Assembly: GCF_014489535.1 (NCBI RefSeq)
Contig: NZ_CP060783.1
Span: 3,617,501 to 3,681,500 of the forward strand
DNA: 64,000 bases
Direction of reading: 5' to 3'
Source: Diaphorobacter aerolatus
Lineage (GTDB): Bacteria > Pseudomonadota > Gammaproteobacteria > Burkholderiales > Burkholderiaceae_C
The notes beneath the pieces are model-generated. The model saw nothing but the letters and a program-made list of their open reading frames with translations, searched no databases and was not told the origin of the DNA. Below, piece by piece: positions 1 through 64,000 of this stretch (positions are counted from its first letter, which is position 1; every line of letters starts with the position of its first letter). A program made the position numbers and the translations under genes.

Positions 1-1
1 T

Positions 2-337
2 GGGTCAATCGTTTGGGGCGTGCGAGATGTTCGTCGGGCCGTCGAATTTTGGACCGCCGCCTTGGACTATTAGCCGTTGCGGACGCCATCGTCGGACTGG
101 GCCATACTCGTTCCTGTTGATGGAGAAGGTCAGCAAATGGCTCTAACAGCGGTTTCGTCGGAAGCAGAAAATCATCAACGCCACCATCTCGATCTCTATG
201 CGTCCAATCAAGAAGCAGAGATTGAAAGGCTACTGTCAATCGGCGCGACACGGGTGGAGTGGCGTTACCCGGACGACGCAGATTTTGTCGTTCTTTCTGA
301 TCCGGACGGCAACACATTCTGTGTCATAGAGAAGTAG
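2..337 (+). pseudogene. VOC/glyoxalase-fold protein, 5' cut by window, in-frame amber stop
   Basis: Read in one frame from base 2, the sequence gives a typical vicinal-oxygen-chelate C-terminal half: VWGVRDVRRAVEFWTAAL, then LDY, a TAG at 71-73, PLRTPSSDW, and finally the family-typical SDPDGNTFCVIEK before the stop at 335-337. The residue replaced by TAG falls where relatives have an ordinary residue between LDY and PLR. A TTG at 77 could restart translation, but would give an 86-residue product without the first beta-alpha unit. I call it a pseudogene or a base-call error. The substrate cannot be inferred. The 5' end lies outside the window. Confidence 0.6.
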
Positions 338-525
338 CTATTAGACGTGCAGCTACCGCCGCAGCGCTTGTCCCCAGCAGTCGTGCCCGCGTGCTTGTGT
401 TGCTTCACAAGGTGTTTGAAAGCGGAATTGTTGGTATCTCATTTCTGTTGGTATGCGAACTACCTACAAAAGTACCAAGAAAATATTGGTACGTCTAAAG
501 ACGGCGTTGGATGATGTTGGACGAC
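338..525. other. Intergenic stretch between VOC gene and tRNA terminator
   Basis: No supported gene. The stretch lies on the 3' side of the minus-strand tRNA-Arg, a common integration position for mobile elements. I see neither an integrase nor a repeat of the tRNA 3' end here. Confidence 0.4.
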
Positions 526-561
526 AAAAAAACCCGCCATGCTACTAAACATGCGGGTTTT
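526..561 (-). terminator. Rho-independent terminator of tRNA-Arg
   Basis: Read on the minus strand, a GC-rich stem (AACCCGCATG pairing with CATGGCGGGTT, one bulged base) with a short AT loop is followed by seven T residues (complement of 526-532). It lies about 33 nt past the tRNA 3' end. Confidence 0.75.
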
Positions 562-593
562 AAGACTTTCTTGGACTTTGTGAGACTGTCACA

Positions 594-668
594 TGGTCCC
601 CTCGACAGGAATCGAACCTGTATCTAGCGCTTAGGAGGCGCTCGTTCTATCCATTGAACTACGAGGAG
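594..668 (-). tRNA. tRNA-Arg, anticodon CCT (reads AGG)
   Basis: On the minus strand the 75-nt sequence folds as a cloverleaf. The acceptor CTCCTCG pairs with CGAGGGG (one G-U). The anticodon loop is CTCCTAA, giving anticodon CCU. The T arm is ACAGG-TTCGATT-CCTGT. The discriminator is A and CCA is encoded (594-596). AGG is a rare codon in high-GC betaproteobacteria. A terminator follows at 526-561. Confidence 0.95.
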
Positions 669-826
669 CTGTCGGGCAGAACCTTCAATTGTAAAGCCTT
701 TCGGGGAAGCCTCGAAGTCGCCAGCGTCCTGATCTACGGCGGTGTGGAAGCCGCGCAGTACCCGCTCGCCGTCTATGCGCCTTGGTTTCGCCATCTGCTC
801 ACGTGTGGGCGCTGCCTGCCTCGCCC

Positions 827-3800
827 TCAGTCTTTCTTGATGGTGTAGATCAGATCGACGGCGCTGGTGCTGCCGGTCTGGCCTCGCACGGTGAGGTTGC
901 GCGAGAGGTCGTAGAAGATGAAGATCGTACCCATCGCGCCCGAGAGGCTTTGTTCATAGGTGACGTAGAGCTTGTCGGACAGGCGTTTTCCGAGCGTGAG
1001 CGCGGCACCGGACGCGTCCGTGCCTTCGGTCGGCCCCGGATGCCGACTTCGTCGAGACCCATGCGGCCCGCGATCTTGCCGCTGCCGCTGTTGCCGCCCG
1101 AGAGCAGTGCCAGCGCGGCCTGTTGCAGCAGTGCGCTTTCCGCTCCTCCGAGTGAGGGATCGCGGCCCATCACGACCCACGAGAGCTTTTCGGCATCGGG
1201 CAGGTCGGGGTCGGAATACAGGCTCACGCGCGGCGCCATTGCCGAGCCCAGCACCTGCACGCCCGCGCGCTGGGCGATGTTGGGACGGATCGCCAGGATG
1301 TCGAGCGAGGGATTGTTGTAGGGCCCGTTGAAGCGGATCAGGCCCGTCTCGACGTTGAGCGACTGGCCCCAGGCCCGGTAACGGCCTTCGACCGTGTTGA
1401 CTTCACCGGTGATGCGTGGCGGGCCACCGGCCACGGTGGCGCCCTTGATCTCAAGCTCGCCTTCGAGGCGCGTGGTGATGCCGAAACCTTGCAATGCAAA
1501 GTCGCGGCCGAGATTGAGCTTGACGAGGATGTCGGGCAGCTTGCGGGTTTCCGCCCTGGTGTTGGCCTTCTCGGTGGCGAGCTTCTGCTTGCGGGCCTCT
1601 TCTTCCGCGGCCTTGCGTGATGCGGCGGTGTGCACGACCACGTCCTTGTCGAGCGATGGCGCGGATTCCTCGGGCAGGATGATGGTCGCGCGATCGGTGG
1701 TCAGGTCGCCGCGCAGCGTGAACTGCCCGTTGTCGAGCTTGGCGCCGAGCGTGCCCGAGATGCTGACCTGACGGTCGGCGCGCACCAGCACCTGCAGTCG
1801 CGTCGCCTTGGCCTGAAGGTCCATCACGAGGTTGCCCGGCTGGCCTTCGGCCTGTGACGGAATCCAGTTCGCGAAACCGCTGCCGACGAGTTCGCCGCCA
1901 TCCTGTGGCGCATTGGTGAGGTTGCCGCTGTAGCCGAGGATGCGCGCGCTGCTGCCCCTGCCGCCCTTGATGCGCAGCTCGGTGATGTCAAGGCGTGTGC
2001 CTTGCAACCTGGCTCGCAGCACGCCCTGCTGCAGATCGATGCCATCGAGCACCGAGAGCACGCTCAGCTCATCGGCGTTGATGTTGCCCTGCCATTGCGG
2101 TTGGGAGATATCGCCGCTGATCGTGGCGTCGGCCTGCAGCGTGCCGCGCACGCGCCAGCCCGGCGGCGCAAACAGCGCCCAGATGCCGATGTCGGGCATG
2201 CGTGCGCTGAGTTTACCGGAGAGCGGTGCCTTGCTTCCAAGCGACCATCGGCCATCCTGATAGGTGAGCTGGGTGTTGAGGTCGCCGGTCACCTGCCCGG
2301 CGCGTTCGCTGTCCCACAACAGCTTGGCGTTGACGTTGCTGCCGTCGGCGCGAATGTCGATACGTGCCTGCTTGATGCGCGCGCGCATGCCGGCACCCGT
2401 CACGGTGCGTGTCGTGGTCTTGCTGCCGGTGCTCGGGCCGGTCGTGCGGATCACCGTCGTGCCGCTGCCGCCATCGTCGACCGCCAGCCGGAGGTCGCCG
2501 GCTGCGCGCTCGATGGTGACCAGTGCCTTGAGTTCGGGGCCTGCGGTGTCGATGTCCCATTGGCCGTTGAAGCTCAGATCGCCGCTCAGCCCGGCGGCTT
2601 CCAGCGGGGGCTCGCCTTCGCCCATGCTGAACGCATCGACCCATGCGAGCGGAATGCCCTGCACGCGGCCCGCGCTGCGCAGCGCCCAGTTGCCGTCACC
2701 GCCCTTGGTGGCGCTCGTGTTGTCCCAGGTGAGCGTCACGGGCGCGAGCGGTTCGGCATTGGCGCGGCGCTGTTTCGTCGGTGCCGGTGGCGTGATCAAC
2801 AGTCCGCCCGCGCTCGCCGTGTATTGCGTGGAGAGCACGACCTTGTTGCCGCCCGTGCCGCTGGTTCGCTGCGCGATGCGCACGGGTGCGGGCGATTGCA
2901 GCTTCAGGTTCCATGGCCCCGGCTTGTCCTTGCCAGGATCGAGCACGGCCTGAAGGCGATTGATGGTGGCGTTCCAATCGAGTGCCGCCGCGCCGCTCGC
3001 CGTGGCGAGACCCGCCTGCAAGGCCGTATCAAGCTGCACACCCTGCGCGGCGCGCTGCGCGCTGGTCTGGAGCGTGATGTCGGCTTTCTCGGGGCTGCCG
3101 TGAAGGTTGAGCGCGAGCCGGGGCACGACGATGGCCTGATCGGCAGGCGTGTTAGCGGGCAGATAGCGCAGTTGCTCGGCGCGCAGATCAGCCTTGAGTT
3201 GCAGGCCGCTGTCGGGCAGGGGACTGCCGGTGGCGGTTTGCAGGCGCTTGAGCAGATTGCCCCAGCCGCCGTTCCAGTCGAGTTGCAGTTGTCCTCGGCC
3301 ATCGATTTTGGCTCCGGCCAGCAGGTCTTCCTTCACACCCGGCAGCGTGTTCGTCCAGGCGGCGAGTGTCGCGGCCGATTGAAGCTGCAAGTTGGCGTTG
3401 CCCTTGCCGGTTTTGGGGCTGATCTGGCCATCGGCCTGCAACACCGCGCCGGGCACTTCGGCCTTGAGCATGGCTTGCGCGTCCTGCTGATCGACGTTGT
3501 ATTTCACGGCGCTTGCGTTGACCGTGGCCTGCAGCGCCTCGATCTTCAGATTGGAGAGCGTCAGCACGGGTTGCAACCACTCGCCCTTGGCTGCGAGCGT
3601 CTGGATGCGCGGCGACTTGCTGGCCGCGCGTGGCGCGCCGCCGGACGCCTTGAGATCGGCCTCGAACGCGACCTTTTGCGCCGCATCGGCCTGCGCGCTC
3701 AGCGTGCCTTGCAGCGGCGCGGCGTCCAGCGTGCTGTAGAGATCGGCGGGGTTGAGCTGCTGCACCGTTGCATGGCCTTCAAATACCTTGGTCGCGGGTT

Positions 3801-5036
3801 CGACATAGCCGTTGGCGGTGATCCGGCCCTTGCCCACGTCGATGAGCGCCTGCCTGATCTGCCACTGCGCACCGGTATAGAGCACGTCGGCCGTGATGGC
3901 ATCGAGCGGCAGGCGCTGCTTGTCCCACGGGCCACGCAGGCTGTTCTTGAACTCGGCCTGCAATTGCCATTGTTCGCCCGTTGCGGGAGCGTTGTCGGCG
4001 GCGACGGGACCGGCCCTGAGATCGCCGCTCAGCATGGTGCGCGGACCTTCGGCCCAGAACGCGGCAACGTCCACGTTCTTGAGCGAGGCGAGCGCGGTGT
4101 GCAGCGGCATCGACTGCCAGGGCCGGATCGTGGCCTGCACGTCGGCGTGCATGGGTTCGACGGCTGGAGCTTTCTTGTTGGCAGCGCTCTTGTCGCCGCG
4201 TTCGGGCGTCGCAGTGGCCAGCGCCTTGACCTCGATCTGCGCGGCTTCGGTGGCGAGCGTTCCTTCGGCCTGCACGCTGGCATTCACGGCGATGCTGGCG
4301 TCATCCCTGGCCATCGGGTTGGGCACCTTCAGATCGCCCGAGAGTTGCGCGGTCAACGCCATCGGGCTTGCACCCTGCAGCCGCAAGCGGCCCTGGTAGT
4401 TGCCGTCGGCATAGTGCACCTCGTTCACCGCGAGTTGATGCGCCTCGCCGTCGTATTCGTAGTGGCCTTTGAGACCATCGACGACGGTCTCGGGCGGGCC
4501 TTCCCAGATGATGCGATCCACCTCGAACGGCACGTCGATCTTGATCGGCAGCGTGAGCTGCTCGAGCGGCTTCGTGGGCTCCTTGGGCTCGTCGAGCCTG
4601 GGCGTGCTCTTGATGCGCAGTTCACCGATGTGCAGGGTGCCGAGCTTGAGCGTGCGCGAAAGCAGGGGTTGCAGGCTCCAACCGATCGTCGCGTCCTGCA
4701 CCTGCACCGTCATCGACGGGCTTTGCCATTTCAACGCGCCGATCTTGCCGCCGCCGCGCACCGATCCGGTGACGTCGCGTGCCTCGAGACTTTGGCCCTC
4801 CGGTAGAAAGCGCGCCACACGTTGCAGGGCGTTGGCGAGCGAATCGTCGCGGCCGGTCCACCACCAGGTGGTGCCGAGCGCTGCGACGATCACCAGCACG
4901 AGGGTGAGCAGCAGCCAGCCGATGCCGCGCAACAGGCGTCGCCCGGGCCGGGGTGCGCGCGGCTTCTCTTGCTGCGCGGGGATGAGGGGCTGGATTCAGG
5001 CGTTTGCGCCGAATCGTTGAGGACAGATTCCACCAT
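827..5036 (-). CDS. tamB: TamB, translocation and assembly module inner-membrane protein (two apparent frameshifts)
   Basis: TamB spans the periplasm as a long beta-rich groove anchored in the inner membrane and works with outer-membrane TamA in envelope assembly. One hydrophobic segment (WLLLTLVLVIVAALG) near the N terminus is followed by a very long beta-strand-rich region and a conserved C-terminal DUF490 domain ending YDLSRNLTV...VDLIYTIKKD. The frame breaks near 1035 (G/C run at VGIRG): the true C terminus is read one base off and stops at 827. A second break near 4987 separates a 5' part starting at the ATG at 5036, two bases after the tamA stop. Restoring both bases gives 1403 codons. 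Internal start at 4932 is the alternative. Last gene of the operon. Confidence 0.85.
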
Positions 5037-5038
5037 GT

Positions 5039-6963
5039 TCAGAACGTGAAGCCGAGGCGCAGATGCAGCCGCAGTTGTCGTTTTTGCAGACCATAGGCCA
5101 GATCGGCCTGCAGCGGGCCGACCGGACTGCGCCAGCGGATACCGGTGCCGACACCGACGCGTGCATAGAGGTTGCTGGTGTCGTCACCGACCGCGCCGGC
5201 ATCGACGAAGACCGCGTGTTCGAAGTCCTGCGTGTTGCCACGGATCGAGATCGGACGCTGCCATTCGACGCTGCCAGCCGCGAGATACCTCCCGCCGATG
5301 ACCTTGCCGTTGTCGGTCTTGGCGCCGATGGACTGATAGCTGTAGCCGCGAATCGAGTTGTCGCCGCCGGCCAGGAACATCAGCGTCATGGGCAGGCTGG
5401 CGTCTTTTTGGGCGGCGATGGCACCGCCCAGGCACGCAGTTGCAGACGGCTGCGGCGCTGGGTTTCTTCGTCGATCTTGCCGATCGGCATGAGCGTGAGC
5501 CAGCGCGCGGTGATCCGCGTGAACGGCGTGCGCTGCGGCGTGAACGTGGTGCCGACGCCGGCCTCCCAGCCAAAGCCGTAGCCGGATTTTGGCGACAGCA
5601 CGTTGTCGAAATAGCGGCCCGTCCAGCCGTAGTTGGCGAGCAGCGACGAGCTGGCCGGTGGAGCGCCCGTGCCCTCGGTCTTGGCCCAGTCGTATTGCAG
5701 GTAATAGGTGCGGTCGATGTGCTCCTCGGACTTGGCGCGACCGGCGCGAAGCTGCGCGCTGTTCACGTCGAAGTCGCCCACGGGTTCGCGTTCGAGCTTC
5801 GCGCCCACGAAGTTGCGCCAATAGTCCTCGCCGGGCAGGGCGGTGAGCTGCGTGGAGATCAGCGGGTTCTTGCGATCCAGCTGCAACTTGCTGACCGCCC
5901 GCCAGCCGAGGCCCGGCACCTTGTTGTGGATGTGGTCGACGGACAGACGCGGTCCGGTATCGGTGCTCAGGCCGACGCCGAACACCCATTTCTGCAGCTT
6001 GGCTTCGCGCACCTTGGCGGTCACCGGTGAGGTCACATGCGAGCCCTGTTCGGCGCGCGCCTCGTCCACTTTCTGCTCGGAGGCACCCGGCGCGGTCTGC
6101 GGGGTATCGGCCAGCGTCAGAAAGACCGAGTCGAAATAGCCGCTGCTGACGAGGCGTTGCTGGGTATCGAGCATCACGCTCTGGTCATAGACCTGGCCCT
6201 CGGGCAAGCGCGCGATGCGGGCCAGCCCGACGGGGTCGTAGCGCTCGGTGCCTTCGATGACGAGCGGGCCGAACGTGTAGGCCGCACCGGGATCGTAGGT
6301 GACGCTGACCTTGGCCTCGTTCTTGTCCGCATCCACGTCGGCGAGGCTGGTGTCGATGCGCGCGGTGGGATAGCGCCGCGTCTGTAGTTCCTTGAGGCCG
6401 CCGCTCTTGGCACTGCTCCATGCGGATTGGGTGAAGCGCTCGCCTGGATCGAGCGGCCAGCCGCGGCGGATCGACTCGCGCTGCGCGAGCCCATCGGGAT
6501 CGTCGGCGCTCACGCCGCTGAAGCGCACCTCGCTTTGTTGGATGGTGGTGGGCGTGCCCGGATCGACGTGCACCGTGACTTCGCGCGGCGCTTCCTCGGA
6601 ATCCGGGGTCTCCTTCACCTCGACCGTGACCGTGGGGCTGAAATAACCGAGCGTTCCGATCAGGTCGCGCACGTTCGCGTCGGTTGCGCCCAGCAGCCGC
6701 GTGAGTTCGCGGCGTTGCAGGTCGGCTTGGTATTGAAAGCGCTTGAGTTCGAGGTGCTTCTCAAGCAGCTCGCGCACTTCCTTGGGCGCATCGACCTCGA
6801 GCGTGAATGCGGGCTTGCCGGATTTGACGGCGACCGACGGATCACCCTCCACGTCTTCCTTCTTCTTTGAGAACATGCTGCAGCCGCTCAGAGCGAGAGC
6901 CATGGAGATCAACAGGGCGGCGCGTGTAGCGCGCGAAACAGGCTGCTTGGCGTGTGGAACCAT
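5039..6963 (-). CDS. tamA: TamA, BamA-type outer-membrane protein (one apparent frameshift)
   Basis: An Omp85-family barrel with POTRA domains that pairs with TamB. The N terminus is a signal sequence ending in LSGC, a lipobox-like site; this would make it a lipid-anchored TamA, so signal peptidase I cleavage is not assured. POTRA-like repeats cover roughly residues 50-270. The C-terminal barrel carries GGDNSIRGYSYQSIG (the Omp85 RGY motif), and the protein ends in aromatic Phe (LHLRLGFTF), as outer-membrane proteins usually do. The frame breaks near 5427, in a GGGG run read as GGG (LRAW/GGAIAAQKD). Restoring it gives 641 codons. It starts 7 nt after the VWA gene stop and ends 2 nt before the tamB start. 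Confidence 0.9.
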
Positions 6964-6970
6964 TGACTAA

Positions 6971-8156
6971 TTATTTGGAGAGCAATCGCATCGCCTCTTC
7001 AAGTCCTTTCAAGGACAGTGGGTACATGCGATGGCCCATCAGTTGCTGAATGATGCTGATGCTCTGGCGGTATTCCCAGACACCTTGCGGCTCGGGTTGA
7101 TCCACGCGAATTTGGGGAAGGCGTGCGTGAGGCGTTGCAGCCATTCGGCTCCGGCTTCCTCGTTGTTGTATTCGACGCTGCCGCCCGGTTGCAGGATCTC
7201 GTAAGGGCTCATCGTCGCGTCCCGACGAAGACCAGCTTGTAGTCCTTGTTGTACTTGCGGATGATGTCCCAGGTTGGAAATTTTTCGGCGAACCGGCGGC
7301 GGTTGTTCTTCCACATGAAGTCGTAGACGCAGTTGTGGAAGTAATAGAACTCGAGGTGCTTGAACTCGGTCTTCACGGCAGAGAACAACTCCTCCACGCG
7401 CTTGATGTGTTCGTCCATGGTTCCGCCCACGTCCATGAGCAGCAGCACCTTCACGTTGTTGTGGCGCTCGGGGATCATCTTGATGTCGAGGAACCCCGCA
7501 TTGGCTGCCGTGCTGTGGATCGTGTCGGGCAGGTCCAGTTCGAGTTCGTTGCCCTCGCGCGCGAACTTGCGCAAACGGCGCAGCGCGACCTTGATGTTGC
7601 GTGTGCCGAGCTCCTGCTGGTCGTCGTAGTCCTTGTAGGCGCGCTGCTCCCAGACCTTGACAGCGCTCTTGTTCTTGCCCGGGCCGCCAATGCGGATGCC
7701 CTGCGGGTTGTAGCCGCCATGGCCGAACGGGCTCGTGCCGTTGGTGCCAATCCATTTGCTGCCGCCTTCGTGGCGTTCCTTCTGCTCCTCGAGACGCTTT
7801 TTCAAGGTCTCCATGAGTTCATCCCAACCCATCTTCTCGATGGCCGCGATCTGCTCGGGCGACAACTCGCGCTCCAGCGTCTTGCGCAGCCATTCGAGCG
7901 GCAATTCCTTGCGCAGATCGGCAATCATCTCCACGCCCTTGAAATAGGCGGAGAACGCACGGTCGAACTTGTCGAAGTGCTTTTCGTCCTTGACGAGAAT
8001 GGTGCGCGAGAGGTGGTAGAAATCATCGAGCGCCCAGCCGTCTTCCGACTTGGGTCCGACAACGCCCGCGCCCAGCGCCTCAAGCAGTGTGAGGTATTCC
8101 TTCACCGACACGGGGAGTTTTCCCGCGCGCAGTGTGTAGAAGAAGTCAATCAGCAC
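6971..8156 (-). CDS. VWA-domain protein of CoxE type, MoxR partner (two apparent frameshifts)
   Basis: The C-terminal half is a von Willebrand A fold of the kind encoded near MoxR AAA+ ATPases, with which it is thought to act in protein or complex maturation. The metal site is degenerate: LLLMDVGGTMDEH in place of DxSxS. Frame breaks near 7213 (KLVFVG/DATMSPYEI) and 7098 (AWINP/EPQGVWEY), both in runs of G read one short. Repair extends the protein to the TAA at 6971 with a C terminus of MRLLSK and 395 codons in all. It sits between GNAT and tamA on one probable transcript. The target of the MoxR/VWA pair is unknown. Confidence 0.8.
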
Positions 8157-8187
8157 TTATTGGCCTCTTTTTGTTTCTGAATCGGGG

Positions 8188-8781
8188 TTATGCGTGACGC
8201 GCGAGCAAGTCCCGTAGTTGCGCACGCGCTTCGGGCCATTCGCCCGCCGCCATGCTGTACATGACGGTATCGCGGATGGTGCCGTCGCGGCGTAGGGCAT
8301 TGCCGCGAATGACGCCATCCTTTTTCGCCCCCAGCCGCTCGATGGCGCGCTGGCTCGCGAAGTTGAAATTGTCGGTGCGCCAGCCCACGATGCGGCAATC
8401 GAGCGCCTCGAACGCATGCGTGAGCAGCAGGAGCTTGCAGGTGGTATTCACATGCGAGCGCTGCACGCGCTGGGCATACCAGGTGTAGCCGATCTCCACA
8501 CGGCGCGTGGCAGGCAGGATGTCGTGATAGCTGGTGGTGCCGATCAGCTGGTGGCTGACCTCATCGATCACGGCAAACGCGAAACGATGGCCTTCGGAGC
8601 GCGCCTGAAGCGCGGCGTCGATATAGGCACGCGTGTTCTCGGGTTCGGGCACGGAAGTCACGCGGAGCTTCCAGAGTTCGCCGTCCGCGGCGGCGGCGCG
8701 CAGGCCCGCTTCATGCTCCAGCGCCAGCGGCTCCAGCCGGATTCCGCGGTCACGCAGTACAACGGGTTGGACAAACGACAT
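8188..8781 (-). CDS. GNAT-family N-acetyltransferase (RimJ/RimL-like)
   Basis: 197 residues with the layout of RimJ-type acetyltransferases: an N-terminal RDRGIRLEPLALEHEAGL, a middle FAFAVIDEVSHQLIGTTSY, and the acetyl-CoA region VNTTCKLLLLTHAFEAL followed by ASQRAIERLGAKKDGVIRG. Start chosen at 8781 because GGGGAG lies 6-7 bases upstream; a longer frame to 8835 has no such site. It lies between the small membrane gene and the VWA gene. The acceptor substrate is not evident. Confidence 0.85.
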   Translation of the reverse strand: MSFVQPVVLRDRGIRLEPLALEHEAGLRAAAADGELWKLRVTSVPEPENTRAYIDAALQARSEGHRFAFAVIDEVSHQLIGTTSYHDILPATRRVEIGYTWYAQRVQRSHVNTTCKLLLLTHAFEALDCRIVGWRTDNFNFASQRAIERLGAKKDGVIRGNALRRDGTIRDTVMYSMAAGEWPEARAQLRDLLARHA

Positions 8782-8803
8782 GCTGGTTCTCCCCGGGAAC
8801 GGT

Positions 8804-9022
8804 TCAGTTCTTTCGTCGACGCCAGCGGCGTGCAAGGCTCAGCCCCATGCCGCCGCCAATGCCCACCAGGGCGATCCCCAGCACGCTGCGCGTGTCATAG
8901 CCTTGCGAGAAGATGTCAAGGCCCAGCAGGTAGCCGATGCCGTAACCGATCAGCGCTCCGGAGATGAAGCCGATGGCGTCGGAGATGCCTTCGGTGGCGG
9001 CGCGTTGCAGATCATTGCGCAT
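8804..9022 (-). CDS. Small two-helix membrane protein, unknown function
   Basis: 72 residues. A short charged N terminus is followed by two glycine-rich hydrophobic segments (AIGFISGALIGYGIGYLLGL and SVLGIALVGIGGGMGLSL) and a very basic tail (RRWRRRKN). AAGGCGAG lies upstream of the ATG. The gaps are 36 nt from the moxR stop and 22 nt to the GNAT start, so it is probably co-transcribed. I do not recognise the family. Confidence 0.6.
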   Translation of the reverse strand: MRNDLQRAATEGISDAIGFISGALIGYGIGYLLGLDIFSQGYDTRSVLGIALVGIGGGMGLSLARRWRRRKN

Positions 9023-9058
9023 GGTGGTCTCGCCTTTTTTCGCGGTGGGCGAAGCAGA

Positions 9059-9912
9059 TCAGCGATTGCGCTGGTTCATGAACACCAGCTTCTCGAACAG
9101 GCTCACATCCTGCTCGTTCTTGAGCAGCGCGCCGACGAGGGGCGGCACGCTCACCTTGTTGTCCGCGCTTTGCAGCGCCTCCATGGGAATCTCTTCGGCC
9201 ACCAGCAGCTTGAGCCAGTCGATCAGTTCGCTGGTCGAGGGTTTCTTCTTCAAACCCGGCAGATTGCGGATGTCGTAGAAGGTCTTCATCGCCACGCTCA
9301 GCAGCTCGCTCTTGAGCGTCGGGAAGTGCACGTGCACGATCTGGCGCATGGTGTCCGCTTCGGGAACTTGATGTAGTGGAAGAAGCAGCGGCGCAGGAAG
9401 GCGTCGGGCAGTTCCTTTTCGTTGTTCGAGGTGATGAACACCAGCGGGCGGTGCCTGGCCTTGATGAGTTCGCGCGTCTCGTAGCAGTAGAACTCCATGC
9501 GGTCGAGTTCGCGCAGCAGGTCGTTGGGGAACTCGATGTCCGCCTTGTCGATTTCGTCGATCAGCAGGGCCACCGGCTCATCGGCCGTGAACGCCTGCCA
9601 CAGCACGCCCTGAACGATGTAGTTGCGGATATCCTTGACGCGCTCGCTGCTTTCCGCATCGCCCAACTGGCTGTCGCGCAGGCGGCTCACCGCGTCATAT
9701 TCATACAGGCCTTGCTGCGCCTTGGTCGTGGATTTGATGTGCCATTGCAACAAGGGCAGGCCGAGTTCGCTGGCCACTTCCTCGGCCAGCATGGTCTTGC
9801 CGGTGCCGGGTTCGCCCTTCACGAGCAAGGGGCGTTGCAGCGCCATTGCTGCGTTCACAGCGAGTTTCAAATCCTGGGTGGCGACGTAATTCTGTGAACC
9901 TTGGAATTTCAT
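9059..9912 (-). CDS. MoxR-family AAA+ ATPase (one apparent frameshift)
   Basis: The N-terminal part carries Walker A GEPGTGKT, Walker B ALLIDEIDKAD, sensor-1 FITSNNEKELPDAFLRRCFF and the IKFP that follows in MoxR proteins. The remainder, EADTMRQIVHVHFP onward to the TGA at 9059, is in the next frame. The break is at a CCCC run read as CCC near 9362, and adding a base gives 284 codons, normal for the family. MoxR proteins act as chaperone-like ATPases together with VWA proteins, and the VWA partner is three genes downstream. First gene of the minus-strand operon. Confidence 0.88.
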
Positions 9913-9947
9913 GGGCCGTATTCGAGGGAAATCGTTGATGAAGATGC

Positions 9948-9968
9948 TTGACAGGGGCTGGCTATAAT
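9948..9968 (+). promoter_or_regulatory. TTGACA and TATAAT hexamers with 9-nt spacing
   Basis: A perfect TTGACA (9948-9953) and TATAAT (9963-9968) lie 71 nt upstream of the cytochrome c start. The 9-nt gap is far too short for the pair to act together with sigma-70. TATAAT alone may be the -10 with a weaker -35 further upstream. Confidence 0.35.
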
Positions 9969-10038
9969 CGACCTGCTCCTTCGTAGAGTGCCTACGCGAG
10001 ACCGGGACAACTCATTCAATACAGATTGTGCGCGGAAA

Positions 10039-10698
10039 ATGAAAAGAACGTTTACCACGATATTTGGCCTGGCTGTCGCGTGTGCGACGGGCCTGATTCA
10101 AGCCCAGGAGATCAAGGGAGATGCCAAGGCGGGCGAGGGCAAGATCGCCATGTGCATTGGTTGCCACGGCATCGTCGGCTATCAGGCCACATTCCCCGAG
10201 GTGTACCGCGTGCCGATGATCTCGGGCCAGAGCGCCAAGTACATCGTCACCGCGCTGACCGAATACAAGAAGGGTGAACGCAAGCATCCGACCATGCGCG
10301 GGATTGCGGATTCGCTGTCCGAGCAGGACATGGCCGACGTGGCGGCGTTCTATTCCACGCACACCCGGGATGCCAAGCCCGTGCCGGACGTTCCGCCCGA
10401 GCCCAATGCCCAGGTCGCGCAGTTGCTGCAAAAGGGCGCCTGCGTTTCCTGCCACGGCGCGAACTTCTCCAAGACCATCGATCCCTCGTATCCGAAGCTC
10501 GCCGGTCAGCACAAGGACTATCTGTACGCCGCGCTGCGTTCGTACAAGACGGACACCAATCCCATCGGTGGCCGCTCCAATGCCATCATGGCGGGCATGA
10601 CCAAGCAGTTCACGAATGCGGAACTCAAGGCACTGGCCGGGTACATCAGCTCGCTGCCCTCCGATCTTCAGACGGTTCCGGAATCGCGCTTCCGCTGA
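10039..10698 (+). CDS. Diheme cytochrome c (c4/c553-like), periplasmic
   Basis: Signal peptide (KRTFTTIFGLAVACATGLIQAQ) followed by two class-I cytochrome c domains. The first heme site is CIGCH with a MISGQ ligand region; the second is CVSCH with a second Met region (AIMAGMTKQF) and the family ending LAGYISSL. Length (219 residues) fits cytochrome c4 proteins, which pass electrons to terminal oxidases. It is transcribed away from the moxR operon and followed by a clear terminator. Its partner oxidase is not shown, but an aa3-type cluster lies 19 kb downstream. Confidence 0.9.
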   Translation: MKRTFTTIFGLAVACATGLIQAQEIKGDAKAGEGKIAMCIGCHGIVGYQATFPEVYRVPMISGQSAKYIVTALTEYKKGERKHPTMRGIADSLSEQDMADVAAFYSTHTRDAKPVPDVPPEPNAQVAQLLQKGACVSCHGANFSKTIDPSYPKLAGQHKDYLYAALRSYKTDTNPIGGRSNAIMAGMTKQFTNAELKALAGYISSLPSDLQTVPESRFR

Positions 10699-10720
10699 TT
10701 TCTGGGGCGTTCGTGGCACA

Positions 10721-10749
10721 AAGCTCGCGAATTTCGCGGGCTTTTTTTT
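10721..10749 (+). terminator. Rho-independent terminator after cytochrome c gene
   Basis: AGCTCGCGA pairs with TCGCGGGCT across a three-base loop and runs directly into eight T residues. Confidence 0.85.
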
Positions 10750-11271
10750 GGGGCGCCGATGGGGAATTCCGGCAGGCTTTGGTGCGGCATCCCGCGTTGT
10801 GCAAACCGTTTTGCCTAGAATCCATGGCATGACTCTCATCAATCCGCACCTGACCGCCACGCGCCCGCAGATTTCCGCGGTTTCGCCGCATCCGGCTGCC
10901 AATTGCGTGCTGCAAGGGATGGGTGTTCTGAAACCAGAGGCACCGGCCACAGATTCCTGAGCCCGGCGGTTTCTCGATCTCCCGATTTTCTCCCGCCAGC
11001 GCGCCATCGTTGCAAGCCGCCGGGCACTCTCCGATTTTCCCATTTCGACCTGTCCAGCCGCATGGCTGCTGCGGGCGAGCGCTGTCTCGGAATAGATACA
11101 ACGCAGGGAAAACGACGCCTCCCGTCAGGCTCATTTGGAGAAAATAGTTGAATTCAATGACCACGCGAAATACGTTTGTTGATTTCATGGTTGTCACAGA
11201 CCTGCCGGTTTTCTGCGCTATTTATCTATCACCCATCACCAAGGCAGGCCGAATTTCGTAAGGGGGCTGCA
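10750..11271. other. 522-nt stretch without a supported gene
   Basis: It could encode a 43-residue peptide (10829-10960, starting MTLINPHLTATRPQ), with no visible ribosome site or recognised motif. I see no convincing gene on either strand. The last 100 nt are AT-richer and probably hold the promoter and leader of the stress-protein gene; AGGGGG lies just before its start. Confidence 0.4.
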
Positions 11272-12201
11272 ATGCACATCCAGAACATCGCCGCATTGAC
11301 CGATTTTTCCACCCAGGCCGAACAGGCGCTGGACCGGGCCGCGTTGCTGGCGGCGCAACACGAGGCCATTCTCTGGCTGGTCTATGCCACGGACGAGCAG
11401 GACCCGCGCTTTGCCAATCCGCAAGCACGGCTCGAGCAGCGTGCGCGGCAACTCGCGCGGCGACATTCCATCGACGTGGTGGCGCGTGATTTCGACGGCT
11501 ACAAAGGCGTGGCGGAGCGCGCCATGGCCGCCGCTGCTGGGGCCGATCTGCTGGTGCTGGATCGGCGCGTGGAGCGTTTGTGGAACAAGCCGTGGCGCGG
11601 TGCGGCACTCGCGCACTGCCTGCGCTACAGCCCCTGTCCGGTGCTCGTGGTGCAGCAGGCATGCGCGAGCGACGAGGACGACGCCACCGTCGGCGAAAGC
11701 TATGCGCGGATGCTTGTGGCCGTGACGGGTTCACCACGCTCGCGCGAGGTGCTGCACTTTGCCGCAGGGCTTCAACAGGACACGGCGGTCGATCTCTTTC
11801 AGTCACGCGATCCCGGCATCTCGGCTCCGCAGGAAGAAAGCGAATTCGAGGTGCTCGAACAATTGCGTGACGAGTTGAAGCGCGAGACCGCGGAGGCGCG
11901 GCGTCTTCGCATCAAGGATGCCGACGACGCGCGCCGCAACCGCGTCGACAGCCAGAACGGCACGCGCGACGTGACGCGCCAGATCATGGTGCAGCAGCAG
12001 CGCTCGGGTGCCGACCTGATCGTGATCGGCGCACCGCGCAAGCACTGGGCGGACCGCTGGGCACTGAGCGCGCGCGGCGCGCGGCTCGCTTCGCTGGTGA
12101 CATGCGACGTGCTGGTCTGCGGCCAATTGCCGCAGGAGCGGGATCGGCCCCTGCCGATCGGACTGGGCAGTCGCAAAGGCTGGTTGCAGTTTCGGTTCTG
12201 A
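11272..12201 (+). CDS. Universal stress protein, tandem UspA domains
   Basis: 309 residues. The first domain begins IQNIAALTDFSTQAEQALDRA and runs to a Usp-type strand LVLDRR with SPCPVLVVQQ. The second begins ARMLVAVTGSPRSREVLHFA and ends with SGADLIVIGAPRKHWADRW and TCDVLVCGQ. The usual ATP-binding G-2x-G-9x-G-S/T is not clean in either domain, so nucleotide binding is uncertain. Start chosen at ATG 11272 behind AAGGGGG. It is monocistronic, facing the DUF1841 gene. Confidence 0.8.
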   Translation: MHIQNIAALTDFSTQAEQALDRAALLAAQHEAILWLVYATDEQDPRFANPQARLEQRARQLARRHSIDVVARDFDGYKGVAERAMAAAAGADLLVLDRRVERLWNKPWRGAALAHCLRYSPCPVLVVQQACASDEDDATVGESYARMLVAVTGSPRSREVLHFAAGLQQDTAVDLFQSRDPGISAPQEESEFEVLEQLRDELKRETAEARRLRIKDADDARRNRVDSQNGTRDVTRQIMVQQQRSGADLIVIGAPRKHWADRWALSARGARLASLVTCDVLVCGQLPQERDRPLPIGLGSRKGWLQFRF

Positions 12202-12230
12202 AGCTCGGCCCCCTTCTGGGGATGGCCGCT

Positions 12231-12665
12231 TCAATCGCGCGTGGCGCGCCTTTGCACTGCGGCCACATAGGCCTCACCATCTGGCGGACGGCCCGAGCGC
12301 TGGCTCTCCCACAGCATGGTGCCGAGGCACTCCATTGCGGCATGGTGCGCGTCATGCAATGAATCAAGACGTTTGGACAGCAACTCGACCGCCTGGCGAA
12401 TGCCGCGCGGCTGGTCGATGCTGCATTGCTCGCTGATCGACAGGTGCATGGAAAGATGCAGAAACGGATTGGTGCGATCCGGCGTCTGGTCGTAGTCGCG
12501 CTTCACGGCCGCTTCGGCGTCAAGCAGGTCTTCGCGGTATTCGGGGTGTTCCTCAATCCACAGTGCGGCCAGCGTTTCGATGGCTTCCATGGGCTGATGG
12601 GCTTGTTGCTTGGCATGCGCGCCGCAGAAGAATCGGCGCACGTCGGCTTGGGACGGGTTGAACAT
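12231..12665 (-). CDS. DUF1841 family protein
   Basis: 144 residues beginning MFNPSQADVRRFFCGA with HPEYREDLLDAEAA and NPFLHLSMHLSISEQ, the pattern of this betaproteobacterial family. HLSMHLSISEQ resembles metal-ligand spacing, but no activity is known. It converges with the stress-protein gene (30-nt gap). Its promoter would lie next to the DnaA-box repeats. Confidence 0.85.
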   Translation of the reverse strand: MFNPSQADVRRFFCGAHAKQQAHQPMEAIETLAALWIEEHPEYREDLLDAEAAVKRDYDQTPDRTNPFLHLSMHLSISEQCSIDQPRGIRQAVELLSKRLDSLHDAHHAAMECLGTMLWESQRSGRPPDGEAYVAAVQRRATRD

Positions 12666-12713
12666 GATGGCGGCAGATTAGCACGAGAGCCGCGGGCCTC
12701 GCGCCGTGCGCGA

Positions 12714-13130
12714 GCTTATCCCTGTGCGCACTGGACAGGCGTGTGGATAAGTCCGTACAAGGGCTGTATGAAGCGGCCAAGTGCTTGATTTCAAAACAGA
12801 TTGCATTCGGTGCTCAAATAGTGATCAACGGCGTTCGACTTGTGCCCGCGTTCGCTGGACAGTCCTGTGGATAAGCCTGAACAACACCTGTATGACCTGT
12901 CCAAGTCATTGATTTGAAAGGCATCGTGATGCATTGCTCAAAAAGCAGGCAACCCACTCGCGCGGATTGCAGAAAACCGGCGCAGGCCGAAGATGCCGCC
13001 TCGGGTTTGCGTGAAATCGCGATTTATCCCGTGTTTCGCTGAACAAGCATGTGGATAAGCCTGAACGGCGGCTGTACGGCTTTGGCAAGTCGTTGATTTC
13101 AAAAGGATGCTGATGCGCTGCTGAAATTTT
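12714..13130. repeat. Three diverged copies of a ~105-bp module with a perfect DnaA box each
   Basis: Copies at about 12714-12821, 12839-12944 and 13023-13130 share the same order of blocks: TTATCCC or its variant, CGCTGGACA, TGTGGATAAGCCTGAAC, CTGTATG, CCAAGTCATTGATTTCAAA and a final GCTGCTCAAA-like block. The 9-mer TGTGGATAA, the complement of the DnaA box TTATCCACA, lies at 12742-12750, 12866-12874 and 13050-13058, on the same strand each time. The first and third copies also begin with TTATCC. No gene is visible in the 495-nt gap between DUF1841 and the IclR gene. A DnaA-binding or titrating role is inference. Confidence 0.75.
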
Positions 13131-13160
13131 GGGCACGACGGTGCCTGGCCTCGGGCGATT

Positions 13161-13943
13161 TCAGCGCCTGCGCGCGACCATCAGCCGGGAAATCGCCTGC
13201 GAGGTCTGGAGCAACTGCGGCAACAGCGCGTTCTTCAATTGCTCGGCGCTCGTGCGGCTCGAATGACCACTGATGTTGAGCGCCGCGATGGTGTTGCCGG
13301 AGCGGTCCCTGATCGGCGCGGCAATGGAGCTCAGTCCTTCCTCCAGCTCCTGATTGAGCAGGCACCAGCCTTGATCGCGCGCCTCGCGCAAGCGCTCGAT
13401 CAGCGTGGCGTCGTCGGTGGCCGTGTATTGCGTGAACTGCCTGCGCGGCAGACGCGCGAGGCGTTCGCGCAGATCGTCCTCGGGCAGCGCGGCCAGCAGC
13501 ACCCGGCCCAGCGAGGTCCAGAACGCCGGCAGCCGCGAGCCGACCGAGAGATTGGTGCTCATGATCTTGTGCGTGTGCACGCGCAGCACGTAGACGATTT
13601 CCAGATCGTCGAGCACGGCGGTGGAGCACGACTCATGCACCTTCTCTACCAACTGGTCCATGAGCGGCTCGGCCAGATCCCACATGGGCATCGAGCTGAG
13701 GTAGGCAAAGCCAAGGTCAAGAATCTTCGGCGTCAGGCGGAAATACCGCTCGTCGCTCGTCACATAGCCCAGCGTCTGCAAGGTCAGCAGAATGCGCCGC
13801 GCGCCGGCTCGCGTGAGGCCGGTCTGCGCGGCCACTTCGCTCAGCGTCTGCTCGGGCGCATCGGCATTGAAGGAGCGGATCACCTGCAATCCGCGCGCAA
13901 AGGACTGGACGTAGGTGTCACCGGGTTGGGGGGCGGTCGTCAT
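13161..13943 (-). CDS. pcaR: IclR-family regulator, probable PcaR/PobR type
   Basis: 260 residues. A winged-helix N terminus (QSFARGLQVIRSFN, QTLSEVAAQTGLTRAGARRILLTL) is followed by the IclR effector domain ending GLSSIAAPIRDRSGNTIAALNISGHSSR. The RGLQVIRSF motif and position opposite pcaIJF point to a beta-ketoadipate-responsive activator of the pca genes. Divergent from pcaI, with a 199-nt shared intergenic region that holds a strong inverted repeat (14055-14079). The symbol follows context, not a distinguishing residue. Confidence 0.8.
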   Translation of the reverse strand: MTTAPQPGDTYVQSFARGLQVIRSFNADAPEQTLSEVAAQTGLTRAGARRILLTLQTLGYVTSDERYFRLTPKILDLGFAYLSSMPMWDLAEPLMDQLVEKVHESCSTAVLDDLEIVYVLRVHTHKIMSTNLSVGSRLPAFWTSLGRVLLAALPEDDLRERLARLPRRQFTQYTATDDATLIERLREARDQGWCLLNQELEEGLSSIAAPIRDRSGNTIAALNISGHSSRTSAEQLKNALLPQLLQTSQAISRLMVARRR

Positions 13944-14054
13944 GCGTGGAATTCTCCCGTCGGCTCTCTGTAGGACGCGGCATTGACAAGGGTTATCACC
14001 TAGTCATTGCCATTGTGAGTTTTGGCTTGCTGCGCCTAAAATTCATTATACGAA

Positions 14055-14079
14055 CATTTGTTCTTATATCGAACAAATG
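14055..14079. promoter_or_regulatory. Inverted repeat, candidate IclR/PcaR operator
   Basis: A perfect 9-bp inverted repeat, CATTTGTTC then a 7-nt AT-rich spacer then GAACAAATG, lies 64 nt before the pcaI start and 112 nt from the regulator start. The left arm also forms the small palindrome GAACATTTGTTC. Location and symmetry fit an IclR-family dimer site. Confidence 0.65.
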
Positions 14080-14142
14080 CAAGACGGCATTCATCCCAGA
14101 CCGGCGCGTCCGGTGTCTTCCTCATTCCCAACCCCTCACTAC

Positions 14143-14838
14143 ATGATCAACAAGATTGCGGATTCAGTGGCTTCGGCCCTTGCGGGCATCGAGGACGGTG
14201 CCACGGTATTGATTGGCGGATTCGGCACCGCCGGGATTCCCGGTGAGCTCATTGACGGCTTGATCGAGCAGGGCGCGCGCGACCTCACGGTGGTGAACAA
14301 CAACGCAGGCAACGGCGACACGGGGCTTGCCGCGTTGCTCAAGGCGGGCCGCGTGCGCAAGATTCTGTGCAGTTTTCCCCGCCAGGCCGACAGCCATGTC
14401 TTCGATGCGCTGTACCGCAGCGGCAAGCTCGAACTGGAACTCGTGCCGCAGGGCAATCTCGCCGAGCGGCTGCGCGCCGCCGGGGCCGGTGTGGGCGCGT
14501 TCTTCTGCCCTACCGCTTTCGGCACCGAACTCGCCAAGGGCAAGGAAACCCGCGAAATCAATGGTCGCCAGTACGTGCTCGAATATCCGATTCATGGCGA
14601 CGTGGCGCTCATCAAGGCCGAGACTGGTGACCGCTGGGGCAATCTTGTCTACCGCAAGGCCGCGCGCAACTTCGGTCCGGTGATGGCGACTGCGGCCAGG
14701 CGCACGGTCGCGTCGGTGCACGAGATCGTGGAGCTGGGGCAACTGGACCCCGAAAACGTCATCACGCCCGGCATCTTCGTGAGCCAGATCGTGAAGATCG
14801 ATCGTGTGGCGACACAGGCCGGCGGCTTCAAGAAGTAA
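14143..14838 (+). CDS. pcaI: 3-oxoadipate CoA-transferase subunit A
   Basis: Alpha subunit of the succinyl-CoA:3-oxoadipate CoA-transferase that activates beta-ketoadipate. 231 residues, family I CoA-transferase, with the signature GGFGTAGIPGELIDGL near residue 27 and FFCPTAFGTELAKGKETR. Start taken at ATG 14143 (MINKIADS); a longer frame from 14077 would begin inside the operator. It ends 9 nt before pcaJ. First gene of pcaIJF. Confidence 0.93.
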   Translation: MINKIADSVASALAGIEDGATVLIGGFGTAGIPGELIDGLIEQGARDLTVVNNNAGNGDTGLAALLKAGRVRKILCSFPRQADSHVFDALYRSGKLELELVPQGNLAERLRAAGAGVGAFFCPTAFGTELAKGKETREINGRQYVLEYPIHGDVALIKAETGDRWGNLVYRKAARNFGPVMATAARRTVASVHEIVELGQLDPENVITPGIFVSQIVKIDRVATQAGGFKK

Positions 14839-14847
14839 GGATTCATC

Positions 14848-15495
14848 GTGAGCAACTACACCCGACGAACCAAGGATGAACTGGCTCAGCGCGTGGCGCG
14901 GGACATCCACGATGGCGCCTATGTGAACCTCGGCATCGGCATGCCGACCGCCGTGGCCAACCACATCCCCGAAGGCCGCGAAATCATTCTGCAAAGCGAG
15001 AACGGCATTCTCGGCATGGGCCCGGCGCCTGCCTCCGGTGCCGAAGACTACGACCTGATCAACGCCGGCAAGCAGCCGGTGACCCTGCTTGCCGGTGGCG
15101 CATTCTTTCATCACGCGGACAGCTTTTCGATGATGCGCGGCGGCCATCTCGATATCTGCGTGCTGGGCGCGTTCCAGGTGTCCGAGACCGGCGATCTCGC
15201 GAACTGGAGCACCGGTGAACCGGGCGCGATTCCCGCCGTTGGCGGCGCGATGGATCTGGCCATCGGTGCCAAGCAGACCTGGGTGATGATGGACCTGCTC
15301 ACCAAGAAGGGCGAGAGCAAGCTCGTGAAGCAGTGCACCTATCCGCTCACCGGCATCGCGTGCGTGAAACGCATTTACTCGGATCTGGCGACACTGGCCT
15401 GCACGCCCGAAGGGTTGCAGCTCATCGACATGGTCGAGGGCCTGCCGCACGCGGAGCTTGAAAAGCTCGTCGGCCTGCCGATCAAGACCGCCTGA
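14848..15495 (+). CDS. pcaJ: 3-oxoadipate CoA-transferase subunit B
   Basis: Beta subunit, 215 residues, starting at GTG 14848 behind AAGGA. It carries VNLGIGMPTAVANH and the catalytic-glutamate motif SENGILGMGP of family I CoA-transferases, then GGAFFHHADSFSMMRGGHLD. Spacing to pcaI is 9 nt, so the two subunits are almost certainly co-translated. Confidence 0.93.
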   Translation: MSNYTRRTKDELAQRVARDIHDGAYVNLGIGMPTAVANHIPEGREIILQSENGILGMGPAPASGAEDYDLINAGKQPVTLLAGGAFFHHADSFSMMRGGHLDICVLGAFQVSETGDLANWSTGEPGAIPAVGGAMDLAIGAKQTWVMMDLLTKKGESKLVKQCTYPLTGIACVKRIYSDLATLACTPEGLQLIDMVEGLPHAELEKLVGLPIKTA

Positions 15496-15551
15496 GCGCG
15501 GCTCATTTGTCGTTCATTCACCATCACCCCATTCAACGGAGACACCGAGAC

Positions 15552-16757
15552 ATGACCCCACAAGCTTTCATCTGCGACGCCATCCGCACACCGTTCGGCC
15601 GCTACGGCGGCGCGCTTGCGGGCGTGCGTACCGACGACCTTGGCGCGCTGCCGATCAAGGCACTCATGGAACGCAATCCGGGCGTCGACTGGAAGGCGGT
15701 CACGGACGTGATCTACGGCTGCGCCAACCAGGCCGGTGAGGACAATCGCAACGTGGCGCGCATGTCGGCCCTGCTCGCGGGTCTGCCGGTCGAGGTGCCC
15801 GGCGCTACCCTCAATCGCCTGTGCGGTTCGGGCCTCGACGCCGTGGGCACCGCAGCGCGCGCCATCAAGGCGGGCGAGGCCGCGCTGATGATCGCCGGAG
15901 GCGTGGAAAGCATGAGCCGGGCACCGTTCGTCATGCCCAAGGCCGAGAGCGCCTTCAGCCGCAACAACGCGGTGTATGACACGACCATCGGTTGGCGCTT
16001 CGTGAACAAGCTCATGAAGCAGCAGTACGGCGTCGATTCGATGCCCGAAACGGCGGAGAACGTGGCTGACGATTTCAGGATCGAGCGCGACGCGCAGGAT
16101 CGCATGGCACTCGCATCGCAGCAAAAGGCCGCCGCCGCGATGGCCGCTGGCTACCTCGCGAAGGAAATCGTGCCGGTGTCACTGGCACAGAAAAAAGGCG
16201 ATCCGGTGATGTTCTCGCAGGACGAGCATCCCCGCGGCACGACGCTCGAAGCCCTCGCCAGGCTCAAGGGCGTGGTGCGCCCCGACGGCACGGTCACCGC
16301 AGGCAATGCCTCGGGAGTCAACGACGGTGCCTGCGCGCTGCTGCTGGCCGACGAAAAAACAGCCGGTCAATTCGGCTTGACGCCGAAGGCTCGCGTCGTC
16401 GGCATGGCCACGGCGGGCGTTGCGCCGCGCATCATGGGCTTTGGCCCGGCGCCTGCCGTGCGCAAGGTGCTGGCGCTGACCGGTCTCACGCTTGAGCAGA
16501 TGGACGTGATCGAACTGAACGAAGCCTTCGCGGCCCAGGGCCTCGCGGTACTGCGCGACCTCGGCATCGCCGACGACGACAAACGCGTGAACCAGTGGGG
16601 CGGCGCCATCGCCCTGGGCCACCCGCTGGGCGCATCCGGTGCCCGTCTGGCGACAACCGCCGTGAACCAACTGCACACGCTCGGCGGACGCTACGCGCTG
16701 TGCACGATGTGCATTGGCGTGGGGCAGGGTATTGCGGTGATTCTTGAGAAGGTGTGA
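15552..16757 (+). CDS. pcaF: 3-oxoadipyl-CoA thiolase
   Basis: Cleaves 3-oxoadipyl-CoA to succinyl-CoA and acetyl-CoA. 401 residues, the thiolase length. Nucleophilic Cys91 sits in [44 protein letters not shown] and the second catalytic Cys in [17 protein letters not shown] follow. Start taken at ATG 15552 ([10 protein letters not shown]) behind ACGGAGA. Third gene of the pca operon, 56 nt after pcaJ. Confidence 0.93.
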
Positions 16758-16804
16758 TAGGGGATTGATGGCGACGGAAGCAAAAAATGCATGCAGCCTT
16801 TGGG

Positions 16805-17537
16805 TATTGCTCCCTCTCCCGCCTGCGGGAGAGGGCAGGGGTGAGGGTGATGGCGGCGGTCGATTGAATTGCCCTGCGATTTTTTGAGGCGGATGCCCCC
16901 TCACCCCAACCCTCTCCCCCGAGGGGCGAGGGGCAAGACGGGGAGACAGGTGCGGCCCGTAGCGCGCGTTGGTATTGCTCCCTCTCCCGCCTGCGGGAGA
17001 GGGCTGGGGTGAGGGTGGCGGCGGCGGTCGATTGAATTGCTGGGCGATTTTTTGAGGCGGATGCCCCCTCACCCCAGCCCTCTCCCCCGAGGGGCGAGGG
17101 GCAAGAGGGGAGACGGGTGCGGCCCGCAGCACGCGTCGGTATTGCTCCCTCTCCCGCTTGCGGGAGAGGGCTGGGGTGAGGGTGATGGCAGCGGTCGATT
17201 GAATTGCTGGGCGATTTTTTGAGGCGGATGCCCCCTCACCCCAGCCCTCTCCCCCGAGGGGCGAGGGGCAAGACGGGGAGACAGGTGCGCCCGCAGCGCG
17301 CGTCGGTATTGCTCCCTCTCCCGCTTGCGGGAGAGGGCAGGGGTGAGGGTGATGGCGGCGGTCGATTGAATTGCTGGGTGATTTTTTGAGGCGGATGCCC
17401 CCTCACCCCAGCCCTCTCCCCGAGGGGCGAGGGGCAAGAGGGGAGACAGGTGCGGCCCGCAGCACGCGTCGGTATTGCTCCCTCTCCCGCTTGCGGGAGA
17501 GGGCTGGGGTGAGGGTGACCGCGGCGGTAGATTGAAT
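16805..17537. repeat. Tandem array of a 166-168-bp unit built from two REP-like hairpins
   Basis: The unit start TATTGCTCCCTCTCCC recurs at 16805, 16973, 17140, 17307 and 17473 (spacing 168, 167, 167, 166), giving about 4.4 copies. Each unit has a small palindrome (CTCTCCCGC / GCGGGAGAG), a conserved GTCGATTGAATTGC spacer, and a second, imperfect palindrome (CCCCTCACCCC...CCCGAGGGGCGAGGGGC). These halves resemble the widespread CCCTCTCCC REP elements. No gene lies inside; all frames through it read low-complexity peptides. It separates pcaF from pcaD and could form strong RNA structure in the pca transcript. Confidence 0.9.
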
Positions 17538-17580
17538 GACTCAGCGAGCCGATAGAGCAGATACGAAAAGGAAAAAACCA

Positions 17581-18393
17581 GTGAATCAGACCGACCAATT
17601 TATCCCCGTGCGTGATGGCAAACTCCGCGTCCGCGTGGAGGGTCCGCAGCAGGCTCCTGCGCTGGTGTTCTCCAATTCACTCGGCACCACGCTGGAAATG
17701 TGGGATGAGCAGGCGGCGAGGTTTGCCAAGGATTTTCGTGTCGTGCGCTATGACACGCGAGGCCATGGCGGCAGCACGGTTTCGCCCGGTCCGTACAGCT
17801 TTGACCTGCTGGGCGCGGACGTGGTGGCGGTGCTCGATGCGCTGAAGATCGAGCGCGCGCATTTCTGCGGCATCTCGATGGGCGGCTTCACGGGACTCTG
17901 GCTTGCGATCAACGCCGCGTCGCGCATGAACAGCATGGCCGTGTGCAACAGCGCGGCGAAGATCGGCACGCCCGAAGCCTGGAACACGCGCGCCGCGATG
18001 GTGCGCGCCAACGGGGTGGCCGCGATGCAGGAGCTGGCGGATTCATCGCCTGAGCGCTGGTTCACCAAGCCCTTCACGCAATCCGACCCGCAGGTCGTGG
18101 CCCGCGCGCAAGCGTGGATTGCGGCGGTGAATCCGCAAGGCTACGCATCGTGCTGCGACGCACTCGCGGGTGCCGATGTGCGCGACCAGCTCGCCCGCAT
18201 TGCGGTGCGCACGCTCGTCATTGCGGGCAGCGCAGATCCCGTGACCACGGTGGCCGATGGCCGTTACCTGCAGCAGCACATTGCCGGTGCGACGTTCGTC
18301 GAATTGCCTGCATCGCACCTGTCGAACCTCGAGGCGCCGGAAGCCTTCGATGAAGCGCTGGCGCAGTTCCTTCGCGCCAGCGAAAAACAGTGA
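17581..18393 (+). CDS. pcaD: 3-oxoadipate enol-lactonase
   Basis: Alpha/beta hydrolase, 270 residues, that opens beta-ketoadipate enol-lactone to beta-ketoadipate. Nucleophile Ser in HFCGISMGGFTGL, acid in IAGSADPVTTV, His in PASHLSNLEAP; the oxyanion segment is SNSLGTTLEMWD. Start taken at GTG 17581 (VNQTDQFIPV) behind AAAAGGAAAA; an upstream ATG at 17536 lies against the repeat array. It follows pcaF after the 730-nt array, so shared transcription is uncertain. Confidence 0.9.
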   Translation: MNQTDQFIPVRDGKLRVRVEGPQQAPALVFSNSLGTTLEMWDEQAARFAKDFRVVRYDTRGHGGSTVSPGPYSFDLLGADVVAVLDALKIERAHFCGISMGGFTGLWLAINAASRMNSMAVCNSAAKIGTPEAWNTRAAMVRANGVAAMQELADSSPERWFTKPFTQSDPQVVARAQAWIAAVNPQGYASCCDALAGADVRDQLARIAVRTLVIAGSADPVTTVADGRYLQQHIAGATFVELPASHLSNLEAPEAFDEALAQFLRASEKQ

Positions 18394-18397
18394 CTGG

Positions 18398-20335
18398 CTA
18401 ACCCGCCCCGGTATCCGCAGAAACGTCACGCGCGGCGCGTTGGGCCCGTTCCTCGGCCAGCGCGGCTTCACGCTCGTTGCGTTCCTTGGCCATCTGCTCG
18501 ACCAGTTCCGCGCGGCCCTGTCTGGCGACGGCAATCATCTCGGCGCGGTCGTGATGGTGGTCGTACATCAGGTTCGCCAGCGCAATGTTGTGCTCGCGAA
18601 AGCGATTGGTGACGTACTCGGCTTCTTCGGGCGGCAGCCCTTCGAGTTCCATCACGGTGCGCCCGCTCAGCAGGCTGGACTCGAAGAGTTCACGCTCGAT
18701 GTACTGCACGCCGAGGTCGCGCAACTGATTCCAGTGCGCCACATCGCGCGCCCGCGCAACGATGTTCAACTGGGGAAAGTGCTTTTTCACGATCTGCACG
18801 ATCTTGTTGGACTGATCGGGTTGATCGACCGCGATCACGATGGTGCGCGCATGTTCCGCGCCTGCAATGCGCAGCAGGTTCACGCGGGTCGCGTCGCCGT
18901 AGAAAACGCGGTAGCCAAAGGTGTGGGCGATCTCGAGCATCTCGACATCATGGTCGAGCACCGTGGCCGAGATGCCCTGCGCGAGCATCATGCGCGCGAC
19001 GATCTGGCCGTAGCGTCCGAACCCCGCGATGATCACAGGCGCGGATTGCGGCTCGTCGATTTCCTTCACGTCGGACGGCACGGTCTTGAGCCTGGCGTAG
19101 CGCTTGAGCAGCAGTCGATCCACGGCAACCAGCAGCAGCGGACTGAGCAGCATCGACAGCGCCACGGCACCGATCAGCATGGATGCGGTTTCGGAGGGAA
19201 TGGCCTTGAAGCTCGCGCCGCTCTGGAACACGACGAACGCGAATTCGCCGCCCTGCGCCAGCAGCAGGGTGAACACCGGACGCTCCTGATAAGGCATCTT
19301 GGTGATTCTGGCGAGCGCATAGATCGCCGCCGCCTTGATCGACAGGAAGCCGGCCAGCAGCGCCAGCATCGTCCACGGCGAGCGCATGAGTACGCCGAAA
19401 TCGATGCTCATGCCCACGGCGATGAAGAACAGTCCGAGCAGCAGTCCCTTGAACGGCTCGATATCGGTCTCAAGCTCACGGCGGTATTCGCTGTCGGCCA
19501 GCAGCACACCGGCAAGAAAGGCGCCGAGCGCCATCGACAGGCCGACCGTGAGCATCAGCATGGCGATGCCGACGACGAGGAACAATGACGCGGCGGTGAA
19601 GATTTCCGGCGTATTGCTCTTGGCGATCCAGCGCAGCAGCGGGCGCAGCAGCAGGCGACCACCGAGCACGATGGCGCCGACCACGCCGACAATCTTCGCG
19701 ATCTCCAGCGCCACCTGGCTCGAATCATGTGTGACGCCCGCATCGCCCGTGACGGCACCTGCGCCCAGCAATGGCAGCAGTGCCAGGATCGGGATCGCAG
19801 CCACGTCCTGGAACAGGAGGATCGAGAATGCCTTCTGCCCACCATCCGTGCGCATTAGATTGCGCTCTTCGAGCGATTGCAGCGCGATGGCCGTGGACGA
19901 GAGCGCAAGGCCGAGCGCACCGACCAGCCCCACGCGCCACGGCATTCCAATCGCCCATGCGGCCAGCCAGAGCAGTCCCGCGCACAGCAGCATCTGCGCG
20001 GAGCCGAGCCCGAAGATGGGGCGGCGCATGTTCCACAGTCGGCTGGGCTGCAATTCCAGCCCGACGAGAAACAGCATCAGCACCACGCCGAATTCGGCAA
20101 AGTGAAGAATGTCCTGCACGTTGCTCACGAGGCCCAGGCCCCAGGGCCCGATGGCAATGCCTGCCGCGAGATAACCGATGATGGCACCGAGTCCGAGTGC
20201 GCGCGCGATGGGGACGGCGATCACGGCGGCTGCCAGATAGGTGAAGCCGTAGGTGAGCCAGGAGGGGCGTTGGACATGGGCCGGTACTACTGTTGTTGTC
20301 GTTGGATATGGAGCGAGGAACGAGACCGCCGGCAT
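18398..20335 (-). CDS. KefB/KefC-type monovalent cation:proton antiporter (CPA2) with RCK domain
   Basis: An N-terminal Na+/H+ exchanger domain of about 12 hydrophobic segments (starting WLTYGFTYLAAAVIAVPIA) is followed by a C-terminal TrkA-N/RCK nucleotide-binding domain (VIIAGFGRYGQIVARMML, with DHDVEMLE) and a charged helical tail. Family members are glutathione- or nucleotide-gated K+ efflux systems. Start is uncertain: ATG 20335 is given. ATG 20277 would fit the expected SNAPSWLTYGF N terminus if a CCCC run beside it were one base longer. Convergent with pcaD (4-nt gap). Confidence 0.82.
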   Translation of the reverse strand: MPAVSFLAPYPTTTTVVPAHVQRPSWLTYGFTYLAAAVIAVPIARALGLGAIIGYLAAGIAIGPWGLGLVSNVQDILHFAEFGVVLMLFLVGLELQPSRLWNMRRPIFGLGSAQMLLCAGLLWLAAWAIGMPWRVGLVGALGLALSSTAIALQSLEERNLMRTDGGQKAFSILLFQDVAAIPILALLPLLGAGAVTGDAGVTHDSSQVALEIAKIVGVVGAIVLGGRLLLRPLLRWIAKSNTPEIFTAASLFLVVGIAMLMLTVGLSMALGAFLAGVLLADSEYRRELETDIEPFKGLLLGLFFIAVGMSIDFGVLMRSPWTMLALLAGFLSIKAAAIYALARITKMPYQERPVFTLLLAQGGEFAFVVFQSGASFKAIPSETASMLIGAVALSMLLSPLLLVAVDRLLLKRYARLKTVPSDVKEIDEPQSAPVIIAGFGRYGQIVARMMLAQGISATVLDHDVEMLEIAHTFGYRVFYGDATRVNLLRIAGAEHARTIVIAVDQPDQSNKIVQIVKKHFPQLNIVARARDVAHWNQLRDLGVQYIERELFESSLLSGRTVMELEGLPPEEAEYVTNRFREHNIALANLMYDHHHDRAEMIAVARQGRAELVEQMAKERNEREAALAEERAQRAARDVSADTGAG

Positions 20336-20545
20336 TCGCGCGGTAGCGCGGTCGCGCGAGGTCGTGATGATCCGCTGGATGGATTTTGATCGACGAAGGT
20401 CCTCTCGCAGTGTTGCGAGGCCGTCGGGTGCGTGGTCGAGATGTAATGATTGGTTATTCCCGGCGCGCATCCCGGGGCACGCGGCGCTGCATAGAATCTG
20501 CGGATTCATTGACAGCCTGACACCAGGCACATCAGGAGTGAGGCG

Positions 20546-21184
20546 ATGGACTGGCACACGTGGGTCGCGTTTTTTGTGGCGTCATGGCTGATTGCCATCT
20601 CGCCGGGCTCGGGGCGGTGCTGAGCATGAGCCACGGCCTGTCGTATGGCGTTCGCAAGACCGAAGGCACGATCCTCGGACTCGAGATCGGCCTGCTGATC
20701 ATCCTGGTGGTCGCGGGTGCGGGCGTCGGATCGCTGCTGATCGCCTCCGAAATGGCGTTCAATGGGTCAAGGTGCTGGGCGCTTGCTATCTGATCTATCT
20801 CGGATTCACGCAGTGGCGCTCGGGCGCGGCAGTCCTTTGGAGGCCGGGGCCGAGGTTGCTCCGATGAGCCTGCGCCGCCGCGTGCTCACCGGCATGCTGA
20901 CCAATGCGACGAACCCCAAGGGCATTGTGTTCATGGTCGCAGTGCTGCCGCAGTTCATGACGGATACCCGGCCGCTGTGGTCGCAATTGCTGGTCATGGC
21001 CGTCACCCTGATTGCTGCGGACACGGTCGTGATGACGGGCTACGCCGCCAGCGCCAGCGCGTTGCGCCGCTGGATGCGCAGTGAGCGCGCCCGGCGCAAC
21101 CAGAACCGCGTCTTTGGTGGCCTGTTGATGCTGGTGGGCACCGGGCTGTTCTTTGTGAAGCGCGGCGGGCAACACGCGGCCTGA
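20546..21184 (+). CDS. LysE/RhtB-family amino-acid exporter (three apparent frameshifts)
   Basis: The start MDWHTWVAFFVASWLIAISPGSG, the middle GACYLIYLGFTQWRS, and the end LRRRVLTGMLTNATNPKG with QFMTDTRPLW are the hallmarks of the RhtB/LysE family (about 210 residues, 5-6 membrane segments). The parts lie in shifted frames; breaks are near 20617 (GGGG), 20764 (GGG) and 20824 (GGG). Adding one base at each gives 213 codons, the family norm. It is divergent from the antiporter gene. The amino acid exported is unknown. Confidence 0.75.
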
Positions 21185-21271
21185 TTTCTGCGGCGGGACG
21201 GATAACCGCAGTTTGCCGTCCGGCCCCGCAAGCGACTACCATGGCAGCCAATTTCTGCAAAGGAGTCGGGC

Positions 21272-21889
21272 ATGGCGGTGGTTGCGGTCACGAATCCAAA
21301 GGGCGGCGTAGGCAAGTCCACGCTGTCCACCAATATCGCGGGCTATTTTGCGCGCCAGGGCGGCACGGTCGTTCTGGGCGACGTCGATCGCCAGCAGTCT
21401 TCGCGCCTTTGGCTTGCGCAGCGCCCCGAGGCGGCGCGACCGATTGGTCGCTGGAACCTTTCCGCTGACGACATGGAGCGTCCCGCCAAGCACGTGGCGC
21501 ACGCGGTGCTCGACACGCCCGCCGGCCTGCACGGCAAGCTGCTCAAGGAAGTGCTCAAGCTCGCGGACCGGATCATCGTGCCGCTGCAGCCGAGCGTGTT
21601 CGACATCTTCGCGACGCAGCAATTTCTGGCCGAACTGGCCGAGCACCGGCACGCGCAGGGTGTGCCCGTGGGCATCGTCGGCATGCGCGTCGATGGCCGC
21701 ACGCTGGCATCGGAGCAACTGCACCAGTTCATTGAGGGGCTCGGCCTGCCGGTGCTGGGATATCTGCGCGACACGCAGAACTACGTGCATCTTGCCGCGC
21801 ACGGGCTGAGCCTGTTCGACGTCACGCCAGGCCGCGTCACGCGGGACCTGGAGCAGTGGCAGGGCATCTGCGATTGGCTCGACGCCTGA
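21272..21889 (+). CDS. Orphan ParA/MinD-type ATPase
   Basis: 205 residues with the deviant Walker A KGGVGKST at the N terminus, GDVDRQQSSRLWL in the switch region, and VLDTPAGLHG in place of the usual Walker B/DxPP. This short form, without a helix-turn-helix and without a ParB neighbour, resembles chromosomal orphan ParA ATPases that position cargo other than plasmids. No partner gene is seen nearby. The RBS is AAGGAG before ATG 21272. Confidence 0.8.
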   Translation: MAVVAVTNPKGGVGKSTLSTNIAGYFARQGGTVVLGDVDRQQSSRLWLAQRPEAARPIGRWNLSADDMERPAKHVAHAVLDTPAGLHGKLLKEVLKLADRIIVPLQPSVFDIFATQQFLAELAEHRHAQGVPVGIVGMRVDGRTLASEQLHQFIEGLGLPVLGYLRDTQNYVHLAAHGLSLFDVTPGRVTRDLEQWQGICDWLDA

Positions 21890-21968
21890 TCATCCGCTGA
21901 ATCCGCGAAACCAAACAGGCACGTCCACGCGACTGTCAGGACCCGATACTCCCCGTCATTGATCGCCC

Positions 21969-22907
21969 ATGGACAAGCTTCAAGCCATGCATGTTTTCCA
22001 GACCGTCGTGGACGAGGGCGGCTTCGCTGCCGCTGCGCGCGCGCTGGACATGTCACCCGCCGGAGTGACCCGCTATGTCTCCGATCTCGAGGCCAGCGTG
22101 GGTGCGCGCCTGCTGCAACGGACCACGCGCAAGGTCTCGCTGACCGAAGCAGGCGAGGCCTACATCGCACGTGTGCGGCACATCCTGAACGACGTCGAGG
22201 ACGCGCGCGCCGTGGCCCAGGCGCATACGCTGGAGATTGCGGGCGTGCTGCGCATCGCGGCCTCGCCCTTGCTTGCCACGCATCTGCTCGCGCCGGCAAT
22301 TGCCGGGTTTCGGCGCCTGCATCCGCAGGTGACTTTCGATGTGTCCGTGGAGACCGCCGGGCATGCGCATTCGGTGAACGAGTTCGACATTCGATTGCTG
22401 AGCGCGCCACCGGACTTCAACGGCAACCTGATCGCACGGCCCATCATCACGGCAATCGGAGTGCTCTGTGCCTCGCCCGAGTATCTTGCCGAGCGCGGGG
22501 TGCCGCTAACGCCCGACGACCTGAAGCAGCATGACTGTTTGCAGACCAGGCACCCCGACCGCCGCGTCGGCGTGCTGGAGCTGACCCATCCTGAAGCCGA
22601 CGGGCTCACGATCGAGGTACGCGTGCAACCGGTGCTGCTGGTGAATTTTGTGGACACGGTGCTGCGCGCATTGCTGGATGGCGCGGGCATCGGAACGCAG
22701 CCCATGGAACTGGTCGCGCCGCATCTCAACAAAGGCAGGCTGGTGCGCGTGCTTGCGCCGTGGACGACCGGGCAGTTCACGCTCTATGCGGCGCTACCGA
22801 GCCGCAAGTTCCTGCCCGCCCGCACGCATGCGTTTCTCGACTATCTGACCGAATGCACGCGCGAATCCGTCCATACGGCGATGCAGCGTGCGGTCGAGTC
22901 GCCCTAG
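21969..22907 (+). CDS. LysR-type transcriptional regulator
   Basis: 312 residues. The helix-turn-helix lies in FQTVVDEGGFAAAARALDMSPAGVTRYV, with LLQRTTRKVSLTEAG after it, then a periplasmic-binding-protein-like effector domain (VLRIAASPLLATHLLAP). No divergent partner gene, so the target is unclear. Its stop TAG lies in a CCTAGC hexamer that is directly followed by an IS481-type end. Confidence 0.88.
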   Translation: MDKLQAMHVFQTVVDEGGFAAAARALDMSPAGVTRYVSDLEASVGARLLQRTTRKVSLTEAGEAYIARVRHILNDVEDARAVAQAHTLEIAGVLRIAASPLLATHLLAPAIAGFRRLHPQVTFDVSVETAGHAHSVNEFDIRLLSAPPDFNGNLIARPIITAIGVLCASPEYLAERGVPLTPDDLKQHDCLQTRHPDRRVGVLELTHPEADGLTIEVRVQPVLLVNFVDTVLRALLDGAGIGTQPMELVAPHLNKGRLVRVLAPWTTGQFTLYAALPSRKFLPARTHAFLDYLTECTRESVHTAMQRAVESP

Positions 22908-22908
22908 C

Positions 22909-23080
22909 CGGGAAGATTCAATAGGTTATATCCGGTGTTCATCTGGGTTGGATTTGAGAGACTGGAAGTCGCCAAACACCCAACCTACTCAGGACACCCA
23001 ACCGGATGAACACCCATAAGCGTACCCGGCTTATCTTCGCCCGCCGACTTGAGATGGCGCTGTGGCTGGTGGATGCTATC
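22909..23080 (+). mobile_element. IS481-family left-end remnant (terminus, leader, first ~23 transposase codons)
   Basis: After CCTAGC, the sequence reads CGGGAAGATTCAATAGG, matching the IS481 terminus TGTGAAGATTCAATAGG with two changes, then an IS481-like leader. At 23006 an ATG opens MNTHKRTRLIFARRLEMAL, the N terminus of IS481 transposases, but the homology stops within about 25 codons. IS481 is known to target NCTAGN, which fits the hexamer. The rest of the element is lost. 23080-23260 holds no recognisable gene and precedes the dehydrogenase operon. Confidence 0.8.
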
Positions 23081-23260
23081 CGTCCCAGCGCCTGGGATGC
23101 CGCAGGGTCGCGCTGTGCCTGGTCGGCATGGCGGTGATTATTACGGGCGTGTCACAACTCTCGCGCCTCGTCTTACAAGCCAACAACATCCTCACTGACC
23201 GTATCAGCAAAATCGCAAGACGGATGATCACTGTATAGACAACAGCGATTAAATCCCAAC

Positions 23261-24057
23261 ATGCAAGAGTCATTGCCCCGGGCAACCCTTCCCGCCGCAC
23301 ATTCTTCAAACGGTCTATCCCCCTCATCCCCGTCGCGGCGGCAGCCGCCGCTGGCGGCGCAGTGACGCTGGCGACGACCGACCATCACCATTTGCCAACC
23401 GTGCCGGGCCCGGCGGTGAACACCGCTCTGGCCGATGCTGCGCGCTACACGCCCAGTTACTTCAGCGCCGACGAATACCGCTTTTTGCAAGCGGTAGTGG
23501 CGCGCCTCATTCCGCAAGACGACCTGGGCCCCGGCGCGCTGGAGGCGGGCGTGCCCGAGTTCATCGATCGGCAGATGAACACGCCCTACGCCGCAGGGAG
23601 CAACTGGTATATGCAGGGGCCTTTTCAGCCCGATGCGCCCGCTGAAATGGGCTACCAGCTCAAGCTCAATGTGCGCGAGATTTACCGACTGGGCATTGCA
23701 GCGGCCAACCAGTGGTGCAGCAAAAATCTGGGCAAGCATTTTGCGGAGCTGGCGCCCGACGCCCAAGACCAGGCCCTGGCAGCCATGGAGCACGGAGCCG
23801 AGGGCTTTGACAGCCTGCCTTCTGCCACTTTTTTCTCGATGCTGTGGGGCAACACCAAAGAGGGATTTTTCAGTGACCCCCTGCACGGCGGCAACAAAGA
23901 CCTGGTGGGCTGGAAGCTGATTAACTTTCCAGGCGCTCGCGCTGATTTCATGGACTGGATTGAACGCGACGAGGCTTACCCGCAGCCGCCCGTGTCCATT
24001 CACGGACAAAGGGCTGAGCGATGGCAAAAACACTGGCGAAAAAAGATGTGGTGGTGA
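23261..24057 (+). CDS. Gluconate 2-dehydrogenase subunit 3-like small subunit, Tat-exported (one apparent frameshift)
   Basis: The family is the small (gamma) subunit of membrane FAD dehydrogenases. It carries the flavoprotein out through the Tat system. Visible: a twin-arginine signal (RRTFFKR then PLIPVAAAAAAGGAVTLA), then YFSADEYRFLQAVVARLIPQDD and TFFSMLWGNTKEGFFSDP, both typical. The start ATG 23261 is joined to the rest only if a CCCC run at 23276 is CCCCC, giving 265 codons; without it no start precedes the signal. Stop at 24057 overlaps the start of the flavoprotein gene by 37 nt. Confidence 0.78.
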
Positions 24058-25806
24058 TCGGCTTTGGCTGGACGGGCGCCATTCTGTCCAAAGAACTGAC
24101 CGAAGCGGGGCTCAATGTGCTGGCGCTGGAGCGCGGGCCCATGCGCGATACGGACCCGGACGGCGTCTATCCACAAACCATGGACGAGCTGACCTTCAAT
24201 TCGCGCAAAAAACTGTTTGTCGACGTGTCCAAAGAAACCGTCACCATCCGCCATACCGATGCGGATGTGGCACTGCCCAACCGGCAATTGGGTGCCTTTC
24301 TGCCGGGCACAGGCGTGGGCGGCGCGGGCCTGCACTGGTCGGGCGTGCATTTTCGCGTCGATCCGATGGAGCTGCGCATGCGCAGCCATTACGAAGAGCG
24401 CTATGGCAAGCGGTTCATTCCTGAGGGGATGACGATTCAGGATTTTGGCGTCAGCTACGAAGAGCTGGAACCGCACTTTGACTTCGCCGAGAAAGTGTTT
24501 GGCACCTCAGGGACGGCCTTCACCGTGAAAGGCGAAAAAGTTGGCGCGGGCAGGGCGGCAATCCCTTTGCGCCTGATCGTTCTAACCCGTTTCCACTGCC
24601 GGCGCAGAAAAATTCCGTCTCGGCCATGCTGTACGGCAAAGCCGCAGAAGCCGTGGGCTACCACCCCTACAACATGCCGTCAGCCAACACCTCGGGCCCC
24701 TACACCAACCCGTATGGCGTGCAGATGGGTCCGTGCAATTTCTGCGGTTTTTGCAGCGGCTATGCCTGCTACATGTACTCCAAGGCGTCGCCCAATGTCA
24801 ACATCTTGCCCGCGCTGCGGATGGACCCGCGCTTTGAATTGCGTACGCAGTGCCAGGTCACCCGCATCAACCTGTCCGCCGACGGAAAAACCGCGACTGG
24901 AGTGACCTACATCGACGCCACCGGTGGCGAGGTCGTGCAGCCGGCCGACATCGTCGCAGTCTGCAGCTTTCAGTTCAACAACGTGCGCATGCTGCTGCTG
25001 TCAGGTATTGGAAAACCGTACGACCCGGTGACCAACACCGGTGTGGTGGGCAAGAACTTCGCCTTCCAGAACATGGCCACGATCAAGGTGTTTTTTGACA
25101 AAAACCAGCACTACACCAACAACTTTATGGGTGCAGGGGCAACGGTATCGCGGTGGACGATTTCAACGCGGACAATTTTGACCATGGGCCGGCGGGCTTT
25201 GTCGGGGGCTCGCCCTTTTGGGTCAACCAATCCGGCTCCAAACCGATAGCGGGCACCACCACGCCGCCCGGCACGCCGAATTGGGGCAGTGGCTGGAAAA
25301 AAGGCGTGGCTGAAGCCTACACACACAATGTGTCGATGGATGCGCACGGCGCGCACCAAAGCTACCGCGCCAACTACTTAAGCCTGGACCCCACCTACCA
25401 AGACGCCTATGGCAATCCGCTGCTACGCATGACGTTTGACTGGCAGCCTAACGACATCAAGATGAACCGCTTTATGCAAGAAAAGATGGGCGCCATTGCC
25501 AAGGCCATGGGCGGCAAGGCCATCAGCGTCTCTGGCAAGCAGGACGGCTCGCACTTTGACACCAGAAGCTACCAAACCACGCACTTGAACGGCGGCGCCA
25601 TCATGGGTGCCGATCCCCAAACCAGCGCCGTGAACCGCTACTTGCAAAGCTGGGATGTCCACAACGTCTTCGTCCTCGGCGCTTCTGCCTTTCCGCAAGG
25701 CCTGGGCTACAACCCCACCGGGCTGGTGGCGGCGCTGGCCTACTGGTCGGCGCGGGCGATTCGCGAGCAATATCTGAAGCAACCCGGCGCACTGCTGAAG
25801 GCCTGA
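24021..25806 (+). CDS. GMC-family FAD dehydrogenase, large subunit (two apparent frameshifts)
   Basis: The flavoprotein subunit of a gluconate/sorbitol/alcohol-type membrane dehydrogenase. N-terminal FAD fingerprint VVVIGFGWTGAILSKEL with an ELTEAGLNVLALERGP strand; CNFCGFCSGYACYMYSKA, a Cys-rich motif seen in these enzymes; C-terminal HLNGGAIMGADP and GLGYNPTGLVAALAYW. Breaks near 24556 (GGG) and 25138 (GGGG) split it in three. Repair gives 595 codons, the family norm. The substrate cannot be read from sequence. It lies between the small subunit and the cytochrome on a segment bounded by IS481 remnants. Confidence 0.82.
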
Positions 25807-25817
25807 GGGAGACACGC

Positions 25818-27314
25818 ATGAAAAAGCCGCACTCTCTACCGCAACGCACTGCAATTGTTATTGCAATTATTGTTATAGCTTCCAGCGCTTTATCCATCAG
25901 CGCCATTGCGCAAAAAGACCCGAATACCGACTCCACAGCCGCGGTGGCACGCGCGTCGGCGGCGCCAGCCGCACCACCTGCAACCTCCAATGTCACTGCG
26001 CCCCAAGGCCAGGTCGGGCCGCAAGCCATGGTCACAATGGCGCCCCATATCGCCGCTGAAAAAATAGCGGGCGCCACATCGTCCGACCCTGTGGTCCGCG
26101 GCGAATACCTGGCGCGCATGGGAGATTGCGTGGCCTGCCACACCGTGCCTGGCGGCAAGCCGTTTGCCGGTGGCCTGGCCATGGCCACGCCCATTGGCAC
26201 CATCTATTCCAGCAACATCACGCCGGACCAGAAAGCGGGTATTGGTAGCTACAGTTTCGAGGATTTTGACTTGGCCGTGCGACATGGCGAAGCCAAAGGC
26301 AAAGGCAGCCTGTACCCGGCCATGCCCTACCCGTCGTACGCGCGTGTCAGCGATCAAGACATGCAAGACATGTACGCCTACTTCATGAAAAAGGTAGAGC
26401 CCGTTGCCAGCACGCCGCCTGAGAACGGCATCAGCTGGCCACTGTCAATGCGGTGGCCGCTGGGCATCTGGCGCACCCTGTTCGCTCCCAGCCCCAGCAA
26501 AGTGCAAGTAAAAGCCGGAACAGTCGCGCCGATGGCAGACCCCAAGGTGCGCGGCGCCTATCTGGTCGAAGGCCTGGGACACTGCGGATCGTGCCACACG
26601 CCGCGTTCCTTCACCATGGCAGAAAAAGCCCTGACAGGCGACGATGCGCAGTACCTGAGCGGTGGCGATGCCATCGACGGCTGGATCGCCAAAAACCTGC
26701 GCGGCGGCGATGTCGATGGCCTGGCACGCTGGAGCGAAGCCGATATCGTCGCGCTGCTGAAAACCGGCCGCAGCAATCACAGCGCCGTATTTGGCGGAAT
26801 GAGTGATGTCGTTGCCCACAGCACTCAGTACCTGAGTGATGGCGACTTGAACGCGATTGCCGTGTACCTGAAGGCGCTACCCGCCAGCAGCAGCAACAAC
26901 ACCAAGCAGACCTTTGCCGCCCATCCCAATACCGCCAATGCCTTGAGGAAGGGAGATACCAGCCAGGTGGGCGCGGCGCTGTATCTGGACAATTGCGCCG
27001 CCTGCCACCGCAGCGATGGCCAGGGTTACGCCCAGGTCTTTCCTGCACTGGCGGGCAACACCGCCGCTTTAACCGCAGACCCCAATAACTTAATCGCCAT
27101 CATTTTGCAGGGGCACCAGGTGCCAGCCACGGTAACGCGTCCTTCCACGTTCACCATGCCTGCTTTTGGCTGGCGTTTGAACGACCAGCAGGTTGCAGAA
27201 GTGAGCAGCTTTGTGCGTAACGGCTGGGGCAATCAGGCCGCGTCAGTGACGGCGCAACAGGTCAGCAAGGTGCGCAAGGCATTGCCCGCAGACACCAGCA
27301 AACCCAAACCCTAG
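25818..27314 (+). CDS. Triheme cytochrome c subunit of membrane dehydrogenase
   Basis: 498 residues. N-terminal signal or anchor (AIVIAIIVIASSALSISAIA), a low-complexity Ala/Thr linker, then three class-I heme domains with CVACH (about residue 104), CGSCH (about 256) and CAACH (about 393), each with a downstream Met ligand region (PAMPYPSYA, GGMSDVVAHS, FTMPAFGWRL). This is the subunit that moves electrons from the GMC flavoprotein to ubiquinone. It follows the flavoprotein gene by 11 nt. The 5' codons (GTTATTGCAATTATT) are AT-richer than in the flanking core genes. Confidence 0.9.
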   Translation: MKKPHSLPQRTAIVIAIIVIASSALSISAIAQKDPNTDSTAAVARASAAPAAPPATSNVTAPQGQVGPQAMVTMAPHIAAEKIAGATSSDPVVRGEYLARMGDCVACHTVPGGKPFAGGLAMATPIGTIYSSNITPDQKAGIGSYSFEDFDLAVRHGEAKGKGSLYPAMPYPSYARVSDQDMQDMYAYFMKKVEPVASTPPENGISWPLSMRWPLGIWRTLFAPSPSKVQVKAGTVAPMADPKVRGAYLVEGLGHCGSCHTPRSFTMAEKALTGDDAQYLSGGDAIDGWIAKNLRGGDVDGLARWSEADIVALLKTGRSNHSAVFGGMSDVVAHSTQYLSDGDLNAIAVYLKALPASSSNNTKQTFAAHPNTANALRKGDTSQVGAALYLDNCAACHRSDGQGYAQVFPALAGNTAALTADPNNLIAIILQGHQVPATVTRPSTFTMPAFGWRLNDQQVAEVSSFVRNGWGNQAASVTAQQVSKVRKALPADTSKPKP

Positions 27315-27315
27315 C

Positions 27316-27468
27316 TGTGAAGATTCAATAGGCTATATCCGGTGTCATCCGGGCAACCGGCGCGACTCGGTCCATGGTGCAGGCTGGGAGACGTTGTTCG
27401 TGGCCATTGTCGACCACGCGCGCATTGCCTTTACGGCCATGCATCCCGACGAGAAGAAGCACGAGGCC
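27316..27468 (+). mobile_element. IS481-family remnant: terminus fused to internal DDE-domain fragment
   Basis: Starts with an exact TGTGAAGATTCAATAGG terminus directly after CCTAGC, keeps about 35 bp of the end, then jumps to an internal transposase segment read as RRDSVHGAGWETLFVAIV then DHARIAF and HPDEKKHEA, which matches the catalytic domain of IS481 transposases. An internal deletion removed the first half of the gene. Homology stops at the CCTAGC that contains the trmL stop codon. Same orientation as the copy at 22909. Confidence 0.8.
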
Positions 27469-27954
27469 CTAGCGGGCGCGTCCGCCATCAGGCTGCGCGA
27501 AGCCGGTCTGACGCCAGGCCTCGAACACGGTCACGGCCACGGCGTTCGATAGATTGAGGCTGCGCTGATCCGCGAGCATGGGCAGGCGCAGGCGTTGGGC
27601 GGCCGGAAACGATTCGCGCAGATCGGTCGCAAGTCCCCTGGATTCGGATCCGAACACGAACCAGTCGCCGGACCGGAACGCCACGTCGAACACCGGCTGG
27701 CTGCCCCGCGTGGTCATCGCGAACATGCGGGTCAAATCGGGCTTTTCGTCACTGAGCAGCGCGGCCCAGTTCGCGTGCTTTCGCACGTCGGCGTATTCGT
27801 GATAGTCCAGCCCGGCGCGGCGCATGTAGCGGTCCTCCATGGAAAAGCCCAGTGGCTCGACCAGATGCAGCATGCACCCGGTGTTGGCGGCCAAGCGAAT
27901 CACGTTGCCGGTGTTGGGCGGAATTTCGGGTTCAACGAGAACGATGTGAAACAT
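27469..27954 (-). CDS. trmL: tRNA (cytidine(34)-2'-O)-methyltransferase
   Basis: SPOUT methyltransferase, 161 residues, the short TrmL form that methylates the wobble base of tRNA-Leu. FHIVLVEPEIPPNTGNVIRL (motif with the conserved N of NTGN), FGSESRGLATDL (knot loop) and LPMLADQRSLNLSNAVAV are all diagnostic. Start at ATG 27954. Its stop abuts the IS481 remnant, so the insertion reached the end of the gene without damaging it. Confidence 0.93.
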   Translation of the reverse strand: MFHIVLVEPEIPPNTGNVIRLAANTGCMLHLVEPLGFSMEDRYMRRAGLDYHEYADVRKHANWAALLSDEKPDLTRMFAMTTRGSQPVFDVAFRSGDWFVFGSESRGLATDLRESFPAAQRLRLPMLADQRSLNLSNAVAVTVFEAWRQTGFAQPDGGRAR

Positions 27955-28000
27955 GGGCGGTATTGTCGCCGGGCTGCAATGGCACAGCGGCGCGCCGGTG

Positions 28001-28758
28001 CTATGCCGTTTTCGCGAGCACCAGCGCACGCACCTCGCTCGCCCCGGCGCGCTTGAGCAGCAGCGCGGCGGTCTGCAGCGTGGCACCGGTGGTCATCACG
28101 TCGTCGATCAACAGAATGCGGCGGCCATGGAGCACGTGCGCGCGAGGGGATCGATGGCGAATGAGGTGCGCAGGTTGCGCAGGCGCTCGCGTCGCGTGAG
28201 CCGGCTCTGGGCGGGCGTGTGGCGCAGTCGCAGCAGCACGTCGCTGCTGATCTTTTCGTTCACGCCGAGTGCCCGGGCCAGCAGCAGCGACTGGTTGAAG
28301 CCGCGTTCCGACAGGCGCTCGCGCGACAGCGGAATCGGCAGCACGAGTTGCGCATCGGCAAGACAGTCGCGCGCGGCCTCGTCACGCTGCATGAGGCTGG
28401 CCAGGGGCCGCGCCCAGCCGGGATCGCATGGCGCGAATTTGAACTGTGCGATCAGGTCGATCCACGGGTAGGCATAGTCGAGCGCGGCCAGGCAGGCATC
28501 GAGCGCCGGAGGATGAACAAGACACTCACCGCAGTGCGCGACCCCTGCCGCGACAGGTGCCGCGCAGGTGCGGCAGCGCGGGCGCGGGGCCGAAAACCGG
28601 TTCACGCACGCCGTGCAGACGCGCGCGGCGGGCCAGCCGCGGCACACGGCGCACTGGCTGGGCAGCAGTGTGCGCGCCCATGCAGCAATCGGCCCGCCGG
28701 CCTGTTGCAGCCAGGCCTTCGAAGCCGCCGAAATCCCTCTCAAGCTCGTGATTTGCAT
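28001..28758 (-). CDS. comF: ComF-family phosphoribosyltransferase-like protein (one apparent frameshift)
   Basis: The N-terminal double zinc-finger (CAVC...CTAC...CRTC...CGEC) is followed by the PRT domain with LPIPLSRERLSERGFNQS and, in the next frame, the PRPP-loop ILLIDDVMTTGATLQTA. Homologs are needed for DNA uptake (ComF/GntX). The break is near 28140 where a C was probably lost in GCGCGC(C)AC. Repair gives 252 codons ending at 28001. Start ATG 28758 leaves 26 nt to the divergent methyltransferase gene. Confidence 0.85.
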
Positions 28759-28784
28759 GGACTCCCTACAATCGCGCCTTCCCG

Positions 28785-29687
28785 ATGTCTGAACAGCAAC
28801 TGCCCCCCACCATTGACCCGATTGCCGCGCAGCGCTGGCATGCGCGCACGGCCCAGGCGTCGCCCTGGCTGCACGAAGAAGTCGCGCGCCGCATGCAGGA
28901 GCGGCTTCAGTGGATGGCGAGCCCACCGGCCAATTGGTGCGATTGGGACCCTCTCAACGGCGGTATCGAAGGTCACGCACTCGTGCAGCAGCAGTTTGCG
29001 CAGGCGGCATGCCGGATCAACGAGACCTCGTCACCGGCCGGACTGCAACGCGCGCAGCAACTGTTCGCCAAACCCTGGTGGAACCCCGGGCGCTGGTCCG
29101 GCCCCGCGCAGCAGTTTGGCAAGCCCGAGGATGCCAGCGTGCAGATGCTCTGGGCGAACATGGCCTTGCACACGGCTGCGAATCCTCAAGCCTTGATCGC
29201 GCAATGGCACAAGGCGCTGGCTACGGGCGGATACGTGATGTTTTCCTGCCTCGGCCCGGATACGGTGCGCGAGATTCACCGGCTGTATGCCGATCTTGGC
29301 TGGCCCGTCCCAGGCCATTCGATGACCGACATGCACGACTGGGGCGACATGCTGGTGCACGCCGGTTTTGCCGAGCCGGTCATGGACATGGAGCGCATCA
29401 CGCTGACCTTTGCAACCCCCGAACGCTTGCTCAGGGAGCTGCGCGAGCTGGGCCGCAACCTTCATCCGCAGCGGTTTGGGGCGCTGCGCGGACGCGGTTT
29501 CCGGCGCCGTCTGGAAGAGGCGCTGCGCGAGCGCTTGGCCGATCCCGCGCAGGACGGTCCATTGGCGCTCACGTTTGAAATCATCTACGGCCATGCCTTC
29601 AAACCCGAACCGCGCGTGAAGCTGGAGGCCAGCAGTGCCGTCTCGCTCGACGACATGCGCACGATGTTGCGTAAAGGCCGTCAGTAA
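28785..29687 (+). CDS. BioC-like SAM-dependent methyltransferase, degenerate motif I
   Basis: 300 residues, in the neighbourhood and with the outline of BioC: QRWHARTAQASPWLHEEVARRM, ALATGGYVMFSCLGPDTVREI, HDWGDMLVHAGFAEPVMDME. The SAM-binding motif I, normally a glycine-rich LDLGCGTG, reads WCDWDPLNGGIEGH here, so cofactor binding or activity may be altered. Homologs in this lineage appear to share the oddity, but this needs a search. Divergent from comF. Confidence 0.65.
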   Translation: MSEQQLPPTIDPIAAQRWHARTAQASPWLHEEVARRMQERLQWMASPPANWCDWDPLNGGIEGHALVQQQFAQAACRINETSSPAGLQRAQQLFAKPWWNPGRWSGPAQQFGKPEDASVQMLWANMALHTAANPQALIAQWHKALATGGYVMFSCLGPDTVREIHRLYADLGWPVPGHSMTDMHDWGDMLVHAGFAEPVMDMERITLTFATPERLLRELRELGRNLHPQRFGALRGRGFRRRLEEALRERLADPAQDGPLALTFEIIYGHAFKPEPRVKLEASSAVSLDDMRTMLRKGRQ

Positions 29688-30161
29688 TCGCGCAATCTTT
29701 CGGTTGCGCAGGGGCGTGTCAATGATTCCCATCAATGCACGCTACAATTCTTGGTGATTGCGGATTCGGAACTTTTGGAGTGCGGGTGACTCTTGGGCTG
29801 CCCGTTGCGAATATCTTGATGGTAGTCAAGATTCGAATGGGCGCATGCCGATTCTCCTTGGGACTAACGCGGATTGCGTGAGTTTTCCGGGGTTGGCATG
29901 CTCTGAAGGTTCGAAAAGTTTCAAGTGGGATGGGTCAAACGATCCCGCACTGAATTGCGGAGACAACAGGCTGATGGATGACGGCCTGCATTTGATGGAA
30001 ACCGGGTTCATGGGGATCTGGATCGTTGGGTTGGCCGATGACCTGTGGTTAGGGAGGCTTGCCGGATGGTCTGGTCAGCGGAATTCGCATGGCTTTGTCG
30101 ATGGTCTGACCCACGAGGACACGGCATGGGTCAAATTGAGGCTTAGAAGTAAGTGAGAACT
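29688..30161 (+). other. 474-nt leader region of coxB; possible 132-codon ORF of doubtful coding status
   Basis: A TACAAT box at 29743-29748 may be a -10 element. A frame at 29758-30156 stays open for 132 codons (starting RIRNFWSAGDSW) but has no recognisable motif, weak third-position GC, and ends just before coxB. I favour a long untranslated leader over a gene. No terminator-like stem is seen. Confidence 0.4.
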
Positions 30162-31761
30162 ATGAAGAGCATTTCCAAAAAGCTGGCTTCTATGCTGCTG
30201 GTGGCCGGGCCTGGATGGGCACAGCGGCCCACGCGGTTCAGGATCTTCCCGGTGGTCCGGCGGTCAAACAGCTCAATCTTGCGCCCCCTGTCACGCGCAT
30301 TGCGGAGGAGCAGCATTTCCTTCACTGGATGATGTTGATCATCTGTACGGTGATCTTCATCGGCGTGTTTGCCGTGATGTTCTATTCCATCTGGAAACAC
30401 CGCAAATCCAGGGGTGCGAAGGCCGCGAATTTTCATGAGTCCGTCACCGTCGAAGTGATCTGGACCATTGTTCCTTTCATCATCGTGATCCTGATGGCTC
30501 TGCCCGCCACCAAGGTGCTGGTGGCGCAGAAAGATACGACCAACGCCGACCTCACCGTGAAGGCCACCGGTTATCAGTGGAAGTGGGCTATGACTACCTC
30601 TCCGGCGAGGGCGAGGGCCTGTCGTACATCTCCACGCTCGACACCGCGCAGCGCCAGATGTCCAACAGCGGCGACGTGAGCCAGGCTCCCGTTGACTATC
30701 TGTTCAAGGTCGACAATCCGCTGGTCGTGCCCGTCAACAAGAAGGTGCGCGTGATCACCACCGCCAACGACGTGATCCACTCGTTCATGGTGCCGGCGTT
30801 CGGCGTCAAGCAGGATGCCATTCCCGGCTTCGTGCGCGACACCTGGTTCCGCGCCGAGAAGACCGGCGACTACTACGGCCAGTGCGCCGAACTGTGCGGC
30901 AAGGAACACGCCTACATGCCGATCCACGTGAAGGTGCTGTCCGCCGAGGACTACTCCAAGTGGGTCGCCGAGGAAAAGAAGAAATCCGAAGCCAAGAAGG
31001 ATGATCCGAACAAGGTCTGGGTGCTGACCGATCTGGTCGCTCGCGGCGAGAAGGTCTACGCGGCCAACTGCGCGGCCTGCCATCAGGCCAATGGCAAGGG
31101 TGCCGGCCCGATCAAGGCACTCGACGGCAGCCCGGTCGTGCTCGGCCCAACGGCAGACATGATGCACACCGTGCTCGAAGGCCGTGCCAACGGCGCCATG
31201 CCTGCCTGGAAGCAACTGAGCGACACCGACCTTGCGGCCGTGGTGACCTACACCAAGAACCATTGGAGCAACAAGACCGGAACCCTGGTGCAGCCGGCGC
31301 AGTTTGTGGCCGCGCGCGGCGGCAAGTTCCCCGAAGGCGGCGGCGCACCGGCGCCCGCTGCGGCAGCACCTGCGGCCGATTCGGCCTCGGCGGCGCCTGC
31401 TCCGGCAGCCGTGCCCGCCAGCGCGGATGTGACGGCCCAGGCCAATGGCCCGTTCCAGATTTTCTTCGAGACCGGAAAGAGCGAACTCGGCCCGGAAGCG
31501 CAGGCCGAGGCCAAGCGCGCGGCGGACTTCTGGAATGCACACAAGGATGGCAAGATCGCCCTGTCAGGATTTGTCGATTCGACCGGTTCCGCCGACGCGA
31601 ACGCCGAACTCGCCAAGAAGCGCGCCCAGGCCGTGGCCAAGGTGCTCACGGACAATGGCGTGGCCGCAGACCGCATCGAGCTGCGCAAGCCCGAGACCGT
31701 GACCGCAGGCGTTGGAGATGATCGTCAGGCGCGCCGCGTCGACGTTCTCGCCGCGCAATGA
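30162..31761 (+). CDS. coxB: Cytochrome c oxidase subunit II fused to cytochrome c and an OmpA-like domain (two apparent frameshifts)
   Basis: CuA subunit of an aa3-type (caa3-like) oxidase. A signal sequence, two membrane helices (WMMLIICTVIFIGVFAVMFY; VIWTIVPFIIVILMAL), then the cupredoxin fold with the CuA ligands in CAELCGKEHAYM (about residue 241). A class-I heme domain follows (CAACH, about residue 303), then an Ala/Pro linker and a C-terminal OmpA-like domain from about residue 430 (IFFETGKSELG; GFVDSTGSADANAELAKKRA). The fused OmpA domain is unusual. Breaks near 30208 and 30584, both GGGG read as GGG. Repair gives 533 codons. Start ATG 30162. It leads the cox cluster; coxA starts 34 nt after its stop. 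Confidence 0.9.
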
Positions 31762-31795
31762 TGAGTCCAGACAGAAGATCGATTGGAGATATCAA

Positions 31796-33424
31796 ATGAG
31801 CGCAGTACTGGACAACCACGGTCACGCCGGCGATCACGGACATGACGATCACCATGGCGCGCCGCACGGCTGGCGTCGCTGGGTGTTTGCCACCAACCAC
31901 AAGGACATCGGTACGCTGTATCTGCTGTTCTCGTTCACCATGCTGATGGTTGGCGGCATTCTGGCGATGCTGATCCGTGCCGAGCTGTTCGAGCCCGGCC
32001 TGCAACTGGTCAACCCCGAGCTGTTCAACCAGCTCACCACCATGCATGGCCTGATCATGGTGTTCGGCGCGATCATGCCGGCCTTCGTCGGCTTTGCGAA
32101 CTGGATGATTCCGCTGCAGATCGGCGCATCCGACATGGCCTTTGCGCGCATGAACAATTTCAGCTTCTGGCTGCTGATTCCTGCCGCCGCGATGCTCGTG
32201 GGTTCGTTCTTCATGCCCGGCGGCGCTCCCGCTGCGGGCTGGACGCTTTACGCTCCGCTCACGCTGCAAATGGGTCCGTCAATGGACGCCGGCATCTTTG
32301 CGATGCACATCATGGGCGCATCGTCGATCATGGGCGCGATCAACATCATCGTGACGATTTTGAACATGCGCGCTCCCGGCATGACGCTGATGAAGATGCC
32401 GATGTTCTGCTGGACCTGGCTGATCACCGCCTACCTGCTGATCGCCGTGATGCCCGTGCTGGCCGGTGCGATCACCATGACGCTGACGGACCGCCATTTC
32501 GGCACCAGCTTCTTCAACCCCGCCGGCGGCGGTGACCCGGTGATGTACCAGCACATCTTCTGGTTCTTCGGCCATCCCGAGGTCTACATCATGATCTTGC
32601 CGGCCTTCGGCATCGTCAGCCAGATCGTCCCCGCGTTCAGCCGCAAGAAGCTGTTTGGCTACGCCTCGATGGTGTATGCGACGGCATCGATCGCGATCCT
32701 GTCGTTCATCGTGTGGGCACACCACATGTTCACCACCGGCATGCCGGTGACCGGCCAGTTGTTCTTCATGTACGCGACCATGCTGATCTCGGTGCCCACC
32801 GCCGTGAAGATCTTCAACTGGGTGGCGACGATGTGGCGCGGCTCGATGACGTTCGAGACGCCGATGCTGTTCAGCGTGGGCTTCATCTTCGTGTTCACGA
32901 TGGGCGGCTTCACCGGCCTGATCCTGTCGATGGCGCCGATCGACATCCAGTTGCAGGACACCTACTACGTGGTGGCGCACTTCCACTACGTGCTGGTGGC
33001 CGGTTCGCTGTTCTCGATGTTCGCGGGTTACTACTACTGGGCACCGAAGTGGACCGGCGTGATGTATTCCGAGACACGCGGTCGCATCCACTTCTGGGGC
33101 TCGCTGATCACGTTCAACGTGACCTTCTTCCCGATGCACTTCCTGGGCCTTGCCGGCATGCCGCGTCGCTATGCCGACTACCCGATGCAGTTCGCCGACT
33201 TCAACATGCTTGCATCGATAGGCGCATTCGGCTTTGGCCTGATGCAGGTGTATTTCTTCGTCTTCGTGGTGATTCCGGCCATGCGTCACAAGGGTCCGAA
33301 GGCTCCGGCCAAGCCTTGGGAAGCAGCGGAAGGTCTGGAGTGGGAAGTTCCCTCGCCAGCACCGTTCCACACCTTCGAGAATCCACCCAAGCTCGATCCC
33401 ACGGCAACCCGCGTGATCGGCTGA
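31796..33424 (+). CDS. coxA: Cytochrome c oxidase subunit I
   Basis: Catalytic heme-copper subunit, 542 residues, 12 membrane helices. Heme a ligand His in TTMHGLIMVFG; the CuB His-Tyr pair in HPEVYIMILPAFG; CuB His pair in VWAHHMFTTG; heme ligands in VVAHFHYVLVAGS. N terminus is His-rich (NHGHAGDHGHDDHH). Start ATG 31796 behind GGAGAT; a longer frame runs back into coxB. Gene order coxB-coxA-small-ctaG-DUF2970-coxC is as usual for this lineage. Confidence 0.97.
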   Translation: MSAVLDNHGHAGDHGHDDHHGAPHGWRRWVFATNHKDIGTLYLLFSFTMLMVGGILAMLIRAELFEPGLQLVNPELFNQLTTMHGLIMVFGAIMPAFVGFANWMIPLQIGASDMAFARMNNFSFWLLIPAAAMLVGSFFMPGGAPAAGWTLYAPLTLQMGPSMDAGIFAMHIMGASSIMGAINIIVTILNMRAPGMTLMKMPMFCWTWLITAYLLIAVMPVLAGAITMTLTDRHFGTSFFNPAGGGDPVMYQHIFWFFGHPEVYIMILPAFGIVSQIVPAFSRKKLFGYASMVYATASIAILSFIVWAHHMFTTGMPVTGQLFFMYATMLISVPTAVKIFNWVATMWRGSMTFETPMLFSVGFIFVFTMGGFTGLILSMAPIDIQLQDTYYVVAHFHYVLVAGSLFSMFAGYYYWAPKWTGVMYSETRGRIHFWGSLITFNVTFFPMHFLGLAGMPRRYADYPMQFADFNMLASIGAFGFGLMQVYFFVFVVIPAMRHKGPKAPAKPWEAAEGLEWEVPSPAPFHTFENPPKLDPTATRVIG

Positions 33425-33464
33425 TCCCGGTTTTTCAAGCAGCCCGCAAGAAAGCATCGACACC

Positions 33465-33575
33465 ATGGCAACGCCCGAACAGAAGAAAGCAAACGCGCGA
33501 CTCGGCTGGATCCTCCTGTCGGTGGCCCTTGCGTTCTTCATCGGCTTCATGGTGAAGATGTCCTGGCTGCACTGA
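33465..33575 (+). CDS. Cytochrome oxidase small assembly protein
   Basis: 36 codons, starting ATPEQKKANARLGWILLS and running into one membrane helix (VALAFFIGFMVKMSWLH). Short proteins of this sequence type lie between coxA and ctaG in many betaproteobacteria. It lies 40 nt after coxA and 19 nt before ctaG. The role is inferred from position. Confidence 0.75.
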   Translation: MATPEQKKANARLGWILLSVALAFFIGFMVKMSWLH

Positions 33576-33594
33576 AAATCAGGAGATTCGAGCC

Positions 33595-34212
33595 ATGAGC
33601 ATGCGACGCGAGAACATCAGAATGGTCGGCAAGCTGGCCGTGATCACGGCTGGCATGTTCGCATTCGGCTACGTGCTCATTCCGATCTACAAGCACATCT
33701 GCGAGATCACGGGCATCAACATTCTTTCGCTCTCGGAGCGCCAGGTGCCCGGCAATGGCGCGGCTGGCAAGGATGTGAAACTGCCCCGCAACTCGCAGGT
33801 GGACTACAGCCGCACGATTACCGTCGAGTTCGACGCGAATGCGCGCGGGCCATGGCAGTTCAAGCCTGCGAAGAGTTCGATCAAGGTCCACCCGGGCGAG
33901 CTTGCCAGCGTGATGTACGAGTTTCAGAACGTGCAGGACCGACGCATGGCGGCGCAGGCAATTCCGAGTTACGCGCCACGTCAGGCAACGGCGTTCTTCA
34001 ACAAGGTCGAGTGCTTTTGCTTCAACCAGTACACGCTCGAGCCCGGCGAGAGACGCGACTGGCCGGTCACATTCGTGATCGACCCGCGCCTGTCCAAGGA
34101 CGTCACCACGATCACGCTGTCCTACACCTTCTTTGAAGTCGGCGGCAAGACTCCGGCGGCGCCGGAGTCGACGGCTGCGGTTGCGATTCCCCCAGCGGGA
34201 GGCCGCTCATGA
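33595..34212 (+). CDS. ctaG: Cytochrome c oxidase assembly protein CtaG/Cox11
   Basis: Inserts copper into CuB of subunit I. 205 residues: one N-terminal membrane helix (LAVITAGMFAFGYVLIPIY) and a periplasmic immunoglobulin-like domain with the copper-binding CFCF motif (KVECFCFNQYTLEPGE). The start has AGGAG upstream (ATG 33595). Stop overlaps the next start (ATGA at 34209). Confidence 0.95.
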   Translation: MSMRRENIRMVGKLAVITAGMFAFGYVLIPIYKHICEITGINILSLSERQVPGNGAAGKDVKLPRNSQVDYSRTITVEFDANARGPWQFKPAKSSIKVHPGELASVMYEFQNVQDRRMAAQAIPSYAPRQATAFFNKVECFCFNQYTLEPGERRDWPVTFVIDPRLSKDVTTITLSYTFFEVGGKTPAAPESTAAVAIPPAGGRS

Positions 34213-34466
34213 ACCAAGGTGCAGGAGCCACGACGATGACGAATCAGCCGCGACCCGACGAAGACAATGTGCCCGCGCACCAACGCAAGGGCTCGCTGCT
34301 GCGCACCGTGCGCGCCGTGGCCTGGTCGATGATCGGCCTGCGCAAGGGCTCGGAGTATCAGAAGGACATCGACAAGCTCAACCCGGTCCACATCATCGTG
34401 GTGGGACTGTTGGGACTGGTTCTGCTGGTCGTGGGCCTGATCGCGCTGGTGAACTGGATCGTCTGA
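34209..34466 (+). CDS. DUF2970 membrane protein
   Basis: 85 residues. RTVRAVAWSMIGLRKGSEYQKD and NPVHIIVVGLLGLVLLVVGL, with a single C-terminal helix, match this family, which is commonly found between ctaG and coxC. The start may be ATG 34209, overlapping the ctaG stop by ATGA, or ATG 34236 (MTNQPRPDED). The function is unknown; an oxidase-assembly role is inferred from position. Confidence 0.8.
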   Translation: MNQGAGATTMTNQPRPDEDNVPAHQRKGSLLRTVRAVAWSMIGLRKGSEYQKDIDKLNPVHIIVVGLLGLVLLVVGLIALVNWIV

Positions 34467-34516
34467 GAAACAACACATAACCGATCACAGAGAATTCGAG
34501 AGATACAGGAGCTGAC

Positions 34517-35398
34517 ATGAGTGCAACAACCCCGGGCACCACGCCTTATTACTACGTTCCGGCAGATTCGCGTCATCCGGTGATGGCGTCATTCGGACTG
34601 TTTCTGGTGATTCTTGGCGCGAGTCAATGGATCAACGGCCATGACTGGGGCAAATATTCGCTCTTCATCGGGCTGGTCTGGTGGCTGTTCGTACTCTGGC
34701 AGTGGTTTGGCGACGCGCGCCGCGAGAGCGAGGGCGGCCTCTACAGCACGAAGATCGATCTCTCCTACCGCTGGAGCATGAGCTGGTTCATCTTCTCCGA
34801 AGTGATGTTCTTCGGCGCATTTTTCACTGCACTGTGGTGGGCCCGTTCGCACTCGGTACCGGCGCTCGGCAGTCTCGACAACGCCTTGCTCTGGCCCGAC
34901 TTCAAGGCCGTGTGGCCCAGCGTTGCCGCGGGCGTGACCGCTGCACCCGCAGGGCTGGTCGAACCCTTCCAGACCGTCGGCCCATTCTGGCTGCCCACCA
35001 TCAACACCGCGCTGCTGCTGACCTCGGGCGTGACGCTGACGATCGCTCACCACGCGCTGCGCGAAAACCATCGCAGCAAGTGCATCACCTTCATGTGGAT
35101 CACGGTGATTCTGGGCTTCGTGTTCCTCTGCGTGCAGGGCTATGAATACTTCCACCTGTACACCGAGTTGAACCTCAAACTTAACTCCGGCATCTACGGC
35201 TCGACCTTCTACATGCTGACCGGCTTTCACGGCTTCCACGTGTTCGTGGGCATGTTGATGCTGTTCTTCATCACACTGCGCCTGATGAAGGGCGACTTCA
35301 CCGCCGAGAAGCATTTCGGCTTCGAAGGCGCTGCGTGGTACTGGCACTTTGTGGACGTGGTGTGGCTGGGGCTGTACATCCTCGTTTACTGGATGTGA
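34517..35398 (+). CDS. coxC: Cytochrome c oxidase subunit III
   Basis: 293 residues, seven membrane helices: FGLFLVILGASQWINGHDWG, FSEVMFFGAFFTALWWAR, TINTALLLTSGVTLTIAHHAL, GYEYFHLYTELNLKLNSGIYG, GFHGFHVFVGMLMLFFITLR. AAWYWHFVDVVWLGLYILVY closes the protein as in the family. RBS AGGAGCTGAC before ATG 34517. A terminator follows at 35436, closing the coxB-coxC transcript. Confidence 0.96.
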   Translation: MSATTPGTTPYYYVPADSRHPVMASFGLFLVILGASQWINGHDWGKYSLFIGLVWWLFVLWQWFGDARRESEGGLYSTKIDLSYRWSMSWFIFSEVMFFGAFFTALWWARSHSVPALGSLDNALLWPDFKAVWPSVAAGVTAAPAGLVEPFQTVGPFWLPTINTALLLTSGVTLTIAHHALRENHRSKCITFMWITVILGFVFLCVQGYEYFHLYTELNLKLNSGIYGSTFYMLTGFHGFHVFVGMLMLFFITLRLMKGDFTAEKHFGFEGAAWYWHFVDVVWLGLYILVYWM

Positions 35399-35435
35399 CG
35401 ATCGCCAACGGCGACCGTGCCATCGCAACCAAGAA

Positions 35436-35458
35436 GAGCGCCCTCGGGCGCTTTTTTT
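35436..35458 (+). terminator. Rho-independent terminator of cox operon
   Basis: AGCGCCC pairs with GGGCGCT around a TCG loop, then seven T residues. It lies about 40 nt after the coxC stop. Confidence 0.9.
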
Positions 35459-35474
35459 GTCGTGCAGAGGATCC

Positions 35475-35962
35475 CTAGATCGCTGCCCAAAGCATATGGT
35501 CGCCGTCAAACTCGCCAAAGCGCTCGGTGAACACCTCGACCTGGTTCTGCACCCTGCGCGCGCCAAATAGCTGCCGCCTGAACGAGCCTTGAAATTCGAA
35601 TTCGCGGATATGTTCGATGGCAAATTTGGGCTCGCACGCCAGGCAGGGCTCATCGGGCGAGAAGAACAACAAAACCAGCGGACTCCTGCCGAGGGGGTGG
35701 AGAGGAACCAGTCCACGTCGAGGGCTGAGGGCTGGGGTCGCAACAGCCGCGTTCTGGAACATGGAATACGCGTGCTGTCCAGGCCTTGGCCGCTTCTGGG
35801 CAGGGTGATGAGGAAGGAATGGAGTTCGCGGGCCGTCTCGCTGGCGACGGGCTGAATCTTTCCGCGACGCAGCCACTTCTGGAGATACCCCTGTTCTAGA
35901 ACCGGCCGGGCCCGTCCGGCCCGCTGCCTTGCGATTGTGTCGTTCAGAAGCTCTCGAAACAT
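35475..35962 (-). CDS. Hypothetical protein with CxxC motif (one apparent frameshift)
   Basis: The C-terminal half (PLVLLFFSPDEPCLACEPKF, AIEHIREFEFQGSFRRQLFG, FTERFGEFDGDHMLWAAI) looks genuinely coding. It contains a CLAC pair in a strand-like context. The 5' half (MFRELLNDTIARQRAGRA) lies in another frame and joins it if CCC near 35805 is CCCC, giving 162 codons. I do not recognise the family. It lies convergent with coxC and is the first of the non-cox genes between coxC and surf1. Start at 35962 is tentative. Confidence 0.5.
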
Positions 35963-36021
35963 GAGTTCAATAGGGAAGCTGCGAATGTCTCGTAGGACTT
36001 GCCGACGCGCGGCGCGGCTGC

Positions 36022-36052
36022 GAAAAAAATGACCGACCCGAAGGTCGGTCAC
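36022..36052 (-). terminator. Rho-independent terminator, minus strand
   Basis: On the minus strand, TGACCGACC pairs with GGTCGGTCA around a TTCG tetraloop, followed by seven T residues. The transcript it would end comes from the AT-rich patch at 36053-36477, where no intact minus-strand gene is seen. It may be the leftover 3' end of a lost gene; INLGISVKG followed by TGA can be read just upstream. Confidence 0.75.
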
Positions 36053-36477
36053 CTCAGCAAGTTGATACTGGAGTTTCTAAGACCGATCAACCCTTGACGC
36101 TGATACCGAGGTTGATTAGCCAAAATACAAGCCCCGGATGACCAATGTATCTAATTTTGGTATTTGAAAATAGTTAATTGTGGCTAATATTTTTGTGATT
36201 TTTATTGGGTTAGGCTAATTGATGTAGCGCAAACATAAATTTTATTAATCGGAATAACTTGACTGGTAATACACCTGAAGTAAGTCAACGCCGTGAAGGT
36301 TGACGGGTGATCAAATGTAAATAGGCAATGCGTATCGCGTCCAAACCCCATAAACTCAGACACTTCGTCGGTGAATTGGGGTAGCTCAGGATTGGTAAGA
36401 TCGGCAACTTGCGATATTGTTCAAGAGTTTGCCAAAGTAGTTGGTTTTGGTGATAGCAAATTGGAGCCGCGCGAAAA
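36053..36477. other. 425-nt AT-rich patch without a supported gene
   Basis: Clearly lower GC than the flanks (runs such as TATTTTTGTGATTTTTATTG). It lies between a terminator and a plus-strand gene. No intact reading frame or repeat stands out. It is probably residue of an inserted element. Confidence 0.5.
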
Positions 36478-36834
36478 ATGAAGGTGATTAGCGAGTCTTT
36501 GCCGAAATTGCGAGCGCCTTGTAGCCGTTCGAATAGTTTGCTGGAGGACGATCTGGACCTGGCCGTACAGCAGCAAACCTTGACGAAGATCACCATCGCC
36601 GAGACTTCCGAAGGCTTTTATCTGATCGTGCGTCTGAAATGGGCGGATCAGAAGGACTGGTATCTCTGCACGCGCCGCGACCGGACGCAGCCGCGTCTCT
36701 TCAAGGATTTGAACCGGTTGAATGAGCACCTCAAGGAGGCCTACCCGACGGAAAGTCTGGAGTTGCTGCGCAATCAGGGACTGCCGGAACCGGGTTCCGA
36801 CAAGCGCATCAGCCAGTTGGGCAAAGGCGAGTGA
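36478..36834 (+). CDS. Hypothetical 118-residue protein
   Basis: Starts at ATG 36478; a stop lies in frame 24 nt upstream. Visible segments: LEDDLDLAVQQQTLTKITI, FYLIVRLKWADQKDWYLCTR, FKDLNRLNEHLKEAYPTESL. The strand-turn-strand followed by helices suggests a small alpha/beta fold. I do not recognise it with confidence; similar small proteins occur on mobile elements, which fits the AT-rich DNA before it. It ends just ahead of the convergent DUF2909 gene. Confidence 0.55.
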   Translation: MKVISESLPKLRAPCSRSNSLLEDDLDLAVQQQTLTKITIAETSEGFYLIVRLKWADQKDWYLCTRRDRTQPRLFKDLNRLNEHLKEAYPTESLELLRNQGLPEPGSDKRISQLGKGE

Positions 36835-36850
36835 CGTGCCCGTTGGCCGG

Positions 36851-37081
36851 TCAGCCGACGCCGGTGGATCTCGGCAGGCCGGTCGGGTGGAGGTATCCGA
36901 GCTTCCATGCCAGCAGGATGCACAGAAAGAGCACAATGGAGAAGGCGACCCGGGCGGTCAACGCATAGGCCATGCGCTTGCTGCGCGAGCGGTCGTCACC
37001 TTTGCCGCGCATCATGAAGAACAGCGCGGATCCCAAGCTTGCCAGGATGGCGATGAATGCCAGGGCGACCAGAATTTTCAT
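36851..37081 (-). CDS. Twin transmembrane protein, DUF2909
   Basis: 76 residues, with two hydrophobic segments (ILVALAFIAILASLGSALFF; AFSIVLFLCILLAWKLGYL) around a basic loop RGKGDDRSRSKRMAYALTARVA, the DUF2909 pattern. This family is usually next to surf1 in betaproteobacteria, as here (divergent, 14-nt gap). Function unknown. Confidence 0.8.
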   Translation of the reverse strand: MKILVALAFIAILASLGSALFFMMRGKGDDRSRSKRMAYALTARVAFSIVLFLCILLAWKLGYLHPTGLPRSTGVG

Positions 37082-37095
37082 GGAGTCATTATCTC

Positions 37096-37902
37096 GTGAA
37101 CAGTGCGCAGCGTGTGTTGGGTTGGCGTTTCTGGATGATTACGCTGGCGGCACTGGTGACCATGGCCATCACCGCCTCTCTGGGGCGCTGGCAGCTCTCG
37201 CGCGCGGCGCAGAAGCAGGCGATGCAGGCGGCCATGGACAGCCGCATGGCGCAGGCGCCGTTGACTGTCCCCCAGCTCCTGGCTCAGCTCTCGCCCCCGC
37301 GCACGCCCGATGCCGACGCGCTGACGGACGCAACCACGGACCCGTTGCTGCATCGCCAGGTGGCGCTTGAGGGCCGCTGGCTTGCCGACCGGACGGTTTT
37401 TCTCGACAACCGCCAGATGCATGGGCGTCCGGGCTTTTACGTCCTCACACCGCTGCAACTCGATGATGACAAACGTTCGGTGGTGATGGTGCAGCGCGGC
37501 TGGGTGCCGCGCAATTTTGAAGACCGGACCCGGCTCCCCGAACTGCGCACCAAGTCGGGCGCGGTGCAGGTTCTGGGCCGTGTCGCGGCTCGCCCGGCGC
37601 GGCTCTATGAATTCGACACATCCGGAAACGGCACAAGGGCTTCCGCGATCCGGCAAAATCTCGATCTGGTCACCTTTGGGGCCGAGACGGGTCTGCCGAT
37701 ACTGCCGTTGTCAGTGGTGCAGACGTCGGGCGATGCGGACGATGGCCTGCTGCGCGATTGGCCGGCGGTGGATTCCGGCGTCGACAAGCATTACGGTTAC
37801 GCATTCCAATGGTTCGGGCTTTGCGCCCTGGTGGCAATTCTCTATGTCTGGTTCCAACTCATCCGACGCTTCCTTCGCCCACGCAGCCAGCCGTCCGCCT
37901 GA
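37096..37902 (+). CDS. SURF1-family heme/oxidase assembly protein
   Basis: 268 residues. N- and C-terminal membrane helices (FWMITLAALVTMAITASLGRW; WFGLCALVAILYVWFQLIRR) enclose the SURF1 periplasmic domain: SLGRWQLSRAAQKQA, NRQMHGRPGFYVLTPL, VVMVQRGWVPRNF, HYGYAFQWFGL. SURF1 proteins aid heme a insertion into CoxA. GTG 37096 chosen; an ATG at 37057 would overlap the divergent gene. The 3' end overlaps the following gene by 59 nt. Confidence 0.9.
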   Translation: MNSAQRVLGWRFWMITLAALVTMAITASLGRWQLSRAAQKQAMQAAMDSRMAQAPLTVPQLLAQLSPPRTPDADALTDATTDPLLHRQVALEGRWLADRTVFLDNRQMHGRPGFYVLTPLQLDDDKRSVVMVQRGWVPRNFEDRTRLPELRTKSGAVQVLGRVAARPARLYEFDTSGNGTRASAIRQNLDLVTFGAETGLPILPLSVVQTSGDADDGLLRDWPAVDSGVDKHYGYAFQWFGLCALVAILYVWFQLIRRFLRPRSQPSA

Positions 37903-38608
37903 GGCTGCGGCGGCGCAAAGCCCGCTCGCGTTCACCGTGCACAGCATGCCGCGCGCCGGTGAAGCCATGGCCGACGCCGAGGCGCGCCAGATGCGCACGG
38001 GTCGCTGGAAGATGCTCTCCGTGCTGCTGATCTGCGCGGCCCCGGTGATCGCGTCGTACTTCACGTATTACGTGGTTCGTCCGGAAGGTCGCCGCAATTT
38101 TGGCGAGCTGATCCAGCCCCAACTCGCGATGCCGCCGCAGGCGATGGTGACCACGCTGGACGGCAAGAACGAGCCGCTCGATCAATTCAAAGGTCAATGG
38201 CTGCTGGTGAGCGTGGCGGGCGCCGCGTGCGAGGACGCGTGTCGCGAGAATCTCTATCTGCAGCGCCAGTTGCGCGAGAGTCTGGGCAAGGAGAAGGAAC
38301 GTGTGGACCGGCTCTGGCTGGTCAGCGATCAGGCGACGATTCCCGCTGAAATCGCGCCCGGTCTCAAGGAGGCCGCCGTGGTGCGCGCCGATCCCGCCCT
38401 GATCGCGCAGTGGTTGAAGCCGGCGGACGGGCAGGCCCTGTCGGACCATCTCTATGTGGTCGACCCCATGGGCCACTGGATGATGCGCTTTCCCGCGAAG
38501 ATGGACCGCAAGAGCGCATCGCAGGCCAAACGCGATCTGGATCGTCTGCTGCGTGCCTCGTCGTCGTGGGACAAAGCCGGGCGGGATGAGGAGATCGTCA
38601 AGCCATGA
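37844..38608 (+). CDS. SCO-like, membrane-anchored thioredoxin-fold protein
   Basis: 254 residues. One membrane helix (MLSVLLICAAPVIASYFTYY) is followed by a thioredoxin-like domain. CEDAC in AGAACEDACRENLYLQR keeps the CxxxC spacing of Sco copper chaperones, but the conserved distal His is not obvious (LYVVDPMGHWMMRFP may supply it). Starts inside surf1 (ATG 37844) and overlaps ctaA by ATGA. By position it takes part in oxidase assembly; this cluster also has a canonical sco. Confidence 0.7.
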   Translation: MSGSNSSDASFAHAASRPPEAAAAQSPLAFTVHSMPRAGEAMADAEARQMRTGRWKMLSVLLICAAPVIASYFTYYVVRPEGRRNFGELIQPQLAMPPQAMVTTLDGKNEPLDQFKGQWLLVSVAGAACEDACRENLYLQRQLRESLGKEKERVDRLWLVSDQATIPAEIAPGLKEAAVVRADPALIAQWLKPADGQALSDHLYVVDPMGHWMMRFPAKMDRKSASQAKRDLDRLLRASSSWDKAGRDEEIVKP

Positions 38609-39819
38609 GCGCGGGCGACCTGCAACCGCTGTACGACTTCGCTCCGGTGCTGGAGTTGATGGCGTTCGGCCTCGTCATTGCGCTGGCACCCATCAGCTGG
38701 GTATGGCTGCGCAACCGGCACCATGCGCCGGTGCGCAAACTGCAGGCGCTCACGGTGCTCACGCTGTTCCTCACGTTCGATCTGGTGTTGTTCGGCGCCT
38801 TCACGCGGCTCACCGATTCGGGCCTTGGCTGCCCCGACTGGCCCGGTTGCTATGGCAGCTCAAGCCCGGTGGGCGCAAAGGCGGAAATCACGGCGGCCGA
38901 GACCGCCATGCCCACGGGCCCGGTCACACACGGCAAGGCTTGGGTGGAGATGATTCATCGCTATCTTGCCACTACCGTCGGCGTGCTCATCATCGTGATG
39001 ACGGCCGGTGCCTGGTGGCAGCGCCACGCGGCCAGACGGCAACGTGCGCCGGAACCTGCCATCAGTCCCTGGTGGCCCACGTTCACACTGTTCTGGGTCT
39101 GCCTTCAGGGCGCGTTCGGCGCATGGACGGTGACGATGAAACTGTTCCCCGCCATCGTCACCGCGCACCTGATTGGCGGCTCGGTGCTGCTCATGCTGTT
39201 GTGCACGCAGGCAGTGCACAAGACGCTGCAGACCCGCAACCTGCAACCGGTTCCGGTGCCCGTCGGCATTCGTGTGGGCATGGCTGCGACGGCGCTGCTG
39301 GTGGTGATCCAAACGCTGCTGGGCGGCTGGGTCAGCACCAACTATGCGGTGCTCGCCTGCACCACCTTTCCCACGTGCCAGGGCAGCTTCTGGCCCGACA
39401 TGGATTTCTCGCAAGGGTTTCAGATCTGGCGCGAGCTGGGACTGCTCAAAGACGGTAGCCACATCAGTTTTCAGGCGCTGACGGCCATCCACTACGTTCA
39501 CCGACTCGCGGCATACGTCGTGCTGGCCGCCTTGTTCGCGCTGGCCTGGCGCATGCATCGCGCGCAGGTGCTGCGTGACCCGATGCGCTGGCTCGTCGGA
39601 CTTGCGCTGTTGCAGTTCCTGACCGGACTGTCGAACGTGGTGCTCGACTGGCCGCTGGTGGCGGCCGTGCTGCACACGGGCGGTGCTGCGGCGCTGCTTG
39701 TCGTGTTGACCTGGGGACTGGCTGCAAGCCGATCCGCCGATGCTGCTGAAATCGCCGCGGCTCAAACCCGGCCCGAACAGCAAAAGGTGCGCCTGCGCAC
39801 CACGAAAGTTTCCGCATGA
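38605..39819 (+). CDS. ctaA: Heme A synthase, COX15/CtaA
   Basis: Oxidises the C8 methyl of heme O to give heme A. 404 residues, eight hydrophobic segments in two homologous halves. [15 protein letters not shown] and [12 protein letters not shown] in the first half; [17 protein letters not shown] and [11 protein letters not shown] in the second carry the Cys pairs and His ligands. Overlaps the upstream stop by ATGA and the ctaB start by ATGA. Confidence 0.95.
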
Positions 39820-40744
39820 GCGCAGCTCCCACTTCTTCCGCAACGAAAACCGCTGCATCGCCGGTTGCGCACCTGCCCTCGCGCTTTGCGCAGTTCTACG
39901 CGCTCACCAAGCCGCGTGTCGTGCAACTCATCGTGTTCTGTGCCTTCATCGGCATGGTGCTCGCCGTGCCCGGCATGCCGAGCCTGCAGCAATGGGGTTT
40001 GATGGCCGTTGCCAGCGCCGGTATCTGGCTCGTGGCGGGGGCCGCAGCCGCGTTCAATTGCATCGTCGAGCAGGGAATCGACGCAAAAATGAAGCGCACC
40101 GCCTGGCGTCCCACGGCCAAGGGGGAGCTGTCCAATGTGCAGACCTTGCTGTTCTCCGCCGTGCTCTGCGTGGTCGGCTCGGCGATTCTGTACGTGTTCG
40201 TGAATCCGCTCACGATGTGGTTGACGTTCGCCACATTCGTCGGCTATGCGGTGGTCTACACCGTGATCCTGAAACCGCTCACGCCGCAGAACATCGTGAT
40301 CGGCGGTGCCTCGGGCGCGATGCCTCCGGTGCTCGGTTGGGCCGCGATGACCAACAACGTCGGCCCGAGGCGCTGATCCTTTTTCTCATCATCTTCCTGT
40401 GGACCCCGCCGCATTTCTGGGCGCTTGCGCTGTACCGCGTGGAGGACTACCGCAAGTCGGGCCTGCCGATGCTGCCGGTCACGCATGGCAACGAGTTCAC
40501 ACGCCTGCAAGTGTTTCTCTACACCATCATCTTGTTCGCAGGCTGCCTGATGCCGTTCGTCTACGGCATGAGTTCGTGGATCTACCTCGTTGCGGCCATC
40601 GCGCTCGGTCTCGGCTTCTGCGCCTATGGCTTTTTGCTGTGGCGCGAGTATTCCGACAAGCTTGCGCGCAAGACCTTCCGTTTTTCGCTGATCCACCTGA
40701 GCGTGCTGTTTGCCGCGCTGCTGGTGGATCACTATATCCTGTGA
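39816..40744 (+). CDS. ctaB: Protoheme IX farnesyltransferase (heme O synthase; one apparent frameshift)
   Basis: UbiA-type prenyltransferase: [18 protein letters not shown], the Asp-rich-like [19 protein letters not shown], and [18 protein letters not shown] in one frame. [20 protein letters not shown], the second Asp-rich region [13 protein letters not shown], and a C-terminal LLVDHYIL are in the next. The break at about 40371 is a CCCC run read as CCC (VGP/EALILF). Repair gives 309 codons, the normal length. Works with CtaA. Confidence 0.93.
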
Positions 40745-40752
40745 TGTGAACA

Positions 40753-41394
40753 GTGAACCGAGTGAGTGCCAAGCGTATGAAGATCGACAAGCGTGATGCC
40801 CTGAAACGAATCGCCCGCGTGGGAGTTGCGACTGCGGCATCGACCGTGTTGATGGCCTGCTCGCCATCCACGAAATCGCCCAAGTTCCAGGGCGTCGATG
40901 TGACCGGGGCGGAGTACGCCAGGGACTTCGCGCTGCCCGATCAGGACGGCAAGATGCGCAGCATGAAGGATTTTGCGGGCAAGGTGGTGGTGGTGTTCTT
41001 CGGCTACACGCAATGCCCCGACGTCTGCCCGACGACGATGAGCGAGCTGGCAGAAGTCAAACGCTCGCTCGGCGAGGACGGCAAGCGCCTGCAGGGCATC
41101 TTCATCACCGTCGACCCCGCGCGCGACACGCCCGAGGTGCTCAAGGCCTATATGGCGAACTTCGATCCGAGCTTCGTGGGATTGACCGGCACGCCCGAGC
41201 AGTTGGCCGCCGTCGCCAAGGACTTCAAGATCTACTACAAGAAGGTCGATGGCAAGACACCCACCAGCTACACCATGGACCACTCGGCGGCGAGCTTCAT
41301 CTTCGATCCCAAGGGCAATGTGCGCGTGTATTCACGCTACGGAAGCGGCGCGCAGGCATTGCAGTCGGACGTGAAGGCGCTGCTCGCCGGTTGA
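40753..41394 (+). CDS. SCO1/SenC copper chaperone, lipoprotein-like
   Basis: Delivers copper to CuA of CoxB. 213 residues. Signal region ending VLMACSPS, a lipobox. Thioredoxin fold with the copper motif CPDVC in GYTQCPDVCPTTMSELAEV, VDPARDTPEVLKAY, and the third ligand His in YTMDHSAASFIFDP. Start GTG 40753 or ATG 40777; the signal is complete from either. Last gene of the ctaA-ctaB-sco run. Confidence 0.93.
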   Translation: MNRVSAKRMKIDKRDALKRIARVGVATAASTVLMACSPSTKSPKFQGVDVTGAEYARDFALPDQDGKMRSMKDFAGKVVVVFFGYTQCPDVCPTTMSELAEVKRSLGEDGKRLQGIFITVDPARDTPEVLKAYMANFDPSFVGLTGTPEQLAAVAKDFKIYYKKVDGKTPTSYTMDHSAASFIFDPKGNVRVYSRYGSGAQALQSDVKALLAG

Positions 41395-41401
41395 ACAGGC
41401 G

Positions 41402-42466
41402 CTATTCCGCCCGGATGTTCTGATCCTTGATGATCTTGCCCATCGTCGCAGTGTCCGCCTTGATGCGATTGGCCAGACCCTCGGGCGATGAGCCCACCGC
41501 CTGCCAGCCCTGATTGAACATCTTGCTGCGTACCTCGGGCGAACGCGCGATTTCTATCAGCGCATCGGACAGCCGGGCGCGGATATTCGCGGGCATGCTC
41601 GCCGGTGCCGCGAACGCATTCCACAACTCCAGATTCAGCTGGGGAACGCCCGCTTCGGCGAGGCTCGGCACGTCGGGTGTCAAGGTGCTGCGCCCGCCCG
41701 CAGTCACACCGATGAGGCGCAGCTTGCCCGCCTTTTCCTGGGCGAGCGCAAGCGCCGGCGGAAGCAGCGCCATCTGCAACTGACCGCCGAGCATCGCCTG
41801 CGCCACCTGCGGATAACCGGGGTAGGGCACGTGCACAGGAGCGATCCCGGTGCGCGCCTTCATCAGTTCGGTGCCGATATGGCCGACCGTGCCCACGCCC
41901 GGCGTGCCGTAGCTCCACTTGTCGCCCGCCTTACGGGCGGCGTCCAGAAACGCACGCGCGTCCTGCCCATCCGGCGCATCGGGCAGATGCACCGGCGCGG
42001 TCAACACGAGCGGTGACACTCCGACGAGCGTGAGTGGTGCCAAATCCTTCTGCGGGTTGTAGGGCACACGCTTGTTGATCAGATTGGCGATGGTGAGGTT
42101 GCCGTTGATGAACAGCCCGATCGTGTGATCGTCCTTCGCCTTCGCGATGTAGTCGGCAGCGATGTTGCCGCCTGCGCCGACCTTGTTCTCGACGATCACC
42201 GGCTGGCCGATGATCTTCGACAGCGGCTCGGCGAACGTGCGAGCGGTCAGGTCGGGCGATGAGCCACCGGGAAAACCGACGACGATGCGAAGCGGCCTGG
42301 CGGGCCAGCCCGGCGTGGCGCTGACATTGCTGCTGCTGGTAGTGCTGGAGTCCGTCGCCGAGAACGCGACGCCGGAAGAGATTGTTGCGGTCAGTGCCAG
42401 CGCCAGAACCACGCTGCGGCGAACCATCGGAATAGGAGACATGGAGATGTGATCTTTCATCTGCAC
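41402..42466 (-). CDS. Bug-family periplasmic solute-binding protein (TctC-like)
   Basis: 354 residues. Signal peptide (RSVVLALALTATISSGVAFSA), then WPARPLRIVVGFPGGSSPDLTAR, the N-terminal hallmark of the Bug family, VIVENKVGAGGNIAADYIA, and GKLRLIGVTAGGRSTLTPDVPSLAEAGVP. No tctAB transporter genes lie next to it, as is common for the many orphan Bug proteins in Burkholderiales. It converges with sco. Ligand unknown, typically a carboxylate. Confidence 0.9.
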   Translation of the reverse strand: MQMKDHISMSPIPMVRRSVVLALALTATISSGVAFSATDSSTTSSSNVSATPGWPARPLRIVVGFPGGSSPDLTARTFAEPLSKIIGQPVIVENKVGAGGNIAADYIAKAKDDHTIGLFINGNLTIANLINKRVPYNPQKDLAPLTLVGVSPLVLTAPVHLPDAPDGQDARAFLDAARKAGDKWSYGTPGVGTVGHIGTELMKARTGIAPVHVPYPGYPQVAQAMLGGQLQMALLPPALALAQEKAGKLRLIGVTAGGRSTLTPDVPSLAEAGVPQLNLELWNAFAAPASMPANIRARLSDALIEIARSPEVRSKMFNQGWQAVGSSPEGLANRIKADTATMGKIIKDQNIRAE

Positions 42467-42503
42467 AAAAACAAAAGCGCGCAGGGTTTAATCTGCGCGC
42501 TTT
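42466..42503 (-). terminator. Rho-independent terminator after rpoH
   Basis: On the minus strand AAAGCGCGCAG pairs with CTGCGCGCTTT across an 8-nt loop, followed by TTTTGTTTTTG. It lies 37 nt past the rpoH stop and just ahead of the Bug gene. Confidence 0.8.
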
Positions 42504-42539
42504 GGATTATCCACCCTGGCCGGTTGAGGCTCGGGAGGC

Positions 42540-43481
42540 TCAGGCGTACTCAGCCAACGCCTTCTTCATCTTCTTCATCGCGGCCACCTCGATCTGGCGA
42601 ATGCGTTCTGCGCTCACGCCATATTCGGAGGCCAGTTCGTGCAGCGTCATGCCGCCCGAGCCGTCATCGTTCACCTTCAACCAGCGCTCCTGCACAATGC
42701 GACGGCTGCGATCATCCAGGCTCTCCAAGGCGGTCGTGATGCCGTCGGTTGCCAGCGAATCACGCTGACGGCTCTCGAGCATCGCCGTCGGCTCATGGCT
42801 TGCATCCGACAGATAGGCGATCGGGCCGAACGCCTGCTCGCCATCGTCGGACGGAGAAGGGTCAAGCAGCACATCACCACCCGAGAGGCGGGTTTCCATC
42901 TCGATCACTTCCTCGCGCTTGACATTCAGCTGTTCGGCCACCATATCAATTTCATGGTCGGTCAGCGTGTCACGAACCACGGCGGCATCGTCCATCGCCG
43001 AATCGGCCTTGAACCCCTGCTTCATCGAGCGCAGATTGAAGAACAGCTTGCGCTGAGCCTTGGTGGTCGCCACCTTGACCATGCGCCAATTCTTCAGGAT
43101 GTATTCGTGAATTTCGGCCTTGATCCAGTGCATGGCGTAGGACACCAGACGCACACCCTGATCAGGGTCGAAACGCTTGACGGCCTTCATCAGACCGACA
43201 TTGCCCTCCTGGATCAGGTCGCCATGCGGCAACCCGTACCCGAGATATTGGCGAGAAATCGAAACCACGAGACGCAGATGCGAGAGCACCAGGCGACCGG
43301 CAGCATCGACATCGCTGTCATTCTTGAGACGCCGCGCATAGCTCTGCTCCTCCTCAGCAGTCAGCAGAGGCAGACGATTCACGGCGGAAATATAAGCATC
43401 CAGATTCCCGAGCGGCGGCACCAGCGCCCAAGGGTTGGCAGGCGCCAGAGACGTCGAGGATGATGCGGTTTGCAGGTTCAT
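42540..43481 (-). CDS. rpoH: RNA polymerase sigma-32 factor (heat shock)
   Basis: 313 residues. Region 2 (LVLSHLRLVVSISRQYLGYG, HGDLIQEGNVGLMKAVKRFD, RLVSYAMHWIKAEIHEYIL), the RpoH box (TTKAQRKLFFNLRSMKQG) and region 4 with MTLHELASEYGVSAERIRQIE are all present. Start chosen at ATG 43481 (MNLQTASSS), with GAAAGG nine bases upstream; earlier ATGs at 43487 and 43511 lack that spacing. A CIRCE sequence lies 32 nt upstream. Terminator after the gene. Confidence 0.96.
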   Translation of the reverse strand: MNLQTASSSTSLAPANPWALVPPLGNLDAYISAVNRLPLLTAEEEQSYARRLKNDSDVDAAGRLVLSHLRLVVSISRQYLGYGLPHGDLIQEGNVGLMKAVKRFDPDQGVRLVSYAMHWIKAEIHEYILKNWRMVKVATTKAQRKLFFNLRSMKQGFKADSAMDDAAVVRDTLTDHEIDMVAEQLNVKREEVIEMETRLSGGDVLLDPSPSDDGEQAFGPIAYLSDASHEPTAMLESRQRDSLATDGITTALESLDDRSRRIVQERWLKVNDDGSGGMTLHELASEYGVSAERIRQIEVAAMKKMKKALAEYA

Positions 43482-43512
43482 CAGAGACATCCTTTCAACA
43501 GTTCGATCCATA

Positions 43513-43539
43513 TTAGCACTCTGTTGGAGTGAGTGCTAA
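43513..43539. promoter_or_regulatory. CIRCE operator (HrcA site) upstream of rpoH
   Basis: TTAGCACTC, nine bases, GAGTGCTAA: an exact match to the CIRCE inverted repeat bound by the HrcA repressor. It ends 32 nt from the rpoH start, a position that would block its promoter or early transcription. Confidence 0.92.
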
Positions 43540-43559
43540 GGGATAAGTTCCGCACTTTT

Positions 43560-43808
43560 TTACTTGGGTATTCTTGCTTTGATTTCAATAGCAATAACAC
43601 TCCAAAAATCGGGGATTCCCCGGAATTTGCCACGAACGCCGATCTCCAAAGCCTGATTTCCAGTAGAGAAATCAGCGTCAGCAGGGGCATTGTGCATCGC
43701 AACAGCGACGGGCTCTAGTCGCCCAACTTTGATCTCGTTTGTCGGAAAAGTTCTGGTGTCGGCGTTGAGCCATGAACTTTCTTGGGGGTTGAGCAGGACA
43801 ACCCGCAA
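43560..43808 (-). CDS. Hypothetical small protein, possibly fragmentary
   Basis: 82 residues from the first ATG-equivalent; the open frame runs further upstream without ATG and includes TCRAC, a CxxC pair. Visible segments are LRVVLLNPQESSWLNADTRT and GNQALEIGVRGKFRGIPDFW. Coding look is fair, but no ribosome site or family is evident. It lies between rpoH and the IS-split gene in lower-GC DNA. Confidence 0.35.
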   Translation of the reverse strand: MRVVLLNPQESSWLNADTRTFPTNEIKVGRLEPVAVAMHNAPADADFSTGNQALEIGVRGKFRGIPDFWSVIAIEIKARIPK

Positions 43809-44152
43809 ATTGCATGCGCGACAAGTTGTCGAGGGCCGCGTGACAATCAGACATCAATACTTGGTTAGAACATGAAAAAAGCACGGTATTGGGTTGCGCA
43901 GTCTTTGGGTGTAATGCAAGACGTAAGCGCGAACCGCGATGATTCATTTATTAAACTTAGTGATTAAGTTTGTGATAATCTCTAATTGATCATTGATGTA
44001 TATCGAGTCTGCATTAGATAGCTGAGATTCATTTAGAATTAAATCTGCATTAATTTGCTCCAGCTCGCTGACGATTGGAAATATATTAAGATTCCAATTT
44101 TCATCATCAATAATATTGCTTATGGCTTCTATTTTTTGGATGAGTCGATTTA

Positions 44153-45830
44153 GTCGTCCCTGAAATATTCATTTCAGGCGACTCCACCACCGCCCAAGAG
44201 TTGCCAGCGCTCGCAGCCCATGACTCGCAGCCAGCGCGAACTGGCCCACTCAAGTCCGGCGAGGGTTGTTCTCTCAACGCGACGCAGCCCTTCTGACGCC
44301 AGCGTGCATACGGTGTGCAGCCACAAAAAAATCGCCCACAAAAAGGCAATCCCTTCCTGGCGATCATGCGCAGCAACCACCTGAGGTTGTAGCCCGCCGC
44401 GCACAGCACCGCATGCACGCTGTCGCCCTGCTCGCCCTTGAGAGGACAGCGGTTCATGCGGTGGTCGGCCTTGAGGTGCCCGATGATCGGCTCGATGGCC
44501 TGGCGGCGCTTGAGTTGTTGCCGCTCCTGTGCGCTGAGCCGTTTGCTCTTTCCCCGGTGCACGATGCGCACATCCGGGTTGTCCGCATCCACACCCCGGT
44601 AGCCCAGATCGACAACCACCCTCGTGGGCCGGGCCTGACAGTCCTGCATCAGGATGCGGCACTGCTCCAGTTGTTCGCTCAGCGTGTGGCCGTCATACGG
44701 ATTGCCCGCAAACGCCCGGGCACCCACGATCAGGTTGCCCCTGAGCGTGCTGGCGATGCCCACCTTCACGCCAAACTCGTAGGGCTGTCTGGCCTTGCCC
44801 TTGCTGATGCAGCTGACCTCCGGCGCATGCCATGCGTAGAGCTTGGGCTGCCCCTCAACGGGTTTGCGCTGGCGGCTTTGGGTGGCGATGCGTGCGGCTT
44901 TGTCCAGGGTCTCTTGCAGTGCCTGACGCACCGCGTGACCAAGGGCGCTGGCCTTGCGCCCGGTCTCTCGCACCAGCCTGCCCACGATGGTGCGCTGGCG
45001 CTTGATGGCCCGGCGCATGCGCTTGAACTGGCGGGCATGGGCGTAGCGTCCGGCCTTGCGGCTGAGTTCCTTGCCTTCCTTGGCGAAGGTCTGTTTGAGT
45101 TCAATGCCATTGTCCCTGGCGGCCTGCACCAGCCTGGCGCGTGCTGTCTCCAGCAGGCGGCTGTCGGTGGGGTGGGCAATCGCCTTGGATTGCACGGTGC
45201 TGTCCACGATCACCTGGCTGAGCTGCTGAGGGGAGACCAGCTTGAGCTGCACGGCCACCCGAATCGTCTGCGCCAGCAATTCCTCCACGCCTTCTTCGCC
45301 CAGCAGTTGGCGGAATTTGACCAGGGTGGTGGCATCGCAGGGCGGGCGATCCTCGTAGTAGGCGCAGCCCGAGAAGAATTGCCAGCGCGGCGTGTCCGCC
45401 CAGCGGGCCACCACTGCCTCATCCGATTCGTTGAACGCGTGCTTGAGGTACAGCAGCGAGATCATGATGCGCAGCGGCACGCGCGGTCGCCCCGCATGGC
45501 TCGCGCGAGCAGCACGCTGCACCTGTTCGCCGAAAAGATCCAGATCGGGCAGAGCCGCACCTGTGCGCGCCTTGCGAGAAAAGACCTGGGCGACCTGCGC
45601 CTCGATCTCCTGCCAGGGCATGCGCGAGGCCAGCACAGCCAGCGGATGGCGCACATCGATCATGTGATCAATGCGCGAGCGGAAGAAATCATCGGTGGCG
45701 GGGCAGGCAAACATCACGGCAAAACTCCCAGAAACTGGTGCTATTGGATGGCAAACTGGGAGTTTGGGGGATCGGAAGTTGCCCCGAGAGGCTGTGTGCG
45801 GACGGGTTCCTGGGGTTATTCAGGGGCGAC
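44153..45830 (-). mobile_element. IS5-type insertion sequence, 1678 bp, 6-bp target duplication
   Basis: Ends carry inverted repeats GTCGTCCCTGAA (left) and the complement of TTCAGGGGCGAC (right), one mismatch. GATTTA flanks both sides as a direct repeat. One transposase gene fills the element. The intact target duplication and near-perfect reconstruction of the split gene argue for a recent insertion. Confidence 0.9.
44174..45717 (-). CDS. IS5-type DDE transposase (one apparent frameshift)
   Basis: DDE residues lie in VIVDSTVQSKAIAHP, VVVDLGYRGVDADN and AIEPIIGHLKADHRM. The N-terminal MPWQEIEAQVAQVF and LRIMISLLYLKHAFNESD are typical. As read, the frame runs through the IS end into flanking DNA at 44107. 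Adding a G to the GGG near 44355 shifts it to KGIAFLWAIFLWLHTVCT and a stop at 44174, inside the IS, giving 514 codons. That is the natural C terminus. Confidence 0.85.
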
Positions 45831-45989
45831 GATTTAAATTGGTATGTCCACTCCTGTACTCAAATAGGGCATTTTGCAATATGTCGAATTGGCGATTTTT
45901 GACGGTTTGCATTATGTAAAATTACCGCAATGACTTATTGATATCCCGTCGGCGAGATCGCCTGCATTATTATACGAGTATCGCACAAT

Positions 45990-46256
45990 CTAGCGCGAAT
46001 GCTTTTTTTCGGTGTAATCCGATGCCGAGAAGGTTAAACGAAATGTAACAACCGAAAACGATGCCGCTAACATCGTGGGCTTAAAAGCTTCTAAGTTGTT
46101 ATTTAAATCCCCTCCAATAATATAACCAAAAAGTATTCCCAAGAAAATTGAGAGTGGAAGCCAAATCCACCAGCGCACCATATTTTTATATCTTACGAAA
46201 GTTAAGTATGCTGGCGCGCCGCCAGCGAGATCGAAACGGTAGTGCTGGTTCGCCAA
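45990..46256 (-). CDS. Small membrane protein fused to a short Rhs-core fragment
   Basis: The frame opens with GLANQHYRFDLAGG, a piece of Rhs core, then becomes AT-rich and encodes one or two hydrophobic segments (MVRWWIWLPLSIFLGILFGY; AASFSVVTFRLTFSAS). The true gene may start at the internal Met (about 46178), giving 63 residues. It follows the ankyrin gene and precedes the IS-split gene. Function unknown; small membrane proteins in this position can be immunity factors. Confidence 0.5.
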   Translation of the reverse strand: MANQHYRFDLAGGAPAYLTFVRYKNMVRWWIWLPLSIFLGILFGYIIGGDLNNNLEAFKPTMLAASFSVVTFRLTFSASDYTEKKHSR

Positions 46257-46270
46257 GCCGTGCTGACTGG
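46205..46270 (-). repeat. Rhs-core fragment
   Basis: Reads ASQHGLANQHYRFDLAGG, against ASQPGLAMQHYRFDPAGN inside the Rhs gene at about 48485-48535. About three quarters of the bases agree over 50 nt. It is likely the trace of a displaced Rhs 3' end or a recombination scar. Confidence 0.6.
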
Positions 46271-46280
46271 CCGGTCAAAA

Positions 46281-47033
46281 TCAGTCGTTAGATAATTTTG
46301 AAACTTTTAGCCATTCATCCATATAGAAAATATTTTCAGCGTCACCTATTAGGTACATGAGATCGATGGCGGTTCTATTAAATCCATCCAGAAGACTATG
46401 GGCTGCTTCATTTTTTAATAGAAATTTAATTATCGTAAGATTGCCTATTCCCGCCGCGTAATGTAATGCCGTATATTTCATTTCATCTTCTGTCTGGACG
46501 TTCACATTGCAGTTGTTCACCAGCAATGACCTTAGCTCTATGATAGAGGATCTTCGAGTGGCAATATGAATGGGGAACTCTCCAAATTCATTCGATGTGT
46601 TGATGTTGAAATTTTCTTGAGGGAAATTATATTCTTGTGCGTAAATGCCCGCGATTTCCGCAATTGATATTGTTGGGGGATTGGAGTTGTAGCTGCGAAT
46701 GAGTTCAATTATTTTTTTATTATTAGTTTGTATGGCTAGATCTAGTGGTGTTTTTCCGAATTCATTCTTTATATTTTTAGAAGCTCCCGCATTTAGAAGG
46801 GCACTCACGATTTCTATCGATTCAGCCGTTGTCGCTTCATGAAGAGGTGTTTCTTGCATGTCGCCTCTACTATTTACATCAACTCCTCTTTCTATCAACT
46901 CGTAGACTGATTTTATATCGCCTCGTGCTGCAGCATAATTCAAAGGATATGTGAGCAAAAGAGGGGAGCGTTTATGGTAATTTTCCGGTTTTTTAAAAAA
47001 ATCGGGGATTTCGTCAGAATAAAAATCTATCAT
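46281..47033 (-). CDS. Ankyrin-repeat protein, probable Rhs immunity protein
   Basis: 250 residues, five or six ankyrin repeats: YPLNYAAARGDIKSVYELIE, TPLHEATTAESIEIVSALLN, TPLDLAIQTNNKKIIELI, FPIHIATRRSSIIELRSLLV, TALHYAAGIGNLTIIKFLL. No signal or membrane segment, so cytoplasmic. The start at ATG 47033 overlaps the Rhs stop (ATGA), which implies translational coupling; a longer start at 47051 lies inside Rhs. AT-rich codons contrast with the Rhs core. Immunity function is inferred from coupling and position. Confidence 0.75.
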   Translation of the reverse strand: MIDFYSDEIPDFFKKPENYHKRSPLLLTYPLNYAAARGDIKSVYELIERGVDVNSRGDMQETPLHEATTAESIEIVSALLNAGASKNIKNEFGKTPLDLAIQTNNKKIIELIRSYNSNPPTISIAEIAGIYAQEYNFPQENFNINTSNEFGEFPIHIATRRSSIIELRSLLVNNCNVNVQTEDEMKYTALHYAAGIGNLTIIKFLLKNEAAHSLLDGFNRTAIDLMYLIGDAENIFYMDEWLKVSKLSND

Positions 47034-50000
47034 TTTATGTCTGGTTTGCAATGTCTTTTAATATCGTCGGCGGCGTTCTTGGCTGCCTTCAAAGCATTTT
47101 TAATATCATTAACGTGTCTGCCTTTCGCCCATTTATCGTCCCATTCTTGTCGCATTTTTGCACATTCTTCCCAGCGCTCTTTATTAAAAAGCGCCTTTAC
47201 GCAATTGCTCAAATTATCGTCGGGTTTACCCTCGCATCTTTTCTTGTACGCTTGGTATTCGGACTCCGCCTGAATCTCTTCCGCTGGTGTTCTGTATACT
47301 TGATTTTGATTCGGTGTTGAGCCGGGTATGGAAGCTACAGTAACTATACCAGCAGCGGCAAGTAATGATGTCCCCCATGCTGCTAAGCCCTCGAGCGCGG
47401 CGGGAATTGCTACAGCTATTGGGATTGCGAATAATCCTACTGGATCAATGTCGAAGACTGGTCGATTATTTGAATAACTATAAAAATTTTTTCCGCCCTT
47501 TATTCCTATGGGGTCTTGATTGGTGTATCTCCCAAGATTACTCTGATATAAACGATACCTGTTGTAGTGCAAGCCTGATTCATAATCAAATTGTTGCCCC
47601 TGAAGCCTGACCAATTGCTCGATCTCACTGTCATTGCGCTCACAAATCACTGCTCCCCAAGCGTCGAGGTCAATACTCCAGTCTAATATGCCATCGGCCT
47701 TCACCAACGCCATCGGCGTCCCCAAATGATCACACTGATAAGCATGCACCAGCCTGCCTTGCATTGAAGGCTCCGGATCCAGCATGGCTTTGAGCACTCC
47801 AGGCTGCATCTGCGCCATTTGCATCCACTGCTGCGAGAATGCGCTGAGCCTGCCTCGCCGCAGTTCCTGCTCCAGCCCGTCAAACAGGGACTCGGTATTC
47901 CGGTCCAGCCGGATTCCCTGCTGCTCCTGCAGCTTTTGCGCCAGCGTGCGTTTGGGCGGCTGCTTATCTCCCTCCACGCGGATCATCGGCACAAAGCTGC
48001 CGGGCTCGTAGATTGTGTGAATCTGCCGGTTGTCCTTTTCCGTGAGGACTAATCTGTCCCCATCCCAGCCGAAGAACGTCGTCTGCACGGGCCCTTGCAG
48101 GTTCCCCTCGGCATCGCCTTGCTGCACCTGCTTGACCACGCGCCTGCCGAACGGGTCGTAGTGGTAGTTCGCGCCGCGCACGGCGGTGTCGCACTCCATC
48201 TCGAAGCGGATGAGCCGGTGGTTGCTGTCGTAGTGATAGTGGTGCTGCTCGTTGCCTTCGGCCTTGTGCTTGCGCCTGAGGTTGCCCCAAGCGTCGTATT
48301 CGTAGTGGAACTCACCGTCATCGGTGATGCGGTTGTCCATCCACTTCGCTGCCGTGTTGTGGTGGTCCTTGGCGGCGTTCTCGCCCAGCGGGTTGAAGCG
48401 CTTGTCCCCCATGTGCTGGCGCACGGTCTCTTCCCAGTGCTCAGGGCCTGTGGCGATCCGGGCGTTCTCGAACAGGCGGTTGCCAGCGGGGTCGAACCGG
48501 TAGTGCTGCATCGCGAGACCTGGCTGGCTCGCCGCAATCAGGCGTCCCGCCTTGTCGTAGCCGTATTCGTGCGGGCCCCTGGGGGTCTCGATGCGGGTGA
48601 GCTGGCCGGCTGCGTCGTAGTGGTGTTGGCGCTGGAGCGTGGATGGGCTCTCCTCTTCTGCGATGAGCGGGCTGTGGGTGTGCAGGTGCGACAGGCGCGA
48701 GAGTGCGTCGTAGCTGCGCGTGGTCTGCGTGGGGCCGAACCGGCGCTGGGTCTCCCGGTGCAGCTTGTCGCGCTCGAAGTCGATCACGCTGCGGCCATCG
48801 AGCACCATGCCGTGCAGGTGGCCCGGGCCGTAGGTCTGCCACCCGATGGCGGGCAAGCCCGTGTACGTGGTTTGTGATTCGCTGCCGAGTTCGTCGAATT
48901 GCCGCCGCACCTCGTGCGTCCAGACCTCGCTGCCATCCGGGCCGGTGATGCTCTGGGTCTCGCGCGTGATCCGGCCAAGGAGGTCTCGCTCAAAGGCCGC
49001 AGTGATGGTGTTGCCGCCCAGCTCGGTCACGTGCCATGCCTTCGCGAGCTGGCCGTCTTGTGTGTAGCTGAAGTGCTCCGCGGGAGCCTGATCGCTCTCG
49101 CCCATCTGGCGCTTGAGCAGCCTGCCGCCCTTGTCGTAGTGGTAGCGGCTGACGAGTCCTTCGTCATCGCTTCGAAGAAGGTCCCCCACGGCATTGAACT
49201 GGTAGTGCTGCGTGCGGCCGTCGAAGTTGACTTGTTTGGTCAGCCGGTCCATCACGTCGTATTCAAACGTGGTGTGTGCGCCGTTTTCGTTGGTCAGGCG
49301 CACCATGCGTCCCGCATCGTCGTAGTCGAACCGCTGGGTGTAGCCGCCGTAGTGATAGGCCCTGGGCTGGCCCTGGACGTCGCGCTCGAACTGCACGACG
49401 TTGCCATCGGGCGCGGTGATGCGGGCGAGATCGCCTGCTTCGTTGTAGGCATAGCGGGTGGTTTGGCCCAGACCATCCGTTCTGGCAATGACGCGGCCCC
49501 GCTCGTCGTAGTCCGCCCTGGCCTGTGCGCCTTCCTCGCCCGTCGTCGCCGTGGTTTGCCCCCAGCGGTCATACCGGTAGCGGGTGACGCTGCCGGAGCA
49601 GTCGGTGTAGCTGCAGAGTTGTCCCGCGCTGGTCCACGCGAGGTGTTTTTGGCCACCCCTGGCATCTTCGATGCTCCGGGGCTGCTCACTGCGCTCATCT
49701 GCATAGTGATAGCGCGTGACATGGCCCAGCGCGTCGGTGACGCTGGCAAGCCGCGCCATCGCGTCATAGGCAAAGCGGTCGCTCGCACCGTTGGGGCGGG
49801 TGCTTTGCTCGATCTGCCCGTGCGCGTTGTAGCTGAAGCGGCTTTGCAGCCCGTCTGGCTGGGTGATGGACAGCAGCGCCCCGGTGGCTACGTCGAGCTC
49901 GTAGTGCGTTTCCCGGCCAAGGGCGTCGATGCTGGCGAGCAGGCGTCCGCTGTCGTCAAAGCGGCTTTGCGTGACGCTGTCGTCGGCCTCCTGCAGCTTG

Positions 50001-51204
50001 ACCACGCGCCTGAGCCCGCCTTCGCCCTGAAGTGGTAGATGCTCACACGCCCCAGGCTGTCGGTGACCGTTGTCGAGTCTTGTGCATAGTCAAAGCGGTA
50101 GGACAGGGCCCCTTGGCGCAATTGCTCGACCACCTTGCCCGCTTCGTTGTAGACATAGCGCACGGCAGGTCTGCCCGCATACGCATGTGCGGTCATGCGA
50201 CCGGGCCATTGGGGATGGTATTGGAATGCCCGCCCCTGACTTGCGTCCCGGCCATGGACGGCAACCAGCTCTCCGCGTGGACTGTATTCATAGCGGACCA
50301 GTGGCCGAAGCGGCAGGTCAGCCGCGTGGGGGTCGTGCGTCAGATACACCGCCATCAGGCGCACGCCGCAATCCGCGCCCCAGCCGTGCGCACCCCCGTG
50401 GGCCACGCCCGGTAGCGTCTTGAGTTCCAGCCGGTATTGGCGACCCACGCCATCCTGCACCGCTGCGATGCGGCCCCCGGCGTCACGCTGGAGTCTTTGC
50501 GACTGGCCAAAACGATCATTGAGTCCGAGCAGATGCATGCGCCTGCCCACCATCTCCTCTGCCAGGGAAGACGGCCCACCGAACACCCACCACGGGCCCA
50601 GCGGGTTGTTGGTGACGAAAAAGAGCGCAGGATTGCACCGGTCACTTTCGTTCAGGCCCATCCATGCAAGATTCAGGCGGGAAACGGGCAGCTCTTTTTG
50701 CAGGTCCAGGCGCTCCCGTCCTCCGCGCACGACCCACAGGTTCTCGCTGCGGCTATACACAGCTTCGCCGGGAGCCAGAGGCCGGAACCGGATGCTGCGG
50801 CCCTTGCTGTCATTGAGTGTGAGGGTCTCCTCGGTCTGCACCAGCGAGACTTCGGTGGGCAGCCACCAGCCCGGCCCCAGCAACCCGACCGGTGCGGGCG
50901 TGTCGGTCTGGTAACTTGAGTAGTCACGCGAGACGACGAAGGCCAGCGGCCCGGGCAGCGAGACATCCACTTCACCGCCTTGCACCTTCGCGCCCAGCAG
51001 CGGGTTGACCGGATTGCCCTTGGCCACACCGCCCGGACAGACGGAGCACGCCACGCCTCCCGAAGTCCCGATGTACACCGTGCGCGAGCCCTGCGTGATC
51101 GGCCCTCCCTTGAGCGTCATGTCGGTCTGCCGCGCCGCTGGTAAGCCTGTCATCGGGTCAATCTCCCTGAATGTTGTCGTAGGCAGAACTTTGACCGAAA
51201 ACAA
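47030..51204 (-). CDS. PAAR-like/Rhs polymorphic toxin protein (one apparent frameshift)
   Basis: N-terminal PAAR-like segment (MTGLPAARQTDMTLKGGPI, with QGSRTVYIG), then GNPVNPLLGAKVQGGEVDVS and a long run of YD repeats forming the Rhs shell. The core ends with DYESGLHYNRYRLYQSNLGR and GKNFYSYSNNRPVFDIDPVG. The last 133 residues are a variable tip: a hydrophobic stretch, then a Cys-rich, highly charged domain (YKKRCEGKP, WEECAKMRQEWDDKWAKGRH). A break near 50020 (GGGG read as GGG) divides it at IYHFR/GEGG. Repair gives 1391 codons. The PAAR segment suggests type VI export, but no vgrG or T6SS gene is in the window. Confidence 0.85.
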
Positions 51205-51395
51205 TCTACCTATGGCGTGATGTTATCAATAGTTTTAATTTTTGGATCTACGCTGCCCAGCGTAGGGCACCTTCATCGACCAGAGTCGGGAGAGTGTAGG
51301 ACCGATGGGCCGAAATCGGCGCCTAGGTCCACAACGCTTCGCCGATTTTGGTCCCTTGAGGCATCACGTTCAACCATTGATGCGCTCGCGGCTTA

Positions 51396-52553
51396 TCACG
51401 CCAGCAGCGCCTGTGCGAATTCCTTGGCGCTGAAGGTTTCCAGGTCTTCGACTTTTTCGCCGACGCCTATGAAATACACGGGAATCGGCTTTTCCTGCGC
51501 GATGGCTGCGAGCACGCCGCCCTTGGCGGTGCCGTCGAGCTTGGTGACGATCAGGCCGGTGAGCTGCAATGCGTCGTCGAACGCCTTCACCTGGTTCAGC
51601 GCGTTCTGTCCGGTGTTGCCGTCGATCACGAGCAGCACCTCGTGCGGCGCGCTTGCGTCGGCCTTGGTGACCACGCGCTTAATCTTCTTGAGTTCTTCCA
51701 TCAGGTGCAACTGCGTGGGCAGGCGGCCCGCCGTGTCGACCAGCACCACGTCCTTGCCGCGCGCGCGGCCCGCCGAGACGGCGTCGAAGCTCACGGCTGC
51801 GGGGTCGCCGCCGTCCTGGCTCACGATCTCGACCGTGTTGCGCGTTGCCCAGACGCCGAGCTGCTCGCGCGCTGCCGCGCGGAAGGTGTCGGCTGCGGCC
51901 AGCAGCACGCTCTCGCCATGGTCGGCCAGATGCTTGGTGAGTTTGCCGATCGAGGTGGTCTTGCCCGCGCCGTTCACGCCCGCGACCATGATGACGGTGG
52001 GTGTGTGTTGGCCCACGACGAGTGGCTTTTCGAGCGGCTTGAGCAGATCGGCGAGCGCGTCGGCCAGCAGGGCCTTCACGGCGGCCGGGTCGGTCGTTTT
52101 GCTGTCCTTCACGCGCTGCTTCAGATCGATCAGCAGATGGCGGGTGGCCTTCACGCCGGTGTCGGCCATGAGCAGCGCGTCTTCAAGCTCCTCGTAGAGC
52201 GCGTCGTCGATCTTCGTTCCGGTGAAAATCGTGGAGATGCTGCTGCCGGTCTTGCGCAGACCGACCTTGAGGCGGTCCATCCAGCCCTTGCGATCACCGG
52301 GTGCGGTGGGGGCTTGCGGCTTTTCCTGCGGTTCCTGAACTACAGGCGGGGTACTGGAAATGCCCGATGATGGCGGCAGGTTTTCCGACGGCTCGACGTT
52401 CTCCTTGCTGGCGAACGGATTGCGCAGCCAGCCTTTGGTGCCTGCGGGAGCGACCGGTTTGTCGGACGTTTGCGGCGCAGGAGCAGGTGCCGAATCGGCC
52501 GGGGCGGGCGTTTCGGGCGTGTCGGCAGATTTTTTCTTGAAGAAACTGAACAT
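51396..52553 (-). CDS. ftsY: Signal recognition particle receptor FtsY
   Basis: 385 residues. N-terminal acidic/proline-rich A domain, then the NG GTPase: G1 VAGVNGAGKTTSIGKLT, DTFRAAAREQL, G3 VDTAGRLPTQ, G4 TKLDGTAKGG. Receives SRP-bound ribosomes at the inner membrane. Divergent from the M16 pair (29-nt gap), the order usual in Burkholderiales. Confidence 0.97.
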   Translation of the reverse strand: MFSFFKKKSADTPETPAPADSAPAPAPQTSDKPVAPAGTKGWLRNPFASKENVEPSENLPPSSGISSTPPVVQEPQEKPQAPTAPGDRKGWMDRLKVGLRKTGSSISTIFTGTKIDDALYEELEDALLMADTGVKATRHLLIDLKQRVKDSKTTDPAAVKALLADALADLLKPLEKPLVVGQHTPTVIMVAGVNGAGKTTSIGKLTKHLADHGESVLLAAADTFRAAAREQLGVWATRNTVEIVSQDGGDPAAVSFDAVSAGRARGKDVVLVDTAGRLPTQLHLMEELKKIKRVVTKADASAPHEVLLVIDGNTGQNALNQVKAFDDALQLTGLIVTKLDGTAKGGVLAAIAQEKPIPVYFIGVGEKVEDLETFSAKEFAQALLA

Positions 52554-52582
52554 TGTCGGGTACTTAGAATCCTATCCATTCT

Positions 52583-54061
52583 ATGAAACAAGCCATATCC
52601 ATTCTTGGCCTGCTGGCCTGCGCGCATGTCGCGGCGTTTGCCGACACGTCCGCCACTCCTGCTTCCAATACCTCCGCGCCCGCTGCTGCGGAGGCTGTGA
52701 AACCCGAAGCCACCACGGCCGATGGCGCACAGCTCTTCACGCTCAAAAATGGCATGCAGCTCATCATCAAGCCCGACCGGCGCGCGCCCACGGCGGTGCA
52801 CATGGTGTGGGTGCGGGTCGGTGCGATGGACGAGGTTGACGGCACGACGGGCGTGGCCCACGCATTGGAACACATGATGTTCAAGGGCACGGAGAAGATC
52901 GCGCCGGGTCAGTTCTCCAAGCGCGTGGCGGCGCTGGGCGGTCAGGAAAACGCCTTCACCACGCGTGACTACACCGGCTACTACCAGCAGATTCCGGCGA
53001 ACCGGCTGAAGGACGTGATGGAACTCGAGTCCGATCGCTTTGCCAACAATCGCTGGCCCGACGAGGAATTCAAAAAGGAAATCGAGGTCATCAAGGAAGA
53101 GCGCCGCATGCGCACCGAGGACCAGCCGCGCTCATCGCTCTTCGAGCAGTTGAATGCGACGACGTTCACGTCCTCGCCCTATCGTCGCCCCGTGGTGGGC
53201 TGGATGAGCGATCTCGATTCGATGACTCCGCAGGACGTGCGTGACTTTCACAAGGCCTGGTACGTGCCGCAGAACGCCGCCGTGGTGATTGCGGGCGACG
53301 TGGATGTGGCCAAGGTCTACGAACTCGCGCAGCAAACCTACGGCCAGATTCCTCAGGGCGCGGTGCCCACGCGCAAGCCGCGTACCGAGCCGGTCCAGAA
53401 GGGCATTCGCCGGATCGAGTTCAAGGCCCCTGCCGATCAGGCATTCGTTGCCATGTCGTTTCGCGCGCCGAGCCTGCGCAACATCGACGACAAACTGAGC
53501 GAGGAGGACCGCGATGCGCTCTCGCTGCTCATGCTGTCTGCGGTTCTGAGTGGCTACGACGGCGCACGGCTTGATCGCGCGCTGACGCAGGGCGCGGATC
53601 GCGTGGCCGACAGCGCAAGCAGCTCGGCCTCCATCATCGGACGCGGTCCCGGCACCTTCATGTTGATGGGCGTGCCCGCCGCAGGCAAGACCGCCAAACA
53701 GGTCGAGGACGCCCTGCGCGCGCAGATCACGCGCGTGGCCAAGGATGGAGTGAGCGAGTCGGAGCTTGCGCGCGTGAAGGCGCAGTGGACGGCATCTACC
53801 GTCTATGAGCGCGACTCGCTGTTCGGCCAGGCCAACGATCTCGGTGGCAATTGGGCCGAAGGCTTTCCCATGGACGCCGACGACCGCATCCTCAAGCTGC
53901 TGCGCACGGTGACGCCCGAGCATGTGAAGTCGGTCGCGCAGCGCTATTTCGGTGACGATCAATTGAACGTGGGCACGCTCGTGCCGCAGCCGGTGGCTCC
54001 GGGCAGCAAGCGACCCGCCGCGCAGCCGGGCGGTGGTTCCAGCGGCGATCGCATGCACTGA
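52583..54061 (+). CDS. M16-family zinc peptidase, active subunit
   Basis: 492 residues with a signal peptide (KQAISILGLLACAHVAAFA). The inverted zinc motif HxxEH is present as AHALEHMMFKGTEK, with the distal Glu in ELESDRFANNRWPDEEF. The second M16 domain (VQKGIRRIEFKAPADQ onward) follows. The family cleaves small peptides in the periplasm. Stop overlaps the following start (TGATG). Confidence 0.92.
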   Translation: MKQAISILGLLACAHVAAFADTSATPASNTSAPAAAEAVKPEATTADGAQLFTLKNGMQLIIKPDRRAPTAVHMVWVRVGAMDEVDGTTGVAHALEHMMFKGTEKIAPGQFSKRVAALGGQENAFTTRDYTGYYQQIPANRLKDVMELESDRFANNRWPDEEFKKEIEVIKEERRMRTEDQPRSSLFEQLNATTFTSSPYRRPVVGWMSDLDSMTPQDVRDFHKAWYVPQNAAVVIAGDVDVAKVYELAQQTYGQIPQGAVPTRKPRTEPVQKGIRRIEFKAPADQAFVAMSFRAPSLRNIDDKLSEEDRDALSLLMLSAVLSGYDGARLDRALTQGADRVADSASSSASIIGRGPGTFMLMGVPAAGKTAKQVEDALRAQITRVAKDGVSESELARVKAQWTASTVYERDSLFGQANDLGGNWAEGFPMDADDRILKLLRTVTPEHVKSVAQRYFGDDQLNVGTLVPQPVAPGSKRPAAQPGGGSSGDRMH

Positions 54062-55494
54062 TGGATGGATGGCCACGCGCCAGGAAATGGACGGAAAAAA
54101 TGATGATGATGTTGTCGCTGACGAAAAACAAGCGCTTCGGAAAAATGACTGCGCGTGCCTGCATTCTGGGCGCGGGCATGGTGATGTACGCTCATTCGGC
54201 CTGGGCGCTGTTGCCCATCCAGCACTGGACCGAGGCGAATGGCGCACGCGTGTGGCTGGTGGAGAGCCCTGCGATCCCGATGGTGGACGTGCAGGTCGAT
54301 TTCGACGCCGGGGCGCGCCGCGATCCGCCACAGCAGATCGGTCTCGCGAGCGCAGCGGCGGCCATGACCTCCAAGGGCGTGCGCGCCGGCGCGGACAACC
54401 AGAAGGAAAAGGAGGCCGCGCTCGACGAAAACGCGCTGGGCGAGGCCTGGGCGGATCTGGGTGCGAGCTTTGAAGCCAGCGCCGAGCGCGACGGCTTTGT
54501 GTATTCGATGCGTTCGCTGACCGATCCCGAGCTGCTGGCCAAGGCCCTGGCTTTGGCCTCGCGCCAGATTGGCGAGCCGAGCTTCCCGCAGGACGTCTGG
54601 CAGCGCGAACGCGCGCGCTGGGAAGCTGCGATCAAGGAGTCCGACACCAAGCCCGCAACCGTGGCCAGCAAGGCGTTTGCGGCCGATGTGTATGGCAAGC
54701 ACCCCTACGGTTTTCAGACCACGGCGCAGTCGCTTCAGCGCATCAACGCGACCGATCTGCAAGCCTTTCACAAGCGCTATGTGCAGACCTGCGCCGCGCG
54801 CGTGAGCATCGTCGGCGCGGTGAACAAGGAGCAGGCACAGCAACTGGTGCGCAAGCTGCTTTCGCGCCTGCCGGCCAAATCGGCGGGCGACTGCGCCAAG
54901 CTGCCCGAAGTGCCGCAGGTGAAGCCCCTCGCGAAGGCCGTGGAGCAGGACATTCCGTTTCAATCCGCGCAGTCGCACGTGATCATCGGCCAGCCCGGTA
55001 TCAAACGCGACAATCCCGATTTTCTCGCGATCCTCGTGGGCAACCACATTCTGGGCGGCGGTGGCTTCACCTCGCGCCTGACGCAGGAAGTGCGTGAAAA
55101 ACGCGGTCTGAGCTACAGCGTGGGAAGCGGCTTCTCCCCCGGACTCGATGCGGGCGCGTTCGTTGTCGGATTGCAGACGCGTCCCGATCAGGCGGCCGAG
55201 GCGGTGAAGGTCTCGCGCGAGGTGGTCAAGAAATTCGTGGAAGAAGGCCCGAGCGACGAGGAACTGCGTGCCGCGAAGGACAATTTGATCGGCGGCTTCG
55301 CGCTGCGCATCGACAGCAATCGCAAACTGCTTGGCAACGTCGTCAACATCGCGTGGAACAACCTGCCGCTCGACTACCTTGACCATTGGACGGAACGCGT
55401 CGAAGCGCTCACCGTCAACGATATTCGCTCCGCCTTCCAGCGCATGCTGCAGCCCGACCGCATGGTGACCGTGGTCGTCGGAGGCAAGCAATGA
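54061..55494 (+). CDS. M16-family peptidase-like partner without zinc motif
   Basis: 477 residues, same fold as the preceding gene, but the HxxEH site reads IGLASAAAAMTSKGV, so this subunit cannot bind zinc there. The C-terminal R/Y pair region (LTQEVREKRGLSYSVGSGF) is kept, as in noncatalytic partners of M16 heterodimers. Start may be ATG 54061 or 54100 (before LSLTKNKRF and a signal segment ILGAGMVMYAHSAWA). Coupled to the upstream gene, and ATGA-overlaps rsmD. Confidence 0.9.
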   Translation: MDGWPRARKWTEKMMMMLSLTKNKRFGKMTARACILGAGMVMYAHSAWALLPIQHWTEANGARVWLVESPAIPMVDVQVDFDAGARRDPPQQIGLASAAAAMTSKGVRAGADNQKEKEAALDENALGEAWADLGASFEASAERDGFVYSMRSLTDPELLAKALALASRQIGEPSFPQDVWQRERARWEAAIKESDTKPATVASKAFAADVYGKHPYGFQTTAQSLQRINATDLQAFHKRYVQTCAARVSIVGAVNKEQAQQLVRKLLSRLPAKSAGDCAKLPEVPQVKPLAKAVEQDIPFQSAQSHVIIGQPGIKRDNPDFLAILVGNHILGGGGFTSRLTQEVREKRGLSYSVGSGFSPGLDAGAFVVGLQTRPDQAAEAVKVSREVVKKFVEEGPSDEELRAAKDNLIGGFALRIDSNRKLLGNVVNIAWNNLPLDYLDHWTERVEALTVNDIRSAFQRMLQPDRMVTVVVGGKQ

Positions 55495-56147
55495 GGCCAC
55501 GCTCCACCATGCTGAGCGAGGCCGCGAAGAAAAAAAACAAGGCAGCAGCAGCCGCCGCCGCGAACGGCACCAAAGCTGCGGCCCCGCGCGCGGCAGGCGA
55601 GGTGCGCATCGTCGGCGGCAAGTGGAAACGCACGCGCCTGCCGGTCGCTGACCGCCCCGGCCTGCGCCCGACGCCCGACCGGGTGCGCGAGACGCTGTTC
55701 AACTGGCTGGGGCAGGATCTCACGGGCTGGCAGTGTCTGGACGCGTTTGCCGGCACCGGAGCGCTGGGCTTCGAGGCCGCATCACGCGGAGCAAAAGAGG
55801 TGCTGATGGTCGAGTCCGACACGGCGCTGGTCGCCCAACTCAAGCTGATTGCAACCAGGCTCTCCGCTGACAACATACGCATCCAGCGCGGCGATGCCAT
55901 CGCCGCCCTGAAGCAATCCGGCGCAGACAAGAGCCTGCACCTGATTCTGATCGACCCACCTTTCGACAGCGCAGCGCTTTTCAAACCCGCACTCGACGCA
56001 GCATCGAGAGCCGTGGCCGAGGATGGCTACATCTATCTCGAAGCGCCACGCGAATGGACAGACGAAGACATCGAGCCCTTGGGACTCTCGCGCTACCGCC
56101 ACCTGAAAGCCGGCGCCGTACACGCCCATCTGTTCAGCAGGCGCTGA
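55491..56147 (+). CDS. rsmD: 16S rRNA (guanine(966)-N(2))-methyltransferase
   Basis: 218 residues. An Ala/Lys-rich N-terminal tail precedes RIVGGKWKRTRLPV, RPTPDRVRETLFNWL, the SAM site DAFAGTGALGFEAASRGA and the catalytic LIDPPF. Starts with ATGA overlap to the M16 gene. In relatives coaD commonly follows directly; here 4.3 kb of other genes intervene. Confidence 0.94.
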   Translation: MRPRSTMLSEAAKKKNKAAAAAAANGTKAAAPRAAGEVRIVGGKWKRTRLPVADRPGLRPTPDRVRETLFNWLGQDLTGWQCLDAFAGTGALGFEAASRGAKEVLMVESDTALVAQLKLIATRLSADNIRIQRGDAIAALKQSGADKSLHLILIDPPFDSAALFKPALDAASRAVAEDGYIYLEAPREWTDEDIEPLGLSRYRHLKAGAVHAHLFSRR

Positions 56148-56325
56148 GCCGCGTTAGCCGCGCCCCCAAGGGCAGGCACGAGTGCAGCAAAGTGCCGAAC
56201 GCACCTCCCCGCATTCCACTGACTCGCGGTGATTGCCCCGCCGGGGGCAGTCCCGGCCTCTCCCCTCGAACAAGCAACAGACGGAAGGACCAGGCTGAAA
56301 GATGGAGCCTTGAACTTCATCCCCT

Positions 56326-58065
56326 TCATCCTTTCAACCCTGGAAAATCCTCTTCATAAAACTCGTATTCCCCCCGCTCCATCCCACGAACCTTCTCTCC
56401 CTCGTTCTTGCGCAGCTGCACCCGTCGAATCTTTCCGGAGATGGTCTTGGGCAGCTCGGTCACAAACTCGATCCGCCGCACCCGCTTGTAGGGCGCAAGC
56501 CTCGCGCGGGCAAAGGCAAAAATGTCTTCGGCCAGTTCCTTGCCCGGATGCGTGCCCGCCACGAGGATCAGATAGGCTTTTGGCACGGCAAGGCGCACCG
56601 GATCGGGACTCGGCACGATCGCGACCTCGGCGATCGCTTCATGTTCCATCAGGGCGCTTTCCAGCTCGAACGGGCTGATGCGGTAGTCGCTGGCCTTGAA
56701 CACGTCATCGGCCCGGCCCACGAAGGTGATGTAGCCATCGGCATCGCGCTCCGCGGTGTCGCCCGTGTGGTAGTAACCTTCGCGCATCACCTGCGCGGTC
56801 TTCTCGGGACTGTCCTCGTAGCCGACCATCAGCCCGAGCGGGCGTGGGTCAAGGCGTAGCGACACCTCGCCTTCGGTGCTTTCCTTGTCGTCCACGTCGA
56901 GCAGTACCACATCGTAGCCGGGCAGGGGGCGGCCCATCGAACCGGGTTTGAGCTTCTGGCCGGGCGTGTTGCCGATCTGCGCGCAGGTCTCGGTCTGGCC
57001 GAAGCCGTCGCGCAGCGTGAGGCCCCAGGCGTCCTGCACCTGATCGATGATCTCGGGGTTCAGTGGTTCACCTGCACCGATCACCTCGCGCAGCGTGAGG
57101 CCCTCGCGCCAGGGAGCCAGGTCTTCCTGAATCATCATGCGCCAGACGGTCGGCGGCGCGCACAGGCTCGTCACCTGATAGTCCTGCATGGCCTGCAGCA
57201 GCGCGTTGGCAGAAAAACGCGCGTAGTTGTAGATGAAGATGGTCGCGCCCGCGATCCACGGCGCGAAGAAGCAGCTCCAGGCATGCTTGGCCCATCCGGG
57301 CGAGCTGATGTTCAGATGCACGTCGCCGGGTTGCAGTCCGATCCAGTACATGGTCGACAAATGGCCCACCGGATAGCTCTGGTGCGTGTGCAGCACGAGC
57401 TTGGGTTTGGAGGTGGTGCCGCTGGTGAAATACAGCAGCAGCGGGTCGTTGGCGAACGTGCGGCCCTCGGGTGTGAACGCGCTGGTGTGCTGCGCGGCGT
57501 CGGCAAACGAGTGCCAGCCTTCCTGCCGCACGCCCACGTTGATGCGCGTGTATTCGCCCGACAGATCGCCGAACTTGTCAGTATGTGCGCTCGCGACGAT
57601 CACGTGGCGCACGTTGCCGCGATAGAGGCGATCCCGCAGATCGTCGGCGGTCAGCAGCATGGTTGCCGGAATCATCACGGCACCGAGCTTGATGCACGCG
57701 AGCATCAACTCCCACAGGGCCAACTCGTTGCCGAGCATGAGCAGCACGCGGTCGCCGCGCTTGACGCCGAGGCTGCGCAGCCAGTTCGCCACCTGCGACG
57801 AGCGTTCGCTCATCTCGCCGAAATTGCGCCGCGTCTGGCTGCCGTCCTCCTCGACGATGTGCAAGGCCGTGACCTCGTTGCCGCGCGCCATGTGGTCGAA
57901 ATAGTCGAGGGCCCAGTTGAACTCGCCAAGCTCGGGCCAGCGAAACTCCTTGTAGGCATGGTCGTATTCGGTACGGTGCTTTTGCAGGAAATCGCGCGCC
58001 GCGATGAAGGCGTCGCGTGATTGCTCGGGGCTGATGTGGGTGTTCGCGAGACTGGCTGTGGACAT
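56326..58065 (-). CDS. Acyl-CoA synthetase (AMP-forming, medium-chain/benzoate-type)
   Basis: 579 residues. Adenylate-forming fold: P-loop LYFTSGTTSKPKLVLHTHQS, GEPLNPEIIDQVQDAWG, DGFGQTETCAQIGNTPG, YYHTGDTAERDADGYITFVG, and the catalytic Lys in ELPKTISGKIRRVQL. The N terminus and PGWAKHAWSCFFAPW resemble the medium-chain/aryl-CoA ligases. AAGGAG lies eight bases from ATG 58065. The carboxylate substrate is not clear. Transcribed next to a LysR gene of the same strand. Confidence 0.88.
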   Translation of the reverse strand: MSTASLANTHISPEQSRDAFIAARDFLQKHRTEYDHAYKEFRWPELGEFNWALDYFDHMARGNEVTALHIVEEDGSQTRRNFGEMSERSSQVANWLRSLGVKRGDRVLLMLGNELALWELMLACIKLGAVMIPATMLLTADDLRDRLYRGNVRHVIVASAHTDKFGDLSGEYTRINVGVRQEGWHSFADAAQHTSAFTPEGRTFANDPLLLYFTSGTTSKPKLVLHTHQSYPVGHLSTMYWIGLQPGDVHLNISSPGWAKHAWSCFFAPWIAGATIFIYNYARFSANALLQAMQDYQVTSLCAPPTVWRMMIQEDLAPWREGLTLREVIGAGEPLNPEIIDQVQDAWGLTLRDGFGQTETCAQIGNTPGQKLKPGSMGRPLPGYDVVLLDVDDKESTEGEVSLRLDPRPLGLMVGYEDSPEKTAQVMREGYYHTGDTAERDADGYITFVGRADDVFKASDYRISPFELESALMEHEAIAEVAIVPSPDPVRLAVPKAYLILVAGTHPGKELAEDIFAFARARLAPYKRVRRIEFVTELPKTISGKIRRVQLRKNEGEKVRGMERGEYEFYEEDFPGLKG

Positions 58066-58287
58066 GTACGGGGCTCCTTGAATCTGCGTTGCGGGTGCGC
58101 GCCTCGGCACGCTCGGGGTCGGTACGTTTTGAAGAAGAGAAGAGGAAAACAGTTCCTGAATGTAGGGCGAATGGATTGCATTGCGAGTCGCCGTTACCGC
58201 AACGCTGGTTGCAATATGCGCCAGACGATGGCTCTCATGATCTGCTCGTGACCCGCAATTCTTGAGTGCGTGGCGAGTGCCTGGCTG

Positions 58288-59241
58288 TCAGTCGATGGAT
58301 GATTTCGTCACCGCCTGCAAAAAGTCGAGCATCGCGCGCAGCTTTGGCGGAATGCGCGGGCCGGGTGCGTGCACCGCATAGGCCATGCGCGGCGCGTAGC
58401 CGCCGGTCAGTTGCCACCGGGGCAGCACTTGAACCAGCCGACCCGCCGCAATGGCCGGTTCGGCGACCACATCCACCACCAGCCCGATGCCGGTATCTGC
58501 GTCGCTGCACAGCGCCTGCACAAGGCCGACGCTGCTGGCGATGGTGAGCGGCGTGTTGAGGCGGATCTTGACCGGCGGTGGTGCGACGGACGCCTCCGAC
58601 GCATCGGCGGGAACGAATTCGACGGCATTTTGAAACGCGCCATAGCCGAGCGTCATGCAGCGATGACGGCTCAGATCGGCAGGCGACTTCAGCGGCGGGT
58701 GCGTCTCGAAATAGTCGCGATGCGCCACCAGCAGATAGCGCACCTCACGCAGTGGCTGCGCCACGAGCGACAGCGGGAGGGCTTCGTGCGTGCTGATGCG
58801 AATCGCCAGATCGATGCCCTGCGCGTTCAGATCGACCATCGCATCGCTCATGCCGAGCTGCACGTGTACGTCGGGCCATTGGCTGCAAAAACGCGGCAGC
58901 AGCGGCGCGAGCCACAGATCGCCGAACACGACCGGCGCGCTGATGCGCAGCACGCCCTGCGGTTGTTGGCGATGGGCACTCGCCATTGCCACGGCCTGCT
59001 CGGCATTCATCAACATCTGCATGCAGGCTTCGTGCACTTCGCTGCCGACCTCGGTCAGCGACAGCGCACGGGTGGTGCGGTGCAGGAGCTTGACGCCCAG
59101 GCGCAGCTCCAGCCGCCCGATGCTGCGGCTTACCGCAGACGTGGTCAGCCCCATCTCGCGCGCGGCGGCGGCGAATCCACTGCGCGCGACGACATGCGCA
59201 AAAACCTCCAGATCGGCCAATGGCAAGGCGTCGTAGTTCAT
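58288..59241 (-). CDS. LysR-type transcriptional regulator
   Basis: 317 residues. Helix-turn-helix FAHVVARSGFAAAAREMGLT and TSAVSRSIGRLE, then LLHRTTRALSLTEVG and an effector domain (GVLRISAPVVFGDLWLAPLL). It is divergent from the EamA gene with 152 nt between them, the usual arrangement of a LysR regulator and its target, so the exporter is the likelier target than the CoA ligase downstream. Confidence 0.9.
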   Translation of the reverse strand: MNYDALPLADLEVFAHVVARSGFAAAAREMGLTTSAVSRSIGRLELRLGVKLLHRTTRALSLTEVGSEVHEACMQMLMNAEQAVAMASAHRQQPQGVLRISAPVVFGDLWLAPLLPRFCSQWPDVHVQLGMSDAMVDLNAQGIDLAIRISTHEALPLSLVAQPLREVRYLLVAHRDYFETHPPLKSPADLSRHRCMTLGYGAFQNAVEFVPADASEASVAPPPVKIRLNTPLTIASSVGLVQALCSDADTGIGLVVDVVAEPAIAAGRLVQVLPRWQLTGGYAPRMAYAVHAPGPRIPPKLRAMLDFLQAVTKSSID

Positions 59242-59393
59242 CGTGATGCAGCGTGAATCAATGTTGAAATGAAATCAACAAATCTTTGTTTTGAACGTTC
59301 ATTGTTGATTTTGAAGGCCTGCGACATCATCCCTCAAACGGCGCAAACGACCAACGGTGTTTGCGAAAAAGAAGGAAGAAAGGAAGCAATAAC

Positions 59394-60365
59394 ATGAGCA
59401 GTACCCAATCCGTATGCCCGGCCCCGAGTTCTGCGGCCGCGTCGGCAAGCACCGCGAATGCGCGCGGCGGCGGCGTCTGGCGCATGGCGCTGGCCATGGC
59501 TTTGTCGGGCACGATTGGTCTGTTCGTGGTCGAGAGCGGTCTTCCGGTGGAGTGGGTGGTGCTTTTGCGCTGCGTGATCGGTGCTGCGGCACTGGGCCTA
59601 TGGATCGTGGCGCGTCACGAGTGGGTGGCACTCGAAGGCCATGACCTGCGCTGGATGGTGGTGGGTGGCGTGGCATTGGTCATCAACTGGGTGGCGCTGT
59701 TTCATGCCTACGCGTTCGCGGGCATCGGCATCGCGACCGTGGTCTACAACGTGCAGCCGTTTTTTCTGGTGCTGGTGGCGGCACTGCAGGGCGAGGTCAT
59801 CGGATGGCGCAGAGTGCCCTTCATGGTGCTGGCGCTCGCGGGCGTGGTTTTGAGCAGTGGCGCGGTGCATGAGTTGCAGCTTGCGCACACCGCCGCGCCG
59901 CATGGGCAAATGGTGTATGGCGTGCTGCTGAGCCTGCTGGCGGCCGCGCTGTACACGCTGACCGTGGTGGCAACGCGGCGCGTCAAGCGCGTGCCGCCGG
60001 CGCAGACCGCGATGTTGCAGATGACGGCGGGCGGCGCGCTGCTTGCACTGTGGGCCTTGTCCAGCGTGCTATCGGGCGCGCCATCGCGCTTTGCCAACGT
60101 GCCGCTGGCGCAGATGGTGGCATGCATCGTCACGCTCGGGCTGGTGCACACGGCGGTGATGTATGTGCTGATGTATGGCGCGTTCCAGCGACTCGGTGCG
60201 GCGGGAATTGCGATCCTGAGCTTCATCTACCCGGCGATTGCGCTGACCGTGGATCTGCTGTGGTTTGGCGTCCGGCCCGATGTCTGGCAATGGCTCGGCA
60301 TGGCGATGATCGCCCTCGCGATTGCCGGGTACCGCGCCGGGGAATTGCGCGCCGCGCGTGGCTGA
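59394..60365 (+). CDS. EamA/DMT-family transporter
   Basis: 323 residues, about ten hydrophobic segments in two EamA repeats (ALSGTIGLFVVESGLPVEWV; VYGVLLSLLAAALYTLTVVA), ending FIYPAIALTVDLLWFGV, as in this family. AGGAAG lies upstream of ATG 59394. Family members export or import small metabolites; the substrate is unknown. Divergent from the LysR gene. Confidence 0.88.
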   Translation: MSSTQSVCPAPSSAAASASTANARGGGVWRMALAMALSGTIGLFVVESGLPVEWVVLLRCVIGAAALGLWIVARHEWVALEGHDLRWMVVGGVALVINWVALFHAYAFAGIGIATVVYNVQPFFLVLVAALQGEVIGWRRVPFMVLALAGVVLSSGAVHELQLAHTAAPHGQMVYGVLLSLLAAALYTLTVVATRRVKRVPPAQTAMLQMTAGGALLALWALSSVLSGAPSRFANVPLAQMVACIVTLGLVHTAVMYVLMYGAFQRLGAAGIAILSFIYPAIALTVDLLWFGVRPDVWQWLGMAMIALAIAGYRAGELRAARG

Positions 60366-60413
60366 TTGAGGCTCTACCGCCATGCATAATGCGTCGCAAG
60401 GAGATTCGACGCC

Positions 60414-60917
60414 ATGGCGCAAAACGTGCTTGCCATCTATCCAGGAACCTTCGACCCGATCACGCTGGGCCATGAGGACATCGTGCGCCGTGCCGCGCAG
60501 CTGTTTGATCGTGTGATCGTTGCCGTGGCCGCCGGTCACCACAAGAAGACGCTGTTCAATCTGGAAGAGCGCATCGCCATGGTGCGCGAGGCCTGCCATC
60601 CCTGGCCGCAGGTGCAGGTAGAGAGCTTCGACGGGCTGATGCGCGATTTCGTGGTGGGCCGTGGCGGCAAGGCCATGGTGCGCGGCCTTCGCGCGGTGAC
60701 GGATTTCGACTACGAGTTCCAGCTTGCGGGCATGAATCGCCATCTGATGCCCGAAGTGGAGACGGTATTCCTCACGCCGGGCGACAAGTACCAGTTCATC
60801 AGCAGCACCTTCGTGCGCGAGATCGCATCGCTCGGCGGCGAGGTGGACAAGTTCGTGTCGGCCAACGTGCAGCAAAAACTCGACGAGAAGCTGGCGCTCA
60901 AGAAGACGCCGTCATAA
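60414..60917 (+). CDS. coaD: Phosphopantetheine adenylyltransferase
   Basis: 167 residues. The nucleotidyltransferase motif is YPGTFDPITLGHEDIVRRAA, the phosphopantetheine site FDGLMRDFVVGRGGKAMVRG and RAVTDFDYEFQLAGMNR, and the C-terminal signature ISSTFVREIASLGGEV. Catalyses the penultimate step of CoA synthesis. GGAGA precedes ATG 60414. Confidence 0.96.
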   Translation: MAQNVLAIYPGTFDPITLGHEDIVRRAAQLFDRVIVAVAAGHHKKTLFNLEERIAMVREACHPWPQVQVESFDGLMRDFVVGRGGKAMVRGLRAVTDFDYEFQLAGMNRHLMPEVETVFLTPGDKYQFISSTFVREIASLGGEVDKFVSANVQQKLDEKLALKKTPS

Positions 60918-60970
60918 AAGGATTCCGCCGCTGCCCGATCCGGGCGAGCCGCACGATCACCAACCCTTTG

Positions 60971-60992
60971 AACAGACCCACGTGGGTCTGTT
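60971..60992. promoter_or_regulatory. Perfect palindrome after coaD
   Basis: AACAGACCCA, CG, TGGGTCTGTT: an 11-bp-arm palindrome with no loop bases and no T run after it. It is 54 nt past the coaD stop. It could be a stem of a weak terminator or a protein-binding site upstream of the siderophore receptor. Confidence 0.45.
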
Positions 60993-61105
60993 GCCGTTGG
61001 TGCGTGCAGGGCATGAAGTTCGCGTGCGGACAAGTCAACCTGATTGATAATTGACTTGTCGCCTTTGTGTGATTTTGTTGACATTGATTGCGTTACAAGA
61101 TGAAA

Positions 61106-61128
61106 TGCGAATGAATGTTATTCGTATT
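61106..61128 (+). promoter_or_regulatory. Fur-box-like site upstream of siderophore receptor
   Basis: The imperfect palindrome GCGAATGAATGTTATTCGT, with arms CGAAT/ATTCG, has the spacing and AT pattern of Fur boxes. It ends about 20 nt before the receptor start. Iron repression is expected for this receptor family. Confidence 0.55.
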
Positions 61129-61146
61129 AAATTGATCGCTATATCC

Positions 61147-63392
61147 ATGTCCAATTCAAAACACATTGTCTGGTTTGCCTTGTCTGCTATCGCTTTTGCG
61201 GTTCAGGGACTGGCCCAGGCGCAAACCGTCGAGTCCACCGGAGAAGACGCCAAGACACTTCCTGTAACCACCGTGCGTGCCACGGCGGAGCAGGAACTCA
61301 AGCAGGCGCTCGGCGTGTCGGTCATCACGCGGCAAGATCTCGAGGAGCGGGCGCCGGCCAACGACCTCTCGGAGTTGATCCGCACCATGCCGGGCGTGAA
61401 CCTGACGGGCAACTCCGCCTCGGGCCAGTTCGGCAACAGCCGCCAGATCGACCTGCGCGGCATGGGGCCCGAGAACACGATGATCATGATCGACGGGAAA
61501 CCCGTGCAGTCGCGCAATGCCTCGAAGATGGGCCGGTCCGGCGAACGCGACACGCGTGGTGATTCGAACTGGGTGCCGGTCGAGGCCATCGAAAGCATCG
61601 AGGTGATCCGTGGTCCGGCGGCCGCGCGCTACGGTTCGGGCGCGGGGGTGGGGTGGTCAACATCATCACGAAGAAGCCGGGCGACAAGTTCGCCGGATCT
61701 GCCACCGTGTACACCAACCGTCCCGAGCATTCCGAGGAAGGCGACACGCGGCGTGCGAGCTTCAACCTCTCGGGGCCGGTGGCCGAGAACTTCTCGTTCC
61801 GGCTGTACGGCAACGTGGCCAAGACCGATGCGGATGACACTTCGCTCAACAGCCATGTCTCCGGCCTGAAACTGCCGCCCGCCGGGCGCGAAGGTGTGCG
61901 CAATCGCGACCTCAACGCATTGCTGCGCTGGGACCTGACGCCGCAGCAGGTCCTTGAACTCGAAACGGGTGTGAGCCGCCAGGGCAACATCTACACCGGC
62001 GAGCGACTGATGGACAGCAACACCAATGCCAACAACATGCTGGCATTGCTCGGTCAGGAAACCAACATCACGCATCGCAACACCGTCGGACTCACGCATC
62101 GCGGCCAATGGGACTGGGGAACATCGCGATTGCTGTTCCAGACGGAGAACACCCGCCGCACGCAGTATCCCGTGGGCCTGGCGGGCGGAGCCGAAGGTTC
62201 GATCACGTCGACCGCCGCGAGCAACATGGTGACGTCGAGACTCCACAATTATTTTCTGAACGGCGAGGTGAACACGCCGTTCAACCTGGGTGGACAACGG
62301 CATATGCTCACCTCGGGCTTTGAATACCGCAACGAAAAGCTCGACGATCCCGGTGCGAACCGGCAGTCGTCCATCAGCAGCTCAGGCGACGACATCTCGC
62401 GCCTGACCGGCTCGGGCGGCCAGCGCACCGGCAAGGCCGACGCGCAGACCTGGGCCATTTATGTGGAAGACAACTTCGAGCCGCTCAAGAGCCTGATCGT
62501 TACGCCGGGCCTGCGATTCGACCATCACAGTCAGTCCGGCAACAACTGGAGTCCAAGCCTCAACACCACCTACCATCTGAGTGAGCAATGGTCGGTCAAG
62601 GGCGGCGTGGCGCGGGCGTTCAAGGCACCGAATCTCTACCAGACCAACTCGAACTATCTCTACTACACGCGCGGCAACGGCTGCCCGCTGAATTCGCCGA
62701 GCATCGGCGGCGGCTGCTATATCCGTGGCAATCCCGACCTGCACGCCGAGACCAGCGTCAACAAGGAGCTGGGCCTCGCGTTCAACGGCGGCGAAGGTCT
62801 GGACGCAAGCCTGAGCTACTTCCAGAACGACTACCGGAACAAGATCTACGCCGAGATGAACGACAACGCTCCGACCGTGATTGGCCGGACCAAGGTGTTC
62901 CAGTGGATGAACGCAAGCCGCGCTGTCGTGCGTGGCGTCGAGGGCAATCTCACGCTGCCGCTGCTCGGCAAGCGCGGTGACACGCTCAAGTGGATCAACA
63001 ACTTCACCTACATGATCAAGAACCACAACAAGGCCACTCAGCAGCCCTTGTCGGTGATTCCCGAGTACACGGTCAACTCCACGCTTGACTGGCGCGTCAC
63101 GCCGCAATGGTCGACCCAGTTGTACGCCACGTTCTATGGTCGTCAGAAGCCGCGCACCATCGGCTCCGGAGGTTATGCAGCGACGGGCAATGCGTTGACG
63201 GAACTGGGCTCCTACGCCACCTTCGGCCTCGGTGCGCAGTATCAGGTCAGGCGCGAGCTGTCGCTGAACTTCGGCGTCAACAACATCGCAGACAAGCGCC
63301 TGTTCCGCAATGCGTCGAATTCCGCGGGCGGTGCCGCCACCTACAACGAACCTGGACGCACGTACTACGTGTCGCTGACGGGCAGGTTCTGA
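61147..63392 (+). CDS. fepA: FepA/PfeA-like TonB-dependent catecholate siderophore receptor (one apparent frameshift)
   Basis: Signal peptide (IVWFALSAIAFAVQGLAQA), then the plug domain with close FepA-type sequence: ANDLSELIRTMPGVNLTGNS, RQIDLRGMGPENTMIMIDGK, SIEVIRGPAAARYGSGA. After a break at 61643 (GGGGG probably GGGGGG) the next frame continues GGVVNIITKKPGDKFAG and the 22-strand barrel, ending TYYVSLTGRF with terminal Phe. Repair gives 748 codons, the family norm. A Fur-like site precedes it. Ferric enterobactin or a related catecholate is the likely ligand. Confidence 0.9.
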
Positions 63393-64000
63393 GTCGTCTG
63401 GGGCGGCGCGTTGCGTGAGGCGGCTGCGATGCGCTGCTCGCAGACCACCTTATGCACGAAGCGCATTTTCTGCAGCGCCTGCGCGCTGAGCGCAAATGGG
63501 TAGGCGTCGTTCTGCCCGAGGCTGCGCGTCAGGCTGTTGAGCAACAAGGTGGTCGGCACCAGGGCCGAGAGCATGCTCTCGAACGGCGGCGGCGGCATGA
63601 TGAACGGGTCGATCATCGTGAAGTGCCGATCTCCGAGCGGACTCGGCACGTTGATCTCGGTATCGAAACTCTTGGCGGTCTCGAGCAGATCCATCAGGTG
63701 CAGATAGTGCGCCCAGGTTTCCGCCCAGTCCTCCCATGGGTGGGCCGTGGCATAGGCGCTCACGTGCGTGTTCTGCCAGGCGTGGTCGGGCATGGGCGTG
63801 CGCGCGTAGTAGTCCTCCAGCGACTGGCCGTAGTCCTGCCGTTCGTCACCGAAGATGTGGCGGAATTCTTCGAGCCGTTGATTGCCTGCGCGCCCGATCA
63901 GCACGTCCCAGTAGTAGTGGCCGATCTCGTGCCTCAGGTGGCCGAGCAGCGTGCGGTAGGGCTCATGGAACGCGAGCCTTCTGCGTGCGCGCTCGTCGTC
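63365..64000 (-). CDS. Zinc-binding metallopeptidase-like protein, 5' end outside window
   Basis: The frame is open to the window edge. It contains HEIGHYYWD, an HExxH zinc site, preceded by LLGHLR and followed by LEEFRHIFGDERQDYGQSLE, in which the Glu/Asp may be the third ligand. This pattern fits the putative zinc-binding metallopeptidases annotated as Peptidase_Mx, which often have an N-terminal zinc ribbon (outside the window). The 3' end overlaps the receptor gene by 28 nt, convergent. Confidence 0.75.
   Translation of the reverse strand, partial: DDERARRRLAFHEPYRTLLGHLRHEIGHYYWDVLIGRAGNQRLEEFRHIFGDERQDYGQSLEDYYARTPMPDHAWQNTHVSAYATAHPWEDWAETWAHYLHLMDLLETAKSFDTEINVPSPLGDRHFTMIDPFIMPPPPFESMLSALVPTTLLLNSLTRSLGQNDAYPFALSAQALQKMRFVHKVVCEQRIAAASRNAPPQTTQNLPVSDT

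Follow-up and report, generated by a model that had tools for sequence, protein, structure and literature searches.

Organization of the tip-ankyrin locus

The window, i.e., the 64,000-nucleotide stretch of the Diaphorobacter aerolatus genome analyzed here (contig NZ_CP060783.1, positions 3,617,501 to 3,681,500), carries an Rhs locus whose elements all lie on the minus strand. The N-terminal part of the Rhs protein, comprising DUF6531 and the first YD repeats, occupies a frame of its own (positions 49888 to 51204, likely ATG at 51153). The remaining core and the tip are read in a second frame (47030 to 50005), which by its 13 RHS repeats, its RHS_core match, and an Rhs_assc_core match above the cut-off belongs to the Rhs proteins with YD repeats and core. 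Directly before the variable tip is the sequence PVFDIDPVGL (47432 to 47461), which fits the PxxxxDPxGL autocleavage motif. A second motif, DPIGI, is found 18 residues before DPVGL; in PMC8636562, where the PxxxxDPxGL motif is described, the spacing to the upstream motif is 17.

The C-terminal tip, a predicted toxin, follows PVFDIDPVGL (47033 to 47431; stop codon 47030 to 47032) and, as the original prediction stated, has 133 residues and contains four Cys and the segment EWDDKWAKGRH. Equally borne out was the overlap with the next gene through the sequence ATGA (47030 to 47033), in which the tip stop TGA takes up positions 47030 to 47032 and the ankyrin ATG positions 47031 to 47033. This gene (46281 to 47033) encodes an ankyrin-repeat protein of 250 aa (Ank_2, E 7e-27), a predicted cytosolic immunity protein. 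GC content is 0.65 in the core, 0.46 in the tip, and 0.38 in the ankyrin gene. On its 3′ side, the low-GC tip cassette is bounded by a remnant of Rhs core DNA (46221 to 46273) with 77 to 79% identity to Rhs cores, the core remnants downstream being short (53 bp and 26 bp). An IS5-family transposase adjoins the locus. The neighbors recognized among the scanned ORFs are ftsY and rpoH, with no T6SS genes among them.

An ATG that overlaps the tip stop codon and is usable as a start was present at 11 of 18 related loci (Microbulbifer and G1252 left out). At the remaining seven, the first ATG came 15 to 103 nt after the tip stop, the 15-nt value (G249) having been read by hand. The overlap is not general, as illustrated by the tip-to-ankyrin gap of 103 nt in Escherichia coli C, and a single ATGA overlap, taken alone, is weak evidence. 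The translational coupling put forward in the original prediction is accordingly a less well supported part of it than the pairing itself.

Frame break in the Rhs core

Positions 46281 to 51204 do not contain one open Rhs gene. The original prediction missed that the Rhs sequence is split over two frames, with the switch falling between 49888 and 50040. The RHS_core match is accordingly divided (E 2.8e-115 for the N-terminal part, E 1.4e-200 for the remaining core), each broken half scoring under the full-length cut-off. NF041261 places the core in the "RHS element core" type, and Pfam lists no PAAR domain in the N-terminal part at E values up to 1.

A real frame break would make the locus a decayed relic, i.e., an undelivered pair amounting at most to an orphan immunity cassette. 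The Rhs-core debris downstream and the adjacent transposase are consistent with decay, and several relatives elsewhere are fragmentary or broken. The tip and ankyrin frames, in contrast, are intact and conserved, and splitting also affects unrelated genes. FepA (61051 to 61869 and 61653 to 63392) and TamA (5386 to 6963 and 5039 to 5989) are likewise split between frames in the window, and the heme o synthase frame (39740 to 40744) covers no more than the final portion of its model. Outside the locus, the genome has three close Rhs copies (L002/L006, L003, and L004/L005/L019) that also switch frame. Because other window genes and other Rhs copies break too, an assembly indel error is a more likely, if not proven, cause of the Rhs break than gene death, and we regard decay of the locus as unlikely.

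The tip family and its predicted fold

Relatives of the tip were found at 19 further loci, in proteobacteria and on one cyanobacterial plasmid. The E. coli version recurs as near-identical DNA in 192 of 5,426 E. coli genomes; among the matches listed, these copies mostly bear Rhs names and include the laboratory strain E. coli C, which carries a homologous tip-ankyrin pair in which the tip is an orphan. Other fragment, orphan, or broken relatives are those of Microbulbifer, G130 (copy c), G1252, and G1429 and an E. coli plasmid copy. The last, in record CP044351.1, has its tip split between frames and was left out of the counts, its tip being represented by E. coli C. Also left out were G824 and G825, short matches with stops and no visible tip-like frame. 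In a phylum-wide sample, the Diaphorobacter genome itself was the sole match (1 of 398), and a single-sequence scan of genome contigs, phage records, and viral contigs gave no useful tip relatives.

The end of the tip (residues 49 to 128, positions 47048 to 47287) is predicted to form a three-helix domain of ~80 residues, with helices at tip residues 49 to 66, 76 to 101, and 107 to 127. AlphaFold2 pLDDT was about 90 in these helices, and the tip of the Aquabacterium relative also gave a three-helix model (mean pLDDT of 93), both models having been built from the same three sequences. Residues 1 to 42 (47306 to 47431), which are hydrophobic and predicted to be disordered, are probably a linker, since the Aquabacterium tip lacks that stretch.

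The conserved positions correspond in the window tip to Cys 66, 77, 90, and 128 and His 106. In an alignment of the 17 usable tips (leaving out the fragments G130 copy c and G1252 and the Microbulbifer sequence, with internal stops), Cys2, His, and Cys4 are invariant, and Cys1 and Cys3 are either both kept (14 tips) or both lost (G206, G970, and G1521). This is as two disulfides would predict and, together with the hydrophobic N-terminal stretch of the window tip, would suit a disulfide-folded toxin with a periplasmic or membrane site of action, the cytosolic ankyrin protein then only shielding newly made toxin or aiding its export. Four Cys, two of them invariant, indeed fit an oxidizing compartment better than the cytosol, a point against the cytosolic action that we favor below. 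However, the three Cys-poor tips may be one lineage, and the loss of Cys1 and Cys3 would therefore be one event. Moreover, the helical domain has no membrane-like segment, and the Aquabacterium tip does without the hydrophobic stretch. The ankyrin partners, considered below, also bear on this alternative.

Search for a known toxin family

That the tip cannot be assigned to a known toxin, as first reported, agrees with our searches, in which Pfam, NCBIfam, PHROGs, PADLOC, and the PDB gave nothing convincing. The profile search against toxin families recommended at that time was carried out on the window tip and the tips found earlier; no model reached its curated cut-off with the window tip, with seven tips in Pfam, or with eight tips in NCBIfam. 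Candidates such as Pox_A11, Occludin, and ClpB, which Pfam, NCBIfam, PADLOC, and PHROGs gave at E values no better than about 0.002, were rejected, their architecture being unlike that of the tips. In the PDB, the tip had no match by sequence at E values up to 1, and Foldseek found none at E ≤ 0.001 for either tip model; viral structures likewise gave no match at E ≤ 0.001. With VIA-align 2, the best match to both models was the same designed protein (window model, Z 7.8, rmsd 2.8, 80 aligned; second model, Z 8.8, rmsd 2.8, 79 aligned), followed by ferritin-like bundles and MIT domains. Because Z scores of this size in helical bundles may reflect a common arrangement only, no fold assignment was drawn.

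Another Rhs tip of the Diaphorobacter genome looks like phospholipase A2, and a phospholipase A2-type or lipase tip was considered for that reason. It was rejected: the catalytic HD motif is absent from all 17 tips, the invariant His being followed by A, Q, V, R, E, or L and never by D, and the window tip has no match among the Pfam lipase models. Lipocone toxins were also considered and were set aside by description only, since PMC12419801 places their immunity proteins in the membrane or the periplasm.

Pairing of the tip with ankyrin proteins

A partner with ankyrin repeats, encoded in the window by the gene directly 3′ of the toxin, was found at 16 of the 19 loci scanned (G1252 left out). 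Among the other Rhs 3′ ends in the genome, fragments included, ankyrin repeats occur within 2 kb in 1 of 11. The original view that ankyrin is not the common type of immunity protein thus holds for these other ends but not within the tip family, where ankyrin is the rule; Imm-Ank, moreover, was already described by Zhang et al. (2012, PMC3482391). The non-ankyrin partners comprise one common to G249 and G1167 and a different one at G1411, which suggests two or three candidate immunity proteins, apparently unrelated to one another, for a single toxin family.

Divergence of the tips is correlated with that of the ankyrin proteins (Mantel r 0.52, p 0.0012, n = 10), and the correlation persists when E. 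coli C and G130b are removed (r 0.57, p 0.009, n = 8); shared species history could lie behind part of this correlation. The tip domains are positively charged in 11 of 12 cases, the twelfth having a charge of −0.1, and the partner frames are negatively charged in 11 of 12. Such opposition of charge, along with close gene overlap, is usual in plain immunity pairs. Judged by comparison of sequences, the proposed toxin-immunity pair gains support from recurrent pairing, co-divergence, and opposite charge, and the ankyrin protein probably protects its producer.

None of the 19 partners has an obvious signal peptide. Their best N-terminal hydrophobicity ranges from −0.27 to 1.24, compared with 2.58 for a secreted-looking Rhs-linked ankyrin protein in the same genome, and the window ankyrin protein has no hydrophobic N terminus. 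Immunity proteins against periplasmic effectors are normally exported, according to PMC10294624, and the signal-less partners weigh against a periplasmic or membrane-acting tip, an alternative that we consider improbable.

The missing signal would also suit a protein that activates the tip or serves as its chaperone, instead of or besides being its inhibitor, in the manner of Tli, an ankyrin protein reported to activate the lipase Tle within the cytosol (PMC10294624, PMC11470151). However, Tle requires a special modification and belongs to a class unmatched by the window tip, and opposite charges with closely overlapping genes are typical of plain immunity. An activating role is therefore very unlikely.

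Proposed function and delivery

The reading that we favor, with a probability of about 0.62, is that of an interbacterial Rhs toxin of the T6SS type, from a family without a name in the libraries searched, that acts in the cytosol and is countered by a cytosolic ankyrin immunity protein. We infer that the Rhs core would form a cocoon and cleave itself after PVFDIDPVGL, and that a type VI secretion system would deliver it, with release of the toxic tip into a rival cell. The ~80-residue three-helix domain would be the active part, working in the target's cytosol. In the producer and its kin, the signal-less ankyrin protein from the overlapping gene would bind the tip in the cytosol and thereby confer protection. 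Elsewhere, the genome has two matches to PF05936, the T6SS family of VasE (TssK), and therefore has T6SS genes.

Several observations count against this reading. In the present sequence, the Rhs gene does not form one open frame; Pfam lists no PAAR domain in its N-terminal part, and the neighbors recognized among the scanned ORFs are not T6SS genes; no enzyme fold was recognized, nor, one His apart, any set of catalytic residues; and the partners at G249, G1167, and G1411 are not ankyrin proteins, with several relatives incomplete, orphaned, or broken. As to the target, the tip might attack RNA or DNA, since the tips are mostly basic, the partners are mostly acidic, and one His is invariant; this is a tentative first guess, with the odds leaning against it. 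Also rather unlikely is a bolder version of the favored reading, namely, a minimal all-helical Rhs toxin family of ~80 residues, with two invariant Cys, one invariant His, no representative among toxins of known fold, and an undescribed mechanism on a cytosolic target, which would have spread across proteobacteria and cyanobacteria with a co-diverging ankyrin family that was replaced at least once by unrelated immunity proteins.

Relationship to known systems

Zhang et al. (2012, PMC3482391) likewise place an ankyrin-repeat protein, Imm-Ank, directly downstream of a polymorphic toxin. The toxins listed with it there include Tox-AHH, Tox-GH-E, and deaminases, whereas the present tip matches no toxin model of the libraries searched. 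Tle6/Tli of Enterobacter cloacae also combines a T6SS effector with a dedicated ankyrin-solenoid immunity protein (PMC11470151, PMC10294624); there, however, the effector has lipase activity and its partner is an exported lipoprotein, while here there is neither a lipase match nor a signal-like start. Photorhabdus Rhs1/Tre23 and other encapsulated tips share the YD-repeat core, PxxxxDPxGL, and a variable C-terminal toxin (PMC8636562); they differ in that Tre23 is another toxin and that the present core belongs to the "RHS element core" type, with no PAAR listed by Pfam. The low-GC tip cassette by core DNA, with core remnants downstream, resembles the displaced Rhs tips described by Jackson et al. 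(2009, PMC2935791), but only the two short remnants are found here and no full dissociated tip.

No description of the present tip was found among the titles and abstract starts of open-licence papers. The word "ankyrin" is absent from the main texts of PMC7216683 (on O157:H7 Rhs proteins) and PMC10711316, and PMC12340436 mentions ankyrin for other proteins only. An Rhs tip with ankyrin immunity is a known kind. Descriptions of such immunity date back to 2012, and the new part is therefore possibly confined to the toxin family. Searches of Pfam, NCBIfam, and PADLOC yielded no model of the tip, even though its E. coli version is present in 192 of 5,426 E. coli genomes. Such a pair, a tiny helical toxin and an ankyrin protein that diverges with it, would be convenient for testing both how specificity for a toxin arises in ankyrin solenoids and what a domain of this size attacks.

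A conserved Rhs tip paired mostly with ankyrin proteins

The Rhs tip comprises the 133 residues after PVFDIDPVGL, with four Cys residues and the segment EWDDKWAKGRH, and its TGA stop (47030 to 47032, minus strand) has ATGA in common with the ATG start of the ankyrin gene (47031 to 47033, minus strand), as the original prediction had described. The ankyrin protein has 250 residues (Pfam Ank_2, E = 7e-27). An ATG overlapping the toxin stop is usable as a start at 11 of 18 loci; at the other seven, the first ATG lies within 103 nt past the stop. The Rhs gene itself is not a single frame but occupies two, the 5′ part (DUF6531 and the first YD repeats) at 49888 to 51204 and the remainder at 47030 to 50005. 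Two unrelated genes of the window, FepA (61051 to 63392) and TamA (5039 to 6963), are likewise distributed over two frames, and the frame of heme o synthase (39740 to 40744) matches its model at the end only; both observations point to indel errors in the assembly. The Rhs frame break, too, is probably due to assembly indels. Elsewhere in the D. aerolatus genome, the frame also changes in three closely similar Rhs copies.

With the window tip as query, relatives were found in 4 of 399 genomes of its order (D. aerolatus included), on a plasmid of E. coli (E = 8e-8), and on a Calothrix plasmid, the last accepted despite an E value of 0.1 because the match lies at the C terminus of an Rhs protein and is followed by an ankyrin gene. 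A tip profile, in counts that each take in one already known genome, matched 3 of 83 genomes of the family of G130, a genome with a relative of the tip (two weak matches were dropped), 7 of 389 genomes in the D. aerolatus family, 4 of 321 in the class, and 2 of 109 in another order; in the genome contigs collection it matched three loci, one being that of genome G206 again. Twenty distinct loci were retained, including the window.

The downstream candidate was scanned at 19 of the 20 loci and was an ankyrin protein by Pfam at 16. The three other partners had no Pfam match: those of genomes G249 (locus L022) and G1167 (L057) are of one kind (25% identity, E = 5e-11, starting near PNRDDWGD) and may represent a second family of immunity proteins for this toxin, and that of G1411 is of a third kind. 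In a rough control of 12 Rhs 3′ ends in the D. aerolatus genome, fragments counted, only one beyond the window, at 1368856, was followed within 2 kb by an ankyrin match. Tip and ankyrin distances are correlated (Mantel r = 0.52, P = 0.0012, 10 pairs) and remain so when E. coli C and G130b are left out (r = 0.57, P = 0.009, n = 8), and part of this correlation could come from shared species history. At 12 loci, the tip domains are mostly basic (net charge, −0.1 to +9.2), and most of the partner frames are acidic (−15.8 to +2.0). Immunity proteins of the ankyrin type are already known (PMC3482391); the new part, as far as the libraries and literature searches show, is the toxin family. For the pair itself, toxicity, secretion, cleavage, and binding are predictions from sequence.

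Fragments, orphans, and broken copies account for many of the tip's relatives. This is usual among Rhs tips but calls for caution in claiming that any given copy works. Tip plus ankyrin DNA is present in 192 of 5,426 E. coli genomes (in 189 of them with at least 80% query coverage), always on the chromosome in that collection. In the laboratory strain E. coli C the tip is an orphan behind ISEc1; this locus (L030), beside yafV, holds an array of Rhs fragments, the orphan tip with its ankyrin gene and, farther on, a sel1-repeat protein.

Signature and predicted fold of the tip

Cys2 (residue 77), a His (106), and Cys4 (128) are invariant in all 17 usable tips. Cys1 (66) and Cys3 (90) are jointly present in 14 and jointly absent in three, a joint loss with a chance probability of 0.0015 if the tips are all independent; the three may, however, belong to a single lineage. 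A broken Microbulbifer tip, excluded from the 17, lacks Cys1 and keeps Cys3. The motif W-D-x-K-W is common among the 17, not universal. AlphaFold2 predicted helices at residues 49 to 66, 76 to 101, and 107 to 127 of the window tip with high confidence, and three matching helices in the Aquabacterium tip (mean pLDDT, 93), the input for both models being the same three sequences. The modeled turn between helices 2 and 3 would hold the conserved motif and the His. The family is without a name by sequence in Pfam, NCBIfam, PHROGs, PADLOC, and PDB, so that the profile search leaves the tip, as originally stated, without a toxin assignment; Foldseek gave no match reaching an E value of 0.001 in PDB for either model, nor any among viral structures.

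Site of action

A signal-peptide-like hydrophobic N terminus is absent from all 19 partners (best 13-residue mean, −0.27 to 1.24), in contrast to the ankyrin partner of a PLA2-like Rhs tip in the D. aerolatus genome, an ankyrin protein that scores 2.58. As immunity proteins to periplasmic effectors are normally exported (PMC10294624), we infer that the tip acts in the cytosol. Action in the periplasm or on the membrane is kept as a rival: the tip's invariant Cys pair argues against the cytosol, the partners' N termini for it. The PLA2-like tip (locus L010, G000:C1:1368856 region, minus strand) resembles a phospholipase A2 through matches to PF06951 (E = 3.6e-6) and PF09056 (E = 0.0018), neither of which reaches its cut-off. 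With its signal-peptide-like start, the ankyrin protein that follows this tip is a second ankyrin partner in the genome and is apparently exported.

Surroundings of the cassette

GC content is 65% in the Rhs core, 46% in the tip, and 38% in the ankyrin gene, the drop starting somewhere from about 47550 to 47850, still within the final stretch of the core. At the far, downstream edge lies a remnant of Rhs core DNA (46221 to 46273, 77 to 79% identity). With its low GC content and downstream core remnant, the cassette resembles tips gained by displacement, as described in PMC2935791. Recognised neighbours are ftsY (51396 to 52553) and rpoH (42540 to 43511). The T6SS family PF05936 (VasE, or TssK) has two matches in the genome, and D. 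aerolatus thus encodes T6SS genes. Beyond the remnant, adjoining the cassette, is an IS5-family transposase (44107 to 45717) whose frame extends about 86 residues past the model match. An 88-amino-acid ORF at 45990 to 46256 starts with Rhs-like residues, and the rest of it resembles a membrane protein; it has no match in Pfam and, in NCBIfam, only a weak one, to a Tet(B) efflux model (E = 0.00019, well short of the cut-off).
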